Positions 1 to 64,000 of a stretch of 64,000 nt of DNA are shown one piece after another (the first letter of the stretch is position 1; the number at the start of each line of letters is the position of its first letter). This DNA is from Laccaria trichodermophora. Taxonomy: Eukaryota > Basidiomycota > Agaricomycetes > Agaricales > Hydnangiaceae. The stretch covers positions 868,001 through 932,000 of the forward strand of contig JACTVC010000008.1 of the NCBI GenBank assembly GCA_018417955.1, in the 5' to 3' direction. The position numbers and the translations under genes were made by a program. The notes under the pieces are model-generated. The model worked only from the letters and a program-made list of their open reading frames with translations, searched no databases and was not told where the DNA came from.

Positions 1-960
1 ACTTCAACATCCACTTCACGATGCCTGCAGAATCTACGGGTTTGTTGGGCAATTCGATCTTTCAACGATCTTATCGAACGAAGTGTCCAGAGCACAATGC
101 AACACAGTTACTGGGGAAATGGGAAGAGCATGATCTCCACAAATGTGATGCGGAACAGCGTTGTGCGGGTCGGCGACCTGAGGTCACAGTCACCGACCGT
201 AAATCGTGAGAGAGTCACCAAAAGTCGTCGACAGTCAAACGTTCGCAACTTTGCGCGGTGCCATGGGGTCCTACCTCTGGGCGCGCGCTACATCGCACTG
301 CGCGGTTTTCTAACGCTGCAAAATGATTCCTACATCATATTCTGTAGCTACCGCTGTTTTAGATTCCTTTATATCGTGTTCTGTGTCTACCACAATCCAT
401 TTTGCGTGTAAGTAACCCCTCTGTGACAATTGTTCTGCGTCACCGACCGGAAATCGTGAGAAAGCCTGCCAGAACCTTCGCCTGACGCGCTCTCCACCAT
501 AAAGGATCTATTCGACTTCACAAACTCGTATTGAATCAAAGCTTAAGTACAACAAGTGAGCAATGTGAGGCCTCAGAATGAAGTTGATTTGTGCAAACTT
601 CTTGTCCTTGATGCTGAGGGTGATACTGTCAAAAGTGAGGCAAATTACGAGTCCTGGAGTTTACATAAGGAATCGTTCTTATACTGACCCGTTTTCTTGT
701 CACACTATTCTTTGAGAGCTATAGCAAAACATTACCAAACAGGTGTCAATTTTTAACTGAGAAATGGACGTCCACTTTTCAGTTCAAAATTTGTAGATGT
801 TTGGTTGGTCGTGTCGCCCTATGCACAAGTAAAAAGAACACCCACCAATTTCTCAACCCATCCAGAAGTTGCCTGATCAGAGCAGTCTGAAGCGTGCCCG
901 ACAGGCTACAGCCCAAACCAACCCAAGTGTGCTTCCAAGCCTATCCAAATCCACCCAATG
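1..960. other. Non-coding stretch, no gene seen
   Basis: Only short overlapping frames without protein-like composition occur here. There is no recognisable domain, splice structure or repeat apart from a recurring phrase near 170-210 and 440-460 (caccgaccg-aaatcgtgag), which suggests an old local duplication. Confidence 0.4.
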
Positions 961-984
961 ACCCATACCTTCATCAGTATTTCT

Positions 985-2285
985 ACACTCCGCTTGTCAC
1001 GACTTGTTTGGACTCGTTTCAACTCGTACGAGTCCAAACGAGCCACAAGTTACAAGTTGACAAGTAGATCCAAAAAACTGACAAGTTGAGTCGTGAGATT
1101 GCTCGACAAGCTCTAACAAGCTGACAAGCTCAGAAAAGTTGTAATCTTATTTTTGGTATTTAGTAGCAAAAAAATTGTCATTGTATGGTACTAGCGCGAT
1201 ATGAGAGTACATATTATTAGCGTACAACAGTACATTGCCATCCATACCTGCGACACCAGGAAGGACCTAAGATGACGCGTCCCTCCCAGAACTGGGTTCA
1301 TTCCGTAAACTCTATATATCCCCTTCTCAAACCGCCCTCCTGCTCCTGCAAGTGCGTACATGCCGTCGAAACGACATGCGCGGCGGGGTGACGTGGTGTT
1401 TGGTGTGGGCAACGGCGACTGGCTGGGGACTTGTCAGTCAAAAGGGAATATCGGGGGCTGCTGACCTTTTGGCAGCACTCGTTCCTCTATCGTTGTCGTC
1501 GTCGCTGCTGCGGACTTCATGGCGTGTCTGGTAGGTACCGTTGACGTGTGGCTGGTGGCGCAGCGTGGCGGCATTGAGTGGGCACGCGGAATCGGTTTCA
1601 ACAACACTCGGGGTTGAATATGAGGGTGAACCATCCATATCTACTCAGCCGCCTGGTTGTCAGGCGGGATATGCGACAAACATAATAGAGCACCTACCAA
1701 GAACAATATTGCTTCATTCCGAGAACTGAGTGGGGGGGATGGAGGAAAGAACTCACCATGGGCCATCGCCAGGCCCGCTTTCCTAGATGTTGCTGATGAC
1801 GCCATTTCAGAGGAAAAGGGAGAAGGCTGCTAAAATCTCTGTTGCCATAACGTTCAAATCAACAACAAGAGGAAGGAGGATAAAACATTACACGTACTGG
1901 CTGGTGCTCGTGGTTGTGGCTGGTGACGTGGCATCACAACGTCGTTTTGTCGGAGCTGGTGTGGTTGGTGTGCGCCATGTTGGTTGTGAGAGGTCAAATG
2001 AGGGTGCCGTGAGGTTGTTGTTAGTGGTGGTGGTGACACATCGGAGGTGGGTGGTCGCTGTGAATGATGGTGGGTCTTGGTGTTGTCTCGCCGTGGTCAA
2101 GATGAGAGGGAATGTTGAGGGAACGGACGTGGTTACCAACTGTTACATAAGCAGAACGAACCACTTTTTTTCGCTAAGTCTTCACGTTGTCAGGCACCTC
2201 GTCAGCTCGTAAGCTTGTTTCAACTTGTAACTTGGCGACAAGCTGTCAGTGACAAAAAGTCCTGACAAGTTGACAAGTAAAATGT
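985..2285. mobile_element. MITE-like element with inverted CAAGTTACAAGTTG ends
   Basis: The left part (about 1046-1066) carries CAAGTTACAAGTTG and the right part (about 2219-2232) carries its exact reverse complement. Both ends are crowded with shorter TGACAAG/CTTGTCA motifs, and the left end also holds a hairpin (GGACTCGT...ACGAGTCC). The interior has no convincing coding frame. This is the architecture of a non-autonomous DNA transposon with subterminal repeats. Exact ends and target-site duplication were not resolved. Confidence 0.45.
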
Positions 2286-2289
2286 AGAT

Positions 2290-3330
2290 TTGCTGAAGTT
2301 GTGTCAACGGGGCACTGATGTATGTCCGCAAACGAGCTTACAGACAGGTTTTTTTTTTTGGCAGAATGCCAGATTCATAACCCTAAGAGGACAAAGATAC
2401 GGTTCGGCCAAAGCTCAGTTGAGAGATGCATTCGAATGTGTGGACACGAACGAAAGTGCGGAGAATTTCACATCTTCACGGGCTGTTGGAAGCGAGCACG
2501 ATGCGCTTTCCAGCAAGCTTCTTGGTCGCGGGAACAGCCAGCGCGTGAGGTAGGATGTGTTTGGACTTCAGAAGAATAGCGGTTGTCGTGAGAAAATTTC
2601 AACTCGTCTCTTTGCAATTGTCCACAACGTGCAAACGTCGATGGCGCGACGATTATGATAAAATTCGTCGTTTCGTTTCCAAACTTTGTAAGTCTATAAC
2701 AGTGAGTCCTCGAAGTATATGTTCGTTTCTTTTGGTAGCTTTTTCACCTGGGTTTGACTAGGAAACCAGCCCAGAAGATTATCTGGATGAATCGCGAAAT
2801 TAGAGAAGTGATGTGCGTGATGAAGAAGAAGCCGTGAGTTTCAACACGACCACTGAACATATATAGTAGTCAAAAAGTCAAAAAAAAACAGGACTCGTAT
2901 TGCCATGCCAAGCAATGGCCCACAGCCCGCAAGTGACATGCCCAATGAATATCTCTCTATCTACTACATCAATATGTATCAGTGTATCAATGCACTGCCC
3001 ATCATGTATGTAGCTGTAAATGTCGAGCACAGTAACGAACGTCGAAATCTCAGAAGTGTCTACACCTAAAACTGCATTACATAATATAAGAGGACACCCC
3101 TGGCACTCCGCAAAGTTGCGTTCGTGTCTGGTTGCGAAAAGTCACAGTCAGTGACAGTCGGCGACTTTAACAACAGTTGCGCAACCGGCACAACGCTGAT
3201 GCGGAAGTAGATGGACCCAGAAAGAGATTTAGAGAAGTTTGTTCACATGAAACTTTGGACGGTCTGATGGTTCGTTTCTTGTCATGAATCATTCCCTTGG
3301 CGAATTTCTTTTTCGTTTCATAGATTGTAC
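2290..3330. other. Intergenic, nothing recognised
   Basis: Short frames only, with no domain or RNA gene recognised. It lies between the MITE-like element and the kinase-like/zinc-finger gene. Confidence 0.3.
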
Positions 3331-3347
3331 CTCCGAAGGACATAGAC

Positions 3348-5124
3348 TTGCATAGACAACTAACAAGTGGTTCCAATTATCGCATACACTCGGCGTTCTA
3401 CGGAGGGCGCGTTGTTGCGGTTAAGGTTTTTGAAGGTCCTCGCGCTAAGCAGGTAAAGAAGATTATCATTCCACTCGGGGAGTTTACTCATCGTATCTCT
3501 TGCAGAGTTGGGAGCTCAATCTTACTTCGGCTAAAAACTTCTTGTGATTATCATCTACGATTTTTCAAATCTTCTAATGACTCGCCTCAAACCCAGCCAT
3601 TCCAATCTTCCAAAAATTGTTGGGGTTTCCGGCAAAAACATATCAGAAAGTCCATTTATCGTTTTTCATGGAAGGGAGTCTCAAGTATTCTCTTCAATAC
3701 ACTATACTCATGGAGATATTAGTATCTGACAGAAAAATGAATTCGTTGTTAGCCAAAGCATTGCGTACCGATCTGAACAAGAGTGTTCAGCTATCGATGA
3801 AAACGGTCAGTTACCTTTTCGGCGCTGGTGATGTGGCTTAACCACGCAAATGACAGCAGGTCAAGGGTCTCGCGGTATGGATGGCTCTCTTTCGGCCGTG
3901 GCTTGTTTAAAATATGTTTTCCCGTATACCAGGCAGGACTGAGTTACATGGAATCTCAAAACCCTCTACCGAAGGGCATAGTTAGCAATCTGAAATGGGA
4001 GGTGGGTTTATAAGGGCCTTTTGCACTGAGAAGACTCTTACTTTCGAGGTTCAGAACTTTGACGTATTTGCTGGTGGCAGCGATGAGCCAGTTCTTTCAA
4101 TTCACTTACTGGATACCATTGCTCAGGGACCCCATCCGGCTCCATCTTTTTATCATCTAAAAGACCACCGTGGTGGGATCGAAATATTAAGCGGGCTCTG
4201 TCACAAAGTTCGTACCCTCTTATAATACCTATTCATCGCTAAGACAAAGCTTCTTCTTCCACTCCAGCTGTTTTCAGAGGTGAACTCGATCCTCTATGGT
4301 ACCACATTTATTTCCAAGTTTTTCACAGCCGCTAAAATTCGATGACAGACGATTTTCCGGAGAGGGAACTCGACACTGATGACTTTGTCGAAAATTACTC
4401 AAGGGTCGTTCAAATCAATCGGGAAGGCCACTCAAACGTCGCCGGGGACATTTCAAGCTCAACGGCAGTACAAACAGCTCATAAAACTCCTCGGCGCGAG
4501 GTGCGGTGGAAACTTGACAAGAGCGCGAACGATCGAAGCCTCGAGTCTATAGTGCGCCGTTTCGAGGACTACCTGGACTGCGTTTGGGCATCCTCAGCAG
4601 ACTCTCCCCTACGTCGTATTACAGCGTCACCTCACAAATGGGTTTCCCATCGTTGTCCTGGGTATCTTCGCGAGGAAATAACTCTCACAGCAGATGCATC
4701 AAGAAGCGTTGTTGTTGCTCACCAATATCCCAGTCAAAGCGAGATTTGCACAATATGTGGCCAGCTTGTTCAATATTTTAGCAATCCAGTGCCTTGTCAT
4801 ACAATTAAGCATTGGCGACCTATCAGAAAGATTGCAGGCCAGGCAAACCTAAAAGCAAGTGGAACAAGGAGGACGGTGGATCTGGAAGAAGCGAGGTTTA
4901 TTTGTGTTTTGTGTAGCCAGGCGTTTACTACTAATCACAACCTAAAGAGTAAGTCCTTCTCAGTCACCTTCGTTGCCCATCTGCTCACCAGCTCTATTCC
5001 AGCCCATGTCAACTTTCATCTTGGCCGAAAGGACCACCCTTGCACACGCTGCCACCGAGAGTTTACTACTCAGAGCGTTTTGCAAAGGCATCTCAAGACC
5101 TGCAGAGCTCCCGAACATTTCTGA
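3348..5124 (+). CDS. Kinase-like / C2H2 zinc-finger protein (multi-exon; model approximate)
   Basis: Successive coding stretches in shifting frames are joined by short introns. The N-terminal part looks like a fungal kinase-like domain (SNYRIHSAFYGGRVVAVKVFEG, with the VAVK lysine motif). An intron with donor GTGATT near 3543 joins NFF to HSNLPKIVGVSG in frame. A middle part contains EVQNFDVFAGG. The C-terminus holds two zinc fingers. The first is completed only when the 54-nt intron 4949-5002 (GTAAGT...CCAG) is removed, giving C-x2-C-x12-H-x3-H. The second is C-x2-C-x12-H-x4-C. Kinase-like proteins ending in paired fingers are a recurrent lineage-specific type in Agaricomycetes (family knowledge). 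The start codon and exons between 3680 and 4340 are not resolved, and the gene may be partly degraded. Confidence 0.5.
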
Positions 5125-5274
5125 AGTTCCCTTCTGCATTTCAAACTTTATTCCGCTTCATTTTGAATTCGCATGCCAGAACTCATAACTTAGATCAACT
5201 TTATCCTCTATCCTCTACCCTCATTAAACATACCCAATGAATGACTTTCTTCTGTTGTTTACTATCATATAACG

Positions 5275-5690
5275 AGTCGCCCGGCACAGAACCCTCATTC
5301 TCGTCTCCACTCCCAGAACTCTCATCTTCAGTTGCTCATTGAGCCGTTGCTGGTCGCCAATGTCCCAGTAGAATGGGTAGAGGACGCTGATGAAGAGCGG
5401 GTGAGTGTGTCTGGAGGTGATATTAATTGAGTCGTCCTATCGATCGGCGCAGTTGTCTGAATTGAAGAGGTAGGCATCCCATCCGGTCCAAGCTCATCGC
5501 TCATACTCTACGCTCGTAGCAGCCAAGGAAATGATGTCTGTGGTATCGTTCGTCGAAGTTATGGCATCATCTGTCGAAGACGCCACGTCATCCGTCGCGT
5601 GAGGAGGGGATGCTATAAAACGCTGACTATCCGCCTCACTCGCGTTCAAACGTTTGTAGAACATCACTTTTCTTCGGCTTCTCCATCCTT
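5275..5690 (-). pseudogene. USP deubiquitinase fragment (middle region)
   Basis: On the minus strand this matches the low-complexity middle of the intact USP gene at 26216-29769, including the stretch MFYKRLN...DDVASSTDDA and the following serine/threonine-rich region. Neither the catalytic Cys box nor the His box is present. It is an isolated duplicated fragment, the copy furthest from the others. Confidence 0.65.
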
Positions 5691-5955
5691 TTCTGCACGC
5701 GCCCAATCCGCATGCTGGCCGCCTTGGCTTTAGGCGGTACAGGGGTATACTGTACATCGTGTTGGGGTAGTGGTCGGGTAGCGGCAAGGAGGAGGGGGAG
5801 TATAGGTCGAAGGCGGAAGAGGGCCGCGATAGCGGGGATGAAGGGCGGAAGAGGTTCAAGGAGGATGGGGTGCCTGGGGAGGAAGAGAGGGTTAGTCCGG
5901 GAATTGATGGCATGCTGGTGTATAAGTTCTCTTTATCGAGAGCCCATGAACCACG

Positions 5956-6606
5956 TCAATTATTGTTCGAAGGCGTCTTCCAGCTGTCAGGGTTAAGCGC
6001 AGCATCAATGTCTTCTGTTGTCTTCTCTTCTTCATTCTCGCTGGATATCTCGTATCGTCATTTGACATGACGAAGGTGTGGTTATTCGTGGTCTCTCGAC
6101 GATTTTAAGGATGAGACGTGTCGGGAGATGGATTTGACCGGACCTTTCTTGGGCTTCGTTCTAGCCTGCTGCATTGAGAGGGGTTGGCGAAAGGTGGACT
6201 CTTCCTCGAGTGGTGAAAACGAGTGGCATGTATGAAACTCTAAAATCTTTTTTTTGGAGAATATTTGTGGACTTGCGTGGTCCAAGAGTGATGCTAGACA
6301 CAGCACACCAATGTCAGAGACAGGGAAAGAAGCAGGGTTGGGGATAACGAACGTATATGATACCCCTCTCAGTGTCCGCAACCTCCTGCCACGCATGTGC
6401 CTTTGAATGGGTGTTCTGCTGGGTGTTGAATATGACGCTGAAGCCAGTGTCTGGGGGAAAGAGAGATGACGGCGCTTTGAGCGTTGCTCGACTGGAGAGG
6501 AGTCGGCACCGCGGGGTCGCTTGAGCATCAGATTGAGTCCAACGTTCGACGACGTCGCTGCACGTCGACCAAGCCTCAAGGAGGCGAAATTCAAATTGAA
6601 ATCCAA
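5956..6606 (-). CDS. Small uncharacterised protein, probably 2-3 exons
   Basis: A minus-strand frame starts at 6606 (MDFNLNFASLRLGRRAATSS...) and is basic and Ser/Arg-rich. A separate downstream acidic frame (YEISSENEEEKTTEDIDAALNPD) ends with a stop at about 5956. The coding-like composition of both suggests exons of one gene, but the splice sites between about 6365 and 6055 were not fixed. No family recognised. It could also be two unrelated frames. Confidence 0.3.
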
Positions 6607-6699
6607 CCATCAACAACGGTAATGCGATCACGTGGGCGTATTCAGACGTACTCATTGTCCACAACTAATGTGGATGGCAAAACCTCCGAAACCATTCGC

Positions 6700-7205
6700 C
6701 ACTCGCCGGCTTGGCGAGTCGAGTACGCGAGAGCGTGGCAAATGCTGGCGAATGAAAAAATTTGAATTTCTGTCGTTTTGCGCCAAAATGGTATCGTGAA
6801 CCAAGGTACGACTTCACGTGTATCGAAGTCTGTCTAGGAGAGACTACCAAAATGGTATCTTATTATTATCTTTGATTTTTTTCTCAGCAATCGAAATCAT
6901 TTTTTCGTCACTGACTCACTGCTGAGGCCTGCTTTGGGTCTGTGTAAGTATTGTCGAGATCAAAATTGGATGGGATCAACGGATCGGAGCATTCAAATCA
7001 GGAACAAGAATTGGTTTTCAAAGGGAATTTGGGGAATTTGGCCTGCAGTCAGAATTTTCCGACGTTGACAACCATAGATGATATTTTATGTGCCCATAAA
7101 GGTCTGAAATTTTGGCACACTTCGCCAGGTCTCGCCACCCTGTTTTTAATTTTTTGTTTCGCCAGCCGGCGATCGCCGGCTGGCGAAACTGGCGTGGCGA
7201 GCTGG
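6700..7205. mobile_element. MITE-like element with TCGCCA/TGGCGA inverted ends and a 32-bp palindrome
   Basis: The left end (about 6700-6755) is dense in TCGCC and GGCGA words; the right end (about 7118-7205) carries the same words inverted. Within the right end, 7157-7188 is a perfect palindrome whose 16-base half is TTTCGCCAGCCGGCGA. The interior is A/T-rich and has no coding frame. This fits a non-autonomous DNA element about 500 bp long. Confidence 0.5.
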
Positions 7206-8880
7206 TGAGCTGTTGCCAACAACACTATCCACAACCGCCCACACCAACATTTGGCTTGATCAAATCTACTGCTTCCTACAAGATTGTCTTTGATGTCCAC
7301 AAGGACATCCTTCAACTCGACTTACTGTCGTCGCCATTAAGCCTGCGCCCTTCACATTCAACGCTACCGAAAGCCGCCAGCCTAGACGCGGTCAGCTTCA
7401 GCAAACTGTTCCATGGCTGGTTGGTGGCTGGCTCTATCTCTTGACGCAATAAACCTCACGCACATATCCCGACCCTTCCAGTCTGTCATACCTTCCTCTT
7501 TCCGTATACAAATTGACTCTACAAAAGACGCCATCTAACTCTCTAAGCAATCTCGACGATACCGCCAGGTACACTGCCGACTTATTTCACTCATGTAAGC
7601 CACCATCGCCCAACTGAGAGACGCATCCTCACCGTTTTACCAACATCGCCTAGCAGTATACTAACGTCAAGCATCATCATCACTCGCGTCCTCACGCCTG
7701 TCAGCCTCCGCGAGCAACCCACTCCCGTCTCTGAGTCGGCCACTGCCGCGGTCACATCTCCTAATGCACCGTGGAGCCCATGGGGCTAAGCGCTGTAAGC
7801 CGCCGCATCTCTTGCCTGGGTTGTTAGTCGTTAGCGTATCTTACATCGCGCTGTCTCATCATTTATCTTCAGTGGCATCGATACCTTTGGCGGAAATATC
7901 GACGGTCTCCTCTACCGCTGGCAAGCATTGTCTTTTGATCAACAAATCGGGCCAGTGTGTTCTTACAGTCATTTGTAGACTTGATAATCCTCATTTTGTA
8001 CCGCTGTCAGCCTCCTCTTCATCACGTTGTTTCGATTTCGCATTCAACACCTCGCATTCGCTCAGTTAGCTCTCCATCGGCGAGTAACCTCCCAGTTGCA
8101 GAACAACCAATCGCCGCGTCACATACACCCTGAAGCATCCTGGGTACTGGTGTATCCGGGTGTGGAAAGTTGCCCCTTCATCGGGGCGTGGGCAGGCAGA
8201 TGCGTAATTGCACTGGATGATCGTTGGGGGCCTTCTTGAAGGTCTCTGACGTCGTCTCATCGGGCGTGGTATCGCAACATTGTCGAGCAGATGAAGCGGT
8301 GGTTGGTTGTTCTGCTTGTGGCCTGGGTACTCTGCTTGCAGATGCTTTAACTCTGTAAGCGTGCTCCCCTGTTCACAACCATTTTCAGTCAATTACAGCT
8401 CGTTATTCTTGTAAGAGGTCACGGCGCGTTTGACCATTGTCATAAATACGCTTATCAAATGCTGTCCCCTTTCTTGTTTCTCTCTCTTCTTTTCAACTGC
8501 CATTCCTTGAACGTGTCTTCTGCAACACGACACTTTATATCTGTCGAACTGTCCCCGGCCGTCTGACGATTCTCATAAATTCGGAAATCAAGTTCTGTCC
8601 TCTTTTCTTGTTGTTCTCATTTCCAACCGCCATTCCCTGAACGCTTCTTTTAGTTCACTCTTCCCGGCTGGAACTGTTTTGTGTGCGTTGCAGCGGCTCT
8701 AATTTTTTTTGCGATGGACTCTCGGACAATTTTGTATTTTCTGAGTAGTAGCAATTATAGAAGACACTAGAAGCGTAGATAAGGTGGTGATCTGCAGCTA
8801 GAAAGACGCGTGATTAGTGGACGAAAAATCATAAGGAATATAACCGCACATAAATGGTATGTGAACATAGTCCCTCGACG
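7206..8880. other. Intergenic, nothing firm
   Basis: C/T-rich sequence with short frames. The 101-codon plus-strand frame from 7764 has hydrophobic stretches but no family resemblance or supporting splice structure, so it is not called as a gene. Confidence 0.3.
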
Positions 8881-9321
8881 TTAATCCTCTGAATAGAAAG
8901 GCGAGCTTTCCAACGCCATAGCAGCATACGGCGCTGGCAATTTATGCACACCCTCCAGCATCGGTGGGAGTGGATCAGTCTCTGAAGACGGCCAAAACCT
9001 CAAAACCTCCCAAGACGGAATATTAGCAAGACACCGAAACGCCTGCAGGCTGTGAAGGTTCTCGTGCTTGTAAGGGTTCATTACGATTCCATCTGGAATT
9101 GCCCAGAATCCCATCGTCATGTTCTCCCCGACCCATACGCAGGTGTGTGTAAGCCCGGGAATGATGCCTGATGCGTCGATGATCTCGATCATTTCATTGA
9201 AAGCTTTGTCGCCATGCTCGCGATATGTATAGGTTTTGGGATTGTATTTGTAGTTGCAGTAGCCGAGTTCGAGGGCTTTCTTTAGCATCCAGGACTCGTT
9301 CATGAGGAATCCGAAGGGCAT
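8881..9321 (-). CDS. Single-exon hypothetical protein, 146 aa
   Basis: An uninterrupted frame starting MPFGFLMNESWMLKKALELG and ending at a stop at 8881. Residue usage is balanced and protein-like, with several aromatic and charged residues and no low complexity. There is no signal peptide, membrane segment or recognised domain. A short internal stretch (THTCVWVGENMTMGFWAIPDG) looks like a compact beta-rich segment. It is flanked by non-coding DNA on both sides. It probably belongs to a fungal family of unknown function; none was identified. Confidence 0.55.
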   Translation of the reverse strand: MPFGFLMNESWMLKKALELGYCNYKYNPKTYTYREHGDKAFNEMIEIIDASGIIPGLTHTCVWVGENMTMGFWAIPDGIVMNPYKHENLHSLQAFRCLANIPSWEVLRFWPSSETDPLPPMLEGVHKLPAPYAAMALESSPFYSED

Positions 9322-10133
9322 GGTGGAACTCGCTGGGAATTATATAGTGTGGGTGGGAGTCGGGCGTGTGAGGTCTCGACTTGATGCGCGTTAGGTTGGC
9401 GCACTGGGTGGTTGTAATTATGCAGTAGCGAAGCACGGGTTATTTTATACAGTTAGGCAGGATGAATTCGAGTTCGTCGGCCTCGGGCCTGGATACCTTG
9501 TATATTATCGTCAATGGTTGCAGATAAAGTCCCCATGTGGATACCTTGTTGTTATAGTCTCCCGTGCAGAGTGGGAAGTGTTACGGTCAGGCTCGTGATA
9601 CCCCCTTGTCCTGGTCCTTGTTTTTTGTACTAGGGCATCAGTGTTGCACTGTGACCAAGTGAATGTTGGGACTGACGATGGTTTTCGGCCCACCTTAATC
9701 CTCATTACTATATTTAACATGACCACCTGCGAGTTAATAGCCAAGCTTCGGCATGAAAGATGTATATCGAACCAGGTCATGATCCTGGGTCAGATACCTT
9801 CTGGCCGAAATTACACCCTGGGGTCGCTACCGTAGTATACCTGACAAAGTTTGAACAAAGTGCCAGTAAAGCTTTGACTCGAAAGCCTGAGCGCTGAGCT
9901 TTGGCCTGGCAATTAATGTTTTCGATCATGCGCAATGAATCGATGAAGGGTTAAAAGTCAATGACTTTGTCAGGAACAGAACATTAGAATTTGTTGACAA
10001 TACTTTTCAACCGGAGAGCCGTGCTAACATCTACACCACCTGGGCATACAATTTCAAGTCAGCGGCATATTAATATCAATAGTTTCAGTCCGTTACTCAG
10101 ATTCGGCTTTAAAACAACAATCCTCCTTTTCGA
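9322..10133. other. Intergenic, nothing recognised
   Basis: Upstream flank of the 8881-9321 gene, then unassigned sequence up to the first tRNA-like unit. No coding or RNA feature is supported. Confidence 0.3.
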
Positions 10134-10326
10134 TACCCCAGCCCTGAATCGAACAGGAATGCTCTGGCTGACCTGCCAGGCGTCATTAACATACCCCATA
10201 TTCAAAGTCTCCAGATGTGCAAGCTGTTACACCACTAGGTCGATACCAATTCCCTAGTCAAGATTGCGTAAAGTCGAGGTCGAGAAAGCTTCGGCCTGGA
10301 AAACGATCTGTATTGATATTGTTAGT

Positions 10327-10404
10327 GACCTAGCCCTGAATCGAACAGTAGCTCAAGTCCTGGCCATTCAAGGCCGTTCGCGCACGCTATTACGCCACTA
10401 GGTC
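10327..10404 (-). tRNA. Compact tRNA-like unit (78 nt)
   Basis: Shortest well-bounded unit with both acceptor arms (GACCTAG / CTAGGTC, 7 of 7 pairs). The B box reads GTTCGATTC, but the T-stem pairs only weakly. In place of the usual long insert it has a GGCC-TTGAAT-GGCC hairpin. A serine-like anticodon could be read only with poor stem pairing, so no isotype is assigned. It may be an insert-free relative of the neighbouring units or a deletion product. Confidence 0.4.
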
Positions 10405-11123
10405 CTTTACGGGCAGTGCTATCTAGATCTTTCATGGAATAAAAGTCCGAGCCATCCGCCAACTCAGAAGTCCCGCCGCCAGGTGCATCATGAGTCAGAG
10501 ATCAAAAGATATTCAGAAGGCACACCTTCATCGCGCATAGATATAAATATCACCCTCCTTTGCACCTAGTAGGTGGTCCGGCGGTCCGGCGATACATTCG
10601 AACTGGTCGACGCAGTCAACATTTGACGCGACCCCATCTACTCGGGTGGTGTCGAGCTAGGCGAGATGAATGTGCCAAAGGCGTAAAGTAGAGACAAGAT
10701 AAAAAAAAGTCGAGGCATTGAAAATTGATGGTCTTCACAACCGAGTTGATGACCTAGTCCCGAGTCGAACGGAAACTCTCTATCTGAAGCTGGTTGGATC
10801 ATTTGAGATTGCGTAGATGTGCGAGCCGTTACACCACTAGGTTGTTATCAGTTGCTGGAGAAGGCGGGTTAAAGTAGAGACCAGGTGAGTAGAGGCAAGC
10901 CGTTGAAGGAGGAAAACACAATTCACGTCACGCGATGACCTAGTCCTGAATCGAACAGGCTCTCTGTTTGAACCACGGTCCACAGTTCTGGAACTTGTCC
11001 AGGTGTGCGAGCCGTTGCACCGTTAGGCCGTTATCTATGGCTGGCGAAGGTAGGGTCAAGGCATGGTTGGGTATAGCCTTGAGTCACCCGAAAAAAAGCA
11101 TTTGATTGGTGGTATTTTGTTAT

Positions 11124-11218
11124 GACCTAGTCCTGAATCGAACAGGATGTCTCTGGCTGAACATTGCTCTAATAGAGTGCACACTCTCCAGATGTTTGAG
11201 CCGTTATACTCCTAGGCC
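11124..11218 (-). tRNA. tRNA-like unit
   Basis: Acceptor arms GGCCTAG and CTAGGTC pair 7 of 7 with one G-U. T-arm TCCTG-TTCGATT-CAGGA is perfect. A T7 tract follows about 27 nt downstream (11091-11097 on the complement). The anticodon region holds a long insert, so isotype is undetermined. Confidence 0.5.
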
Positions 11219-11311
11219 GTTGTCCATGGCTGACGAAGGTCAGATCAAGTCGAGATCAGGTGTAGGATTTGTCCATAAAAAGGTTCTGCTTACACGTGCG
11301 TCTCGCGCAGT

Positions 11312-11402
11312 GACCTAGTCCCGAATCGAACAGGATCTCTCTGTGTGAGTCAATGATATTCTTCATGTTCTCCAGATGTGCGTGCCATTACACCACTAGG
11401 CC
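11312..11402 (-). tRNA. tRNA-like unit
   Basis: Acceptor arms GGCCTAG / CTAGGTC, B box intact, and a T5 tract about 31 nt downstream (11277-11281 on the complement). The A box is slightly off consensus. It is the last unit before the duplicated USP upstream DNA begins. Confidence 0.45.
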
Positions 11403-11800
11403 GTATAAGACCCCTTAATCGAGGCTGGATAAGTGGGCATATGGCGTGGAGAGTTATTGAAGGCATTCGAGCGACATGTTCAGACCAAGGAGATCAATGA
11501 AGAACACATGGCTCCAAGAAGATCCAACTGGGAGAGCAATTATCAGGTGGTAGAGGCAGGATCACGACAAGTTACTGTGGTAGTTGATCTGGAGCACAGC
11601 GGCCAGAGGGAATACTTAGCAGACACATCGACTGTCGCACCGATCCACTGCAGTCATAGTCTCAGTCCATCTTTATGAATCCGTTGAAGCCCTACCAGGC
11701 GGTTGAGAAGGGAGCGTAGGGAACGCAACGTAATGGCATCCAAGCTATAATGCACCATTAGCCCCAAGAAAAGGAAGAAATTCAGAAGCAAAGGAACACA
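11403..11800 (+). repeat. Duplicated USP upstream segment
   Basis: This corresponds to the DNA between array and USP start in the other blocks, including the AGCACAGCGGCC word and the GTTACTGYGGTAGT word (compare 12930-13110 and 26030-26100). No USP coding start follows here. The segment abuts an inverted USP 3' fragment, marking a rearrangement junction near 11.8 kb. Confidence 0.55.
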
Positions 11801-11804
11801 CTAA

Positions 11805-12205
11805 CTCGGCATACAACTGATGCATACGCCTCCTTCTCCTCCTCCCCATCTTTCTCTCCATCGACCCTATCTTTCCTTCACATCTCCAATCCATGATCCT
11901 CCTTCCTGGGCGCCAAAAAAGGGCGTCACATCGGGGTACTTGGGGTACGTCCCGTAAGCATCCAACTTTTTGAACCCATGAGAACGAGATAAGATGCTTC
12001 TTTGTGATTTGCTGGAGCCGCTTCAGGTGGACGTGGAGGCGTAGCGATGAGGTGACGTTTGTACGCTGGTCGCATTTTCACCGATTTAGGCGGACGATGT
12101 TATTGGGGGTGGGTGAGTCGGATCTTGTGGACGCAGTCAGTTGTTGACGCGACCTCGTCTTATCAGGTGGAGTCGAGCTAGGTGAGATGAACTTGCCAAA
12201 CGTCG
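11805..12205 (-). pseudogene. USP 3' fragment
   Basis: Minus-strand match to the distal part of the intact USP gene: the LKRFQQIAKTH...SHGFKKLDDY region and the GGCGCC-AAGGAAGGAGGA segment just before its last intron. It is broken by stops and indels and lacks the His-box exon. It sits inside the minus-strand tRNA-like array, so it derives from a separate, rearranged copy. Confidence 0.65.
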
Positions 12206-12274
12206 GGTAAAGTAGAGACAAGATGAAAAAGTCAAGATATCAAAAAAATCGTAACCGAGCCTGACAATTTTATT

Positions 12275-12910
12275 GACCTAGTCCCGAGTCGAACGGGAAA
12301 CCTCTACCTGAAGCAATCGCCTTAGATTGCGTAGATGTGCAAGCCGTTACACCACTAGGTCGTTATTAGTAGCTGGAGAGGGCGGGTTAAAGTAGAGACC
12401 AGGTGAGGTAGAGGCAGCCGTTGAATGAGAAAAACATATAGCTACTCTTATGATGACCTAGTCCTGAATCGAACAGGCTCTTTGTCTGAATGAACCACGG
12501 TCCACAGCTCTGGAAAATTTCCAGGTGTGCGAGCCGTTACACCGCTAGGCCGTTATTCATAGCTGGTGAAAGTAGGGTGAAGGCGTGGTTGGATATAGAA
12601 ACCTTCGCCCAAAAAGATTTGGCGCACATTGCCATGACCTAGTCCTGAATCGAACAGAGTGTCCCTGGCTGAGGATTACATCCCTTACAGATTCTCCAGA
12701 TGTGCGAGCCGTTACACCCCTAGGCCGTTGTCCATAGCTGACGAAGGTCGGGTAAAGTCGAGATTAGGTGTAGGATCTGTCCGTAAAAAGGTTCTGCTTC
12801 CTTGTACGTACCCCACAATGACCTAGTCCCGAATCGAACAGGATCTCTCTGAGGCGATTTTTTCTTTTTCGAATATTCTCCAGACGTGCGCACCATTACA
12901 CTACTAGGTC
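12275..12910 (-). repeat. Array of four minus-strand tRNA-like units upstream of USP copy 1
   Basis: Units at 12275-12361, 12455-12551, 12636-12726 and 12820-12910. Each has a downstream T-tract (12242-12248, 12430-12434, 12611-12615 and 12785-12789 on the complement). The first and last have perfect GACCTAG/CTAGGTC stems; the middle two have GGCCTAG/CTAGGTC with a G-U pair. In the first, the T-stem is TCCCG/CGGGA rather than TCCTG/CAGGA, a compensated change. The array points away from the USP copy starting at 13246. Confidence 0.75.
12820..12910 (-). tRNA. tRNA-like unit
   Basis: Perfect 7-bp acceptor stem GACCTAG/CTAGGTC, B box GTTCGATTC, and a T5 tract about 31 nt downstream. Its insert contains a T-rich run opposite the usual CTTCAG-type segment. 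Confidence 0.5.
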
Positions 12911-13245
12911 GTATGATACCCCTCAATCGAGGCTGGGTAAGTCATGTAGCGTGGAGAGTTATTGAAGGCATCCGAGCGACGTGTTCCGAAGATGAATACG
13001 CCAGCTTCAAGAAGCTCTGACTCGGAGAGTAATCCTCGGGTGGTTGGCATCATCCCGACAAGTTACTGCGGTAGTTGTCCCGAAGCACAGCGGCCGCAGA
13101 GAATACTTGGCAGTTGAGGACATATGTGCTGTGGTGGCTCCGAGAACACGTGTCTAGTATAAACGCAGTCCCCGCAAACGGGCGTCAACACAACCGGCAA
13201 CCACTTTCTTCCACAACTCAATTCCCTTTCTCTTCCTCACCCTCA
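12911..13245 (+). promoter_or_regulatory. Shared spacer between array and USP copy 1
   Basis: This divergent intergenic segment recurs before every USP copy with a 5' end (also 25883-26215, 36548-36857, 42196-42539, 49785-50070 and 59165-59489). It contains a GCGGCCGC-type palindrome followed by an AGWGAATACTTGGCAG word. It is the likely promoter region of the USP gene because nothing else separates the two transcription units. No core promoter motif was pinned down. Confidence 0.45.
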
Positions 13246-14804
13246 ATGGCAAAGTCAAAGCCACTAACCGCACAAGAACTCTACAGACAGAGAAGACAAC
13301 GCGAAGAAGAGGAAAAGCTCGAATATCTACCCCCTGGGTTGATCAATCATGGGAATACGTGCTTTATGAACTCTGTGCTTCAAGGCGTGCGTTTCTCGCC
13401 TTAATCTTGCTTTCGGATGGTTTGCTTATCAGTTTCATATACTAGTTGATTGCTACACACCTCCTGAACGATCTGGTTCACTTTACGCCCATCCCACCAT
13501 CGGTCCAACGATTCTCTTCGACCCCTTTAGCCTCACGACGATCCCCGCAGCTCACGAATGGACATCATCTGAGCGAGGAATGGGATAAGCCCTGGGTGAA
13601 CAGCATGCCGATCGGAGATATGTTTTTGAGTCTGATGTACAAGTCATGGGAAGCACAGGCGCGCAGACAGAGGGAGGTTCTCAGCCCAAGGTATGTCTTC
13701 CTCACATTTCTTACCCGGAAGATCCGACATCAGTTTTTGTTTGATAGGTCGGTGCTCGGAACTCTTGGGCAGAAATACGATCAATACCTAGACTTTGCAC
13801 AGCAAGACGCGCACGAGTTTCTAAGGATAATACTAGACGCGATGCGCATGGAAGAACAAGACATCATCAAAAAGCGTCAACCGCCTCCCAAGAAACGACG
13901 TCGAACAACACTAACCCCCGCCGACCCAAATGTCCCACTCTCCCCCGCACCCCCGCCTTCACCCATAATAAACGAAGAAGACAAACTCATCTCATTCGTC
14001 GACATGATTTTCGGGGGTCAACTGACGAGTATACTCGTCTGCCAGAAATGTAAACACATTTCACAGACCTACGAAGATTTCAACGACATCAGTTTAAGCA
14101 TCAAACCGGAAGACTACGCGCATCGAAAACGAGATAGGTTCAAGAACTTTGCAAAGCGCTTTACGGCTTTTCCATCGTCAAATTCCGCAGCTAGTTCCAC
14201 CGCGAAGCCCCTTTCCACCGTCCAGCGACCGTCCTCTGTCCCCCCCGCTTCGACTTCCTTTCGCGAAGAGAGGGAGGTGCTGAGCGTAGAGACGCATGAT
14301 GATGCCACGCGGAGACGGAGTTTGGATCTACCAACGGAGAAAGGAGAAGATGCGGAGACGCCGTCCCCTGTGACGTCGAAAGAGGAGGAGGTGGATAGCG
14401 ATAACTCGCACGTCCTGGTGAACGCTACGGGTCCGGAGGATAAACATGTTGAGTTTGTGGATGTGCGGCGGGGGAAGAAGGACAAGGAGAAGGAAAAGAA
14501 GGAGGAGAAAAAGGAGGAAAAGAAGGAGAAGGAGAAGAAGGGGGACGATGGGTGGGCGAAGTTGGGGAGGAGGATCAGCCTTACGGTTGGTTTGGGGAAA
14601 CCTCGGGATAGGAAGAGTCGATCGATGGAGCGGATGGGGACGTTGGAGGATGAGGTGGTCGCTAGCACGACGAAGAGCACCATCACCTGGCCGTCGAGAT
14701 CCTTCCGAAATCCAGGTCTCACCGCCTTCTGCCAAACCCTCTTCCTCAACGACAACACCCAATACCAACCCTACCACAGCTGCCCCCCGCTTCCCCAACG
14801 TCTC
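13246..14804 (+). pseudogene. USP deubiquitinase copy 1, truncated
   Basis: Collinear with the intact gene. Exon 1 is 13246-13386 with the Cys box NHGNTCFMNSVLQ. Exon 2 is 13446-13690. Exon 3 starts at 13748 with QQDAHEF and the zinc CxxC. The sequence is nearly identical up to about 14690. There a deletion of about 35 nt relative to copy 2 shifts the frame, and all homology stops near 14805. The CRRCWK, HLKRF and His-box segments are missing, so the product could not be an active peptidase. Confidence 0.8.
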
Positions 14805-15500
14805 ACTGCTGTCGGTCATACCACTAACGCTGACCCAACCAAATCTGCACCTGGGGAACATTGGGTCCAAGATTCAAGGGCTCTCAGCTGGCCATCCAGA
14901 ATTGAGGCATGTCCCAATCTGGTCCTTACTAGATCTTTATCGTTGTTTTACCTGCCTCGGCAGCTCGCCGAACACTATTGTTGCCTGCCAAAGTTGTCGC
15001 CGCAGATGGTCTTGCGAAATATTTGATCTTAGTACATCTACTATTCTCAGTCCACGTTGGAAAAGCACCCAAGTGTTCTTTGATCTGCACTTATTGTCCA
15101 GTTCTCGTTCTCAAAGAACACAATGTGCATTTCTTTTTCATGAGGACTTGGCCATAGTCGAATCAACCAGCCCATACTCATATGCTAGCAAGGTCTTTAG
15201 CCTGAAATCTAGGTACCTGTGCATCGAAAATGATCATCACGATGCCCCGAAACCTCTTTCACGATCTTTTGAACATGCCAAAAGGAGGGAAGAAATACCG
15301 TTGCCCTGGTCCTGATTTGACAGGAACGTTCTGTGCATATATTGATATTTGAGATGCAACCCAGACATGGTAACAGTTACAACCAAGCTGGCAGCGTCAT
15401 GATACAAGTAAAGTAGCAATTCATAGATATCGAGAGTACTTCATGGGCCGGCCTTCGCCCAAAAAATGCTAAGATTGACGAAATTTTCATGTGCACCGAT
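14805..15500. other. Unassigned sequence after the USP copy 1 breakpoint
   Basis: A plus-strand frame continues to 15315 but begins only as an out-of-frame extension of the USP copy. No domain recognised. A T6 tract (15461-15466 on the complement) belongs to the tRNA-like unit at 15501. Confidence 0.3.
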
Positions 15501-15596
15501 GACCCAGTGCTGAATCGAACAGGAACCTTCTCGCTGAATCCCTGTTGACAAAGACGATATTCTCCAGATGCTATGCGGCCATTACACCAACGGGTC
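15501..15596 (-). tRNA. Isolated, diverged tRNA-like unit
   Basis: B box GTTCGATTC and an A-box-like TTGGTGTAATGG are both intact on the minus strand. The acceptor arms (GACCCGT / CTGGGTC) are only partly paired and one side of the T-stem is mutated. A T6 tract lies 35 nt downstream. Probably a decaying copy separated from the main arrays. Confidence 0.4.
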
Positions 15597-15954
15597 ACTA
15601 GCAAAGTTGAGTGAACGCTTTGGCCTGTAGCTGATAATCAACGATCTTGATCGTATGCGATGACCGAAATTGCTCACTGATAATGTAAATGTCCTGGCGG
15701 GTGTGCCCATACAACCTTCTAACACGTCGAAGAAGACGAATGACTGGGTAGTGGAGTCGGAGACAAGTCGCACCGTCCTGTGGTGGGTGGGGGAGAGGGG
15801 AGATTTTTCTTGAAATCGGCCGGATTGTGAACTCATCCTCGAGTCTGAGGAAGAGGGGGGGAAAGCGCAGGAACAAAGTAATGTTTGTGAACGTTGAATA
15901 AATTCGAGCTGTAGTCGTTGGGCGGACGGGGGCAAGTCGAGATGCACGAGAACG

Positions 15955-16400
15955 TTTAAGACTTCGTCGTCATAGATACCGTCTCCTGATCTAGCGCACG
16001 GCACTCCTTCCCAAACCACTGCTGCAAACCGTAAGCACCTTCAGTATTCGACCCCTCGCCATGCTCGTCGCGAACGCCGGATTCGTCTTCAAGGATGCCG
16101 GTAGCATACAAAAAAGGAGGAGGAGGTACAGAACATTGGGCGTCAGAAGATACCTTGTGCGGTAAGTTGCTAGGCCTGTAGAGAGACGGGGTGAGAGGGG
16201 AAGGGGAGGAATGAGTGGGTTCCCTACCTGCGATCCGATGTACAGTTGGATATAGGTAAACAGGCGGGCTGCGAAATCAGGTGTATCGGAGAAGCAGTGC
16301 ATGTGGATCTGCGGTAGTGACGACCATAAGGTGATGGCAACAAAAGAGGGAACAAACGAACCTTGGAATCCTGCAATGCCTCCTCCTGCTATATCCACTC
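15955..16400 (-). CDS. Possible small membrane protein, 2 or more exons
   Basis: A minus-strand frame near 16400-16230 encodes hydrophobic stretches (SFVAITLWSSLPQIHMHCF), and a second (LTPNVLYLLLLFCMLP) lies near 16100. A GTAGGG donor near 16228 and a CTACAG acceptor near 16175 would join them. Further downstream another frame reads as an acidic tail (GILEDESGVRDEHGEGSN) ending at a stop near 15956. The alternation of hydrophobic and acidic coding-like segments suggests a real gene or remnant. Exact splicing and family are unknown. Confidence 0.25.
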
Positions 16401-17361
16401 AATATCGTCCTGTATGTATCACGAACGGTTTCCAGCCTACGTTGCCCGGCTACCCTATTTACGGCAGCTAAATTCTGCCGTGGGCTGTAGCAATAAAACA
16501 CAGGTCCTTGCGTGAGGGTGCTGAAAAAGCTATTGTTGTCGTCTGTTATTGTCATGAGGGAAGTAAGTGGACGGGCTTTCGTTCGCAAGCCTTGAGTTGC
16601 GCTGCAGTCTCCTCGCGAGGAGAGTTAGTTTGAGAGAGACGTAGAGAGATTGAGGTAGAACTTCCTGTGAAAGCCAGCTATGGGTAGACTTGTCAGCTAC
16701 CACCATTCTGAGAATCAAAATGCTGTTACCTACTTAAAAAGCCGCCGTAATAAATGTGAACTTATGAATTCAGGGCCCATTGACCTCACGAGCCTCTGTT
16801 CGCCAGTGTGCTCTCCGTCAAGTATCGCCATTATCAACACCAACGAGACATCAAGACCTTGAGGGTGCAGAGCGTGAAGCGAGGAGGGAGAGGAACCTGG
16901 AGATGGAGTGGTTTTTACTGAGCATGGCTAATAAGGTGGTGTTGGGGAGTGGAAGGGGTTTCAAGCTAGAAGGGTTGGCGTTGAACATTGGGAGGGGAGA
17001 TGACTAGAATGCGGCTCTGAAAGCCATTCGCCCTCGCGACTTTTGATTTCATAGCACTCCGTTGAAAAGGCCCTGCTAATGTTGCATTTCGCCCCAGAAC
17101 GCTCGCCCCAGCCGAGAGGTGCATTTCTAAGACCCGTTATTGAAGTGAGCTACAAGAGTTCACTCGGTAGCGCGAGTTGACGTTGGTGCAGCAGCTGTCT
17201 GAAGGGGTTTCGCCGCCCGATTATAATTCCGACGGCGAATTCTCACAACTGATCTCCGGCTGATCACCTCTTCTTTATCGACTACAACGACCACGCGACC
17301 TATCGACGTCTTTAGCCTTCCGACTTTCCTAATCTCCATATTACAACGCGTCATTTCACTC

Positions 17362-19144
17362 ATGGATTTTTCGTCATCCACCGCGCTCCTGCAAAACGCT
17401 ACCGGAACCATCATATCTGGCAGAGCACAGGTCATAAACGCCGGCGGCAATGTTGTTCTTCATAGCCCTTTGCATGCTGGAAGTACGTCAAAGTTTCAGA
17501 ATCCATCAATACCACTAATACAACTGATGGCACATAGGTCTAGCGAGCTTGCTTAGGCCTGTCAGTAATGCTACACATACTCGCTCAGGTCACGTCCCTC
17601 GATGTGATTCTGGAACTCGTTTGGCGGTGATTGCTCAGGTCCGGAAGTGGCTCGATGGCCATGATAATAATGGGCGAGCTGCTGTCTGCTGGCTTAATGG
17701 GCCAGCTGGCTATGGCAAATCAGCATTGGCACAGACCATTGCGGAGTGCTATGCGGCAGAGGGCCGCCTTTTAGGGAGCTTCTTCTTTTTGCGAGGGGCT
17801 GGTGAACGCAGCCATATATCTCGCCTGATTCCTACTCTTGCTCATCAGATTTCTCTCACTGTTCCTGGTGCAAAGCTGTCGATTGAAAGTGCTCTTGAGG
17901 ATGAGCCAGCCCTGCTTGGGTTGACTGTCTCTATGGCTTACCGACTTCAAAGACTTGTCATAGAGCCAATCCATCTCAACACTTCACAACTCTCCTATAG
18001 CTCTGTTGTTGTTATTGATGCTCTTGATGAATGTGATGATAAAGCTGAAATGGTGGACTTTATTGATGTTCTCCTCAGGGCATCTTCTGGGGGGGCTCAT
18101 CTTCCTTTCCAGATTCTCCTCACTAGCAGGGTAGAGGAACATATTCGAAAAAAGTTTGATAGTTTTGAAGCTCGTTTTTTACACCGTCTGGAGCTACAGA
18201 ATTATGATGCTCGTCCAGACATCAAAGTACATTTTCGGAGGGCATTTGATTCTATCTATGACCAAAATTGGCGAATCATGCAGAGAATACCAAAGCCCTG
18301 GCCATCAGCTCAAGATCTCACTTCACTTCTTGACAAGGCTGGCAGTTCATTTACATTTGCTACTACATTGGTCCAATGTGTTGGTGGAGATATCATGCCA
18401 CACAGAGCCTTGAAAAAACTTCTGGCATCAGAAGCTAATGGTCTAGATTCACTCTATGAACAGGTTCTCTCTTCTGCTTCTTGGACAGAAGACTTCTGTC
18501 AGATTCTTGGAACAATCATGGTTCTAACAGATAACAAATCTGTCGCCTTTCTCAGCTCTTTCCTCTCTCTTCAGCATGAGGAGGTCATTTGTGGGCTATT
18601 GCAAGTACAGTCCATTATTAAAATTCCTGGAGATGATGATAAGCCAATTATGCTCTATCACACATCTCTCTGGGATTTTTTGGCCATCCAATCACGATCA
18701 AAGCAATATTTTATTGATCCTTCTGTGCAACACATTCATCTAGCCATACTGTCTTTGCAGCATCTGGTAAAATATCCTTCAAAAGACTTTTTTGAGGGGG
18801 ATGTGGCCAAGTATGCATCCATTAATTGGCCACACCATATTCTTTTGGGATTTCAGGAGCAAGGATCAAATGTGGATGAAACAATTATGACTTCTTTGGT
18901 AACTCTCATTGAAAACTTACTGATTTTTCAGAGTAGAACATGGCATAATACTATGCTGAATTTGAGGTCTGATAAAAGGGAAGGGATGTTAAGCTGTGTG
19001 AAAGATGGAAAGATTTTGTTTCAGGTCAGCTATTGCAATTCTCTCAGATACTTATCATCTCTTAACATGTATAAGACATGGCAAGGGTCAATTATTACAA
19101 AGAATTTGATCAAGATATTTCAACAAGTCATTGATTTCTATGAA
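17362..19144 (+). CDS. NACHT NTPase (NLR-type), main exons
   Basis: Exon 1 is 17362-17482 (MDFSSSTALLQNATGT...). A 55-nt intron 17483-17537 (GTACGT...ATAG) joins in frame (HAG-S-LASLLRPVSN) to exon 2, 17538-19144. Together they give 576 codons. Walker A is GPAGYGKSA; Walker B is VVVIDALDECD, typical of NACHT domains, followed by SRVEE-type sensor and helical regions. Basidiomycete genomes carry many such STAND NTPases, thought to act in non-self recognition (family knowledge). There is no WD40, ankyrin or TPR repeat region. Instead, at the phase-0 boundary after IDFYE a GTAAGA donor (19145) opens the series of 3-nt exons. Without that splice the frame reads 12 more codons to a stop ending at 19183, so intron retention would give a 588-aa form. 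Confidence 0.8.
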
Positions 19145-22100
19145 GTAAGAGGTTATAATGGAGGTATCTTCAATAATTATTGAGATCTTCCAACAGACAG
19201 TAAGTAACAAGGCCATAATACTGGTCACAAGTTAATCTGTAAGGTTTATAGGAGGTATGTGGTAATAATCAGGTATCAAAATAAAATATTGACCTGTTTT
19301 ACAGAATGTAAGCCAAGACATAACAACATCTTATTGCTATTAATAAATTACAGGAAGTGAGTTATCAAGAGAAGAAGAGTTTCATTCTGATTGTTGTTTT
19401 TTCTTGCAGAATGTATGTCTAGAAATTGTTCAAGTTTTTATTTGTCCTCATGGTTGTCATTAGTTTGTGGGTCAATATTTTGCATCATATGTCACATCTT
19501 ATCAACATCTGTCTATTTCTTCCAGAATGTAAGTATTAACTGTTGATCTTGCCACTTATATAGCTAATGTTCTTGTTTATGAATTCAGAAGGTGATATAT
19601 GGTCTATTCACATTGTCTCTGTGTCAATATAAGAGATTTTTTTAGTGGGTAAGTTATTATCAAGTTTTCAAAATAACTGTGTTCTGACTCAATTCTCTTC
19701 TACACTTACCATTTCTTAGGCTGTGAGTTGTATCCCTATTAAATATCAACTCATATGCTGACTCATTATCTGGTTTTTCCCTTGATTGTGCACTGTTTTG
19801 GTAATGTGCTTTTCCCTATTTCAGAGTGTATGCTTTCTTGCATTTTATTTTACATGCCTCTAAAACATATGCTCTGGCCATTCTTTCACAGAAAGCAAGT
19901 TGGCCTGGTTTCTAATGTGGACTCTTCTGATGATAGAGACCTTGACCTGTCTTATTTCAGAAGGTGAGTCAGCCTAATTTTGATGCACACTCTTGTGGTG
20001 ACACTGACTGTGGCCTGTCTTGTTTCAGTCGGTGAGTTGGCCTGAGTTTGAATGTGCACTTTTCTGGTGACACCGACTGTGGCCTGGCTTGGTCTTAGGA
20101 GGCAAGTTGGCCTGGTTTTTTATATGCACTCTCCTGGTAACACTGATTGTGGTCTGTCTTGTTTCAGTCAGTGAGTTGGTCTGATTTTTAATGTGCACTC
20201 TTCTGATAATACTGATTGTGGCCTTTCTTGTTTCAGTGGGTGAGTTGGCCTGGTTTTCAATGTGCACTTTTCTTGTGAGACTGAATGTGGCCTGGCTTGT
20301 TTCAGTTGGTGAGTTGGCCTGGTTTTCAATGTGCATCTTCTCTTGACACTGATTGTGGCCTGTTTGTTTCAGTTGGTAGGTTTGCTTGGTTTTAATGTGT
20401 ACTCTTCTGATGACACTGACTGTGGCCTGTCTTATTTCAGGATGTGAGTTGGCCTGGTTTATAATGTGGAGTCCTCTGGTGACACCAACTGTGGCCTGTC
20501 TTGTTTTAGAAGGTGAGTTGGCCTGGTTTTTAATCTGCAATCTTCTGGTGAGACTGACTGTGGCCTGTTTTGTTTCAGGATGTGAGTTGGCCTGGTTTTT
20601 TACTGTGCACTCTTCTGTTTACACTGACTCTGGCTTGTCTTGTTTCAGTTTGTGAGTTGGCCTCATTTTTGATGGGCACTCTGCTGGGACACCCTGTCTT
20701 GTTTCAGTTTGTGAGTTGACCTCATTTTGATGGGCACTCTTCTGGTGACACTCTGGCCTGTTTTGTTTCAGTTTGTGAGTTGGCCTGTTTTTTAATGTTC
20801 ACTTTTCTAATGACACTCACTATGGCCTGTCTTGTTTCAGCATGTGAGTTGGCCTTGTTTTCAATGTGAACTCTTCTGGTCACACTGTTTGTGCCCTGTC
20901 TTGTTTCAGTTGGTGAGTTGGCCTTGTGAAGTCTTCTCCTGGTACTGATTGTGGCCTGGCTTGTTTCAGTTGGTGAGTTGGCCTCATTTTGATTTGCACT
21001 CTTCTGGTCAGACTGACTGTGACCTGTCTTGTTTCAGCATGTGAGTTTAATGTGGACTCTTCTGATGACGGACACTTTGACCTGTCTTGTTTCAGTCTGT
21101 GAGTTGGCCTTGTTTCCCATGTACACTCTTCTGGTGACACTAACTGTGGCCTGTCTTGTTTTAGTCAGTGAGTTTGCCTCATTTTTAGTGTTAACTCTTC
21201 TGGTGACATTAACTGTGGCCTGTCTTGGTTCAGGATGTGAGTTGGCCTGGTTTTTAATGTGTGCTCTTCTGGTCACACTTACTGTGGCCTATCTTGTTTC
21301 AGGCAGTGAGTTGGCCTCCTTTTAATGTGGTGCCACTGACTGTGGCCTGTTTTGTTTCAGGATGTGAGCTGGCCTGGTTTTTCTGTGCACTCTTCTTCTC
21401 ACACTGACTGTGGCCTGTCTTGTTTCAGAAGGTGAGCTGCCCTGATTTCAATGTCTACTCTTCTGGTGATGCTGGCTGTGGCTTGTCTTCTTTCAGAAGG
21501 CAAGTTGGCCTGGTTTGGAATGTGGACTCTGCTGGTAACACACATTTTGGTGCTTCTTTTTAGGGGGTGAGTTTCTTTGCTTTTGGCTATCAATTACTCT
21601 TGTCACACTATCTCTCTTTACCTTTCTTAGCATGTAAGTTACTTGTTTTGTACTGTACATGTTTCTTGCAACTCATTTTTGATATTTTCTTCTAGAAGGT
21701 GTGTTGCTTATATTGTCCTTATGATCTATTTTACTTAGTTGATTCTCACACTTACCATTTTCATATGTAGAAAGTATGTTGTCTCTTCTGCATATTTTGT
21801 AAGTTTCATTTCATAAGCCTTCATTTTTTAGTCTTATCTATTTATACATTATTATTTATTAGGTAATTAAAGCTCCAATCAATATCTCTCAAGGAGGTTA
21901 GTCAAGTTCAAGCACCTCATAGACCAATTTTATAAATCTCTTCACTTTCTTTTTTAGGATGTATGTTGCCCACTTACTCTCATTTTTATCCCCTGATATA
22001 TGTTTATTTTAACTCAGATTGTATGGTTTTATTTCCTGTTACAGAAGAATGCTCATGTTTTGTAGCTTGTATGTCTTTGATCTATTTCTAGATTTCTTTC

Positions 22101-22436
22101 AACCATTCCTTTTGTTAGAAAGTATGTATTCCTTCACATTATTTCACCAGGTCACTCATTTCAGATATGTAGTGGGCAAGTCAACTCCATTTTCTATCAT
22201 GTTAGAATCTTTGGTGTTATCAGAATCTCCCATTTTTAGAGGGTATGCTTTTTTTTTTTACTGTTACTGCTCACTCAATGTTCATCTTCAAAATATATAG
22301 AGAGATACAGAGCTATAGATTCTAATCAGCCTAGTTATTTGCAAAATGCCAAGCTTTGTATGTTTATTTATCTGTCCTATTTCTTCTTTATTATATCCAT
22401 TCTTCCTAGTGGTTGATACATCCCCTATACCAATGA
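19145..22436 (+). CDS. Ladder of about 47 single-codon (3-nt) exons extending the NACHT frame
   Basis: Acceptor-NNN-donor sites, start of each triplet: ACA 19197, GAG 19252, AAT 19305, GAA 19354, AAT 19410, TTT 19464, AAT 19526, AAG 19589, TGG 19646, GCT 19720, AGT 19825, AAA 19892, AAG 19961, TCG 20029, GAG 20099, TCA 20168, TGG 20237, TTG 20306, TTG 20373, GAT 20441, AAG 20510, GAT 20579, TTT 20649, TTT 20708, TTT 20772, CAT 20841, TTG 20910, TTG 20970, CAT 21038, TCT 21096, TCA 21165, GAT 21234, GCA 21303, GAT 21361, AAG 21429, AAG 21497, GGG 21564, CAT 21631, AAG 21696, AAA 21771, GAG 21894 (weak), GAT 21958, ATT 22018, CTT 22066, AAA 22119, TGG 22173, AGG 22240. Donors are mostly GTGAGT, GTAAGT or GTATGT; four are GCAAGT (19895, 20102, 21500, 22176). 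Acceptors are mostly TTTCAG. Introns run 45-120 nt, mostly 64-67. Many carry a CTRAY branch site about 20 nt before AG. No triplet is a stop. A plausible end is a 13-codon exon 22319-22357, an intron to 22409 and 8 codons to TGA at 22434-22436. Using the acceptor at 22329 instead ends at 22525. Transcript evidence is lacking. Confidence 0.6.
19964..21563 (+). repeat. Homogeneous core of about 69-bp tandem units
   Basis: Units share GTGAGTTGGCCTGG...CTGAYTGTGGCC...TTGTTTCAG, and the most frequent spacing is 69 bp (66-nt intron plus a triplet). Indels change intron length (55-67 nt) but never the 3-nt gap between AG and GT. The triplets differ between otherwise near-identical units. Units outside the core keep the splice signals with little other similarity. 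Confidence 0.85.
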
Positions 22437-22525
22437 TTTCTCCAACATCTCTGTTGTTGAGTTACATAGACATTAGGAGAAGAAGCAAAAACTCTTTGTA
22501 CTCACTTTCAGCTTCAGTCCCTTGA

Positions 22526-23800
22526 GGTGTATGTAGATGAAGTACTCATTGCTAATACTACCAATCTACAGCATGTGGACTGATCATTACTTACTGTCTG
22601 TTGGAAAATCTTGATGAATCAGTGAAGATATCCTAAATATTCCCACTACATTAGTAGTGGGTTTTGTGGGCCAGCCAAACTAGGAAACTTTGCTCATGTG
22701 GATAGTCATGTGTCAGTAAAGTCACATGATCATCCTCCTTTCCTTGTGAGTTGCTGTGAGCAACTTTGATCTCTCTTGCTTTCATAAAATAAATTTACAG
22801 TTTATCTATTTGTATGGAGAGTCTGTGTCTATCGCTGTGAGAAATCTGTGTTGTTTTAGTGGTCTGTAGAATATCATACAGTATACACAGACCTGTCAAC
22901 GACTTTGGGAATGTAGGTGTTGTTTCCATCACAAGCAATTCTTTATTGGCCTTGATTATTAAGAAAGCACCTAAGCACTTGCTGTATTGACTTTTTATTT
23001 TCAATTTGTGAATATTTTATAGGGGGGAAATCTCCAGTCTGATTGCCAGGTGATGAGCAGTGGCCCCCTTGCGATTTGGCACCAATGGAGCTCTTGAAGA
23101 GAAGCAAAAATAAAAGGATCAAATTGAGAATAACATGAGATGTATGTACCAAAGGCTGAGTGACAAGCAGCATTATTCAATGTATGTAACATTATCATAA
23201 GAATAACCAGATTCAACATAAAACAAAACCAAGTCAACCAACAATCAAAATAGGGTGTAGTGGGCCATGTGGCTTGCTGCCCTACATCTTTAAAATATAA
23301 ACTCTTATTTTGCCCACAATGTTGGTGAGGAGGCACATGATCCATCCTTGGCATGTGCCATATGGATGATGTGGCCATGTGGAAAATATGGAGTGTCCTG
23401 AGGTCTTTTCTCTCCTCCATGAGTTCCTATTCTGCTAGATTCCAAGTGGAAAGTTGGAATTTTAATGGAAAGCAATTGGCTGGAGCATCAGCTATTTTGA
23501 TTTCCAATTCCATGGAAATTCCCACTTTTTCTGAGGAATTTCAACAGAAATGGTTAGATTCTGGAACTTGCCAGGAATTACATTTGACAGAATCTATGAA
23601 ATTCCATTGGAATGCCATGGGAAGCAGCAGAACTGCACTGTCAAAAATAATGTTATTGGCAAGAATTGAATGTTAATGAATGGAGAAGGGTTGAAGGAAT
23701 CCCAAGGCTGAAGATGTTCCTGGTGAGTAGTTCTGAATTTGTATTGATATTGCTTTGGCCATTCCCACAGGCTCTGCTGAGAGTCAGACTGCTTTATTTC
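22526..23800. other. CpG-poor non-coding stretch
   Basis: Very few CG dinucleotides; A/T-rich. Around 23430-23640 there are repeated and inverted words of the type GGAATTTC/GAAATTCC and CCATGG, suggesting a small palindromic element. No gene is supported. Confidence 0.35.
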
Positions 23801-23839
23801 AATAAGCTGTCCAATAGTGTTGATTTTTGCATGAGAGGT

Positions 23840-25200
23840 GAGATCAGCATATTTACAGTGGTATGAAAAATCTTTTCCTTCCTGGTGTGAAATCAAAAGC
23901 CAGTAACCTCTAAAATTGCCAGGCATATTTTACCATCTGAGTTCACCAAAAATGCTTCAAGATTGTTGACTTTCATGAGTGTTTCGTCATTGTTCTTATT
24001 GTCATCAAATAGATCTCCAAATCCTGATTTTTGGGAGTCCTCAATCACTTGTTCTTGAGACTGAAATGTGCACATTGTAACTCTCTTCTAGTGCTTTGGT
24101 GCCAATGTTGTGACTAGGGGATCTTTCAAAGTCTTCTTCCCTTCAACATTAAGAGTCCATGAAAAAGTCTTTGGAGGGACTTCAGCCTCATCTCCACCAC
24201 CATTGCAGCAAAATAATTATCAAATTCCATCCTAATGGGGATATCTTCAAAATCTTCATCTCAGGTATGGGGTCTTGTCTTTCTAAGTACTTGCATTGGG
24301 AACAGCAGTGTTTGAGTTGGGCTGAGGGGTTGGTGATGTACTAACCCATTGTGGATTGCTCTGAGTTGCAACTGATGATCCATCTGAAGTAGAGGGAACA
24401 TTTGTGGGCACTGATTTTTTGTCCTCAGAGTGAGTATCATCAGGACTAGACTTAAAGCCAACATAGGCACCTCCAATTAGGTGAAGAAGATCAGTTTGTG
24501 GTTTAAAAAATGTCTTGCTGAGATTGTAATCATTGAAGACTTAATCACTTATGGCCATGGTCTAAATCTGGGTTTTCACTTAGCTGCTCAATGTCAAAAC
24601 TCCACACATGGTCCTTTGTTTGACAATCACCAAAAAGACCATCAAGCTGGTCCAAGATCAGACAGTTCATCAAGAGGGATTTTGATGCAGATTACATGTC
24701 ACACTTGATGAAATGAAGAATTGCTGTCACTTTCTAATGTCCAAAAACTTCCAATCAGGACTCACCAAATGGATGGGTACAAATGGATTGAGAATGGATA
24801 TCTGAATCCATTAGGCAAATTTATCACCCATTTCAGTCTTGTCCAATGGAGACAAAATAATTGGAACAGGCATATAATGGTCCTTTCATGCATAAGGTGC
24901 AATGGCAACAACCATAGCATCATTGCCAAAGCAAATCTTTTTATGTGGGTCCAATTTACTGAACAAGACTTTGTAAATGAACAGTTTCAATATACTTCAA
25001 ATCTATGACCTTTGTGTTCACATTCTTGGAATGTTCATGGCACAAACCAATAATGTGGTTCCATTAAAAACAGTATCAGCATTTACTCTCAATTGCCAAA
25101 CCACTGAACATCAGAATATTTCCTGGTGTACCATTTAGATATGGTGTTGGTGGTGGCCTTAATTCTGGGTCAAATATACAGTCATATTTTGGCTAGCTTC
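23840..25200 (-). pseudogene. Decayed CpG-depleted ORF remnant
   Basis: Minus-strand protein-like stretches lie in different frames and are separated by stops. They include an Asp/Asn-rich segment with LVNSDGKICLAILEVTGFDF near 24075-23890, a Ser/Pro/Thr-rich segment (KSVPTNVPSTSDGSS) near 24440, and a stretch with PLDKTEMGDKFA near 24850. The stops fit CG-to-TG/CA decay. It resembles a mobile-element-associated Agaricomycete protein, but the family is not certain. Confidence 0.35.
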
Positions 25201-25263
25201 TTCAGGAAATGGTTCTCCAATTGACAGGGTGAGTCAAGGAATTTCAGGTTACTCACTACAAAT

Positions 25264-25882
25264 GACACAGTCCTGAATCAAACAGGGATCCTCTGGTCAG
25301 AGGAGCTTCCTAGCCTACAGAGGATGTGCCTCTGCCACTACTAAAACCCTAGCAATTGGGCAAAGCTGATGTAGGGCTTTGGACTACAACCAGTTGAGTG
25401 TGGAGGCTGCTCAGGAAATTTCCATAGGGCAGGGGCCTGATTTTGAAGCTCCTTATGCCTAGTGGAGTTGCATATCCTCCAGATGTGTGAGCTGTTACAC
25501 CACTAGGTTGTTATCGGTAGCTGGAGAAGGCCAGTTGAAGTAGAGACCAGGGGAGGTGGAGGCAAGCTGTTGAATGAGGAAAAAACATTCAAGTTGCCAG
25601 TCTCAGAATGGCATGATGCAAGTGACCTAGTCCTGAATCGAACAGAGTGTCTCTGGCTGAAGATTACATCCCTCAATTTACAGACTCTCCAGATGTGTAA
25701 GCCTTTACACCACTAGGCCGTTGTCTATGGCTCACGAAGATTGGGTAAAGTCGAGATTAGGTGTAGGATTTGTCCGTAAAAGGATTGGCACACTGGTGAC
25801 ACATTTACGACCTAGTCCCGAATCGAACAGGATCTCTGGCTGAAGTCAGCATATTTTTTAATATTCTCCAGATAAGCGCACG
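25264..25882 (-). repeat. Minus-strand tRNA-like array upstream of the intact USP gene
   Basis: A CpG-decayed unit begins at 25264 (TCGAAC changed to TCAAAC). A 5' half unit lies at about 25470-25510. A full unit lies at 25624-25719. A unit with its 5' end deleted lies at 25809-25882. The boundary near 25470 marks where CpG-poor DNA gives way to the block shared with 10-13 kb. Confidence 0.65.
25624..25719 (-). tRNA. tRNA-like unit
   Basis: Acceptor arms GGCCTAG/CTAGGTC (one G-U) with B box GTTCGATTC; the T-stem has a mismatch. A T6 tract lies about 39 nt downstream (25580-25585 on the complement). Confidence 0.45.
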
Positions 25883-26215
25883 TCGTATAATACCCTTTAA
25901 ACGAGGCTGGGTAAGTCATGTGGCAAGGCATCCGAGCGACGTTCAGGCCCAGTAGATCAGAGAAGGATACGCCGGCATCAAGAAGCTCTGACTAGAGTAA
26001 TCCTCGAGTAGTAGACGCATTATCCCGACGTGTTGCTGCGGTAGTCGTCATGAAGCACAGCGGCCGCAGAGAATACTTGGCAGCAGTTGAGGATATGAGC
26101 TTGGTGGCTGCGAGAACACGTGTCTAGTATAAACGCAGTCCTCGCAAACGGGCGTCAACACAACCGGCAACCACTTTCTTCCACAACTCAATTCCCTTTC
26201 TCTTCTTCACTCCCA
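25883..26215 (+). promoter_or_regulatory. Spacer / likely promoter of the intact USP gene
   Basis: Nearly identical to 12911-13245, with the AGCACAGCGGCCGC palindrome near 26055 and a C/T-rich run just before the start codon at 26216. An upstream in-frame ATG at 26120 exists in this copy, but 26216 (MAKSK) is conserved as an ATG in the copies that keep this end. Confidence 0.45.
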
Positions 26216-29200
26216 ATGGCAAAGTCAAAGCCACTAACTGCACAAGAACTCTACAGACAGAGAAGACAACGCGAAGAAGAGGAAAAGTTCGCATATCTAC
26301 CCCCTGGGTTGATCAATCATGGTAATACGTGCTTTATGAACTCTGTGCTTCAAGGCGTGCGTTTCTCGCCTTAATCTTGCTTTCGGATGTCTTACTTATC
26401 GCTTTCATATACTAGTTGATTGCTACACACCTCCTGAACGATCTGGTTCACTTTACGCCCATCCCACCATCGGTTCAACGATTCTCTTCGACCCCTTTAG
26501 CCTCACGACGATCCCCGCAGCTCACGAATGGACATCACCTGAGCGAGGAATGGGATAAGCCCTGGGTTAACAGCATGCCGATCGGAGATATGTTTTTGAG
26601 TCTGATGTACAAGTCATGGGAAGCACAGGCGCGCAGACAGAGGGAGGTTCTCAGCCCAAGGTATGTCTTCCTCACATTTCTTACCCGGGAGATCTGACAT
26701 CAGTTTTTATTCGAAGGTCGGTGCTTGGAACTCTCGGGCAGAAATACGATCAATACCTAGACTTTGCACAGCAAGACGCGCACGAGTTTCTAAGGATATT
26801 ACTAGACGCGATGCGAATGGAAGAACAAGACATTATCAAAAAGCGTCAACCGCCTCCTAAGAAACGACGTCGAACAACACTAACTCCCGCCGACCCAAAT
26901 GCGCCACTCTCCCCCGCACCCCCGCCTTCACCCATACTAAACGAAGAAGACAAACTCATCTCATTCGTCGACATGATTTTCGGGGGCCAACTGACGAGTA
27001 TACTCATCTGCCAGAAATGTAAACACATTTCACAGACCTACGAAGATTTCAACGACATCAGTTTAAGCATCAAACCGGAGGACTACGCGCATCGAAAACG
27101 AGACAGGTTAAAGAACTTTGCAAAGCGTTTTACGACTTTTCCATCGTCAAGTTCCGCAGCTAGTTCCACCGCGAAGCCCCTTTCCACCGTCCAGCGACCG
27201 TCCTCTGTCCCCCCCAGTTCGACTGCCTTTCGCGAAGAGAGGGAGGTGCTGAACGTAGAGACGCACGATGATGCTACGCGGAGACGGAGCTTGGATCTAC
27301 CAACGGAGAAAGGAGAAGATGCGGAGACGCCGTCCCCTGTGACGTCGAAAGAGGAGGAGGTGGATAGTGATAACTCGCACGTCCTGGTGAACGCTACTGG
27401 TCCGGAGGATAAACATGTTGAGTTTGTGGATGTGCGGCGGGGGAAGAAGGACAAGGAGAAGGAAAAGAAGGAGGAGAAAAAGGAGGAAAAGAAGGAGAAG
27501 GAGAAGAAGGGGGACGATGGGTGGGCGAAGTTGGGGAGGAGGATCAGCCTCACGGTTGGTCTGGGGAAACCTCGGGATAGGAAGAGTCGATCGATGGAAC
27601 GGATGGGGACGTTGGAGGATGAGGCGGTTACTAACCCGACGAAGAGCACCCCCAGCTGGCCATCGACGTATGCCCTCTCTTCCTTGACTTCCAAGACGGA
27701 GTCTTCACCACCTGAAATTCAAGTCTCACCGCCCTCTGCTAAACCGTCGTCCTCAACAATAACACCTAATACCAACCCCACAACAACTGCTCCCCGCTTC
27801 CCCAACGTCCAACGAAGCAAGTCGCCCAAACCACCTAAACCAACCGCAGCAGAGACAGAGTACCTCCGCAAAATTCTCGCGGACGTTGGGGCAGGCCCAC
27901 CAAATCCATTCAACGCCCTGTTCAAACCTATCCCGCACCCTCATCTGCACCACCACCACCACCACCATCACGCAGGGCCAGGCATCGGCACAGGTGCTGG
28001 TGGCGGTCGATCAGCATCCATCGGAGGAGGAGGAGGAAGATCGGTATCGACGGGCGGTGGACCGGGCGGTTCTGGTTCTGCACAGGGTGTATGGTTGGGG
28101 ATGAGCCAGTTTAGTGGGATCGAGGATTGTTTGAGGATGTTCACGGCTGTGGAGGTGTTGGATGGGGAGAATATGGTTGGGTGTCGGAGGTGTTGGAAAA
28201 TTGCGAATGGGGTGGATGTGAAGGGGAATGGGTTGAGGGATGGGGAAGAGGACGAGGAGTCGGGTGATGAGGGGGGCGGGAGTGGGCAGGTCGAGAAGGA
28301 GGTGGTGGTGCAGCAGCAGGTGGAGGAAAAGAAGGTGGAGGAAACGAAGGTTAATGTGCTGGAAGATCCGACGACGGTTCAGCAGAAACGTACGCTCAAA
28401 CACGCTCTTCCTCCGCTGTCCCCTCCACCCGTACACATACCAACATCCATGTCCACGCCCACGATGATGTTCTACAAACATCTGAACACGAGTGCGGTAG
28501 AAAGCCAGCGTTCGATATCATCCCTTCCTATCACGACGGATGACGTGGCGTCTTCGACAGATGATGCCATGACTTCGACGGATGATACCACGGACCTCGG
28601 TTCTTCGGCTGCTACGAGCGTAGAGTATCTCGAGTTGAAGAGCGAAGAGTCACTTGGACCGGGTGGGATGCCCATTCCTTCAATTCAGACGACCGCGCCG
28701 CTCGATGGGACGACAGGATTAATATCGCCTCCAGACGCACTCACCCGCTCATCATCAACTTCTTCTGCTTATTCTACCGGAACATTGCCCACCAGCAACG
28801 GCCCGCTGAGCAACGCCAATGGTATCGTCGTCGCTCCTAGCCCACGGATTGGCTCGATATACCAGAATCAAACTATTGCTAGCTCAGGGTCGTTACCTAT
28901 CCCACCAATGCAGAGGCATCATAACAGGCGCAAGGACACGTTCAACAATGCCACGGACGAAGATGATAGTTCTGGGAGTGGTGATGAGAGCGAGGGTTCT
29001 GTGTCCGGCGACTCGTTCATCTCACCTGGCTCGACGCCACCTGAAGCAATGGGGTCGCGTCAACAGCTCACTGCATCCACCAGTTCAAATTTATCGCCTT
29101 CACCGCCTAATACCACAACCCAACCCGCACCCACAACAACAACAACGAAAAAACTCCCTCGGCCGCCTAAACCAGTGATAATGCGACCTGCGTACAAACG

Positions 29201-29769
29201 CTACCTTGTCGCTACGCCTCCGCCAGTACTCGTCGTCCACTTAAAGCGGTTCCAGCAAATCGCAAAAACGCATTTGATTTCGTTCTCTCATGGGTTTAAG
29301 AAATTGGACGATTACGTGACGTTCCCTGAGTACCTTGACTTGGCGCCTTTTTTGGCGCCAAGGAAGGAGGATTATGGGTTGGGGAAGAGGAGGAAGGGTG
29401 GGGTTGATGGAAAGAGGGGGAAGGGAGAGAGGTGTATGTATCGGTTGTATGCTGTCGTGGTGCACATCGGGAATATGGTCTGCCTTTGCTTTGCTTTCTT
29501 GGTATCCATGGGCTAATGGTGTATTATAGCTTGGAGGTCATTACGTTTCGTACACTGCGCTCCCTTCTCAATCGCCCGGTGCGGATTCACCAAGACGGAC
29601 AGAGTCTTATACCATGGAGAACGGTGCGACTTCGAAATCTGCACAGAGCAAGCCGGGTCACGAACGAGAAAGGCAGTGGGCGTATATTAGTGATACGACG
29701 GTGAGGTTGACGACTTTGGAGGAGGTGTTGCATGCCAAGGCGTATATCTGTATGTATGAGCGGGTTTGA
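26216..29769 (+). CDS. Ubiquitin carboxyl-terminal hydrolase, USP/UBP family (peptidase C19), intact
   Basis: Removes ubiquitin from proteins by cysteine-protease chemistry. Exons 26216-26356, 26416-26660, 26717-29477 and 29530-29769 join in frame to 1128 codons. Introns are 59, 56 and 52 nt; the donors are GTGCGT, GTATGT and GTCTGC. The Cys box NHGNTCFMNSVLQ has catalytic Cys39. QQDAHEF lies near 147-153. A CxxC pair at 227/230 and a later GCRRCWK pair form the zinc-finger-like fingers. HLKRFQ and VVHIGNM-LGGHY place catalytic His at about 1053, and QWAYISD supplies the third box. The domain is split by a Lys/Glu-rich run, a His-rich run and long Ser/Thr/Pro-rich inserts, as in fungal UBP16/USP45-type enzymes (family-level guess). 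It lies head-to-head with the tRNA-like array. It is the only copy in the window with all catalytic boxes. Confidence 0.88.
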
Positions 29770-30538
29770 GCGAGTGCATGTTCACGGGCGCGGTGTTGAC
29801 GTGAGGAGACTTGAGGTCTCTGGAGTCTGGACGATGTGTTTATATTATTATTAGAGAACATTTGAACGCTTTGCTAGTATGTAGATTGTACGAAGGTTAC
29901 TGTCAGTGTTAGAAGTAAATGTTGTCCTGCTTTCAGGCTGAGGAGCCCGACCAATTGGCAACGGCTGACGAAGAGGAAAGTTACAAATTTAGAGACATAG
30001 TACGCACCATAGCACAGATTTCAAGGGCGTATTTTTACTCTTCGTCGTGTGGAATTCTATCTTAGCGTTGGAGAGGTTTTTCAGAATGAGGGAAAGAGAA
30101 GTGACGATCACATGCCAAGTTGGTGCCGACGATGCGGCGGCTTGTCTCCGACTCCAGTCATTTGCTTTCTTCCCATCTCCCCTCCTTCCGAGTCCTTCGC
30201 TTGCTCTCTCAGAGGCTCTCAGGCTCTGCCAGCTATAGTATTCTCTGCGGCCGCTCTGGACCGTGACAAGTACGGCCGTCAATTGCTGCGGTATGCTGGC
30301 AGTAGCGGGCTTGAATCTGAATTTCTATAATCTGCCACCTTACTGCGAGCAAAGGTTAACACTCCAAATCATAGCCGAAGGTCCTAGGGAACGGCGCAGT
30401 ACACTCTTCGCAAGATTTCCTTCACCGAATTGAATGACCAACAGACGACTCCAACAAAATTTCCCATCATCATAACAACATCATAATACTGCCCTTCCCA
30501 TATGCTTTACACAACCTCTAGTACTCAGCATATTGTAT
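29770..30538. other. Intergenic, with a relic of the USP upstream spacer
   Basis: About 30235-30310 carries the TATTCTCTGCGGCCGCT word found upstream of the other USP copies, in plus orientation, followed at 30539 by plus-strand tRNA-like units. This suggests a block whose USP gene has been lost. No other gene is supported. Confidence 0.45.
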
Positions 30539-30867
30539 GACCTAGTGGCATAATGGTACGCTCATCTGGAGAATATCTAGTGACCCCAGGCGTTACATTT
30601 CGCCAGAGGGTTTCTGTTCGATGATCGATCCAGGACTAGGTCTTCAACCCGCCTCACTGAGTTGATTACGTTTTTGGACTCGAAGATTCCTTACCTTGAT
30701 GTTGACTGGCCTACGCGGCTGAGGCTTTGTACAGCGACATCTCTATTAGCCAGAGGGTTCCTGTCTAATTCGGGACCAGTGGGTCATGCTCGAGTCATAT
30801 AAGACCACTAATTTTTGGGCCAGAGCCATTGCTCGACCTTGGCCACACTTCGTCAGCTCTTGGCACC

Positions 30868-30961
30868 GACCTAGTGGTGTAACGGCTCGCACATCTGGCG
30901 GATATCCCACTGCAACAGTACCCTGTAGCCAGAGGATTCCTGTTCGACTCAGGACCGGGTC
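30868..30961 (+). tRNA. tRNA-like unit
   Basis: Acceptor arms GACCTAG / CCGGGTC pair 6 of 7. Perfect A box (TGGTGTAACGG) and T-arm TCCTG/CAGGA. A T5 tract follows about 23 nt downstream (30984-30988). Confidence 0.45.
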
Positions 30962-31721
30962 ATTCCCCATTCAGCACGCCCTATTTTTAGTAGTCTGAAG
31001 CTTTACATTAACCTTACCCATCCTTCGCCAGGGTTTACGGTGACGACGTAACATCTTGACCATAATGGCTTGGATGCCCCCCAACCAGAAGGTTTATTCG
31101 GGACTGCGTCGATGACTTGAATATTTGTCGATTACTATCGGTTCGACACATATAGTGACAAATAACGGCATAACGGCTCGCACACTGGCATCTGGCGAAT
31201 TTTGGTCACTAGCGAGGTTCCCGCTCAATTCAGAACTAGGTTAACTATGGTCAGAAATGCTTTCCAGGCTACACTTCCTGCCTCACGAGTTTAGTCAACC
31301 TTTGCCAGTGGCAGAAACAACAGAGGGGTCCTGTCCATTCAGAACTGGGTCATCGTCAAACTTGCTGATAGCTTTCTTCAACCTAAGGCCGAGTCACCTC
31401 GGCTGACGACTCTCCAGGTCTGGTACGCCGTAAACTTAACACGCCCTGTGAAAGGTTCCTGTCGAATCAGGACCAATGTGGAATCAGTCTTACACCCTCT
31501 CTTTCTGGCAAGTTTGAAAAGTCAGATGCTTCAGTTTTGGGTACTAGTATAGTGTGCCCTCCCCACAGTGCCACGTCTGAATATTATCATTGCTAGCACT
31601 GTCATCCTTTCCAAGCAGACTCATGCCTTATATTGTCATTCTCCATGATTCGTGTTATTTGCTTTCGGTCAAAGCTTTACCCCGACTTCACAAAACCTTC
31701 CTTTGGATGAGTATTGGTAAT

Positions 31722-31821
31722 GGCCTGGTGGTGTAATGACTGCAAGCGCATCTGGAGAATATAGTGTTCCATGGTAATAGGATCTCAGCCAAACGGTTCC
31801 TGTTCGATTCAGGACCAGGTC
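31722..31821 (+). tRNA. tRNA-like unit with covariant acceptor
   Basis: Acceptor arms GGCCTGG and CCAGGTC pair 7 of 7. Position 6 is G-C here instead of A-T, a compensated change. A box TGGTGTAATGA and B box GTTCGATTC are present. It sits directly beside the MITE-like element. Confidence 0.5.
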
Positions 31822-31884
31822 AATGGGCAATTGCTATTCATCGAAAAAATTTTCATCCGGCCCAACGGCGAAATTCTTGATATC

Positions 31885-32625
31885 AACATCAGGAAAATGA
31901 TTTTTTTCTGTAGTTTGGCCATATTTACATAGCCTCTGTAGGCTCTGTAGGTCAACATAGGTTTATCATTACCTCTGTAGACTGTGGTAGGTACAAAAGC
32001 TATTTTGAGCCTACAGTAGACTATTGAAATAAATCTTGCCTCATCAAGAATCTGGAATGATACTGACATGATATCACAGTAAACAGAGATGCAAAGAAAG
32101 TTATGATCATAATGCAGTATATATCATACAAGCTGCCCTGGGCCCCAATATTTTAGACATAATCCTCATTGTGGTGTTAATGTGCAGTGGGTGTTAATGA
32201 TTTTTCTAAAAGGTTGCTTTCAACACTGATGGTATGTATGGTATAAACAGATGTCTGTTTCAAATGCTCTAGTAGACTAGCTGTTAAGTTGTGTACAAAA
32301 TAATCACTAATGTAAGCCTTTCCATGAGGCTTTGAGTTCAACTCCTGTAGGATGCAATATTTATTTACTAAGTTCCCATCCTAAGTACAACTTGAATTTC
32401 TGAAATATGAACAAGTAAATATGTGGCACAGTGAGCACCTCAGGAAGAGGTGAATTACATTTTTGGTAGAAGGGGGTTGAGATACAGTACCTATGGCAAC
32501 CTACCACCAGCCTACATAGGGTACTCAGTGACCTATGAGACCTATATATCAGGGGTCAACCTAATAAGCTATAGTTCCTATATAGGCTACATAGACCTAC
32601 ATAGATTTCAAATGTTTTCCTGATG
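31885..32625. mobile_element. MITE-like element with CATCAGGAAAA inverted ends
   Basis: CATCAGGAAAA near 31889 is mirrored by TTTTCCTGATG near 32613. Inside, words of the type CTACATAG/CTGTAGG occur near both ends in opposite orientation, and CpG is scarce. No coding capacity. It lies between two tRNA-like units. Confidence 0.4.
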
Positions 32626-32718
32626 AATACCCTGCTAATTTGTCACTCTGCCCTGTTGGTTTAAAGCCTAAGACAACCCCCTCCTCAAATGATTTACAAC
32701 TCAGCATAAGTATCGTAT

Positions 32719-32832
32719 GACCTTGTTGCATAATGGTACGCAGATCTGGAGAATCTCCAGTGACATTGAGCATTCAAGTTGAATATTGAATTTGATCATC
32801 CAGAGCCCCTGTTCGATTCAGGCGAGATAGTC
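32719..32832 (+). tRNA. Diverged tRNA-like unit
   Basis: Begins GACCTTG, has a weak A box (TTGCATAATGG), an intact GTTCGATTC B box and a degenerate 3' arm. The insert is longer than usual. Likely a pseudogene of the family. Confidence 0.35.
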
Positions 32833-33077
32833 AATGCAATGCTATCACAGTATTGAAACCCTTTTACAAACGGATCCACACTACATAGTACAAACTTCAC
32901 CCTTTATCAACATTTAATAACAGTGAGACTACGTCTGATCAGCTTGAACAAAAATCAGAACTCCCGCCGTTCGATTTTTGGTTAAGATGTTTTGGACTGT
33001 TTACCACATCTGCTTCTAAAACCATGTCGTAACAGTCTCACCTCCATACTTTCATCTCCTACAACCATCTTCACAAA

Positions 33078-33922
33078 ATGGGATATTGGGAGGACAACTA
33101 CGGCGACAACGTCGACTTCGTTAATCCCGATGATGCCAACTGGCAGAGAGATCCCCAACCCCCCGAAGGCGTTCCTCCTATCAAAAGGGTAGAACGACCT
33201 GAATCTGAATGGGATACGGCGAAGTGGGGGAAGTCAAAGTTTGAGGTGGGGGTGAGTAGCCTATTTGTACCAGGGCCTCGATCTGAATATTGGTTCCCAA
33301 GAACATCGTGAACAAAACAGGGGCTAAATCACAATTCCTCGTTAGTTCCCTTATTTCTTTTTCTTTCGGGGAAGAGGTAACGCGGGTTGTGAAGTAGCTT
33401 ACCGACAAAGAACTTCTTCCCCTTTTTTATAAAAAAGCATACAACTCCATGGGATTCAAAACCACGAAGAACTATGATAAATTGAAGGTTGAACGAACCG
33501 CTTGGGAGAAGTATGGTGGGCCAACGGGTTTGAAGGCTGCGTGCATATTCATTTTTTTCATCCTAAGCTGTCATGATTTAGCAATGAATTTTAGCAAGGC
33601 GGACAAGAAGAATGGTGTTAAACTTCTGGTAAATACCCCCCTTCATTTCAGGATCGCAATCGTAACTCAATAAACCCTTGTATCTTAGGCATCTCCATCT
33701 ACCCCTCGAAAGACGAAATCGTCCACCTCGCAAGCCAAAGGCGCGAAAGCGACGATGTTGGGCTCCAACGCAAGTCCAAGCAAGGGCTCACACAAAAGTT
33801 CCAGCGGGGGCTCCGGCTCTTGTGAAAGTCCTATCAAGGGCCTCAACGAATTCGAAAGTCCTAGCAAGGGAAATTTGCATTCAAAGAGACAAAAATCCTT
33901 TGCGTTCATCGATCTCACCTGA
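33078..33922 (+). CDS. Uncharacterised four-exon protein, 194 aa
   Basis: Exons 33078-33251, 33398-33540, 33595-33628 and 33689-33922 join in frame. Donors are GTGAGT, GTGCAT and GTAAAT; acceptors are GTAG, TTAG and TTAG. The N-terminus is acidic and Trp-rich (MGYWEDNYGDNVDFVNPDD). The middle is basic (KELLPLFYKKAYNSMGFKTT). The tail is Ser/Lys-rich with repeated SPSKG/SPIKG motifs resembling proline-directed kinase sites, ending FAFIDLT. No family recognised. The small third exon (34 nt) is inferred from frame continuity. A nuclear or chromatin role would be a guess from composition only. Confidence 0.6.
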
Positions 33923-34162
33923 TTGACGGGCCGCTATGAGGGGTTCTTTGGAATAGTTTTGATTTCTCTGGCTCCTCTTCTCATATATCTGCCAGTGGGC
34001 GATACTTACTTATGGACGGATGGACTCTTTCTTTGTGGTGCATTTTGTGATTTGGGTTCAAGTGGCCTCAGCAGTGCACGTATTTATTGATAATTTTAGT
34101 TCTTCCGTGTAATTTGGACTCCCGAGAAAAGGTGCGAAGCGAATATGGAATTACGACGAACT

Positions 34163-36547
34163 GCCCATTATTCTCCTTCCTGGGCGCCAAAAACGGCGTC
34201 AAGTCGAGGTATCAGGTGATCGTCCAACATTTTGAGCTCATGAGAGAACGATTGAATGCGTCTTTGCGATTTGCTGGACCGCTTCAGGTGGATAACGAGC
34301 ACGGGGAGGCGTACGCTGAGGTAATGTTTGTACGCTGGTCGCACTATCACCGCTTTAGGCGGACGAGTGAGTTTCTTCGTTGTTGCGGGTGCGGGCTGTG
34401 GTAGGCGGGGAAGGCGATATATTCGAACTGGTCGACGCAATCGGCTGTTGAAGTGACCTGGTCTCCTCAGCTGGCGTCGAGCTAGGTGAGATTAACGGAT
34501 CCCCCGGCACCTCACTCCCATCTCCACTCCCAGAACTCTCATCTTTGTCGGTAGCATTGTTGGACGTGTCCTTGCCCCTATTACGACGCCTTTGCATCGG
34601 TGGGATAGGTAACGACCCAGTTGGCAGTAGCCGGGTTTTGATCTATCGAGCCGATCCGTGGGCTAGAAGCAACGACTACATCATTGACATTGGGTAGGTG
34701 CTCAGCGGGGCGTTGATGGTGGCCAACGTCCGGGTAGAATAGGCAGAGGACGTCGATGAGGAGCGGGTGGGTCTGGCAGTGATATTGATGCTGTCGTCCC
34801 ATCAAGAAGGAATACAGTCCAAGTGACTCCTCGCTCTTCACCCCGAGATATTCTACACTCGTAGCTGCCGAAGAAACGACGTCCGTGGTATCATCCGTCG
34901 ACTCGGAGGTCATGGCATCACCAGTCGAAGACGCCACGTCATCCGTCGTGTTAGGTAGGGATGATATGGACGCTGATTATCCAGCGCACGAGCGTTCAGA
35001 TGCTTGTAGCGCATCGCGGGCGTGGACATGGATGTTGGATGTGTTCGTGTGGAGGGGACAGCGAGGGAAGAGCGTGGTTGAGCGTACGTCTCTGATGGAC
35101 GAGTTTCACCGTCATCGGATCTTCCAGCACCTCCACCTTCTTTTCCTCCGCCCGCTGCTGCTGCACCACTTCCTTCTCAACCTGCCCACTCCCACTCCCA
35201 GCCCCCTCATCACCCGACTCTTCCTCCTCCCCATCCCTCAACCCATTCCCTTTCACATCCACCCCATTCGCGATCTTCCAACGCCTCCGACACCCAACCA
35301 CATTCTTCCCAACGAACACCTCCACCACCGCGAACATCCTCAAATAATCCTCAATCCCACTAAACTAGCTCATCCCCAACCACACCCTGTGCAGAACCAC
35401 CCGGTCCCCACCCATCGATATCGATCTTCCTCCTCCGATAGACAATGAACGTCCACCACCAACACCTGTACCAATGCTTGACCCTGCGGACTGATGGTGG
35501 TGGTGGTGCAGATGAGGGTGCGGAATGGGTTTGAACATGGGTTTGTTGATCCTGACCCAACTTCCGCGAGGATTGTGCGGAGGTACTCCTCTCTGCTGCA
35601 GTTGGTTTAGGTTGTTTGGGCGAATTGCTTCGATGGGCGTTTCGTCGTGGGGTTGATATCGATGGTTTAGCAGACGGAAGTGAAACCTGGATTTCAGATG
35701 AAGGCTCTGGCTTGAAAGTTAAGGAAGAGAGGGAAGATGTCGATAGCTGATGGTGCTCTTCGTTGGGTCTGTGAAATGTATTCAAAGACGAGGATGCTCG
35801 TCAGTTGACCCCAAGAGATCATGTCGACGGGTGAGATGAGCTTGCGTTCTTCATTTATTATGGGTCAAGGCGGGGCGCGGGGAAGAGTGGCACACGGTTC
35901 GGCGGGAGTTAGTGCCGTGCGACGTCGTTTCTTAGGAGGCAGTTGACGCTTTTTGATGACTTCTTGTTCGTGTTATCGTCAAAAGGTCGTATGCATCTTG
36001 CTGTGGAACGTGTAAGTATTGATCATATTTCTGCCCAAGGGTCCCGAGCATCGCCCTACCGAATGAAACACAAAAAGTAAGCTCAGATCTCCAAGCGAGG
36101 AAGACATACATTGGGCTGAGCACCTCCCTCTGTCTGCGTGCCTCCCATGACTTGGACATCAGGCTCAAAAACAGATCTCCGTTCGGTATACTGTTCACTC
36201 AGGGCTTATCCCACTCCCCGCTCAGAGGATGCCCGTTTTCGAGCTGCAGGGATTGTCGTGAGGCTCAGGGGGTTGAGAATCGTTAGACCGAAGGTGGGAT
36301 GGGCCTAAAGTGTACCAGATCGTTCAGGAGGTGTGTGGCGATCAACTAGTGAAGCCAGAGTGATAAGTAACACGGCCAAAAGCAAGATTAAAAATGAGAA
36401 ACGCACGCCTTGGAGTACAGAGTTTAAGAAGCATGTATTGCCATGATTGATCAGCCTAGGGGGTAGATATGCGTGCTGTTCCTCTTCCTCGCGATGTCTC
36501 CCCTGTGTGCAGGGTTCTTGTGCGGTTGGTAGTGTTGACTTTGCCAT
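34163..36547 (-). pseudogene. USP deubiquitinase copy 3, inverted and broken
   Basis: Starts on the minus strand at 36547 (MAKSTLPTAQE) and keeps the Cys box NHGNTCFLNSVLQ, QQDAYDL in place of QQDAHEF, and parts of the Ser/Thr-rich inserts and HLKR. Multiple frameshifts, stops and deletions break it (the frame is split into at least seven pieces). It stops at the GGCGCC segment, so the last exon with the catalytic His is absent. The plus-strand array at 36858 lies head-to-head with it. Confidence 0.8.
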
Positions 36548-36857
36548 TGAGGGTGAAGAAGAGAAAGAAGAAAGTTGCTCTGACCGCGTTCACGTGTCCT
36601 CCTACCATAACTCACATCCTAGCTGTGTCTGCCAAGTATTCTCTCGGCCGCTGTGCTTCAGGACAACTTCCGCAGTAACTTGTCATGATCATATGATGCC
36701 TTTACTATGTACCTGAGGATTACTCTCTGAATCCGAACATTCTGAAGACGGCATACTTATTCACATTTGATCTCTTTGGCCCGACGGTCGCTCGGACGCT
36801 TTGTACACCACTCGAAATCGTCACAACTTGGCCAGCCTCCGTTGAGGGGCATTATAC
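36548..36857 (-). promoter_or_regulatory. Spacer between USP copy 3 and its array
   Basis: Inverted counterpart of 25883-26215, with the AGTATTCTCTCGGCCGCTGTG word near 36636. Confidence 0.45.
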
Positions 36858-36952
36858 GACCTAGTGGTGTAATGGCGCGCACATCTGGAGAATATCTCAA
36901 AGATATGTCGTTTCTTCAGCCAGAGACATCCTGTTCGATTCAGGACTAGGTC
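36858..36952 (+). tRNA. tRNA-like unit
   Basis: Perfect acceptor GACCTAG/CTAGGTC; A box TGGTGTAATGG matches TRGYNNARNNG; TCTGG/CCAGA closes the anticodon-arm position around a 31-nt loop; T-arm TCCTG-TTCGATT-CAGGA. No T4 run lies close downstream. The clearest model of the family fold. Confidence 0.55.
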
Positions 36953-37029
36953 ATGGCGTATCGTTGGAAATCGTTTCAGGAAAGGGCTCCGACCACAACT
37001 TTACCCGACCTTTGCCAGCTATGCATAAC

Positions 37030-37122
37030 GGCCTAGCGGTGTAATGGTTCGTACACCTGGACAGTTTCCAGAATTGTGGATCGTGGTTCAGACAGAGAGC
37101 CTGTTCGACGCAGGACTGGGTC
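37030..37122 (+). tRNA. tRNA-like unit
   Basis: Acceptor GGCCTAG / CTGGGTC pairs 7 of 7 with two G-U. A T5 tract lies about 24 nt downstream (37146-37150). It belongs to a subfamily with the insert word GTGGWYCGTGGTTCAGAC, also at 42695, 50255 and 59852. Confidence 0.5.
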
Positions 37123-37395
37123 ATCACGAGGATATATTCTGCACATTTTTCCTCGTTTCTCATTGAACCGCTTGCCTCTACTCGGTCTCTACTCTATCCT
37201 ACCTTCGCCAGCTACTGGTAACAACCTAGTAGTGTAACGGCTCGCGCATCTACAGAATCTAGGGCACACCAGACAGTTTCCGCTAGAAAGTTTTCGGGAC
37301 TAGGTCGTCGGGTCACGATGTGGGCACCATTAATTTTTAATGCTTCTACTCTACCTTGTCTCAACTTTACCCAACCTTTGGCAGGTACTGATAAC

Positions 37396-37496
37396 GACCT
37401 AGTGGTGTGACGGTTCGCACACCTGGAGAACTGTCTGTTCAGCGTAATGTTTGCCACCTTCGGCCAGAGGATTCCTGTTCGACTCGGGACTAGGTC
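37396..37496 (+). tRNA. tRNA-like unit
   Basis: Perfect GACCTAG/CTAGGTC acceptor, B box GTTCGACTC, 37-nt loop in the anticodon arm. Confidence 0.5.
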
Positions 37497-37575
37497 ATTC
37501 GCACTTGATAAGGGTTTCAATGCCTCTGCCTTATTTTGCCTCTACTTTACCCAACTCTCTCCAGGTACTGATAAC

Positions 37576-37659
37576 GACCTAGTGGCGTGATGGTGGAGAA
37601 CCTGAAGCGATGTTCTCATCCTCGGGACAGAGAGTTCCTGTTCGACTCGGGACTAGGTC
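37576..37659 (+). tRNA. tRNA-like unit, short insert
   Basis: 84 nt with perfect acceptor arms, and a T6 tract 30 nt downstream (37689-37694). The D-arm side is altered (TGATGGTGGAGAACCTG), as in the unit at 50766. Confidence 0.45.
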
Positions 37660-38333
37660 ATAACTGATCAAAAGCTTCTACTCGTCTCTTTTTTATCGCC
37701 ACTGCTTCATCTTCCATCTACTCTATCCGACCTTTGCCGAATCCTGATAATGAACTAGTGGTGTAACGGCTCGCATCTCAGTGAGAAGGTTCCTGCTCAA
37801 TTCAGGACTAGGTCACGTCATATTGATTTTCTCCTATGGTTTGGCCGAAGTTGAGCATACCTTGCTTTAGCCGACCTTCGTTACCCTATCGGTATCGACC
37901 TAGTGGTGTAATGCTTGCACATCTGTAGGATCTACGGCAACACCTCTTTCGATCAGACAATTCCTGTTCAATTCAGGACTAGGTCACAAGGCCTCTTATT
38001 TTCCCAACCTTGCCAGGTGCCGATAACGACCGTATGGCCTGCACATGTAAATGGGCGACAAAAAGAAACACAACAAAACAGTTCCTGTTTGACTCAGAAC
38101 TGGGTCATGGAAAGTTGCGAACCTCAATGTCTATTATACCTCGAATTTAACAGGCATATACTGCCAGAATGTCGGGTCATACACCGTGATGTACATGATT
38201 TTTTTTCTTCACCTCTACTCAGCCACCTTGCGTCAAATTTTCCATCCTCTGTTTATTGATTGTTATGACATGGGAATCCTCGCAGCAGAGCGTTAATGAT
38301 AAGAGCACTGTTTGTTGAAACCAGTGCCTGCTA

Positions 38334-38380
38334 CTAGATAGATAGATAGATAGATAGATGGATAGACAGACAGATAGACG
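38334..38380. repeat. (GATA)n microsatellite
   Basis: Tandem TAGA/GATA tetranucleotides grading into GACA variants. Confidence 0.9.
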
Positions 38381-38756
38381 ATTCCAGAGAGGTCTTGAAG
38401 CAGTCCAAATGAGAAACAACCAGCTCCCAACACACAACTGCAGCGTTTCAATACAAATTTGGTGTGCTACGGAGAATATATATGTTTGAGTTTAGTTGTA
38501 CCATGTGCATGAGGCATTCTGAGCCAGCAAGTATTTAAATTGACCTTCGCTGCTCGAGGGTCCAAACTCGCTCACTCACCTCCCTCCAGTGCATCTCTGC
38601 TAGCCCTCTGCGTGCGGGTCTGTCCTATTGATCGATCAATCGTCAATTACATCGTCTGCATCACTCCAGTTAGTTCGTTGCCAGTGAACTCATCTATAAG
38701 TAGATACTAATCAATATGCACTCCCCCGAAAGGCAGTTGCGATCAATATTTTTCCA

Positions 38757-39323
38757 ATGTCTAAAATGTTGATTGTAGTCCTTCTGCTATTCTTTCCCTT
38801 GGTCCAGGGTTTATGCAGCCCATCCGCACAGAGCAATGACGCCGCGCAGTGCGCTTTGAGCATTTTAACATCCAACCCTCTGGCTGCGGCTGCGTCAGAT
38901 GTGGCAGATGTGGTTACGTGTGTTCTCGATGGGACCACGACTCAGTGCCATATAGAATGCACTATCGGGTGGCTCACAGCCGATTGCGTTGGCGAAGTCT
39001 ACCAATCCTGTATGGACGCTCAAGCTCACAAGTGTATGAGTGCCTGCAGCGGAGGGATCAATGTCTTCAATCAAGGCTGTTTCAACGCCGCTCTAGATAT
39101 AGCCAGCAGTATACCAAAAATATCAGGAGTCGTGGCCTTGGCCATCGTTTTCTTCAATTGTGTCGACATTGTGGGCTGCGGGCTTGAATGGGTTCTTAGC
39201 GTCATTTTGGAGGGTCTCAATAACCTGGCGGCGGACGGCAGAACGGAATTTTGCAAGGTTCTTCACGACGTGGCGGGCAATCTCCCTATCCTTTCTGCCC
39301 TGCTATCATTTTTCCACTGCTAG
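38757..39323 (+). CDS. Cysteine-rich secreted protein, 188 aa
   Basis: Single exon. A hydrophobic signal peptide (MSKMLIVVLLLFFPLVQG) is followed by a mature part with about 14 cysteines, many in the first 90 residues (for example CHIECTIG, CMSACSGG), and a hydrophobic stretch near 120-150 (SGVVALAIVFFNC). This profile is common among small secreted proteins of basidiomycetes. A sequence family was not recognised. It stands alone, downstream of the tRNA-like array and microsatellite, with no operon-like context. An effector or surface role is only inference from secretion and cysteine content. Confidence 0.65.
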   Translation: MSKMLIVVLLLFFPLVQGLCSPSAQSNDAAQCALSILTSNPLAAAASDVADVVTCVLDGTTTQCHIECTIGWLTADCVGEVYQSCMDAQAHKCMSACSGGINVFNQGCFNAALDIASSIPKISGVVALAIVFFNCVDIVGCGLEWVLSVILEGLNNLAADGRTEFCKVLHDVAGNLPILSALLSFFHC

Positions 39324-40490
39324 CTGTTATATTGAATGTAGGCTGTGAGTGTCCTTTTTCTGCGCACCGATTCCATATTATTACCGTGGCTCATGTACAA
39401 ACGTCTGCTCCTTTCAGATGACCCTTCGTGACTTGTCTCAACTCGTTTAAATTTTTGAATCTGTACTGGTACCTACCTTGATGTATCCCATTTGTACGAA
39501 TAGCGGTACAATTCTATCTGTGCCCCCCCATCTCACCAGCCAAGAACCGCCATTCGCCTGTGAATCGCGATGCTCATGTCTGTTTGCATTCCCTCGTCGG
39601 GACTGAAGACGAACTTCGATCTTGCATATAGACTCTATCATCACCCCATTACAGGGTTTAGGCTACGTCAAAGCCTGTAAGCAACATTCATTGGTAGTGG
39701 ATTACACAACTCACCCTGTCCTCGCCAAACCCGCAGTGCTGGCGTATGTTAGCATTTCTCTTCATCGCCGACCGTCCAACAGCAATGCCAGACCTACGCC
39801 GCACAACCCTGAGAAACAAATGTATACTCGCCTTTCCTCCCGAGTCCCCTTGACTAGAGTTGCTAGCACTTGGGCCAGCTAGTCCTCAAGTTTCAACGAA
39901 ACTTTGTAAGTGTGCAGTTAACGACTTTGCCATGGCACGTTTCGAGCATGATGTTCAGTGTATCCACGGCCAAAGAGCATTTGGGAGGTTGAAATCTGAA
40001 CAGCTCGACATCGAGATCTTCAGGAGTTTGAGGCTCCGAGAACATTCAGTTCCTAGGGTAAGTTCAGGACACGCTTAAGACAATTTGATTGTTGCTATTC
40101 GTTGTTCCGGCCAACATTAATGGCCAGAGAAACAGCGCATTGTGATCACGGGAACTCACTGGATGCAAATACCAAAATGGGGCTTATCAGGACGGTGAAA
40201 CGCAAAGCTGTAAGCGCGTAACACGGCCCATTACTCGTCAGAGCAGCATGACATGGTGAAACCTTAGAGGTTGGATAAGTAATTTCGATTAAACCCGTTG
40301 CATCAATGGCTCACGAATGAATCGCTTTGGAACTTTCGTATTCGTGGTTAAGGAATGACGCCCATTGTCGTAAAGCCGCAGCCTTGCTGATACTTCATCC
40401 ACACATCTAATTTGGGGTGTAAAATCTACACGCGATGTATATGAAAGGGGACAAAAGCCGATAGGACAGGACACACCTTGAGAGGCGGAT
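39324..40490. other. Intergenic, nothing firm
   Basis: Short frames near 39860-40078 (ARFEHDVQCIHGQRAFGRL) look mildly protein-like but lack a start, splice sites or family. No RNA gene or repeat seen. Confidence 0.3.
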
Positions 40491-40496
40491 TGTCGT

Positions 40497-42195
40497 TCAA
40501 AAGATTGAAAGAGTACGCATCCCACCCCGTCCAAGTAACCCCTCGCTCTTCAACTCTACGTTCGTAGCAGCCGAAGAAGTGACATCTGTGGTCTTGTTTG
40601 TTGAGGCCATGGCATCATCTGTCGAAGATGCCACGTCATCCGTTGTGGTAGGAAGGAATGATAGAAATGATATAGAACGCTGACTATCCGGCGCACTCGT
40701 GTTCAGATGTTTGTCAAAACCGTGGGTGTGGGTGGACATGGACGTTAGTATGCGGACGGTTGGAGGGACATCGGGGGAGGAAGGTGTTTGAAAGAATGTT
40801 TCTGATGGACGAGCTGCGCGTCGGATCTTCTGGTACCTCCACCTTCGTTTCGTCCACCTTCTCCACCTGCTACTGCACCACTTCCCTCCCAGGCTGCTCC
40901 CCACTCCCCGCCTCATGACCTGACTCAGCCTCATCCCCATCCCTCAACCCATTCTTTCACACCAACCCCATTCGCAATCTTCCGACACCCAACCACATTC
41001 TCCCCATCCAACACCTCCACCGCCGCAAACGTCCTCAAACAATCCTCAATGCCACTAAAATGGCTCGTCCCAACCACACGCCCTGTGCAAAACCGCCCGG
41101 TCCACCTGTCAATATCGATCTTCCTCCTCCGATAGACGATGATCGCCCACCACCAACACCTGTACCAATGCTTGGCCCTGCATGGTGGTGGCGCAGATGA
41201 GGGTGCGAAATAGGTTCGAAGAGGGAATGGAATGGGTTTGATGGTCCTGACCAAGTCCTGACCCAACGTCAGCGAGGATTCAGCGGAGTTACTCTCTGCT
41301 GCGGTTGGTTTGATTGTTTGGGCGACTTGCTTCGTTGGACGTTGGGGAAGCGGGGGCCCATTGTGGTGGTGTGTGTTGGTTGTTGTTGAGACGAGGGTTT
41401 AGCAGTAGGCAGTGAAACCTGGATTACGGGTGGTGAAGGCTCGGTCTTGGAAGTCAAGCAAGAGAGGTTCTTCGTTTATTATGGCTGAAGACGGGGGTTC
41501 GGGGGAGAGTGGCACACGAGGGCCGGCGGGAGTAAGTGTTGTCCGACGTCGTTTTCTGGGAGGCGGTTTAAGTGGCTTTTTGAAAATTTCTTGTTCTCCA
41601 TCCGCATCCAGTCCAGGAATATCGCCAGAAACTTGGGCGTCTTGCTGTGCAAAGATAATGATTTCTGCCCAAGGGTCCCGAGCATCGACCTACCGAATGA
41701 AACACAAAAAGTAAGGTCAGATTGCCTGGGTAACAGATATGAAGAAGACATACTTTGAGCTGTCTGTCTGCGCGCCGGTGCCTCCCATAACTTGGACATC
41801 AAGCTCAAATCATATCTCCGATCACTGGCATGCTGTTCACCCAGGGCTTATCCCACCCCCCGCTCAGATGATGCCTATTTGAGCTGCGGGAATCGTCGTG
41901 AGGTCAAGGGGTCGAGGAGAATCGTTAGCCAAAGGTGGGATGGGTGTAAAAGTGTACCAGGTTGTTCGAGAGGTGTGTGGCAATCAACTAGTATATCAGA
42001 GTGATAAGTAAGACGCCCGAAAGCAAAGTTAAAATGAGAAACGCACGCCTTGAGGTGCAGAGTTCATGAAGCACATACTCTAGGTATTGCCATGATTGAT
42101 CAGCTAGGGGGTAGATATGCGTGCTTTTCGTCTTCCTCGCGTCGTCTTCTCTGTCTGTGAAGGTGTTGTGAGGTTGGTGGCTTTGACTTTGCCAT
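40497..42195 (-). pseudogene. USP deubiquitinase copy 4, inverted and broken
   Basis: Starts at 42195 (MAKSKPPTSQHL) on the minus strand. A frameshift and stop occur right at the Cys box (YLPPS-stop). The QQDAHEF region is damaged, and later pieces match the Ser/Thr-rich inserts (DDVASSTDDAM). Ends near 40497, before the HLKRF and His regions. Deletions shorten it to about 1.7 kb. Confidence 0.78.
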
Positions 42196-42539
42196 TGAGG
42201 GTGAAGAAAAGAAAGAGACTTGCGTTATGGAAGAAAGTCGTTGCAACTTGGCTCTGTCAGTGACCGCGTTCACGTGTCCTCGCAACCACCACAACTCACA
42301 TCCTAGTAGCTCTGCCAAGTACTCTCTGCGGCCGCTGTGCTCCAGGACGACTTCCGCGGTAACTTGTCGTGATGCTGCCTTTGCTATGTACCCGAGCATT
42401 ACTCTCCGAATTCGAACATCTTGAGGACGTGCTGATGCTGATTCACCCGATTCAGCTTTGACACCTGAAGGTCGCTCGGACGCTTTCAATAACTCTCCGC
42501 GCCACTTGACTTACCAGCCTCCGTTGATGGGTATTATAC
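42196..42539 (-). promoter_or_regulatory. Spacer between USP copy 4 and its array
   Basis: Contains the AAGTACTCTCTGCGGCCGCTG word (42318-42338), the inverted counterpart of the other spacers. Confidence 0.45.
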
Positions 42540-42935
42540 GACCTAGTGGTGCAATGGAGCGCACATCTGGAGAACATCTGGAAGATATTCAGCCAGAGAC
42601 ATCCTGTTCGAGGTCATGATGTTTGGAATTCTTTTCCGGGCGAAGGCTATACCCCGACCATGACTTCACCCGACCTCTGTCAGCTATGCATAACGGCCTA
42701 GCGGTGTAACAGCTCGCACACCTGGACAATTTCCAGAACTGTGGACCGTGGTTCAGACAGAGAGCCTATTCGACGCAGGACTAGGTCATCCAAGAATGTC
42801 CATCACATTTTTCCTCATTTCTCATTCAACCGCTTGCCTCTACCTCACTCGGTCTCTACTCCATCCTACCTTCGCCAGCTACTGGAAACGACCTAGTGCC
42901 ATGGTGTAACGCCTCGCACGCCTACAGAAGCTGGC
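42540..42935 (+). repeat. Plus-strand tRNA-like array, interrupted
   Basis: Units at 42540-42615 (T-arm 3' half deleted), 42695-42787 (GGCCTAG/CTAGGTC) and 42890-42935. The last is cut within its insert where an unrelated coding-like segment begins. Confidence 0.65.
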
Positions 42936-43503
42936 ATGATTCTCGTAAGGAAAACACGTCTTATAAAATCCGAATATCCCATATTGGATCTACCTCGTGT
43001 TCATCGCTTCATCGCGTCTCTCCTTGAAGTAGGTCTCATCCAGTGCATGAGAGAGATACTATCCTCCTCTGAAGCCCCTGTAGATGTCCACTTGCATGGT
43101 AGTACGTTCTCCCCCCCCTTCTATAAAAAGGTCCACCGTTGAAATGATTCATGCAGGTATGACCTCCTACGCCTACCGCGGAATCGGTCAATCCTCCAGA
43201 TCACTCAACGCCCTCCAATCATTCCAACTCAGCATATACAGCAGCTCCTTCGAAATATGCGCTGGACTCAAAGTCCTCGCAGCTGCGCCCAACCTACAAC
43301 ACGTCGCTATTCATCTCACTTCGGACCTTTAAATTTTTTATCGATTCCCAGCCGGCGTTTTACTTGCACTCGATAGATTGCCTACCAGATCTGGCTTTCG
43401 CCGGCTCAATAGCGTAGGATTTCATGTCAGTGGGAGCGCCTCGCTAGAGTTGGCAGACGCTGAGGCGTTTAAAGAAGCTATGGAGAAGGTAATCCGGGAA
43501 TAA
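42936..43503 (+). pseudogene. F-box/LRR-like gene remnant
   Basis: Coding-like frames follow each other with breaks: a start region (ILDLPRVHRFIASLLEVGL), then a stretch reading FEICAGLKVLAAAPNLQHVAIHL, characteristic of leucine-rich repeats in fungal F-box proteins, then VLLALDRLPTRSGF...AFKEAMEKVIRE ending at TAA 43501-43503. Frame changes near 43140 and 43330 lack convincing introns. It interrupts a tRNA-like unit, so it was probably carried in by rearrangement. Confidence 0.4.
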
Positions 43504-43687
43504 TCTATTTCTCTTCCTCGGAGTGGAGTCCAAACGTTGGACACGTAATCCCCTCTGAAGTAAATGGTGCCATTCGTATTGATCAAACCCGTGTCTATAT
43601 TCTTAGTGCAGTGCTTGGCAGCAAACGATGTCCTGTACACATGCAGGGAACAATTTGATAGTACATAAACGGCCGTTGTACTTCAAC

Positions 43688-44603
43688 TCAAGCGCCGCCT
43701 GGCTTTTTACCCCCACGACGTGCTTTCTTGTCTATGGCCTTCTTGTATTCAATGGGAAGCCCTGCATATCCATCCGTTGGATTCTTCTTGTTTGTGTAGA
43801 TGTGGTGTGTAGGATCGATCCTGTTGGCATTGCCATGTCGCGCTGCTCCAATAATTTCACCCCCCTTGTTCTTGATCTTTGCGCTTATATGGATTTTTGG
43901 ATCGACCGATCCTGTTCCATGAGCCAAGTTCCTTTTGATAGCAATCATTAGAAACAGATTATTAGAGTCAGAATAATTCTTACTTGATCACGGCGGAGTG
44001 CGATCCGGGTGTATCTTTCATATGATCTCCGACAACCTTTCGATGATAGTTTTCGACCGCCTTTCGATCCTTACCCTGGAGCCCAAGCTTGCGAAGGTTA
44101 TGATACGCCAAGTGGCCATTCACCGTCTGGTCCTTGACAACTTTCTTAAGGAATCTTTCGCCTGCTTTTTTGTTACCTGGCAGGTGGGCAAAGCTCGGTG
44201 GGGGGACGGTGTCCGGATTTCGCCAGGTTTTGAGTTTCTTCTGATAGCTTTCAACCGCTTTTTGCTTCTTGCCTCGAAGTTTGAGTTTGCCAAGCTGCTT
44301 GTCCAGCGACTCTGCACCGAGTCCCTTCTGGAAAGTGATTTTAGGAGCTACCACTGGTGGGACGTGTTTATGGGACTGCTTGTTCTGATAGTACTTCCCG
44401 CGTGGCTCAAGGAGCTGAGGCTGGTGGGAAGACGATTTCAAATTGCCATGCACGGCTATGAGACCACTATTACTGGCGACTTTGTCATTATCAAAGCAAA
44501 TAGAAATATAATAAAAGCAGGCGCACTCGTTGGGAATGGATATAGGGGTGGCTGAGGCAGCCTGTAACGCGGCGCAGAAGAGGAAGATCAAATAGAAACG
44601 CAT
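43688..44603 (-). CDS. Secreted basic protein with internal repeats, 287 aa
   Basis: Exon 1 is 44603-43984 and exon 2 is 43931-43688, joined across a 52-nt intron (GTAAGA...AAAG) that keeps frame. The signal peptide is MRFYLIFLFCAALQAASA. The mature protein is Lys-rich, with three related modules of the type LKLRGKKQKAVESYQKKLK / LGLQGKDRKAVENYHRKVV. A C-terminal part reads HGNANRIDPTHHIYTNKKNPTDGYAGLP. No family recognised. Repeated short modules after a signal peptide are seen in secreted fungal repeat proteins, but the function here is unknown. Confidence 0.6.
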
Positions 44604-44804
44604 GCTAGTCGTAAAAATCGTTGAATGGGTCCTTTACAGCGACCAGCGCTGAATCGGGGAGTATGGGTAGCACAGCTGGGGATTCCAAGTCGAACACACT
44701 CTTTTAAACGAGTAAGTATCTGGTACTTACCCCAGAAATAGCCAGCGGTTCGCACGGGCTGGGCATGGGCAGCGAAAGGGCTAGTACGGCGTGTGAGAGA
44801 CGTG

Positions 44805-45059
44805 TCAAATTGAATCCAGACCAAATTGAGACGCAATATTGCCGAACTCCTTAGAACTTCCTACAGCCTCATCAGCGCTCAGTAACTCGTATTCCGTAAG
44901 TCTTGAGGAACCAAATCGTTGTTTTACACCAAAAGATGCCTCTCCGTTGTGTGTCCGGTGTAGCACTACCTCCGCATGACGTTGACTGACAGCTACTGAT
45001 GATGGTGAGTACCAAGAGGTAACCTCATAGGGAACAGGCTCGGATTCGTCCTCATACAT
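44805..45059 (-). CDS. Small ORF, 84 aa, uncertain
   Basis: MYEDESEPVPYEVTSWYSPSS... to a stop at 44805. The composition is acidic and balanced, like a real short protein or exon, but no family, splice partner or signal is visible. Confidence 0.3.
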   Translation of the reverse strand: MYEDESEPVPYEVTSWYSPSSVAVSQRHAEVVLHRTHNGEASFGVKQRFGSSRLTEYELLSADEAVGSSKEFGNIASQFGLDSI

Positions 45060-45522
45060 AGTATGGGATAAAGAAGATTTGATATGATATGGCTGGCCTT
45101 GAATCAGGGTGAATATGTCAAAGAACCGCTTTTTACACTGATAGACAGGGAACCTCGTTCGAACATGTCAGGATATGAAATGATCTTTCTCAATGATTTC
45201 ATAAGATACCTTGGTGGACGGATGAATGGATCAAGAATGGACGGAAGTGTTCATTATGGTCCTTAAAAAGACACGATCGGCCTTAGACCGGCCTTCCCAG
45301 TCTCACTCGCTGGCTTGGTGTTCCCTTTAGGTATCGAATTCGAAGCCGCGCTGGGCGTTGGGGTATACAAAGAGTTCAACATGCAAGTGTTTTGGCAGAG
45401 GGATGTTTGGTCAGATTTGTACACAGCCTTGCCCATTTATAGCACAGCCCATGTAACTTAAGGTGGTGATTGCGAGAAATGTTGAGAGTCTGTTGAGGCG
45501 AACTTCCCCTCGTCAAACAATA

Positions 45523-46759
45523 ATGTCTGTCTTCCCAGAAGAACAACTCGATTCACCTATTGGCTATTTCCCTGCTCAGCCAGGACAGGTTCTTAATGGC
45601 GGTGGATGGACGGTCATTCGCAAGCTTGGATGGGGGCCACGATCTTCCACCTGGCTCGCCATTGATAACAAAGATGACATAGGTGAATACGGGGCAATCA
45701 AGATCTTGACCGCTGCCGCTACGGAGGAGTCGACAGCCAACAATGAGCGCAACCTTCTAGCTGGTGCTGTCAAAAGTATCGAAGAGGGCGTTCCGAAGAT
45801 CACGGGCCACTTTTACGAGTCGAAGAAGCATCTGTGCATCGTCCTTCATGTGTTGGGCTCTTCAGTCGAGCATCTCCGCCTCAGCAATATCTACGATGGA
45901 GAATATCTGCCGCTCCATACTGTCAAGAAGGTTATAGGTGACATATCAGCGCGATTGGCCAGCCTTCATTTCCGGGGCATTGTGCATGGCGGTAAGTAGA
46001 ACGATGTTACATTCTAATCTGACACTCATTCGGAATTTTTTCTCTTCTTGAAATTAGCCGTCACGGCAGACAATTTTCTTTTCTTTTGTGCTCAGGCTGG
46101 AGTTGATATCAGAAAGGTTCTTGCAAGGTCACCGAGCGAAAGAGCGGAGAAGGTCCTTGGTAGCGATGGTGTCACATACCCTGTCGTTAAATCTCAGCCC
46201 CTTCCTCATGGCTACACATGGGACGCCACAGCAGAAGATATTGGGTATACCGAAATCTACTTGAGCAACTATGCACACGGTAAGGATTCTACGCGTGTTC
46301 GAGATTACTTTTTGAAAGGAGATATTTTAGCGCGACATGTAGGTAGTGCCCATACGTTGCACCCTCCCAAAAACTTCCTTCCGCCCGAAGCGTTGCAAGG
46401 AGGACGAATGACTGTTGAGTCCGATATTTGGACATTAGGGTGCACTGTGAGTTTTAATTTATTTTTTATCCAAAGGTCATCATCATCATTGACAATAGGC
46501 TTACCTTTTAATGACCGGGAGTCCGCTTTTCTCTGACTCATACGTTACCTCGCCTGTCGAGACAGCAACAGAAACCATTGGAAGGCTAGAGAGCTTGCTT
46601 TCCGCGAGTGAAAAAATTTCAGAAAAAGATATATTACCCACCACATCGTTCCTCAAATCATGTTTGGCGGTCAAGCCCAAGAACAGGGCAAAGGCTGCGG
46701 ACATCGTCGATGGTGGCTGGATCAAGTGCAGTCACTGTGCTTGCGGGTGGTGTGGTTGA
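45523..46759 (+). CDS. SRPK-like pseudokinase, 372 aa
   Basis: Exons 45523-45991, 46058-46446 and 46499-46759 (introns 66 and 52 nt, GTAAGT and GTGAGT donors) join in frame. The N-lobe is well preserved: glycine-loop-like KLGWGPRSSTWLAID and AIK with Lys60. The catalytic loop reads HGAVTADNF where active SRPK enzymes have H-x-D-x-K-x-x-N, so the catalytic Asp and Lys are replaced. No DFG is visible in the following TEIYLSN region. The C-lobe is recognisable (PPEALQGGRMTVESDIWTLGC, then LLMTGSPLF). It ends in a Cys-rich CSHCACGWCG tail. Such SRPK-like proteins are expanded in Agaricomycetes. The start at 45523 (MSVFPEEQ) is chosen over an in-frame ATG at 45463 by similarity to the family N-terminus. 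Confidence 0.7.
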
Positions 46760-47013
46760 ATGGGATTTTACTAGACAATTTTCTCTTTTTGACGTGTTCG
46801 AAAAGTCGGGTATTTTGCAATTGAAGCTCATTTTTTCTCCAGAAAAAAATATGACCATCAAATTTCAATGCACCAGCAGTTTCCGACGATCTCAGTGACT
46901 GGTAGTACTTCCTCCTTTGTAAATATCAATAGACTGAAAACCTTGACTTTTCATGTGACGGGGACTTGACTTGGACTTGACCCAACCCTTGCTATGGACC
47001 TAGGGTATTGTGC

Positions 47014-47103
47014 GACCTGACAGTATAACAGTTCGCACATCTCGAGGCAGGTGCTGATACAAATCATCAACCAGAATGTTCCTGTTCGATTCAGGACCGA
47101 GTC
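47014..47103 (+). tRNA. Isolated tRNA-like unit
   Basis: Acceptor GACCTGA / CCGAGTC pairs only 5 of 7. T-arm TCCTG-TTCGATT-CAGGA is perfect. The flanking DNA, including a segment copied from the 3' side of the kinase gene, recurs around 51.9 kb and 60.4 kb. Confidence 0.4.
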
Positions 47104-48084
47104 ATAAGGTGCTACGAAGAGTCCTGACATTTTCTTAGTTCGAAGCTAGGTCATCTCGCAAGTTTCGACGCACTGAAAATTCCAGTTGAATTGGGGCCAG
47201 AACAAATAATTGGGATAAATCTAGGACTGGGATGATTATTATGAGCGTAACTTACTTTTGGACGTAGTACATTATACAAGGAGCGGGTTTGCGGTGTACA
47301 GGTGGCAAAGGAGGGGGAAGAGATGGAGGTAGGTGGAGGGATGGAGGATTCTTATGTAGAATGGCCTTGAGATTTCTGAACTGCCAGGAGTGTGAAGACT
47401 GAGGATGAGTGGACAAGCTATGTCGACTTACCGTTCACTTTCAACGGTAACTACAAGCCAACGGAATGTATCCCGACATTGAGCTGGTGGTGACGGAGCT
47501 CGTTTGCTGCCTCGCACCCTTGTACTAGTGATTGACAACCTGCTTCTTTCACTAAACACTGAGCGCATATGCATCATAAGAGGAAGATTACGAACCCATT
47601 TCAATGGCTCTAAACATTCAGCCCGCCCTCTTCGATGATGCCAAATTTACCACGGATGGGCTGCAAGACAAGTTGCCAAAATGAAAGACACCGAAATCAT
47701 GCCCCTCCCTTAGGACAATAGACGCATTTTCAGGAGTCCGCGGCTCCGCACCGGCCGCTCTGTGAAACTATCTGGATGTCCAGAAGACCTAGTCATGAAA
47801 GCCCCGGCGGATGTAAGGGGAGCCTGAGCCTGAGCATAGAGAAGAGGGATGGGGCACATCGGGAGGTGAGCGTTCGGTATTGCGTTCTCCATGTTGGTGA
47901 TGAACGGAGTAACGACAAAAGGAACGGGAGACCGAAGCTTGAGCAAGATGGCTATAGGGAGCATGACGCGAATGTCGCAACATGCATACAATGACTGAGC
48001 AATCGCTGTACACCAGGTCGTCCAGCAGACAATGCGAACATTGTTTGAAAGAAGAGTATGGAGCATTGACGGAGCGTCAACGCC
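47104..48084. other. Intergenic, one uncertain minus-strand ORF
   Basis: A 127-codon minus-strand frame (48093-47710) has hydrophobic stretches (MLPIAILLKLRSPVPFVV) but no start context or family, and it overlaps the decayed end of USP copy 5. Not called as a gene. Confidence 0.3.
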
Positions 48085-49784
48085 ACTTCCCATCTTTCTC
48101 TTCTCCCCATCAACCCTATCCTTCCTTCAACTCACAGTCCTCCTTCCTGGGCGCCGAAAAAGGCGTCAAAACGAGGTACTCGTGGAATGCTACATGATCG
48201 TTCAACTTCTTGAACCCATGAGAGAACGAGATCAAATGCGTCTTTGTGATCTGCTGTAAGCGCTTCAAGAGGACGCCGAGCAAGGGTGGAGGCGGGGCGA
48301 TGACGTTTGTCCACTGGTCGCGTAAACACCAGTCCAGGAGGACGAGGTAGTTTCTTCGTTGTTGGGGGTGGGTCAGCATGTTATATTGTGGCAGGCGAGG
48401 AAGGGGATAAATTTGAACTGGTCAGCTGTTGACGTGACCCCATCTCATCGGGTGGCGTCGAGCTAGGTGAGAAGAACGCCCGACAAACTTGAAACTCTCA
48501 CTCTGTTGCGTTATTGACCGTGTCCTGGCGGCTATTATGATGCCTGTGCATTGGTGGGACATGTAACGACCGCAAGCTGACAAAAGCCGGAGTCTCATAT
48601 ATCGAGCCAATGCGTAGGCTAGGAGCGACGGCTACGACATGGAGACGGGGTGGTTGCTCAGCGGGCTGTTGCTGGTGGCTGATGTCCCGGTAGATTACGC
48701 AGAGAATGCGGATGAGGAGTGGGTGAGAACGTCTGGAGGTGAGTCCACGGTCCAGTCGAGCCGCGAGGGTTTTGAAGCGAGGTGTAGCGGAGGGCAATGA
48801 GACCTGAGTTTCAGGGGGTAAAGGCTCAGTCTTGGACGTCAAGGAAGACAGGGCCGCTGTCCTGTCGAGCTCTTCGTCGTGCTAGCGACCACCTCATCCT
48901 CCAACGTCCCCATACGCTCCATCGACCGACTCTTCCTATCCCGGGGTTTCCCCAATCCAATCGTAAGGCTGAACCTCCTCCCCTACTTCGCCCACCCATC
49001 TTCGCCCTTCTTCTCCTTCTCCCTTTCCACCTCTCCTCCTTCTTCTCCCCGTTCTTCTTCCCCCGCTGCACATCCACAAACTCAACTCCGGAACCGTAGC
49101 GTTCACCAGGACATGCGAGTTATCGGTATCCGCATCCTCTCCTCGCTCCGTCAGTAGACCCAGACTGCGTCTCCGCGTAGCATCATTGTGCATCTCTACG
49201 CTCAACACACGTCCCTCTGTTCGCGAGAAGTCGAAGGCGGGGGGGACAGAGGACGGGCGCTGAACGGTGGAAAGGGGCTTCGTCATGGATTGCAGAAATT
49301 TATCGATGCACATAGTCCTCCCGTTTGAAGCCTGAACTGACGTCGTTGAAGGCTTCGTAGGTCGTGAAATGGCAGACGAGGATAGCCCCCATAATCATGT
49401 CGACGAACGAGATGAGCATGTCTTCTCCGTTTATTATGGGTGAAGGCGGGGGGGGTGCAGGGAGAGATGCACACGTGGGTCGGCGGGAGTCAGTGTCGTT
49501 CGGCGGCGGTTCTTGTGGGCCTTGATGACGTCTTGCTCTTCCATCCACATCACGTCCAGTATTATCCTCAGAAACTCGTGTGTGTCTTGCTATGTAAAGG
49601 GTTCTGAGCACCAACCTACTAGTATATAAGAGCGATAAGTAAGATTCCAAAAAGCAACGTTCAGACGAGAAACGCACACCTTTAGCACATAGTTCACAAA
49701 GCACGTATTCTCATGATTGATCAGCCCAGGGGGTAGATATGCGTACTCCCCCTCTTCCTCAGTTGGTGGCTTTGACTTTGCCAT
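48085..49784 (-). pseudogene. USP deubiquitinase copy 5, inverted and broken
   Basis: Starts at 49784 (MAKSKPPTEEEGEYAYLPPGLINHENTCF). The Cys-box Gly is changed to Glu (NHENTC) and NSVLQ to NYVLK. The exon 2 region is mostly deleted. HARHTRVSEDN corresponds to a frameshifted QQDAHEF. The Lys/Glu-rich insert and the LKRLQQITKTHLISFSHGFKKL region persist with stops. The His-box exon is absent. Confidence 0.78.
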
Positions 49785-50070
49785 TGAGGGTGAGGAAAAG
49801 AAAGAGACTGAAGAAAGTGTTTGTTGACGCCCGTTTGCAAAGACCACCACAACTCGCATCTAAACATTCTCTGCGGCCGCTGTGCTTCAAGAGGACAACC
49901 ACCGCAGTAACTTTTGCCTTTACTGCCTGAAGATTGCTCTCCGAATCAACCTTCTTCAAGACGGCTTATTGTCTTTCGATTGCATAGACCCAAACGTCGC
50001 TCAGACACGTCCACTAGCACTCCACCGTGACGCCACAAGACTTACCCGGCCCCAGTGAGGGGTATTGAAC
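49785..50070 (-). promoter_or_regulatory. Spacer between USP copy 5 and its array
   Basis: Contains the ATTCTCTGCGGCCGCTGTGC word near 49866. Shorter than the other spacers. Confidence 0.45.
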
Positions 50071-50159
50071 GACCTAGTAGTGTAATGGCGCGCACATCTG
50101 GAGCATATGCAAGGGTACTACCTCAGCCAGAGAGATCCTGTTCGATTCAAGACCAGGTC
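50071..50159 (+). tRNA. tRNA-like unit
   Basis: Acceptor GACCTAG / CCAGGTC, one mismatch; A box intact; T4 about 34 nt downstream. Confidence 0.42.
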
Positions 50160-50254
50160 ATTACTATTCAGAAAATGCCGCGACGGAAAACCTTTTACAG
50201 ACATTTCCTCTGCCTGATCTTGACTTCACCTGACCTTTCTCAGCTATAGACAAC

Positions 50255-50336
50255 GGCCTAGCGGCGTAACAGTTCGCACACCCAGAACTGTGGACCGTGT
50301 TTCAGACAGCAAGCCTGTTCGATTCAGGACTAGGCC
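50255..50336 (+). tRNA. tRNA-like unit with compensated acceptor
   Basis: Acceptor arms GGCCTAG and CTAGGCC are fully complementary: the A-T second pair of the main family is G-C here. A box GCGGCGTAACA is slightly changed; B box perfect; T4 at 50361-50364. Confidence 0.52.
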
Positions 50337-50423
50337 ACTGTCGAGTGGGGTGTCGTTGACTTTTCATTCAACCGCTTTTTATCTTGTCTCTACTTTATGC
50401 GGCTTTCGCCAGCTACTCGTAAC

Positions 50424-50514
50424 GACCTAATGGTGTATAAGCTCGCACATCTTCAGAATAGGGCACGCCAAACAGTTTCGGCTAGAGAGTTCCCGTTCGA
50501 TTCGGGACTAGGTC
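50424..50514 (+). tRNA. tRNA-like unit with compensated T-stem
   Basis: T-stem is TCCCG/CGGGA in place of TCCTG/CAGGA. Acceptor GACCTAA / CTAGGTC has one mismatch. T5 at 50551-50555. Confidence 0.48.
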
Positions 50515-50765
50515 AGGAGTCCCTCAGCAGTGGTCAGCGCCCTGCATTCATTTTTATTGCCTCTACGTTATCTTGCCTCTACTCTACCCGTCCTTTGCTA
50601 GGTAGTCATAACGACCTACTAGTGGTGTGACGGTTCGCACATCTGGAGACCGTTGATGTTTGCCTCCGGATTCCTGTTCGACCTGGACTATGGAGTTGCT
50701 GGTTTTTCAATCCCTCTACTTTATCTTGCCTCTACTTTACCCAACCCTCGCCAGATACCGATAAC

Positions 50766-50854
50766 GACCTAGTGGTGTGATGGTGGAGAACCTGGAGTGG
50801 ATATGCTCATCCTATAGATGGCCAGGGAGTTCCTGTTCGACTCGGGACTAGGTC
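50766..50854 (+). tRNA. tRNA-like unit
   Basis: Perfect GACCTAG/CTAGGTC acceptor; D-arm side as at 37576; T5 at 50889-50893. Confidence 0.48.
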
Positions 50855-51140
50855 ATAAATCTGTGACGCTGTCCCACATATCTGTTACTTTTTATTGCAT
50901 CCACTGCGAAGTCTATCTTGTTGCTCCTGATAACAACCTAGTGGTTTCAAAGCTTGCGCTTCCAGAGGGTCTCAATTTTCGATGAGCGAATATCTCCAGC
51001 CCGAGGGTTCCTGTTCAACTCGGCTCGAGACACTGGCAGGGTCACGTCATATTGATAAATTTTCTCTGATATCTCGAATTCCAGGCTCAACTTACCTGCA
51101 CTTTGACTTTTTAGCTGACCTTCGTCACCCTATTGATATC

Positions 51141-51244
51141 GACCTAGTGGTGTAATGGCGTGCACATCTGAATGTTCTGGGAGATGGTGCCTCGACGATC
51201 AGCTTCTGCCATCGGAGAGTTCCTGTTCGATTCAGGACTGGGTC
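51141..51244 (+). tRNA. tRNA-like unit
   Basis: Acceptor GACCTAG / CTGGGTC pairs 7 of 7 with one G-U; A box TGGTGTAATGG; T5 at 51270-51274. Confidence 0.5.
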
Positions 51245-51330
51245 ATTGTTTGGGTCGGGGTATGTGTCATTTTTCAAACCAATGCTATGTAACCTCAGTT
51301 TCATTTGTTACTCTGCTCACTTGGATTTGT

Positions 51331-51423
51331 GTGCCCTGGTGGTGTAGGCTAAAGACTGTAGTTGACGTTGTCATGTCTCTGTCAACGCCCTGGAGGTTCC
51401 TGTTCAAATCGGGAGCAGAGCAC
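51331..51423 (+). tRNA. tRNA-like unit with a different acceptor (GTGCCCT/AGAGCAC)
   Basis: The acceptor sequence has changed at nearly every position, yet 6 of 7 pairs form. The A-box position reads TGGTGTAGGC and the B box GTTCAAATC, close to canonical. Related 5' ends (TACCCTGGTGGTGTGAC) occur at about 61735. Confidence 0.45.
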
Positions 51424-51604
51424 TAATATATATTGTTCTTCACCTTTTTTTTGGCGTGTTTGAAGAGGAGTCCTAGTCGGATACTCTAAAACGGGGCAGT
51501 GTGTCTTCCTCTCTTTGGAAAATTCTCATCGGCTTATTTGTTTCCCTCTTTTTAGCCTTGAGCTTTACTTTGACTTGGTCCACATTTCCCCAGGTTTTTT
51601 GTAT

Positions 51605-51698
51605 GACCTGATGGTGTAACGGCTCGCACATTTGGTGGAATTTCTATATTGGGAACATAATTCATCCAGAGAGTTCCTGTTCGACTCAGGATCAGGTC
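51605..51698 (+). tRNA. tRNA-like unit with compensated acceptor
   Basis: Acceptor GACCTGA / TCAGGTC is fully complementary: both pairs 6 and 7 are changed relative to the main family on both strands. T-arm TCCTG-TTCGACT-CAGGA perfect; T4 about 25 nt downstream. Confidence 0.55.
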
Positions 51699-51699
51699 A

Positions 51700-52418
51700 T
51701 AAATGCGCGGCTCTGAGAAATATTTTCCAGGCCAGAGCCTTGAAGCTTGAAGGAAGGTACTACTCAAGTTGATCATATAAATACCCCGCCAACTTACAAT
51801 TCTAAACCCAGGAGGTGTAAACATTGACATCCCTATGCATTGGATACTCCTATTGAATCGAGAATTTTGTGAGAAGCAAGTTTTCTCTTTTTGCCGATAC
51901 TTCACAATTGGAGGCAGAAAAACATACGACCCTCAAATTCTAATGCACAGGCAGTTTCGGACAATCCAAGAAAGATCGAAGTGACTGGTATCACTTGCTC
52001 CTTCATATGGCAGGCACTTAAGCCAATCCTTGCTAGGGTATCGTCAAGGTATTGTACGACCTGCTGGTGTAACAGTTCAGATGTCTTGAGAGCACCTCGA
52101 GCTGGCAGTGTCGGAAAATCCGAGAAAAACCTAGATGTGCCAATATGGTGCTCATATGTGCGCATCAGGTCATCAGTATTTCAGGATGGATTTCAGCCAC
52201 AGAACGTGTGTATGGGTGTGATAGACCCCCTCGCTTGGATCAGTAATTACCACTGTTGTCGGACATTTTAGTACTGAGGGTGGGTGTTAGTAGTTATTCT
52301 TTCTGGTAAAACATTGAAGCACAGAGAAGAACTTACCGTGGTTGTCAGGCCTGTCAGGTTGACGAACTATGATCTGGGACCAGAATCTTTTCCAGATTTC
52401 GAGCATAACATTTAGATC
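51700..52418. other. Duplicated flank with a tRNA-like 5' half
   Basis: About 51870-52010 resembles 46770-46910 and 60330-60470 (TTTCTCTTTTTG, CAATGCAC-CAG and CTTCCTCCTTCA words). A 5' half tRNA-like unit begins at 52058. No gene supported. Confidence 0.4.
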
Positions 52419-53642
52419 TCACACCAAACAGAACATTAAATCAATGCATTCGAGCTGGGTGTGCACTACATAATGGCAGATACTAGACTGGTGTTGCCTC
52501 ACTGCCAGCTCTCGTAGAATCCGAACGGACCTGACCTGTCGTCTGAGGACTCGGGCACTGTCAAGACGTAGTGACGGCCTGGACTTGTGAGAAATCGATG
52601 AACTAGGTTGTGCAACGTAAGTTTCGTCAATCTTCAGGTTGCACAACTGACCTTTTCTCTGCAGCGTGCGCCTGAACCCTCGTCGCCACAATCCTGCTTC
52701 CAAACGAGCGTTGATCCAGCGTGCGCCCCAACTCTCCCCACCACAATCCTGCATCCAAACGAGGGGTCTACGGCCGCCCGTTTATTGGGCTATCGCTTGA
52801 AGATCGTCCCCGTTAACGCGAAACGGAGACTGCGCAAGCAAAGTCGTTGATGAGATCGGTAGCCGTTGACGCTGAGTGAGTACATTAGCATCTTTACCCA
52901 CAGCGCCAAACGGACAACTTACCTAGGCAGGATAATCTTCAGCTCCGTCCATTGGGCGCAATCTTCTTGCCAGCCTACGTTCTGTCTGAGTCCATGCCGC
53001 CCTACTACGTCTGCCTTGCAGGCTGCTACCTGCCCGACCGTTCTCGATGCGTCACCTCGATTGGAAGGAAGGGGAGTTGCCAGGCAGCGAAGTGAAAGCA
53101 GATCTGGTAGGAAAGGTATGAGCTCACCCATGGCTGGGTTCCCGAGTAAGTGGATGGAGACGGGTTTCGTGTCGTATAGACTCTTGATGCCCATGAGAGC
53201 TTGAATGGAGAGGGGTTTTGTGTGAATTTGGAGTAGAGGTGCATGCCGGCTATTGGCATTGCGATGCCCAAGTACGCTGAACAAAGCTGTGGAGAGAAGG
53301 GGTTAGATCCGTTGTGTATGATGAAATAGATAGGAGGCGGGGTGGTGGGAGGAGGTGAAGGTCGTTCTTGTCTTCACTGCCCAATCTCCGAAACGCAATC
53401 ACGTGGTATCAGTTAAACGCCGCGCAATGGACAGTCACCTTGAACAAGTCAGCTTGGGAAGGGTCCATGCTGAGATCTGAGAGCTGGCATGTTCTCGGAA
53501 TCCGAGGGAGTTTGATTATGCGACTGCGTCTGTGGTGGGTTGATTTTCCCTTTATATATTCCAGCATCGAGTCAATGTTTGTGGGGCTGCTCCACCTTGA
53601 CAGTTTGTAGTGAATTTCTAACAAAATGACGCATGATGTCAA
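52419..53642 (-). CDS. Possible minus-strand gene, several exons, uncharacterised
   Basis: Coding-like minus-strand stretches include one at 53642-53409 (YIKGKSTHHRRSRIIKLPRIP) and one at 53284-52919 (ALMGIKSLYDTKPVSIHLLGNPAMGELIPFLPDLLSLR). A long frame overlaps the second in another phase. No domain recognised and no intron junction confirmed. Could be a degraded gene. Confidence 0.25.
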
Positions 53643-54130
53643 CTGAGTGCGGCGCCGGCTACGAACACCAACAGCTTCCCAGACTGCACTCTAAGTTGAC
53701 TAGTACAAAAATTCCTACCAAAGTCGCGTTGTCCAACACATGCTAAGAAGTCTAGGAAGCTCCAAGTTGAGAGGCTGGAGTGGAAATGCCGCTATTGCAA
53801 GACCCACCGATATGCGTGAGGTTTCGATAAACATGAAGTTTGGTGTATACTTACATTTATCCGCACCCATTGCTTCAATCAATCCCCTCTTTTGCAGTAC
53901 CAGTTACTTTATTTGTATACAAATTATCTACATACTTAAGAGGAATTATGAAGGATACCTGAGATTAGCGTAGAGTGATACAACCTAATAAATACTGATG
54001 TGCTCGAATGCGGAAACCTCTCAGCACTTGCTAGTGATTAGCGCGAGGTTACATGACCTGATAACATGCTAATATGTCTTCCCTCAGAGACTGATCAACA
54101 CTCGTAAGTTCATCAGCTGCCGCAATGAGG
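53643..54130. other. Left flank of the transposon-like element
   Basis: No gene or RNA feature seen. Confidence 0.3.
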
Positions 54131-54139
54131 ATATACAGA

Positions 54140-57100
54140 GTATGACTCACACACTGTATTTCGAAGAACGACACACACACACGAAGTGTAACACATTCGA
54201 ATGAAGTGCGACACTGTTACAAAAAGAATGACACACCCTACGAAAGTGCAACACATTCAACAGAAGGTGGACACATGCCATTGAAGTGTGACACACACAA
54301 CCCAAAGGACGACACATTCAGCTCGAAGGCGACACTCCACCTTGTAATATTTAATTGGGTCTTGAATGTACCAGTTCATGCAGGTTTAATAAAATACACT
54401 GCAGGACCATAAATTTTTCTTCCTTTTATTCCCCCACAATATTGTTGAACGTCAGCACTACATTTATTGCTCATGCCATCCGACCATCCCTTCAATGAGG
54501 ATCCTGCTGCATTCATTGACTCGATGTCGATCCGGGATATCATGGCCTTTCGAAATACTGTATGATAAATCAACCATCTGTTTTTTATGGTTACTAACTG
54601 GACTGGGCAGTGTTTTTCAGCCGAATTTATTGCTTCACATCCCGCTATTTTTTTGAACAACGATTGGATCAAAACCGAGACGCTGAAGGAATCAGAATGT
54701 CGGACCGCCCGCTGACATGGCTACAAGCCCCAGGGCTCTTAGCCTTGGGGCTCATTCGGAAAACGCCGCTGAGGCTCTCACGTGCGACCACAACTAAACG
54801 TGACGAGGTGATGGGTCCGTCGCGTCCGTCGCGTTGGTATCGCTTCTCCATTTCCCTTCTGTACTTATCACGCCGCTCGCAAACATTCAGTTCCGCATGT
54901 ATACAATTTATTTAGAGCATTAAACACACAAAAATTTCACTGCCACATCATGCTTAAGTGGTAGTTACTGGTGCTAATTGGTTGATGCTTAGCCAGTGCT
55001 TAACTTGACTTTGCAAGTTCTTCTTTCTAATTTTCGATATCAACCTTAGACACGACGACTCCCCACCAAACGCTCCGGTCCGAGGACAAACGATCACTGA
55101 GAATGACTGCGCTGTCATTGAAATCTTGGATTCCGATGAGGAGGCTGAGCTGGAACGGTATAAGGAGATGGAGCAGAAGGATTTGCTGAAGGAGGGACGA
55201 AGGATGTCGTATGTCATTTGTTTTTGGCTTTGTGTTTCATTCTGAGTTTTCTAGATTATCTTCATCACTCAACTTAACTGAATTCGAGCCGCACACAGCG
55301 TCAAGGCCACCCTTTGACTCGGACAATTTTATCGAAATCTCCACCACCATTTGGGAGGATTCTGATATAACTTCCTGGGTTCTCGAGCAGCCGTTCAATG
55401 TCACCAAGGAGTTGCGCGTTGAACGCGTCGAGTATCTCTGAGAAATACCCTCTGTCTGGCCAATTCCTCGGCGTCCGACAGCGTTTATCCTTGACCTCAG
55501 TGCCCAAAAGTTCCAATTATATGATAAAGATGGTGATTTGTACAGGGTGGACGCACTGATAAAAAACAAGGTACGTTTCACCTTTCTCATCATGTCTCCT
55601 TGAACTCATAGTAAGCAGGACCAGGATTCATCGGTAGCCGCCGCTTGCTATGTTCACTTTTCATTGTTCGCATGTTACTGATGCTGTCGTTTCAGACTGG
55701 TGGGCACACAAGTATGTCAGCAAATGGATCGTCCCGTGCATCCTTCGGTCACAATCGAACATTCTTCCAGAAGATTGGGATAGCATCCCAGCAACAACGA
55801 ACATCGGTGAGGGCCAACATCACTGGACAAATCAACAGAGTGGGATCAAGCTTCCCCTTGTGGAAGCCATACTCATGTACGTAAAACATGCATCTCATTT
55901 GAAGCTCCTTCACTAAGTATGTCCTCAGCGCGCGCGATATCGATGAGCGCGTTGCACGCCAAATTCAGGCAACTTTAGAAACCGGCATCAAGAGCGGTAG
56001 CCAGACCGATTTGGTGCACGGCATGACTCGCAAAGTTCAACGACAAACTGCAACTGCTCGGAAAGCCCACGAGTCAGGTGAAGTTCAAGATCTTGCACAA
56101 GCGCTTGCCAGTGAAGTCGAAGCAGAGAAAGAAAATCGGCGGAAATCATTGGCTCGTGGCAAGGAACTATGCGCTCAACTCAAGGAACTCAAAACCGGCG
56201 GAGGGAAGAAGTTGAAGACAGCTCATACGCACCACCCTCCACTGCTCCCCGATGCCAGCTCGAGTGGCCGTGTTCGCACCGTGGTGAATCGTCGACACTC
56301 CTTGGATTCTGCTGTTCAACATGGTATGTAATATGTCGTGTCGTTTGTTCATTGGTCTACTGTCTCACAAATCAATCCATGTCCAGACATCGCCGTCATC
56401 AATAATCATGAATCACCAAACACTCGCAACGACGGATTCCAGGACCTAACTACGCATAGTAAGTATCCGTTCAATAAACACTATTTCTTTCATCTCATAA
56501 CAAAACTCGTAGTGAATTTGAGCTTGGACCTTGTGCCACGCCAGTTTTCGGGGGGAATCGATGCCGTCAGCGATAACGAGGATTTCTGGGCAAACCTCAA
56601 CCCAATCGACCTTATGCTTGACAGCGATACATCTGGCTTTTGGGGTGATGATCCCGTTACCGATCTATCATTTGATGGTATGCTGTACAACTTCCCCGAC
56701 ACTTTCTTACCTCCTCCTTCATCGTCTCCACCACCGCCTTCACCCCTGCCACCTTCACCACTTCTGTTGTCACCAGCCCCGCTGTCTTCTTCACCAGTCA
56801 AGGCTGTGGCTGCCATAACCCCAGGTACATCGACTGGCGTGGCTACACGGGAAAGCGTAGGAAGCGGGGAAGGGACGAGGTCGACGAGAGAGATATTCTA
56901 CCTCAAGGGACTCGGCGCTGTAAGGCGAAAGCGCCCCCACGAGAGCCAATTTGTATTATCAAACAGCTGTCGTAGGACTTAGACACTGACGAGTTGAATT
57001 AGCTATGAGCTGCATTACATACAGGGTATTTAAATGTAAAGTACGACACCCATCGCAACTCTGTGGTAGTTAGTATATGACACATGAAAGATAGAAGTGC

Positions 57101-57225
57101 AACACACCTTTGCAAAAGGTGACACATTGGGCTGACCTGTGTGTCACTCATTGTCGCACTGTGTCGTACTACACTTCAGTGTGTCCTACTTCAGACTGTC
57201 CTAATCCGGGGTGTGTGTCACATTT
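54140..57225 (+). mobile_element. DNA-transposon-like element with GACAC-rich ends
   Basis: The left end (54140-54340) has at least nine NNGACAC/GCAACAC words. The right end (57040-57225) has the same words, first direct and then inverted (GTGTGTCACT, GTCGCACTGTGTCGTAC). The interior encodes one protein in short exons on the plus strand. Terminal complementarity (TGACTCACACAC / GTGTGTGTCAC) is partial, and no target duplication was identified. The layout fits a 3-kb element with subterminal repeats. Confidence 0.55.
54474..56978 (+). pseudogene. Transposon-associated protein with an in-frame stop
   Basis: Coding segments in order: MPSDHPFNEDPAAFIDSMSI (54474); the acidic CAVIEILDSDEEAELERYKE (55110); LNLTEFEPHTASRPPFDSDN to VEYL, then a TGA near 55438, after which the same frame resumes (EIPSVWPIPRRPTAFILDL); VTDAVVSDWWAHKYVSKWIV and PATTNIGEGQHHWTNQQSGI (55650-55880); a charged helical region (55930-56320) that looks like a coiled coil; and a Pro/Ser-rich tail to 56978. 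The GEGQHHWTNQQ-type segment recurs in basidiomycete mobile-element proteins (family knowledge, superfamily unresolved). The single TGA suggests recent inactivation or a hidden intron. Confidence 0.45.
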
Positions 57226-57284
57226 CGTTTACCCTGTGCCCCAATGACTCGTATGCTAATTGGGATTTTTCCGACAAGGTGCCG

Positions 57285-57331
57285 ATGCAAAACATCAGCC
57301 AGAAAATTCCTGTTCGATTCAGGCTCAGGTC
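57285..57331 (+). pseudogene. 3' half of a tRNA-like unit
   Basis: CCAGAAAATTCCTG-TTCGATT-CAGG followed by CTCAGGTC. The 5' half is missing, and the unit lies just outside the right end of the transposon-like element. Confidence 0.4.
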
Positions 57332-57469
57332 GTTACACAAACCCAACATTTTTCAGTTCAAAGCTAGGTCATCCCGCAGTCTATAGAATACAGTGGTGCA
57401 ACGGCTCGATATCGCACGTCTACGATCTGGTGGCTCGTAGTTGCGAAGCATATATACCTTGTATATGCC

Positions 57470-58545
57470 ACCCTGGTGGACAAGTGGCATTAGTATGTCT
57501 GATGGACGTCCCAAATTTCCATCTGGCCAGCACCCGTCCCATTTCCCTTAACCCCACCAGCCGCCTAGCCACACACCCGGCATTCAACCTAAAGCCAGCA
57601 TCCCCACCCACACCTACGAACATGAGTAGTCTCGGCAAAGTGGGGCATACACGCGTGACGCTGCCAAATGTCGTCCGGTGGGTGTTGCCTGCCCAGGTGA
57701 ATTCAGATGTGCGGGATCGAGGGATTTGGAAACGAAATAAAACTAGGAGAGAGGAGGAGCCTTCTTCGGTCTTGATGTATCTGGGGCTGGCAGAAGCTTT
57801 TTTGGCCTTGTGTGGAACTAAGAGAAGGCGAAGATAAAAACCCGAGATAAAGACCCGGCATGAGGTGTGGCACAGCTTGTAAAGGGGAGCGTCATCGACC
57901 TACGATGGTTCGAAGACACGCGCGCAACGAGTAGAGTGTATTTCTGAGCCTGCTTGTCGACATGTTGATGAGTGGGCAGTCTACCTGCTTCACAAGCGGA
58001 CAAAGCAAATCCCCCTCCATACAAATCCTCCTTCGGGATCGCAACAAGTGCCAAAGGAGGAGGACTGACACCCTGACCAACCACATCTTCCACAGACACA
58101 GGGTTATGAACAGAACCAACAACCGAAATAGGCCGGGGCGATGCAATCGTCGTGAGTCTTCTCCCGGCCTTTTGAACGTCTTCCCGGGTTTCAAAGCTGA
58201 AGCCAAACGTGGGGACGAAACGAAGACTTTTCAATCGCGTGAGATGAAGGGGAGGTCCATCTGTGTGTGTGGGTTGGTGTATGTAGACAAGCAAGGCCGA
58301 CTTCCAGCCGATGACTGTTATCCTGTGGATTTCTTTGAAATTTTGTGCGTCTGTGTTGGTTGTTTCTTTGAGCCTCAGGCTGGTGTGAGGAGGTGGAACT
58401 GGTATTGGAGTGTTGGGGGAGGAGGGGAAGGAGTCCGACGCGTCGCCCTTCCTAAATACCCTCCGGTAACAAACGAAGAGAGGAAAAGGAAAAGAAACAC
58501 ACCTCGTACGCGTCGTCCGCCTTCCCCTTGACCCATGTTTTGTAA
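57470..58545 (-). repeat. Duplicated segment of unknown gene (copy A)
   Basis: Matches 62150-63300 in the same orientation. Shared minus-strand phrases are RPISVV-SV-VSVED, ACEAG-L-THQH-DK and RSMTLPF. A shared plus-strand phrase is RVTLPNVVRW / RRPNVVR. Minus-strand frames near 58550 read TWVKGKADDAYE just before a GTGTGTTTC donor-like site; copy B reads TWVMENAEDVDE at the same place. Coding-like but not recognised. It is fused directly to USP copy 6. Confidence 0.5.
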
Positions 58546-59164
58546 GGTACACACCTGAAGGCGGGGGTGTGGGGGAAAGTGGCATACAAGAGTGGACGGG
58601 AGTTAGACGTCGTTTCCTGTGATTTGAACATGTTTTGTTCTTCCATCCGCATTGCGATCTTTATAAACTCGTGTGCGTCTTGCTGTTCGAGGTCTAAGTA
58701 TTGATTTCTATTTCTGCCCAAGGGTCCCAGACACCAACCTATCAACGAAACACAACAGAAGTGAGGTCAAAATCTCCCGGGTAAGAGAAGACACATGAGG
58801 AAGACATACTTTGGGTTGAGAACCTCTTTCTGGTGTGCCCACACCTCCCAACTTGTACCCCAAACTCGAAACATATCTCCGATTGACAGTGTCGACCCAG
58901 GGCTTTTCCCACTCTTCGCTCAGATGATGCCCATTTGTGAGCTGCAGTGAGGCTAAGGGGGGTCGAGGAGAATCGTTGGACCAAAGGAGGGATGATGGGG
59001 GTAAGGTGTACTGTGTCGTTCAGGAGGTGTGTGGCGATCAACTAGTGATACCAGAGTGATAGATAGACAAAGATGAGAAACGCGCGCCTTGAAGTTGGAG
59101 TACAGTCGTGTTGTCTTCTCTGTCTGCACAGTTCTTGTGCGGTTGGTGTCTTTAGCTTCGCCAT
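58545..59164 (-). pseudogene. USP deubiquitinase copy 6, N-terminal part only
   Basis: Minus-strand start near 59164. MIATHLLNDTVHLTP (exon 2), LGPLGRNRNQYLDLEQQDAHEF and KIAMRMEEQ (start of exon 3) are present. The exon 1 Cys box is largely deleted. Homology ends near 58550, where the duplicated unknown segment begins. Confidence 0.75.
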
Positions 59165-59489
59165 TGAGGATGAAGAAGAGAAAATAGACATGTGTTATGG
59201 TGCCGGTTGTGTTGACGCTCATTTGCGAGGATTGCATCTGTTCTCGCACCCACCATAAGTAATTCACACCAATATCCTAGCTGTTCTGCCAAGTATTCCC
59301 TGCAACCGCTGTGCTCCGGGACGGCTACTGCATTGACTTATCGTGACACTGCCTTTGCTACCCATGGATTGCTTGCCGACCCCGATCTTCTTGAAGACGG
59401 CGTATCTTCTTCGCCGAACGTCACTCGGACACCTTCAATAATTCTCCACGACACATTAGTTACCCAGCCTCCATTAAGGGGTATCATGC
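59165..59489 (-). promoter_or_regulatory. Spacer between USP copy 6 and its array
   Basis: Contains the CCAAGTATTCCCTGCAACCGC word near 59288, a decayed form of the GCGGCCGC palindrome segment of the other copies. Confidence 0.4.
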
Positions 59490-59579
59490 GACCTACTGGT
59501 GTAATGGCGCGCACGTCTGGAGAATATTAAAGGGCCATCCCTTCAGCCAGAGAGATCCTGTTCGATTCAGGACTAGGTC
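59490..59579 (+). tRNA. tRNA-like unit
   Basis: Acceptor GACCTAC / CTAGGTC, one mismatch. A box TGGTGTAATGG; T-arm TCCTG-TTCGATT-CAGGA; T4 about 30 nt downstream. Confidence 0.45.
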
Positions 59580-59851
59580 ATGAAATGGAGCCCTGCTCTC
59601 TCAAAACCTTTTGAAACCAGTTCCTATACCTGATCTCGACTTTACCTGACCTTCGTCATATATAGACAACAGCCTAGCGGTGTAACAGCTCTCACATCTG
59701 GAGAATCTGCGATTCGAGGGTGTAATACGCAGCCAATGAGTTCCTGTTCGATTCCGGAATAGGTCATATCGGGTTATCCCACCGGAATCCTTTTCAATCA
59801 AAAGCTATACCCGACCATGATTTTACTCGACCTTAGCCAGCTATAGATAAC

Positions 59852-59944
59852 GGCCTAGCAGTGTAACAGCTCGCACACTTGGACAATTTCCAGCACCGTG
59901 GACCGTGGTTCAAACGGAGAGCCTGTTCGATTCAGGACTGGGTC
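59852..59944 (+). tRNA. tRNA-like unit
   Basis: Acceptor GGCCTAG / CTGGGTC pairs 7 of 7 with G-U pairs. Member of the GTGGACCGTGGTTC insert subfamily. T5 at 59973-59977. Confidence 0.5.
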
Positions 59945-60046
59945 ATGGAATATCAGGTCCCAACATGCTTGTCATTTTTCATTCAACCGTTTGGCTCTAA
60001 TTCACCTAGTTTCTACTTTATCCGGCTTTCGCTGCCTACCGATAAC

Positions 60047-60139
60047 GACCTAGTGGTGTAATGACTCACACATCTACAGAATCTAGGGCACACCAGACAG
60101 TTACAGTTAGAGAGTTCCCGTTCGATTCGGGACTAGGTC
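60047..60139 (+). tRNA. tRNA-like unit with compensated arms
   Basis: Perfect GACCTAG/CTAGGTC acceptor; T-stem TCCCG/CGGGA; anticodon-arm stem TCTA/TAGA where the main family has TCTGG/CCAGA. Confidence 0.52.
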
Positions 60140-60549
60140 GTTATATTCTTGCAAAGCAGGCTGTACTTTATCTCTCGACTTTTGCTCCACCCTTGCCAGG
60201 TACTGATAACGACCTATGGTGTGACGGTTCGCACATCTGCGTGTCTGCCAGGTTGCGTTTGGGTTCGTTGCATCCCTGATGTTGGTCTACGCACTAGAGG
60301 TTCCCACCGATTTTACGAGAGACAAGTCTCCTCATTTGGCATATTTGTGAAAGGTCAGATGGGTAGCAAGTACTTCATGATTGGGGGTCACCTTTCTCTG
60401 AAAAAAAGGCCTCAAGTTTCAATATTCAATGCACACGCAGATGTGAGTGACTACTTCCTCCTTCATCGATATCACCAAGACTTTTCAGATGACAAGCTAA
60501 AGCCCGACCTCCCATTTATGAAACTCTTGCTACTACTAGGGTATTGTAC

Positions 60550-60639
60550 GACCCGATGGCAGAACGGCTCACACATCTCGAACCAGGTGCCGATGCGAAA
60601 CATCAGCTAGAAGCTCCCTGTTCAATTCAGGATCGGGTC
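60550..60639 (+). tRNA. tRNA-like unit with compensated acceptor
   Basis: Acceptor GACCCGA / TCGGGTC is fully complementary, with three pairs differing from the main family on both strands. A box TGGCAGAACGG; B box GTTCAATTC; T5 at 60664-60668. Confidence 0.55.
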
Positions 60640-61174
60640 ATCCCAATTCCTGGTGGACCAGCATTTTTCAGCCCAAAGTTAATAGTTGCACTGACAATGG
60701 TACCAAGGTGCCCATAGTATGGACGTTTTTCGTCCTCCCTTCTCTCATGCTCAAACTTTGGTCCTTTGCTGTATTTGCACATGCTCCTTCCGCGGAAGCT
60801 TGAGCAACTATGACTGTCGACCACGGTAACATGTTGTGAGATTTTATGTGTTGAGGGTGCCTCTCCGCGTCAAAACTCGCCGAAAACGTTAATCTCTTTG
60901 GGCCAAACGTCGTCACAGGTTGTTGCTCAGACAAGTTCAAAAAAATTCTCATGGACTTCTACACACTCCATCTCGAGCGACTTACTCAAATTCCCGGTGG
61001 TGTTATACCCGTGGTATAAAGGCTCGCACTGGTCATTCGTGGCGGGGATTAGGCTCTCGTAGCCTCTTTGGATATCAATCATCCCCTTCACCCAAATGCT
61101 GGCTCGTAAAAAGATCACATCACTAGTCACCTCCATCCCAATTGGGTTACCTCGCCCCAGGGTATGTACTATAT

Positions 61175-61265
61175 GACCTGGTGGTGTAATGGCGCGCACA
61201 CCTGGAGAGCTTGGAAAGCATAAAGTTCCTATACAGAGGATTCCTGTTCGATTCAGGACGAGGTG
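61175..61265 (+). tRNA. tRNA-like unit
   Basis: A box TGGTGTAATGG and T-arm perfect. The 3' acceptor arm CGAGGTG is mutated against GACCTGG. T8 at 61286-61293. Confidence 0.42.
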
Positions 61266-61509
61266 ATTCATGATAATGCATTCATTTTTTTTAGGGCCGG
61301 CCAAAGCTTCGTCTTGGTTGACTTTTTTGCAACTTATTAGGAATGCCAGTGATTCAGTGGTGCGACAGCTCAATATCGCATGTCTACGATCCGTCGTGAA
61401 GCCTCCTCCAACCAGAATGTTCCTGTTTGATTCAGGTGGGTCGTGTCCTGTTATCCGGCCAACATCTTTCCTTCAACTTTTCACTCAACCTTCGTCAGTG
61501 CATTGTATC

Positions 61510-61614
61510 GACCTGGTAATATAATGGCTCGCACATCTGGACAACCTTCAGCATCATCAACATGATTTGTGCGATCTTGAGCCAAAGAGTTCCTGTTCGA
61601 TCCAGGATTGGGTC
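61510..61614 (+). tRNA. tRNA-like unit
   Basis: Acceptor GACCTGG / TTGGGTC pairs 7 of 7 with G-U pairs; B box GTTCGATCC; T6 at 61647-61652. Confidence 0.5.
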
Positions 61615-61821
61615 ATAAGTATAAATCGGCAAAGTCGTGGTTTAGTTTTTTCTGGGCAAAGATCGGTAACCCCCGCCGACAACTCCGAGTCTCTATATCA
61701 CTACCTCTCCAACCCACATAATACATATATCTGTATACCCTGGTGGTGTGACATTAGCATGTCTGGTGCATCTCCCCGATTTCCATATCATTTTTGTCAA
61801 ATCAGGACCTGGAGAATTTGA

Positions 61822-62149
61822 TATCCCGAAACTACTCTTTCGACACGAGGTGCGCCCTCCTCTTTCCAGTTCCCGGAAAGTATCATTATCGAACTCCGAG
61901 CTCCAATACTCATACAGCTCCTAAATGTGTCAGAGGTTCCCATCACCAATTCACCACACACTGGCATCGTCGAAAGTTTTCTTATTTGACAGATCTTGGC
62001 CTTGACCCAGCTTTTCTTAGGGTACTTGCTGAAAGACCTGGTGGTGTGTAAAGGCGAAAAGAGAGAGAAATGGTGTTGGAGAAAGATTCAAACACGGCAC
62101 GCGAGTGATCCAGTTTGAATTGATATCGACTCTCTGGAGCTTTGGAATA
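61822..62149. other. Intergenic, nothing recognised
   Basis: Follows the last tRNA-like 5' half; no gene or RNA supported. Confidence 0.3.
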
Positions 62150-63300
62150 GTGTCCACATTTCGCAGTCCTATTCACGGTCCTAGTTCCCGTTTCCGGCAG
62201 CACTCGCCCTCACGCCCACTTCTCCGCCCCCTCACCCTTGCCCGAACCCAAACTTGTCTGGACCAACACAATCACCGTATCCGCACCCAGACTCTTCTGC
62301 TTCTGGCCAGCTCCGTCCCCTTTCCCCCAGTCCCACCATCCACCCTAACCACACTCCCGACATTCGACCTGAACCCCACATCCCCATCACCACTAGCCCC
62401 ACTTACGAACGCGACTAGTCTCATAAAAATAGATGTGAGGAGGCCAAATGTCGTCCGGTGAGTGATGCCTGCCCAGGTGATTTTAGCCGTGTGAGTTGGG
62501 GTCGAAGAATTTATTAGGGGCAGTAGAGGTGGGATCGCTTGATGCAGAAAAGGTATCCTGAGAAGCCTTCTTCATTCCTGATCAGTCTGGGGCTGCGAGA
62601 AACTTCTCCAGCCTTGGAAGAACCAAGAGAAGGCGAAGACAAACCCGAGAGAAAGACCCCGCGTGAGGTGTAGAATAGCTTGTAAAGGGAGCGTCATTGA
62701 CCTACAATAGTTCGAAGACGCGCACATAACCGGTAGAGTGTCTGTCTCAGCGTGCTTGTCGGCATGTTGATGAGTAAGAAGTCCACCTGCTTCGCAAGCG
62801 GGCAAAGCAACTCCCCTCCGTACAAATCCTCCTCCGAAAGCGCAACAAGGAGTATTGACACCCTGGCTAACCACTGCAACCTCCGCATCCTCCACTGACA
62901 CATGGCTACGGACAGAACAAACAACGGAAATAGGATGGGGCGACGACCGTTTATTCCTATCCGTCAAAATGGGCGTGATCGCGGTATCGACTTTACTTGA
63001 ATGATCAATGGTCGTGGGTCTTCTCCTTGTCTTTTATCGTCTTCCCGAGTTCTAAATCTAAAGCCAGAGATGCAGACGAAACGAAAGTCTCTAAAGTCGC
63101 GTGAGACGAAGGCGAGCAGTAGAGAGGGAGGTGTTGTGATGAGCTAGATATCTTTCGCTCTCGCTTTCGAGTGTGAGTCCAATGCGACGCCCTTCCTAAA
63201 TGACAGTAATGACACAACAAAACGAAGAGACGAAAAGGAAAGGAAACACACCTCGTCCACGTCCTCCGCATTCTCCATGACCCATGTTCTGTAAGGTACA
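62150..63300 (-). repeat. Duplicated segment of unknown gene (copy B)
   Basis: Second copy of 57470-58545. Here the minus-strand frame upstream (63381-63240, MDNIDDRMDEYELLAVNYFGNAKRY) has its own start. A donor (GTGTGTTTCC) near 63248 and an acceptor (CATTTAG) near 63200 are plausible. It may be closer to the original gene than copy A, but later frames are broken. Confidence 0.45.
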
Positions 63301-63589
63301 CACGGCATAGCGCTTAGCGTTCCCAAAATAATTTACCGCCAGCAGCTCGTACTCGTCCATCCTATCGTCGATGTTGTCCACGGGCCCATCGCTGTGGGAT
63401 GGGCGACGTCCGACGGTGCGTTAGATGGATGGAATGAGAATCTGGTGGTTGCACGTGATTGCGTAAACCAATGTTATCTTCAGCCCAAAGGCGCGCTATC
63501 TCGACGCGTGAGTCACCGTAACCAAGTCGCAGCGACGCCGCGAAACAGGTTCTCCAAGACATTCACTCTAACACCAATATCCATCTCCA

Positions 63590-63917
63590 ATGCCCCCACA
63601 AATCTCAATCACCACATCCCTCTCAACGCACATCGTCGCAGCAGCTTCCCTATCTCAAAGCCTGTACGCGCTCAACTGCCCACACGCCTTCATAGGAGGG
63701 TTCGCGTGGTCAGTTTTGGGGAGTAATCGGTCCACCGAGATGAGTTTTCCCTCCAACTTGTGTAGACTGCATAACGCATGGATGGGTTTCGCGTCTGCAC
63801 GATATAGATGTCTTAATTGACCCCGGCGAAAAAATGGATATGCAAGCGGTGAGGGAGAGGCTTACGGAGGTGAACGAGCAGATCGTGGTGATTGGGTTGA
63901 AGTTGTATTTCATACAC
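63590..63917 (+). CDS. Nucleotidyltransferase-like hypothetical protein, 5' part; runs off the window
   Basis: Exon 1 is 63590-63739 (MPPQISITTSLSTHIVAAAS...). Exon 2 is 63801-63917 (DIDVLIDPGEKMDMQAVRERL...), followed by a GTACGA donor. The joined frame reads GGFAWSVLGSNRSTE-DIDVLID, i.e. a G-G-F/S loop followed by a D-x-D pair, the signature layout of minimal nucleotidyltransferase folds (family knowledge). The intron 63740-63800 begins ATGAGT and ends CTGCAC, so it appears to be AT-AC. No GT-AG pair gives the same frame. The remainder lies beyond the window. Confidence 0.5.
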
Positions 63918-64000
63918 GTACGAATTCTCCCTCATCAAAATACGCGTGATGAATCGTCCCCTAGAAAGCAGAAGGATCTTTAGGCGCGAAAAACGACAAT
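63918..64000. other. Window end, within or after intron 2 of the preceding gene
   Basis: Starts with the GTACGA donor; no acceptor was identified before the window ends. Confidence 0.3.

Follow-up and report, generated by a model that had tools for sequence, protein, structure and literature searches.

Behind a NACHT gene of Laccaria trichodermophora AG and the following GT or GC are separated dozens of times by exactly three nucleotides, which raises the question whether each of these triplets is an exon of a single codon and, if so, what kind of protein tail is built in this way. This series of units, termed ladder in the following, is located on the forward (+) strand of the window, i.e. 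the whole 64-kb stretch of DNA that was analysed, as are all other features of the gene described here. An initial annotation of the window had reported about 47 AG-N3-GT/GC units at intervals of 45-120 nt. A chain search that uses acceptor and donor scores and allows introns of 38-140 nt reproduced both values, giving exactly 47 AG-NNN-GT/GC units with introns of 45-120 nt, the first triplet being located at 19197-19199 and the last one at 22240-22242. Joined, these 47 predicted 3-nt exons (19197..22242) read TENENFNKWASKKSESWLLDKDFFFHLLHSSDADKKGHKKEDILKWR. Chance spacing was rejected as 300 dinucleotide shuffles of 19145-22436 yielded chains of at most 4 units, as compared to 47, and the longest chain in the remainder of the 64-kb window, on either strand, comprises 3 units. 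Other spacings within the ladder (0-15 nt, 3 excluded) resulted in chains of 2 units at most, except for 22 units at a spacing of 7 nt; this chain was rejected as a signal of its own, being a GTGAG-TTG-GC shadow inside the same repeats.

The signals at the borders of the triplets are those of spliceosomal introns. In a set of 661 ladder introns of ≤85 nt from 18 loci the donor is GTGAGT, GTAAGT or GTATGT in 479 cases and GCAAGT in 21, and 647 of the introns terminate with CAG or TAG, this donor and acceptor make-up being partly imposed by the chain search. The branch motif is not imposed: CTRAY, which had been noticed in many introns, lies 8-45 nt before the 3' splice site in 236/661 introns versus a mean of 87 after per-intron shuffling, with the restriction that the introns are not independent of each other since many are copies of one repeat.

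The ladder has conserved ends and an expandable centre. Its 5' part (19197..19648) would encode TENENFNKW, and the introns in this part lie outside the tandem array and can be aligned between paralogues. The central part (19892..21563) consists of units of ~69 nt, each comprising an intron and a variable triplet, and contains the hypervariable codons; TRF detected a tandem array at 19898-21541 with a period of 69 nt and 24.6 copies, corresponding to ~24 ladder units. The 3' part (21564..22242) would encode GHKKEDILKWR and includes a 120-nt intron (21774-21893) that contains TAG-GTAAT, and an alignment read by eye shows CAG/TAG-GTAAT at the corresponding position of 12/18 loci. Coding repeats in an unspliced frame were rejected, as neither strand of the ladder contains a stop-to-stop frame of ≥200 codons and the unit spacing varies. 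The central tandem repeat would also be compatible with a non-coding minisatellite of splice-like motifs, that is a decoy or regulatory array that is skipped as one large intron. The units located 5' and 3' of the tandem array are, however, still spaced by 3 nt, so that the gap is constant even where the introns share no sequence, just as initially claimed.

Upstream of the ladder the gene model starts with a predicted exon 1 of 40 residues (17362..17482), which is based on an ORF and a GT-AG intron (17483-17537). It contains TIISGRAQVINAGGNVVLH, possibly an amyloid-type signalling motif, and a similar exon 1 is present in 13/15 other loci searched. Exon 2 (17538..19024) covers the NPHP3_N/NACHT P-loop NTPase region; the Walker A-like sequence GPAGYGKSA of the nucleotide-binding domain is present, and matches to this exon were found in all 15 other loci searched and in further ones. 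In a Pfam search with the full model NPHP3_N and NACHT scored above the curated cut-offs (PF24883, E 1.1e-24; PF05729, E 3.8e-8), and NCBIfam profiles gave nothing but weak matches on exon 2, all of them below cut-off. The coding part before the ladder is very likely interrupted by a 51-nt intron (19025..19075) predicted from the alignment, which has a CTTAAC branch-like site and a TATAAG end, and the resulting FQ-TSQGS junction recurs in P0060, an annotated protein of Laccaria amethystina. Alignment and frame reading place the predicted exon 3 (TWQGSIITKNLIKIFQQVIDFYE) at 19076..19144. It ends just before the ladder in phase 0, confirming that the first donor (after 19144) sits at a phase-0 boundary of the NACHT frame. 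Downstream of the ladder the alignment of loci and the model suggest a terminal exon (22301..22318) that encodes RDTEL followed by the stop codon TAG; an in-frame stop 5-9 codons past the aligned acceptor was identified, again by eye, in 13/16 loci, the exceptions being L021, L022, and L023. Exons 1-3, the ladder, and the terminal exon can be joined to an open frame of 611 residues. On this predicted model Pfam detected no ANK, TPR, or WD/WD40 match and no HET domain, predicted exon 1 comprising only 40 residues. The closest named relatives of the NACHT protein are hypothetical proteins from L. amethystina with an identity of 81% at best.

The window does not contain the only ladder of this genome. 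A search of 59 Mb in 77 contigs revealed at least 19 ladders besides that of the window, with 24-103 units and each of them behind a NACHT gene. Of 37 NACHT loci examined, which are a subset of at least 150 NPHP3_N matches in the genome, 20 carry a ladder, the window included. Another 15 lack a ladder at strict settings, eight of them (L035-L037, L039-L041, L043, L044) having been covered as slices of ~2.6-3.2 kb behind the NACHT match; a loose chain of 6 units in L036 has poor sites and was judged to be due to chance. The remaining two are L029, a degraded copy in which 3 units are left, and the fragment L030. The central repeat matches 16 loci, again including the window, all of which have ladders (26-103 units). 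The other ladders follow more distant NACHT regions: L024 (56% identity) has a ladder in pieces of 9, 9, and 6 units, L025 (49%) has 30 units, and in the pair L038/L042 on contig C9 (~30%) the ladders comprise 25 and 17 + 8 units, respectively, the latter with one false node. In this pair a conserved 18-nt exon sits among the 3-nt exons. Several ladders are damaged. Those of L011 and L021 each fall into two chains, and single units of L011, L017, L018, L021, and L024 have lost their acceptor or donor, some of them leaving AG-GT without a triplet. Moreover, according to tblastn exon 2 is interrupted by a stop or by a break of the frame in 10/18 family-A copies. As the ladders of these copies are also free of stops, either the genes died recently or the triplets are under a constraint other than translation.

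We then considered if the triplets have the properties of codons. None of the 47 triplets in the window is a stop, as had been stated, and the same is true for all 718 triplets from 18 loci (L038 and L042 left out), where 52.7 stops would be expected from the position-specific composition; the shifted frames of the joined triplets contain 27 and 109 stops in 700. Two TAA triplets turned out to be false nodes: the one in the L023 chain precedes the conserved first triplet and was removed prior to the count of the 718 triplets, and the one in the L042 chain overlaps the donor of the conserved 18-nt exon. Comparison of the tail columns in 15 of the 18 loci (L017, L021, and L024 were left out for broken chains) showed that E2, W9, I(-5), and W(-2) do not vary in any of them (15/15), L025 included. 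The commonest tail starts with TENENF.KW and finishes with KE.ILKWR, and changes at other columns are often conservative, such as F/L/W/Y in column 6 or A/T/I/V/L in column 10. Between the window and L025 the intron cores are 0.56 identical, as compared to 0.62 for random AT-rich sequence by the same measure, whereas 19/27 and 18/24 bases of the triplets and 4/9 and 4/8 residues are kept. Likewise, L038 and L042 share 73/75 triplet bases with an identity of 0.855 in the intron cores, although both triplet differences are amino-acid changes. The codon set is narrow, with 38/64 codons used, C in the third position only once in 718 triplets, and no Cys, suggesting that the splice sites also constrain the triplets, which are probably shaped by splice-site pairing as well. 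By all these sequence measures the triplets behave as codons. The stop-free ladders of copies with a broken exon 2 would again suit a minisatellite skipped as one intron, but the lack of stops in 718 triplets and the conservation of the tail ends across unrelated introns speak against it, and we consider this explanation very unlikely. The proposal of the initial annotation that single-codon exons continue the NACHT frame thus gains support from the comparison of 20 ladders, namely from spacing, stops, tail ends, and the open 611-residue model, with the splicing itself being a prediction.

The strongest signal, which the initial annotation had not pointed out, are hypervariable central triplets within far more uniform introns. 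In nine arrays the π of the central triplets is 0.63-0.73 (about 0.65) versus intron means of 0.02-0.19, the difference between introns of the same array amounting to 2-13% in eight of the nine and to 19% in the window's own; for L018 a within-array difference of 16% was obtained. The triplets differ at ~2/3 of their sites, which is near saturation, and they do so to the same extent within and between arrays. For the 13 arrays that contain ≥4 near-consensus units of 66 nt, the diversity of the triplet was compared with that of every 3-nt window in the intron, and in all 13 the triplet ranked first. Most units of the expanded arrays copy one 66-nt intron (60 nt in L014), and the conserved ends enclose 4 to 81 units, or just 2 in L024, whose chain is fragmentary. 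Near-saturated triplets beside introns that differ by only 2%, as observed in L009, could result from a dedicated mutator that targets the triplets in the manner of diversity-generating retroelements. Yet the ends of the ladders are conserved, and several arrays contain few codon types (7 in the 16 to 27 units each of L009, L010, L014, and L015, 10 in the 27 units of L013, and 16 in the 45 units of L012), as predicted by reshuffling rather than fresh mutation. We regard such a mutator as extremely unlikely.

Tandem duplication of units was rejected as source of the triplets, as 33 adjacent identical triplets were counted versus 26.7 expected, a value reached by 232 of 2000 shuffles. As this is no clear excess, simple unit duplication has left little trace and unit exchange is not directly seen. 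The comparison of L015 and L017 points to a mosaic history because the first six units are only 89% identical, whereas exon 2 differs by 2.0%, the NACHT region is 96.9% identical, and the 3' part together with the downstream region is 97.6% identical. The central peptides are SSWGDDARWARAFFGG in L015 and RGFDW in L017, the latter possibly being no longer active due to a stop in its exon 2.

Among L009, L010, L012, and L013 the central introns differ by 12-14% (the closer pair L009-L010 left out), and this homogeneity across distant copies could reflect mobility of the introns or constraint. The introns might be introner-like or spread by reverse splicing. Their insertion or replacement between codons of a tail that was once continuous would make the introns young and the triplets old. 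In line with this, introns of distant paralogues are closer to each other than the exons: the central introns of L009 and L012 differ by 12.7%, whereas at protein level the NACHT exons of these loci share 85% and 65% identity with that of the window, and in the arrays compared there is no clear linkage between triplet and intron variants. Random insertion, however, would not create a strict spacing of one codon, and all DNA matches obtained with the central repeat (27, a lower bound) are located in the 16 ladder loci. A search of the protein database for a continuous version of the tail gave 5 candidates, none with E ≤ 10. Finally, L025 has 30 single-codon exons, and as its introns visibly differ from one another the layout seems to predate the repeat. 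Mobile introns in an older tail are thus an improbable origin of the ladder.

We consider it probable that the NACHT gene in the window is of the NLR type, that its C-terminal tail is encoded by the predicted series of 47 3-nt exons with a single codon in each, and that this tail is a variable sensor whose residues would be gained, lost, or replaced through recombination between introns that resemble each other. Splicing would include each triplet intron by intron in sequence, as simultaneous occupation of two splice sites is hardly feasible at a distance of only 3 nt, and the joined tail would then be translated. A crossover in any intron would gain, lose, or swap whole codons, resulting in exon shuffling codon by codon; as each unit is one phase-0 codon and the introns are alike, such an exchange would spare both frame and splice sites. 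In this view, the uniformity of the introns would result from concerted exchange, and the variety of codons would be kept or favoured by selection. Such shuffling is also consistent with intron variants that do not clearly track the triplets. By analogy to the hypervariable codons of the NWD proteins of Podospora, the variable middle would be the part that meets a non-self ligand, and the proposed role of the tail as sensor is based on this analogy.

Diversity might also be generated mainly at the RNA level. The 3-nt exons would then be real, and alternative splicing would select a different subset for each transcript, always keeping the frame. Indeed, any subset would be open as all exons of the chain are 3 nt long and none is a stop, and a precedent in Tuber is cited in print (see below). 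On the other hand, the central triplets differ between gene copies already in the DNA, a difference that is not needed if diversity comes from optional splicing alone, and the conserved ends of the tail suggest constant inclusion there. Alternative splicing as main source of diversity is therefore possible, but we doubt it. For recombination between introns, a broader model may be put forward tentatively: the recognition peptide would be edited in the genome one residue at a time with the near-identical introns acting as recombination handles between codons, giving rise to a rapidly evolving repertoire of tails with few to ~80 variable residues, a solution that would have arisen both in truffles and in Basidiomycota.

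The ladder layout is hidden from annotation. The tail is absent from all 15 database relatives inspected, out of 349 found. The letters of two database proteins hint at the same layout elsewhere. The end of L. amethystina P0060, DFCE-TVSN..., is what translation would yield if exon 3 were followed by the first triplet (ACA) and the next donor were read through. In the environmental protein P0078, TVSN is followed further on by NRRYVVI, a combination compatible with units 1 and 2 being read through. If spliced as predicted, the ladders with up to 103 predicted 3-nt exons per gene would be the most extreme exon layout known to us, raising the testable questions how the spliceosome copes with dozens of exons that leave no room for binding at both ends, and by what means variable recognition sites arise in fungi.

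Series of short exons whose lengths are multiples of 3 nt also occur in the micro-exon genes of schistosomes, which give rise to variable proteins. Their exons are longer than those of the ladder, and the genes encode secreted proteins and are not known to contain NACHT. In fungi, a single microexon is described for Trichoderma in a passage of PMC11121469. Introner-like elements of fungi (PMC4457414) resemble the ladder introns in that many very similar spliceosomal introns populate one genome, but they are scattered over unrelated genes, whereas introns of the window type are confined to the ladders of one gene family (27/27 matches, a lower bound), arranged in tandem, and spaced by one codon.

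Of the features of fungal NLRs of the NACHT-type STAND class, NACHT/NPHP3_N is present in the window gene, and the C-terminal ANK, TPR, or WD repeats have no match. A WD40 unit comprises ~42 residues. The NWD/HNWD genes of Podospora (het-d, het-e, and het-r; NACHT + WD40) are, according to passages of PMC4986451, receptors with very similar WD repeats in which few positions are under diversifying selection, and they share with the ladder genes the NACHT domain and variation in repeat number. Their near-identical tandem repeats undergo concerted evolution and carry a small number of hypervariable codons. WD40 and the N-terminal HET domain of the het genes are unmatched in the window model. A pattern of highly alike repeats with hypervariable codons is seen in the ladders, but here the repeat is an intron instead of a protein repeat: the unit is a coding WD40 repeat in Podospora, whereas in the ladder only one codon per unit is predicted to be coding.

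The statement of the initial annotation that no gene with serial 3-nt exons had been described has to be corrected. Passages of PMC3689799, PMC4986451, PMC10197012, and PMC9815663, all citing Iotti et al. 2012 (doi 10.1016/j.funbio.2011.11.009), report that NACHT-ANK (nank) genes of Tuber melanosporum contain many ('tens', 'dozens') 3-bp microexons and undergo alternative splicing. The truffle genes, as outlined in these passages, and the window gene with its 47 units at the sequence level have in common NACHT, tens to dozens of 3-bp exons, and a C-terminal recognition part, which is putative in the window gene. They differ in that the truffle genes come from an ascomycete and encode ankyrin repeats, whereas the window gene has no ANK, TPR, or WD match, and in that alternative splicing is reported for Tuber, whereas the exons described here are predicted from sequence. 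The passages on nank genes do not mention homogenised introns with hypervariable codons. In the full-text literature, which mostly leaves out subscription papers, we found no paper on a basidiomycete ladder or on hypervariable codons in homogenised introns. As far as this literature goes, NACHT genes with codon-sized exons were already known, and the basidiomycete host, the lack of ankyrin repeats, and the hypervariable codons in homogenised introns are new. The combination of NACHT with codon-sized exons in truffles and in a Laccaria-like mushroom suggests that this layout either was invented repeatedly or is far more widespread and has escaped annotation.

Nine of the 18 related ladders of predicted 3-nt exons (family A), the window's included, lie on the 1.57-Mb contig C76 of genome G000, where they span approximately 0.8 Mb. 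A second ladder family was identified on contig C9, at L038:546-2204 and at L042, behind a NACHT gene of approximately 30% identity. Its ladders are conserved without expansion, contain one 18-nt exon (GTSFPK) amid the 3-nt exons and lead to a longer terminal exon that begins RKQLQTERERLKRLEPP; a DNA search for further copies returned these two only. Matches to the P-loop NTPase profile NPHP3_N number at least 150 genome-wide, and many among those listed have open frames of approximately 500-550 codons. The ladder scan covered 37 NACHT loci, the window's included, so additional hidden ladders in the genome are possible.

Near the 3' end of the window's ladder the 120-nt intron 21774-21893 contains TATTAG-GTAATT, an acceptor that abuts a donor with no base between them. 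Reading the alignment by eye, we found CAG/TAG-GTAAT at this place in 12 of the 18 loci and ATGATT, ATAATA or a deletion in the remaining ones. We pose the question if this joint may be a zero-length exon or a recursive splice point.

In the window the first ladder junction (19165-19207) recurs in inverted orientation at 22587-22630 (86% over 44 nt), beginning approximately 270 nt downstream of the terminal exon, and six paralogues on C76 (L009, L010, L015, L017, L020 and L022) have in the 3' flank a longer inverted piece, approximately 220 nt of the region of exon 2, exon 3 and the first triplet. On either side of the window's NACHT gene lies a duplicated segment overlapping a ubiquitin-specific-protease gene (12635-14802 and 25623-27809; 89% identity), and many more diverged pieces are scattered through the window.

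Finally, the predicted exon 1 (17362-17482; TIISGRAQVINAGGNVVLH) is a candidate for a short N-terminal amyloid-type motif. Such motifs are reported in agaricomycete NLRs (PMC9815663), and exon 1 may be of this kind, a likeness drawn by impression only.
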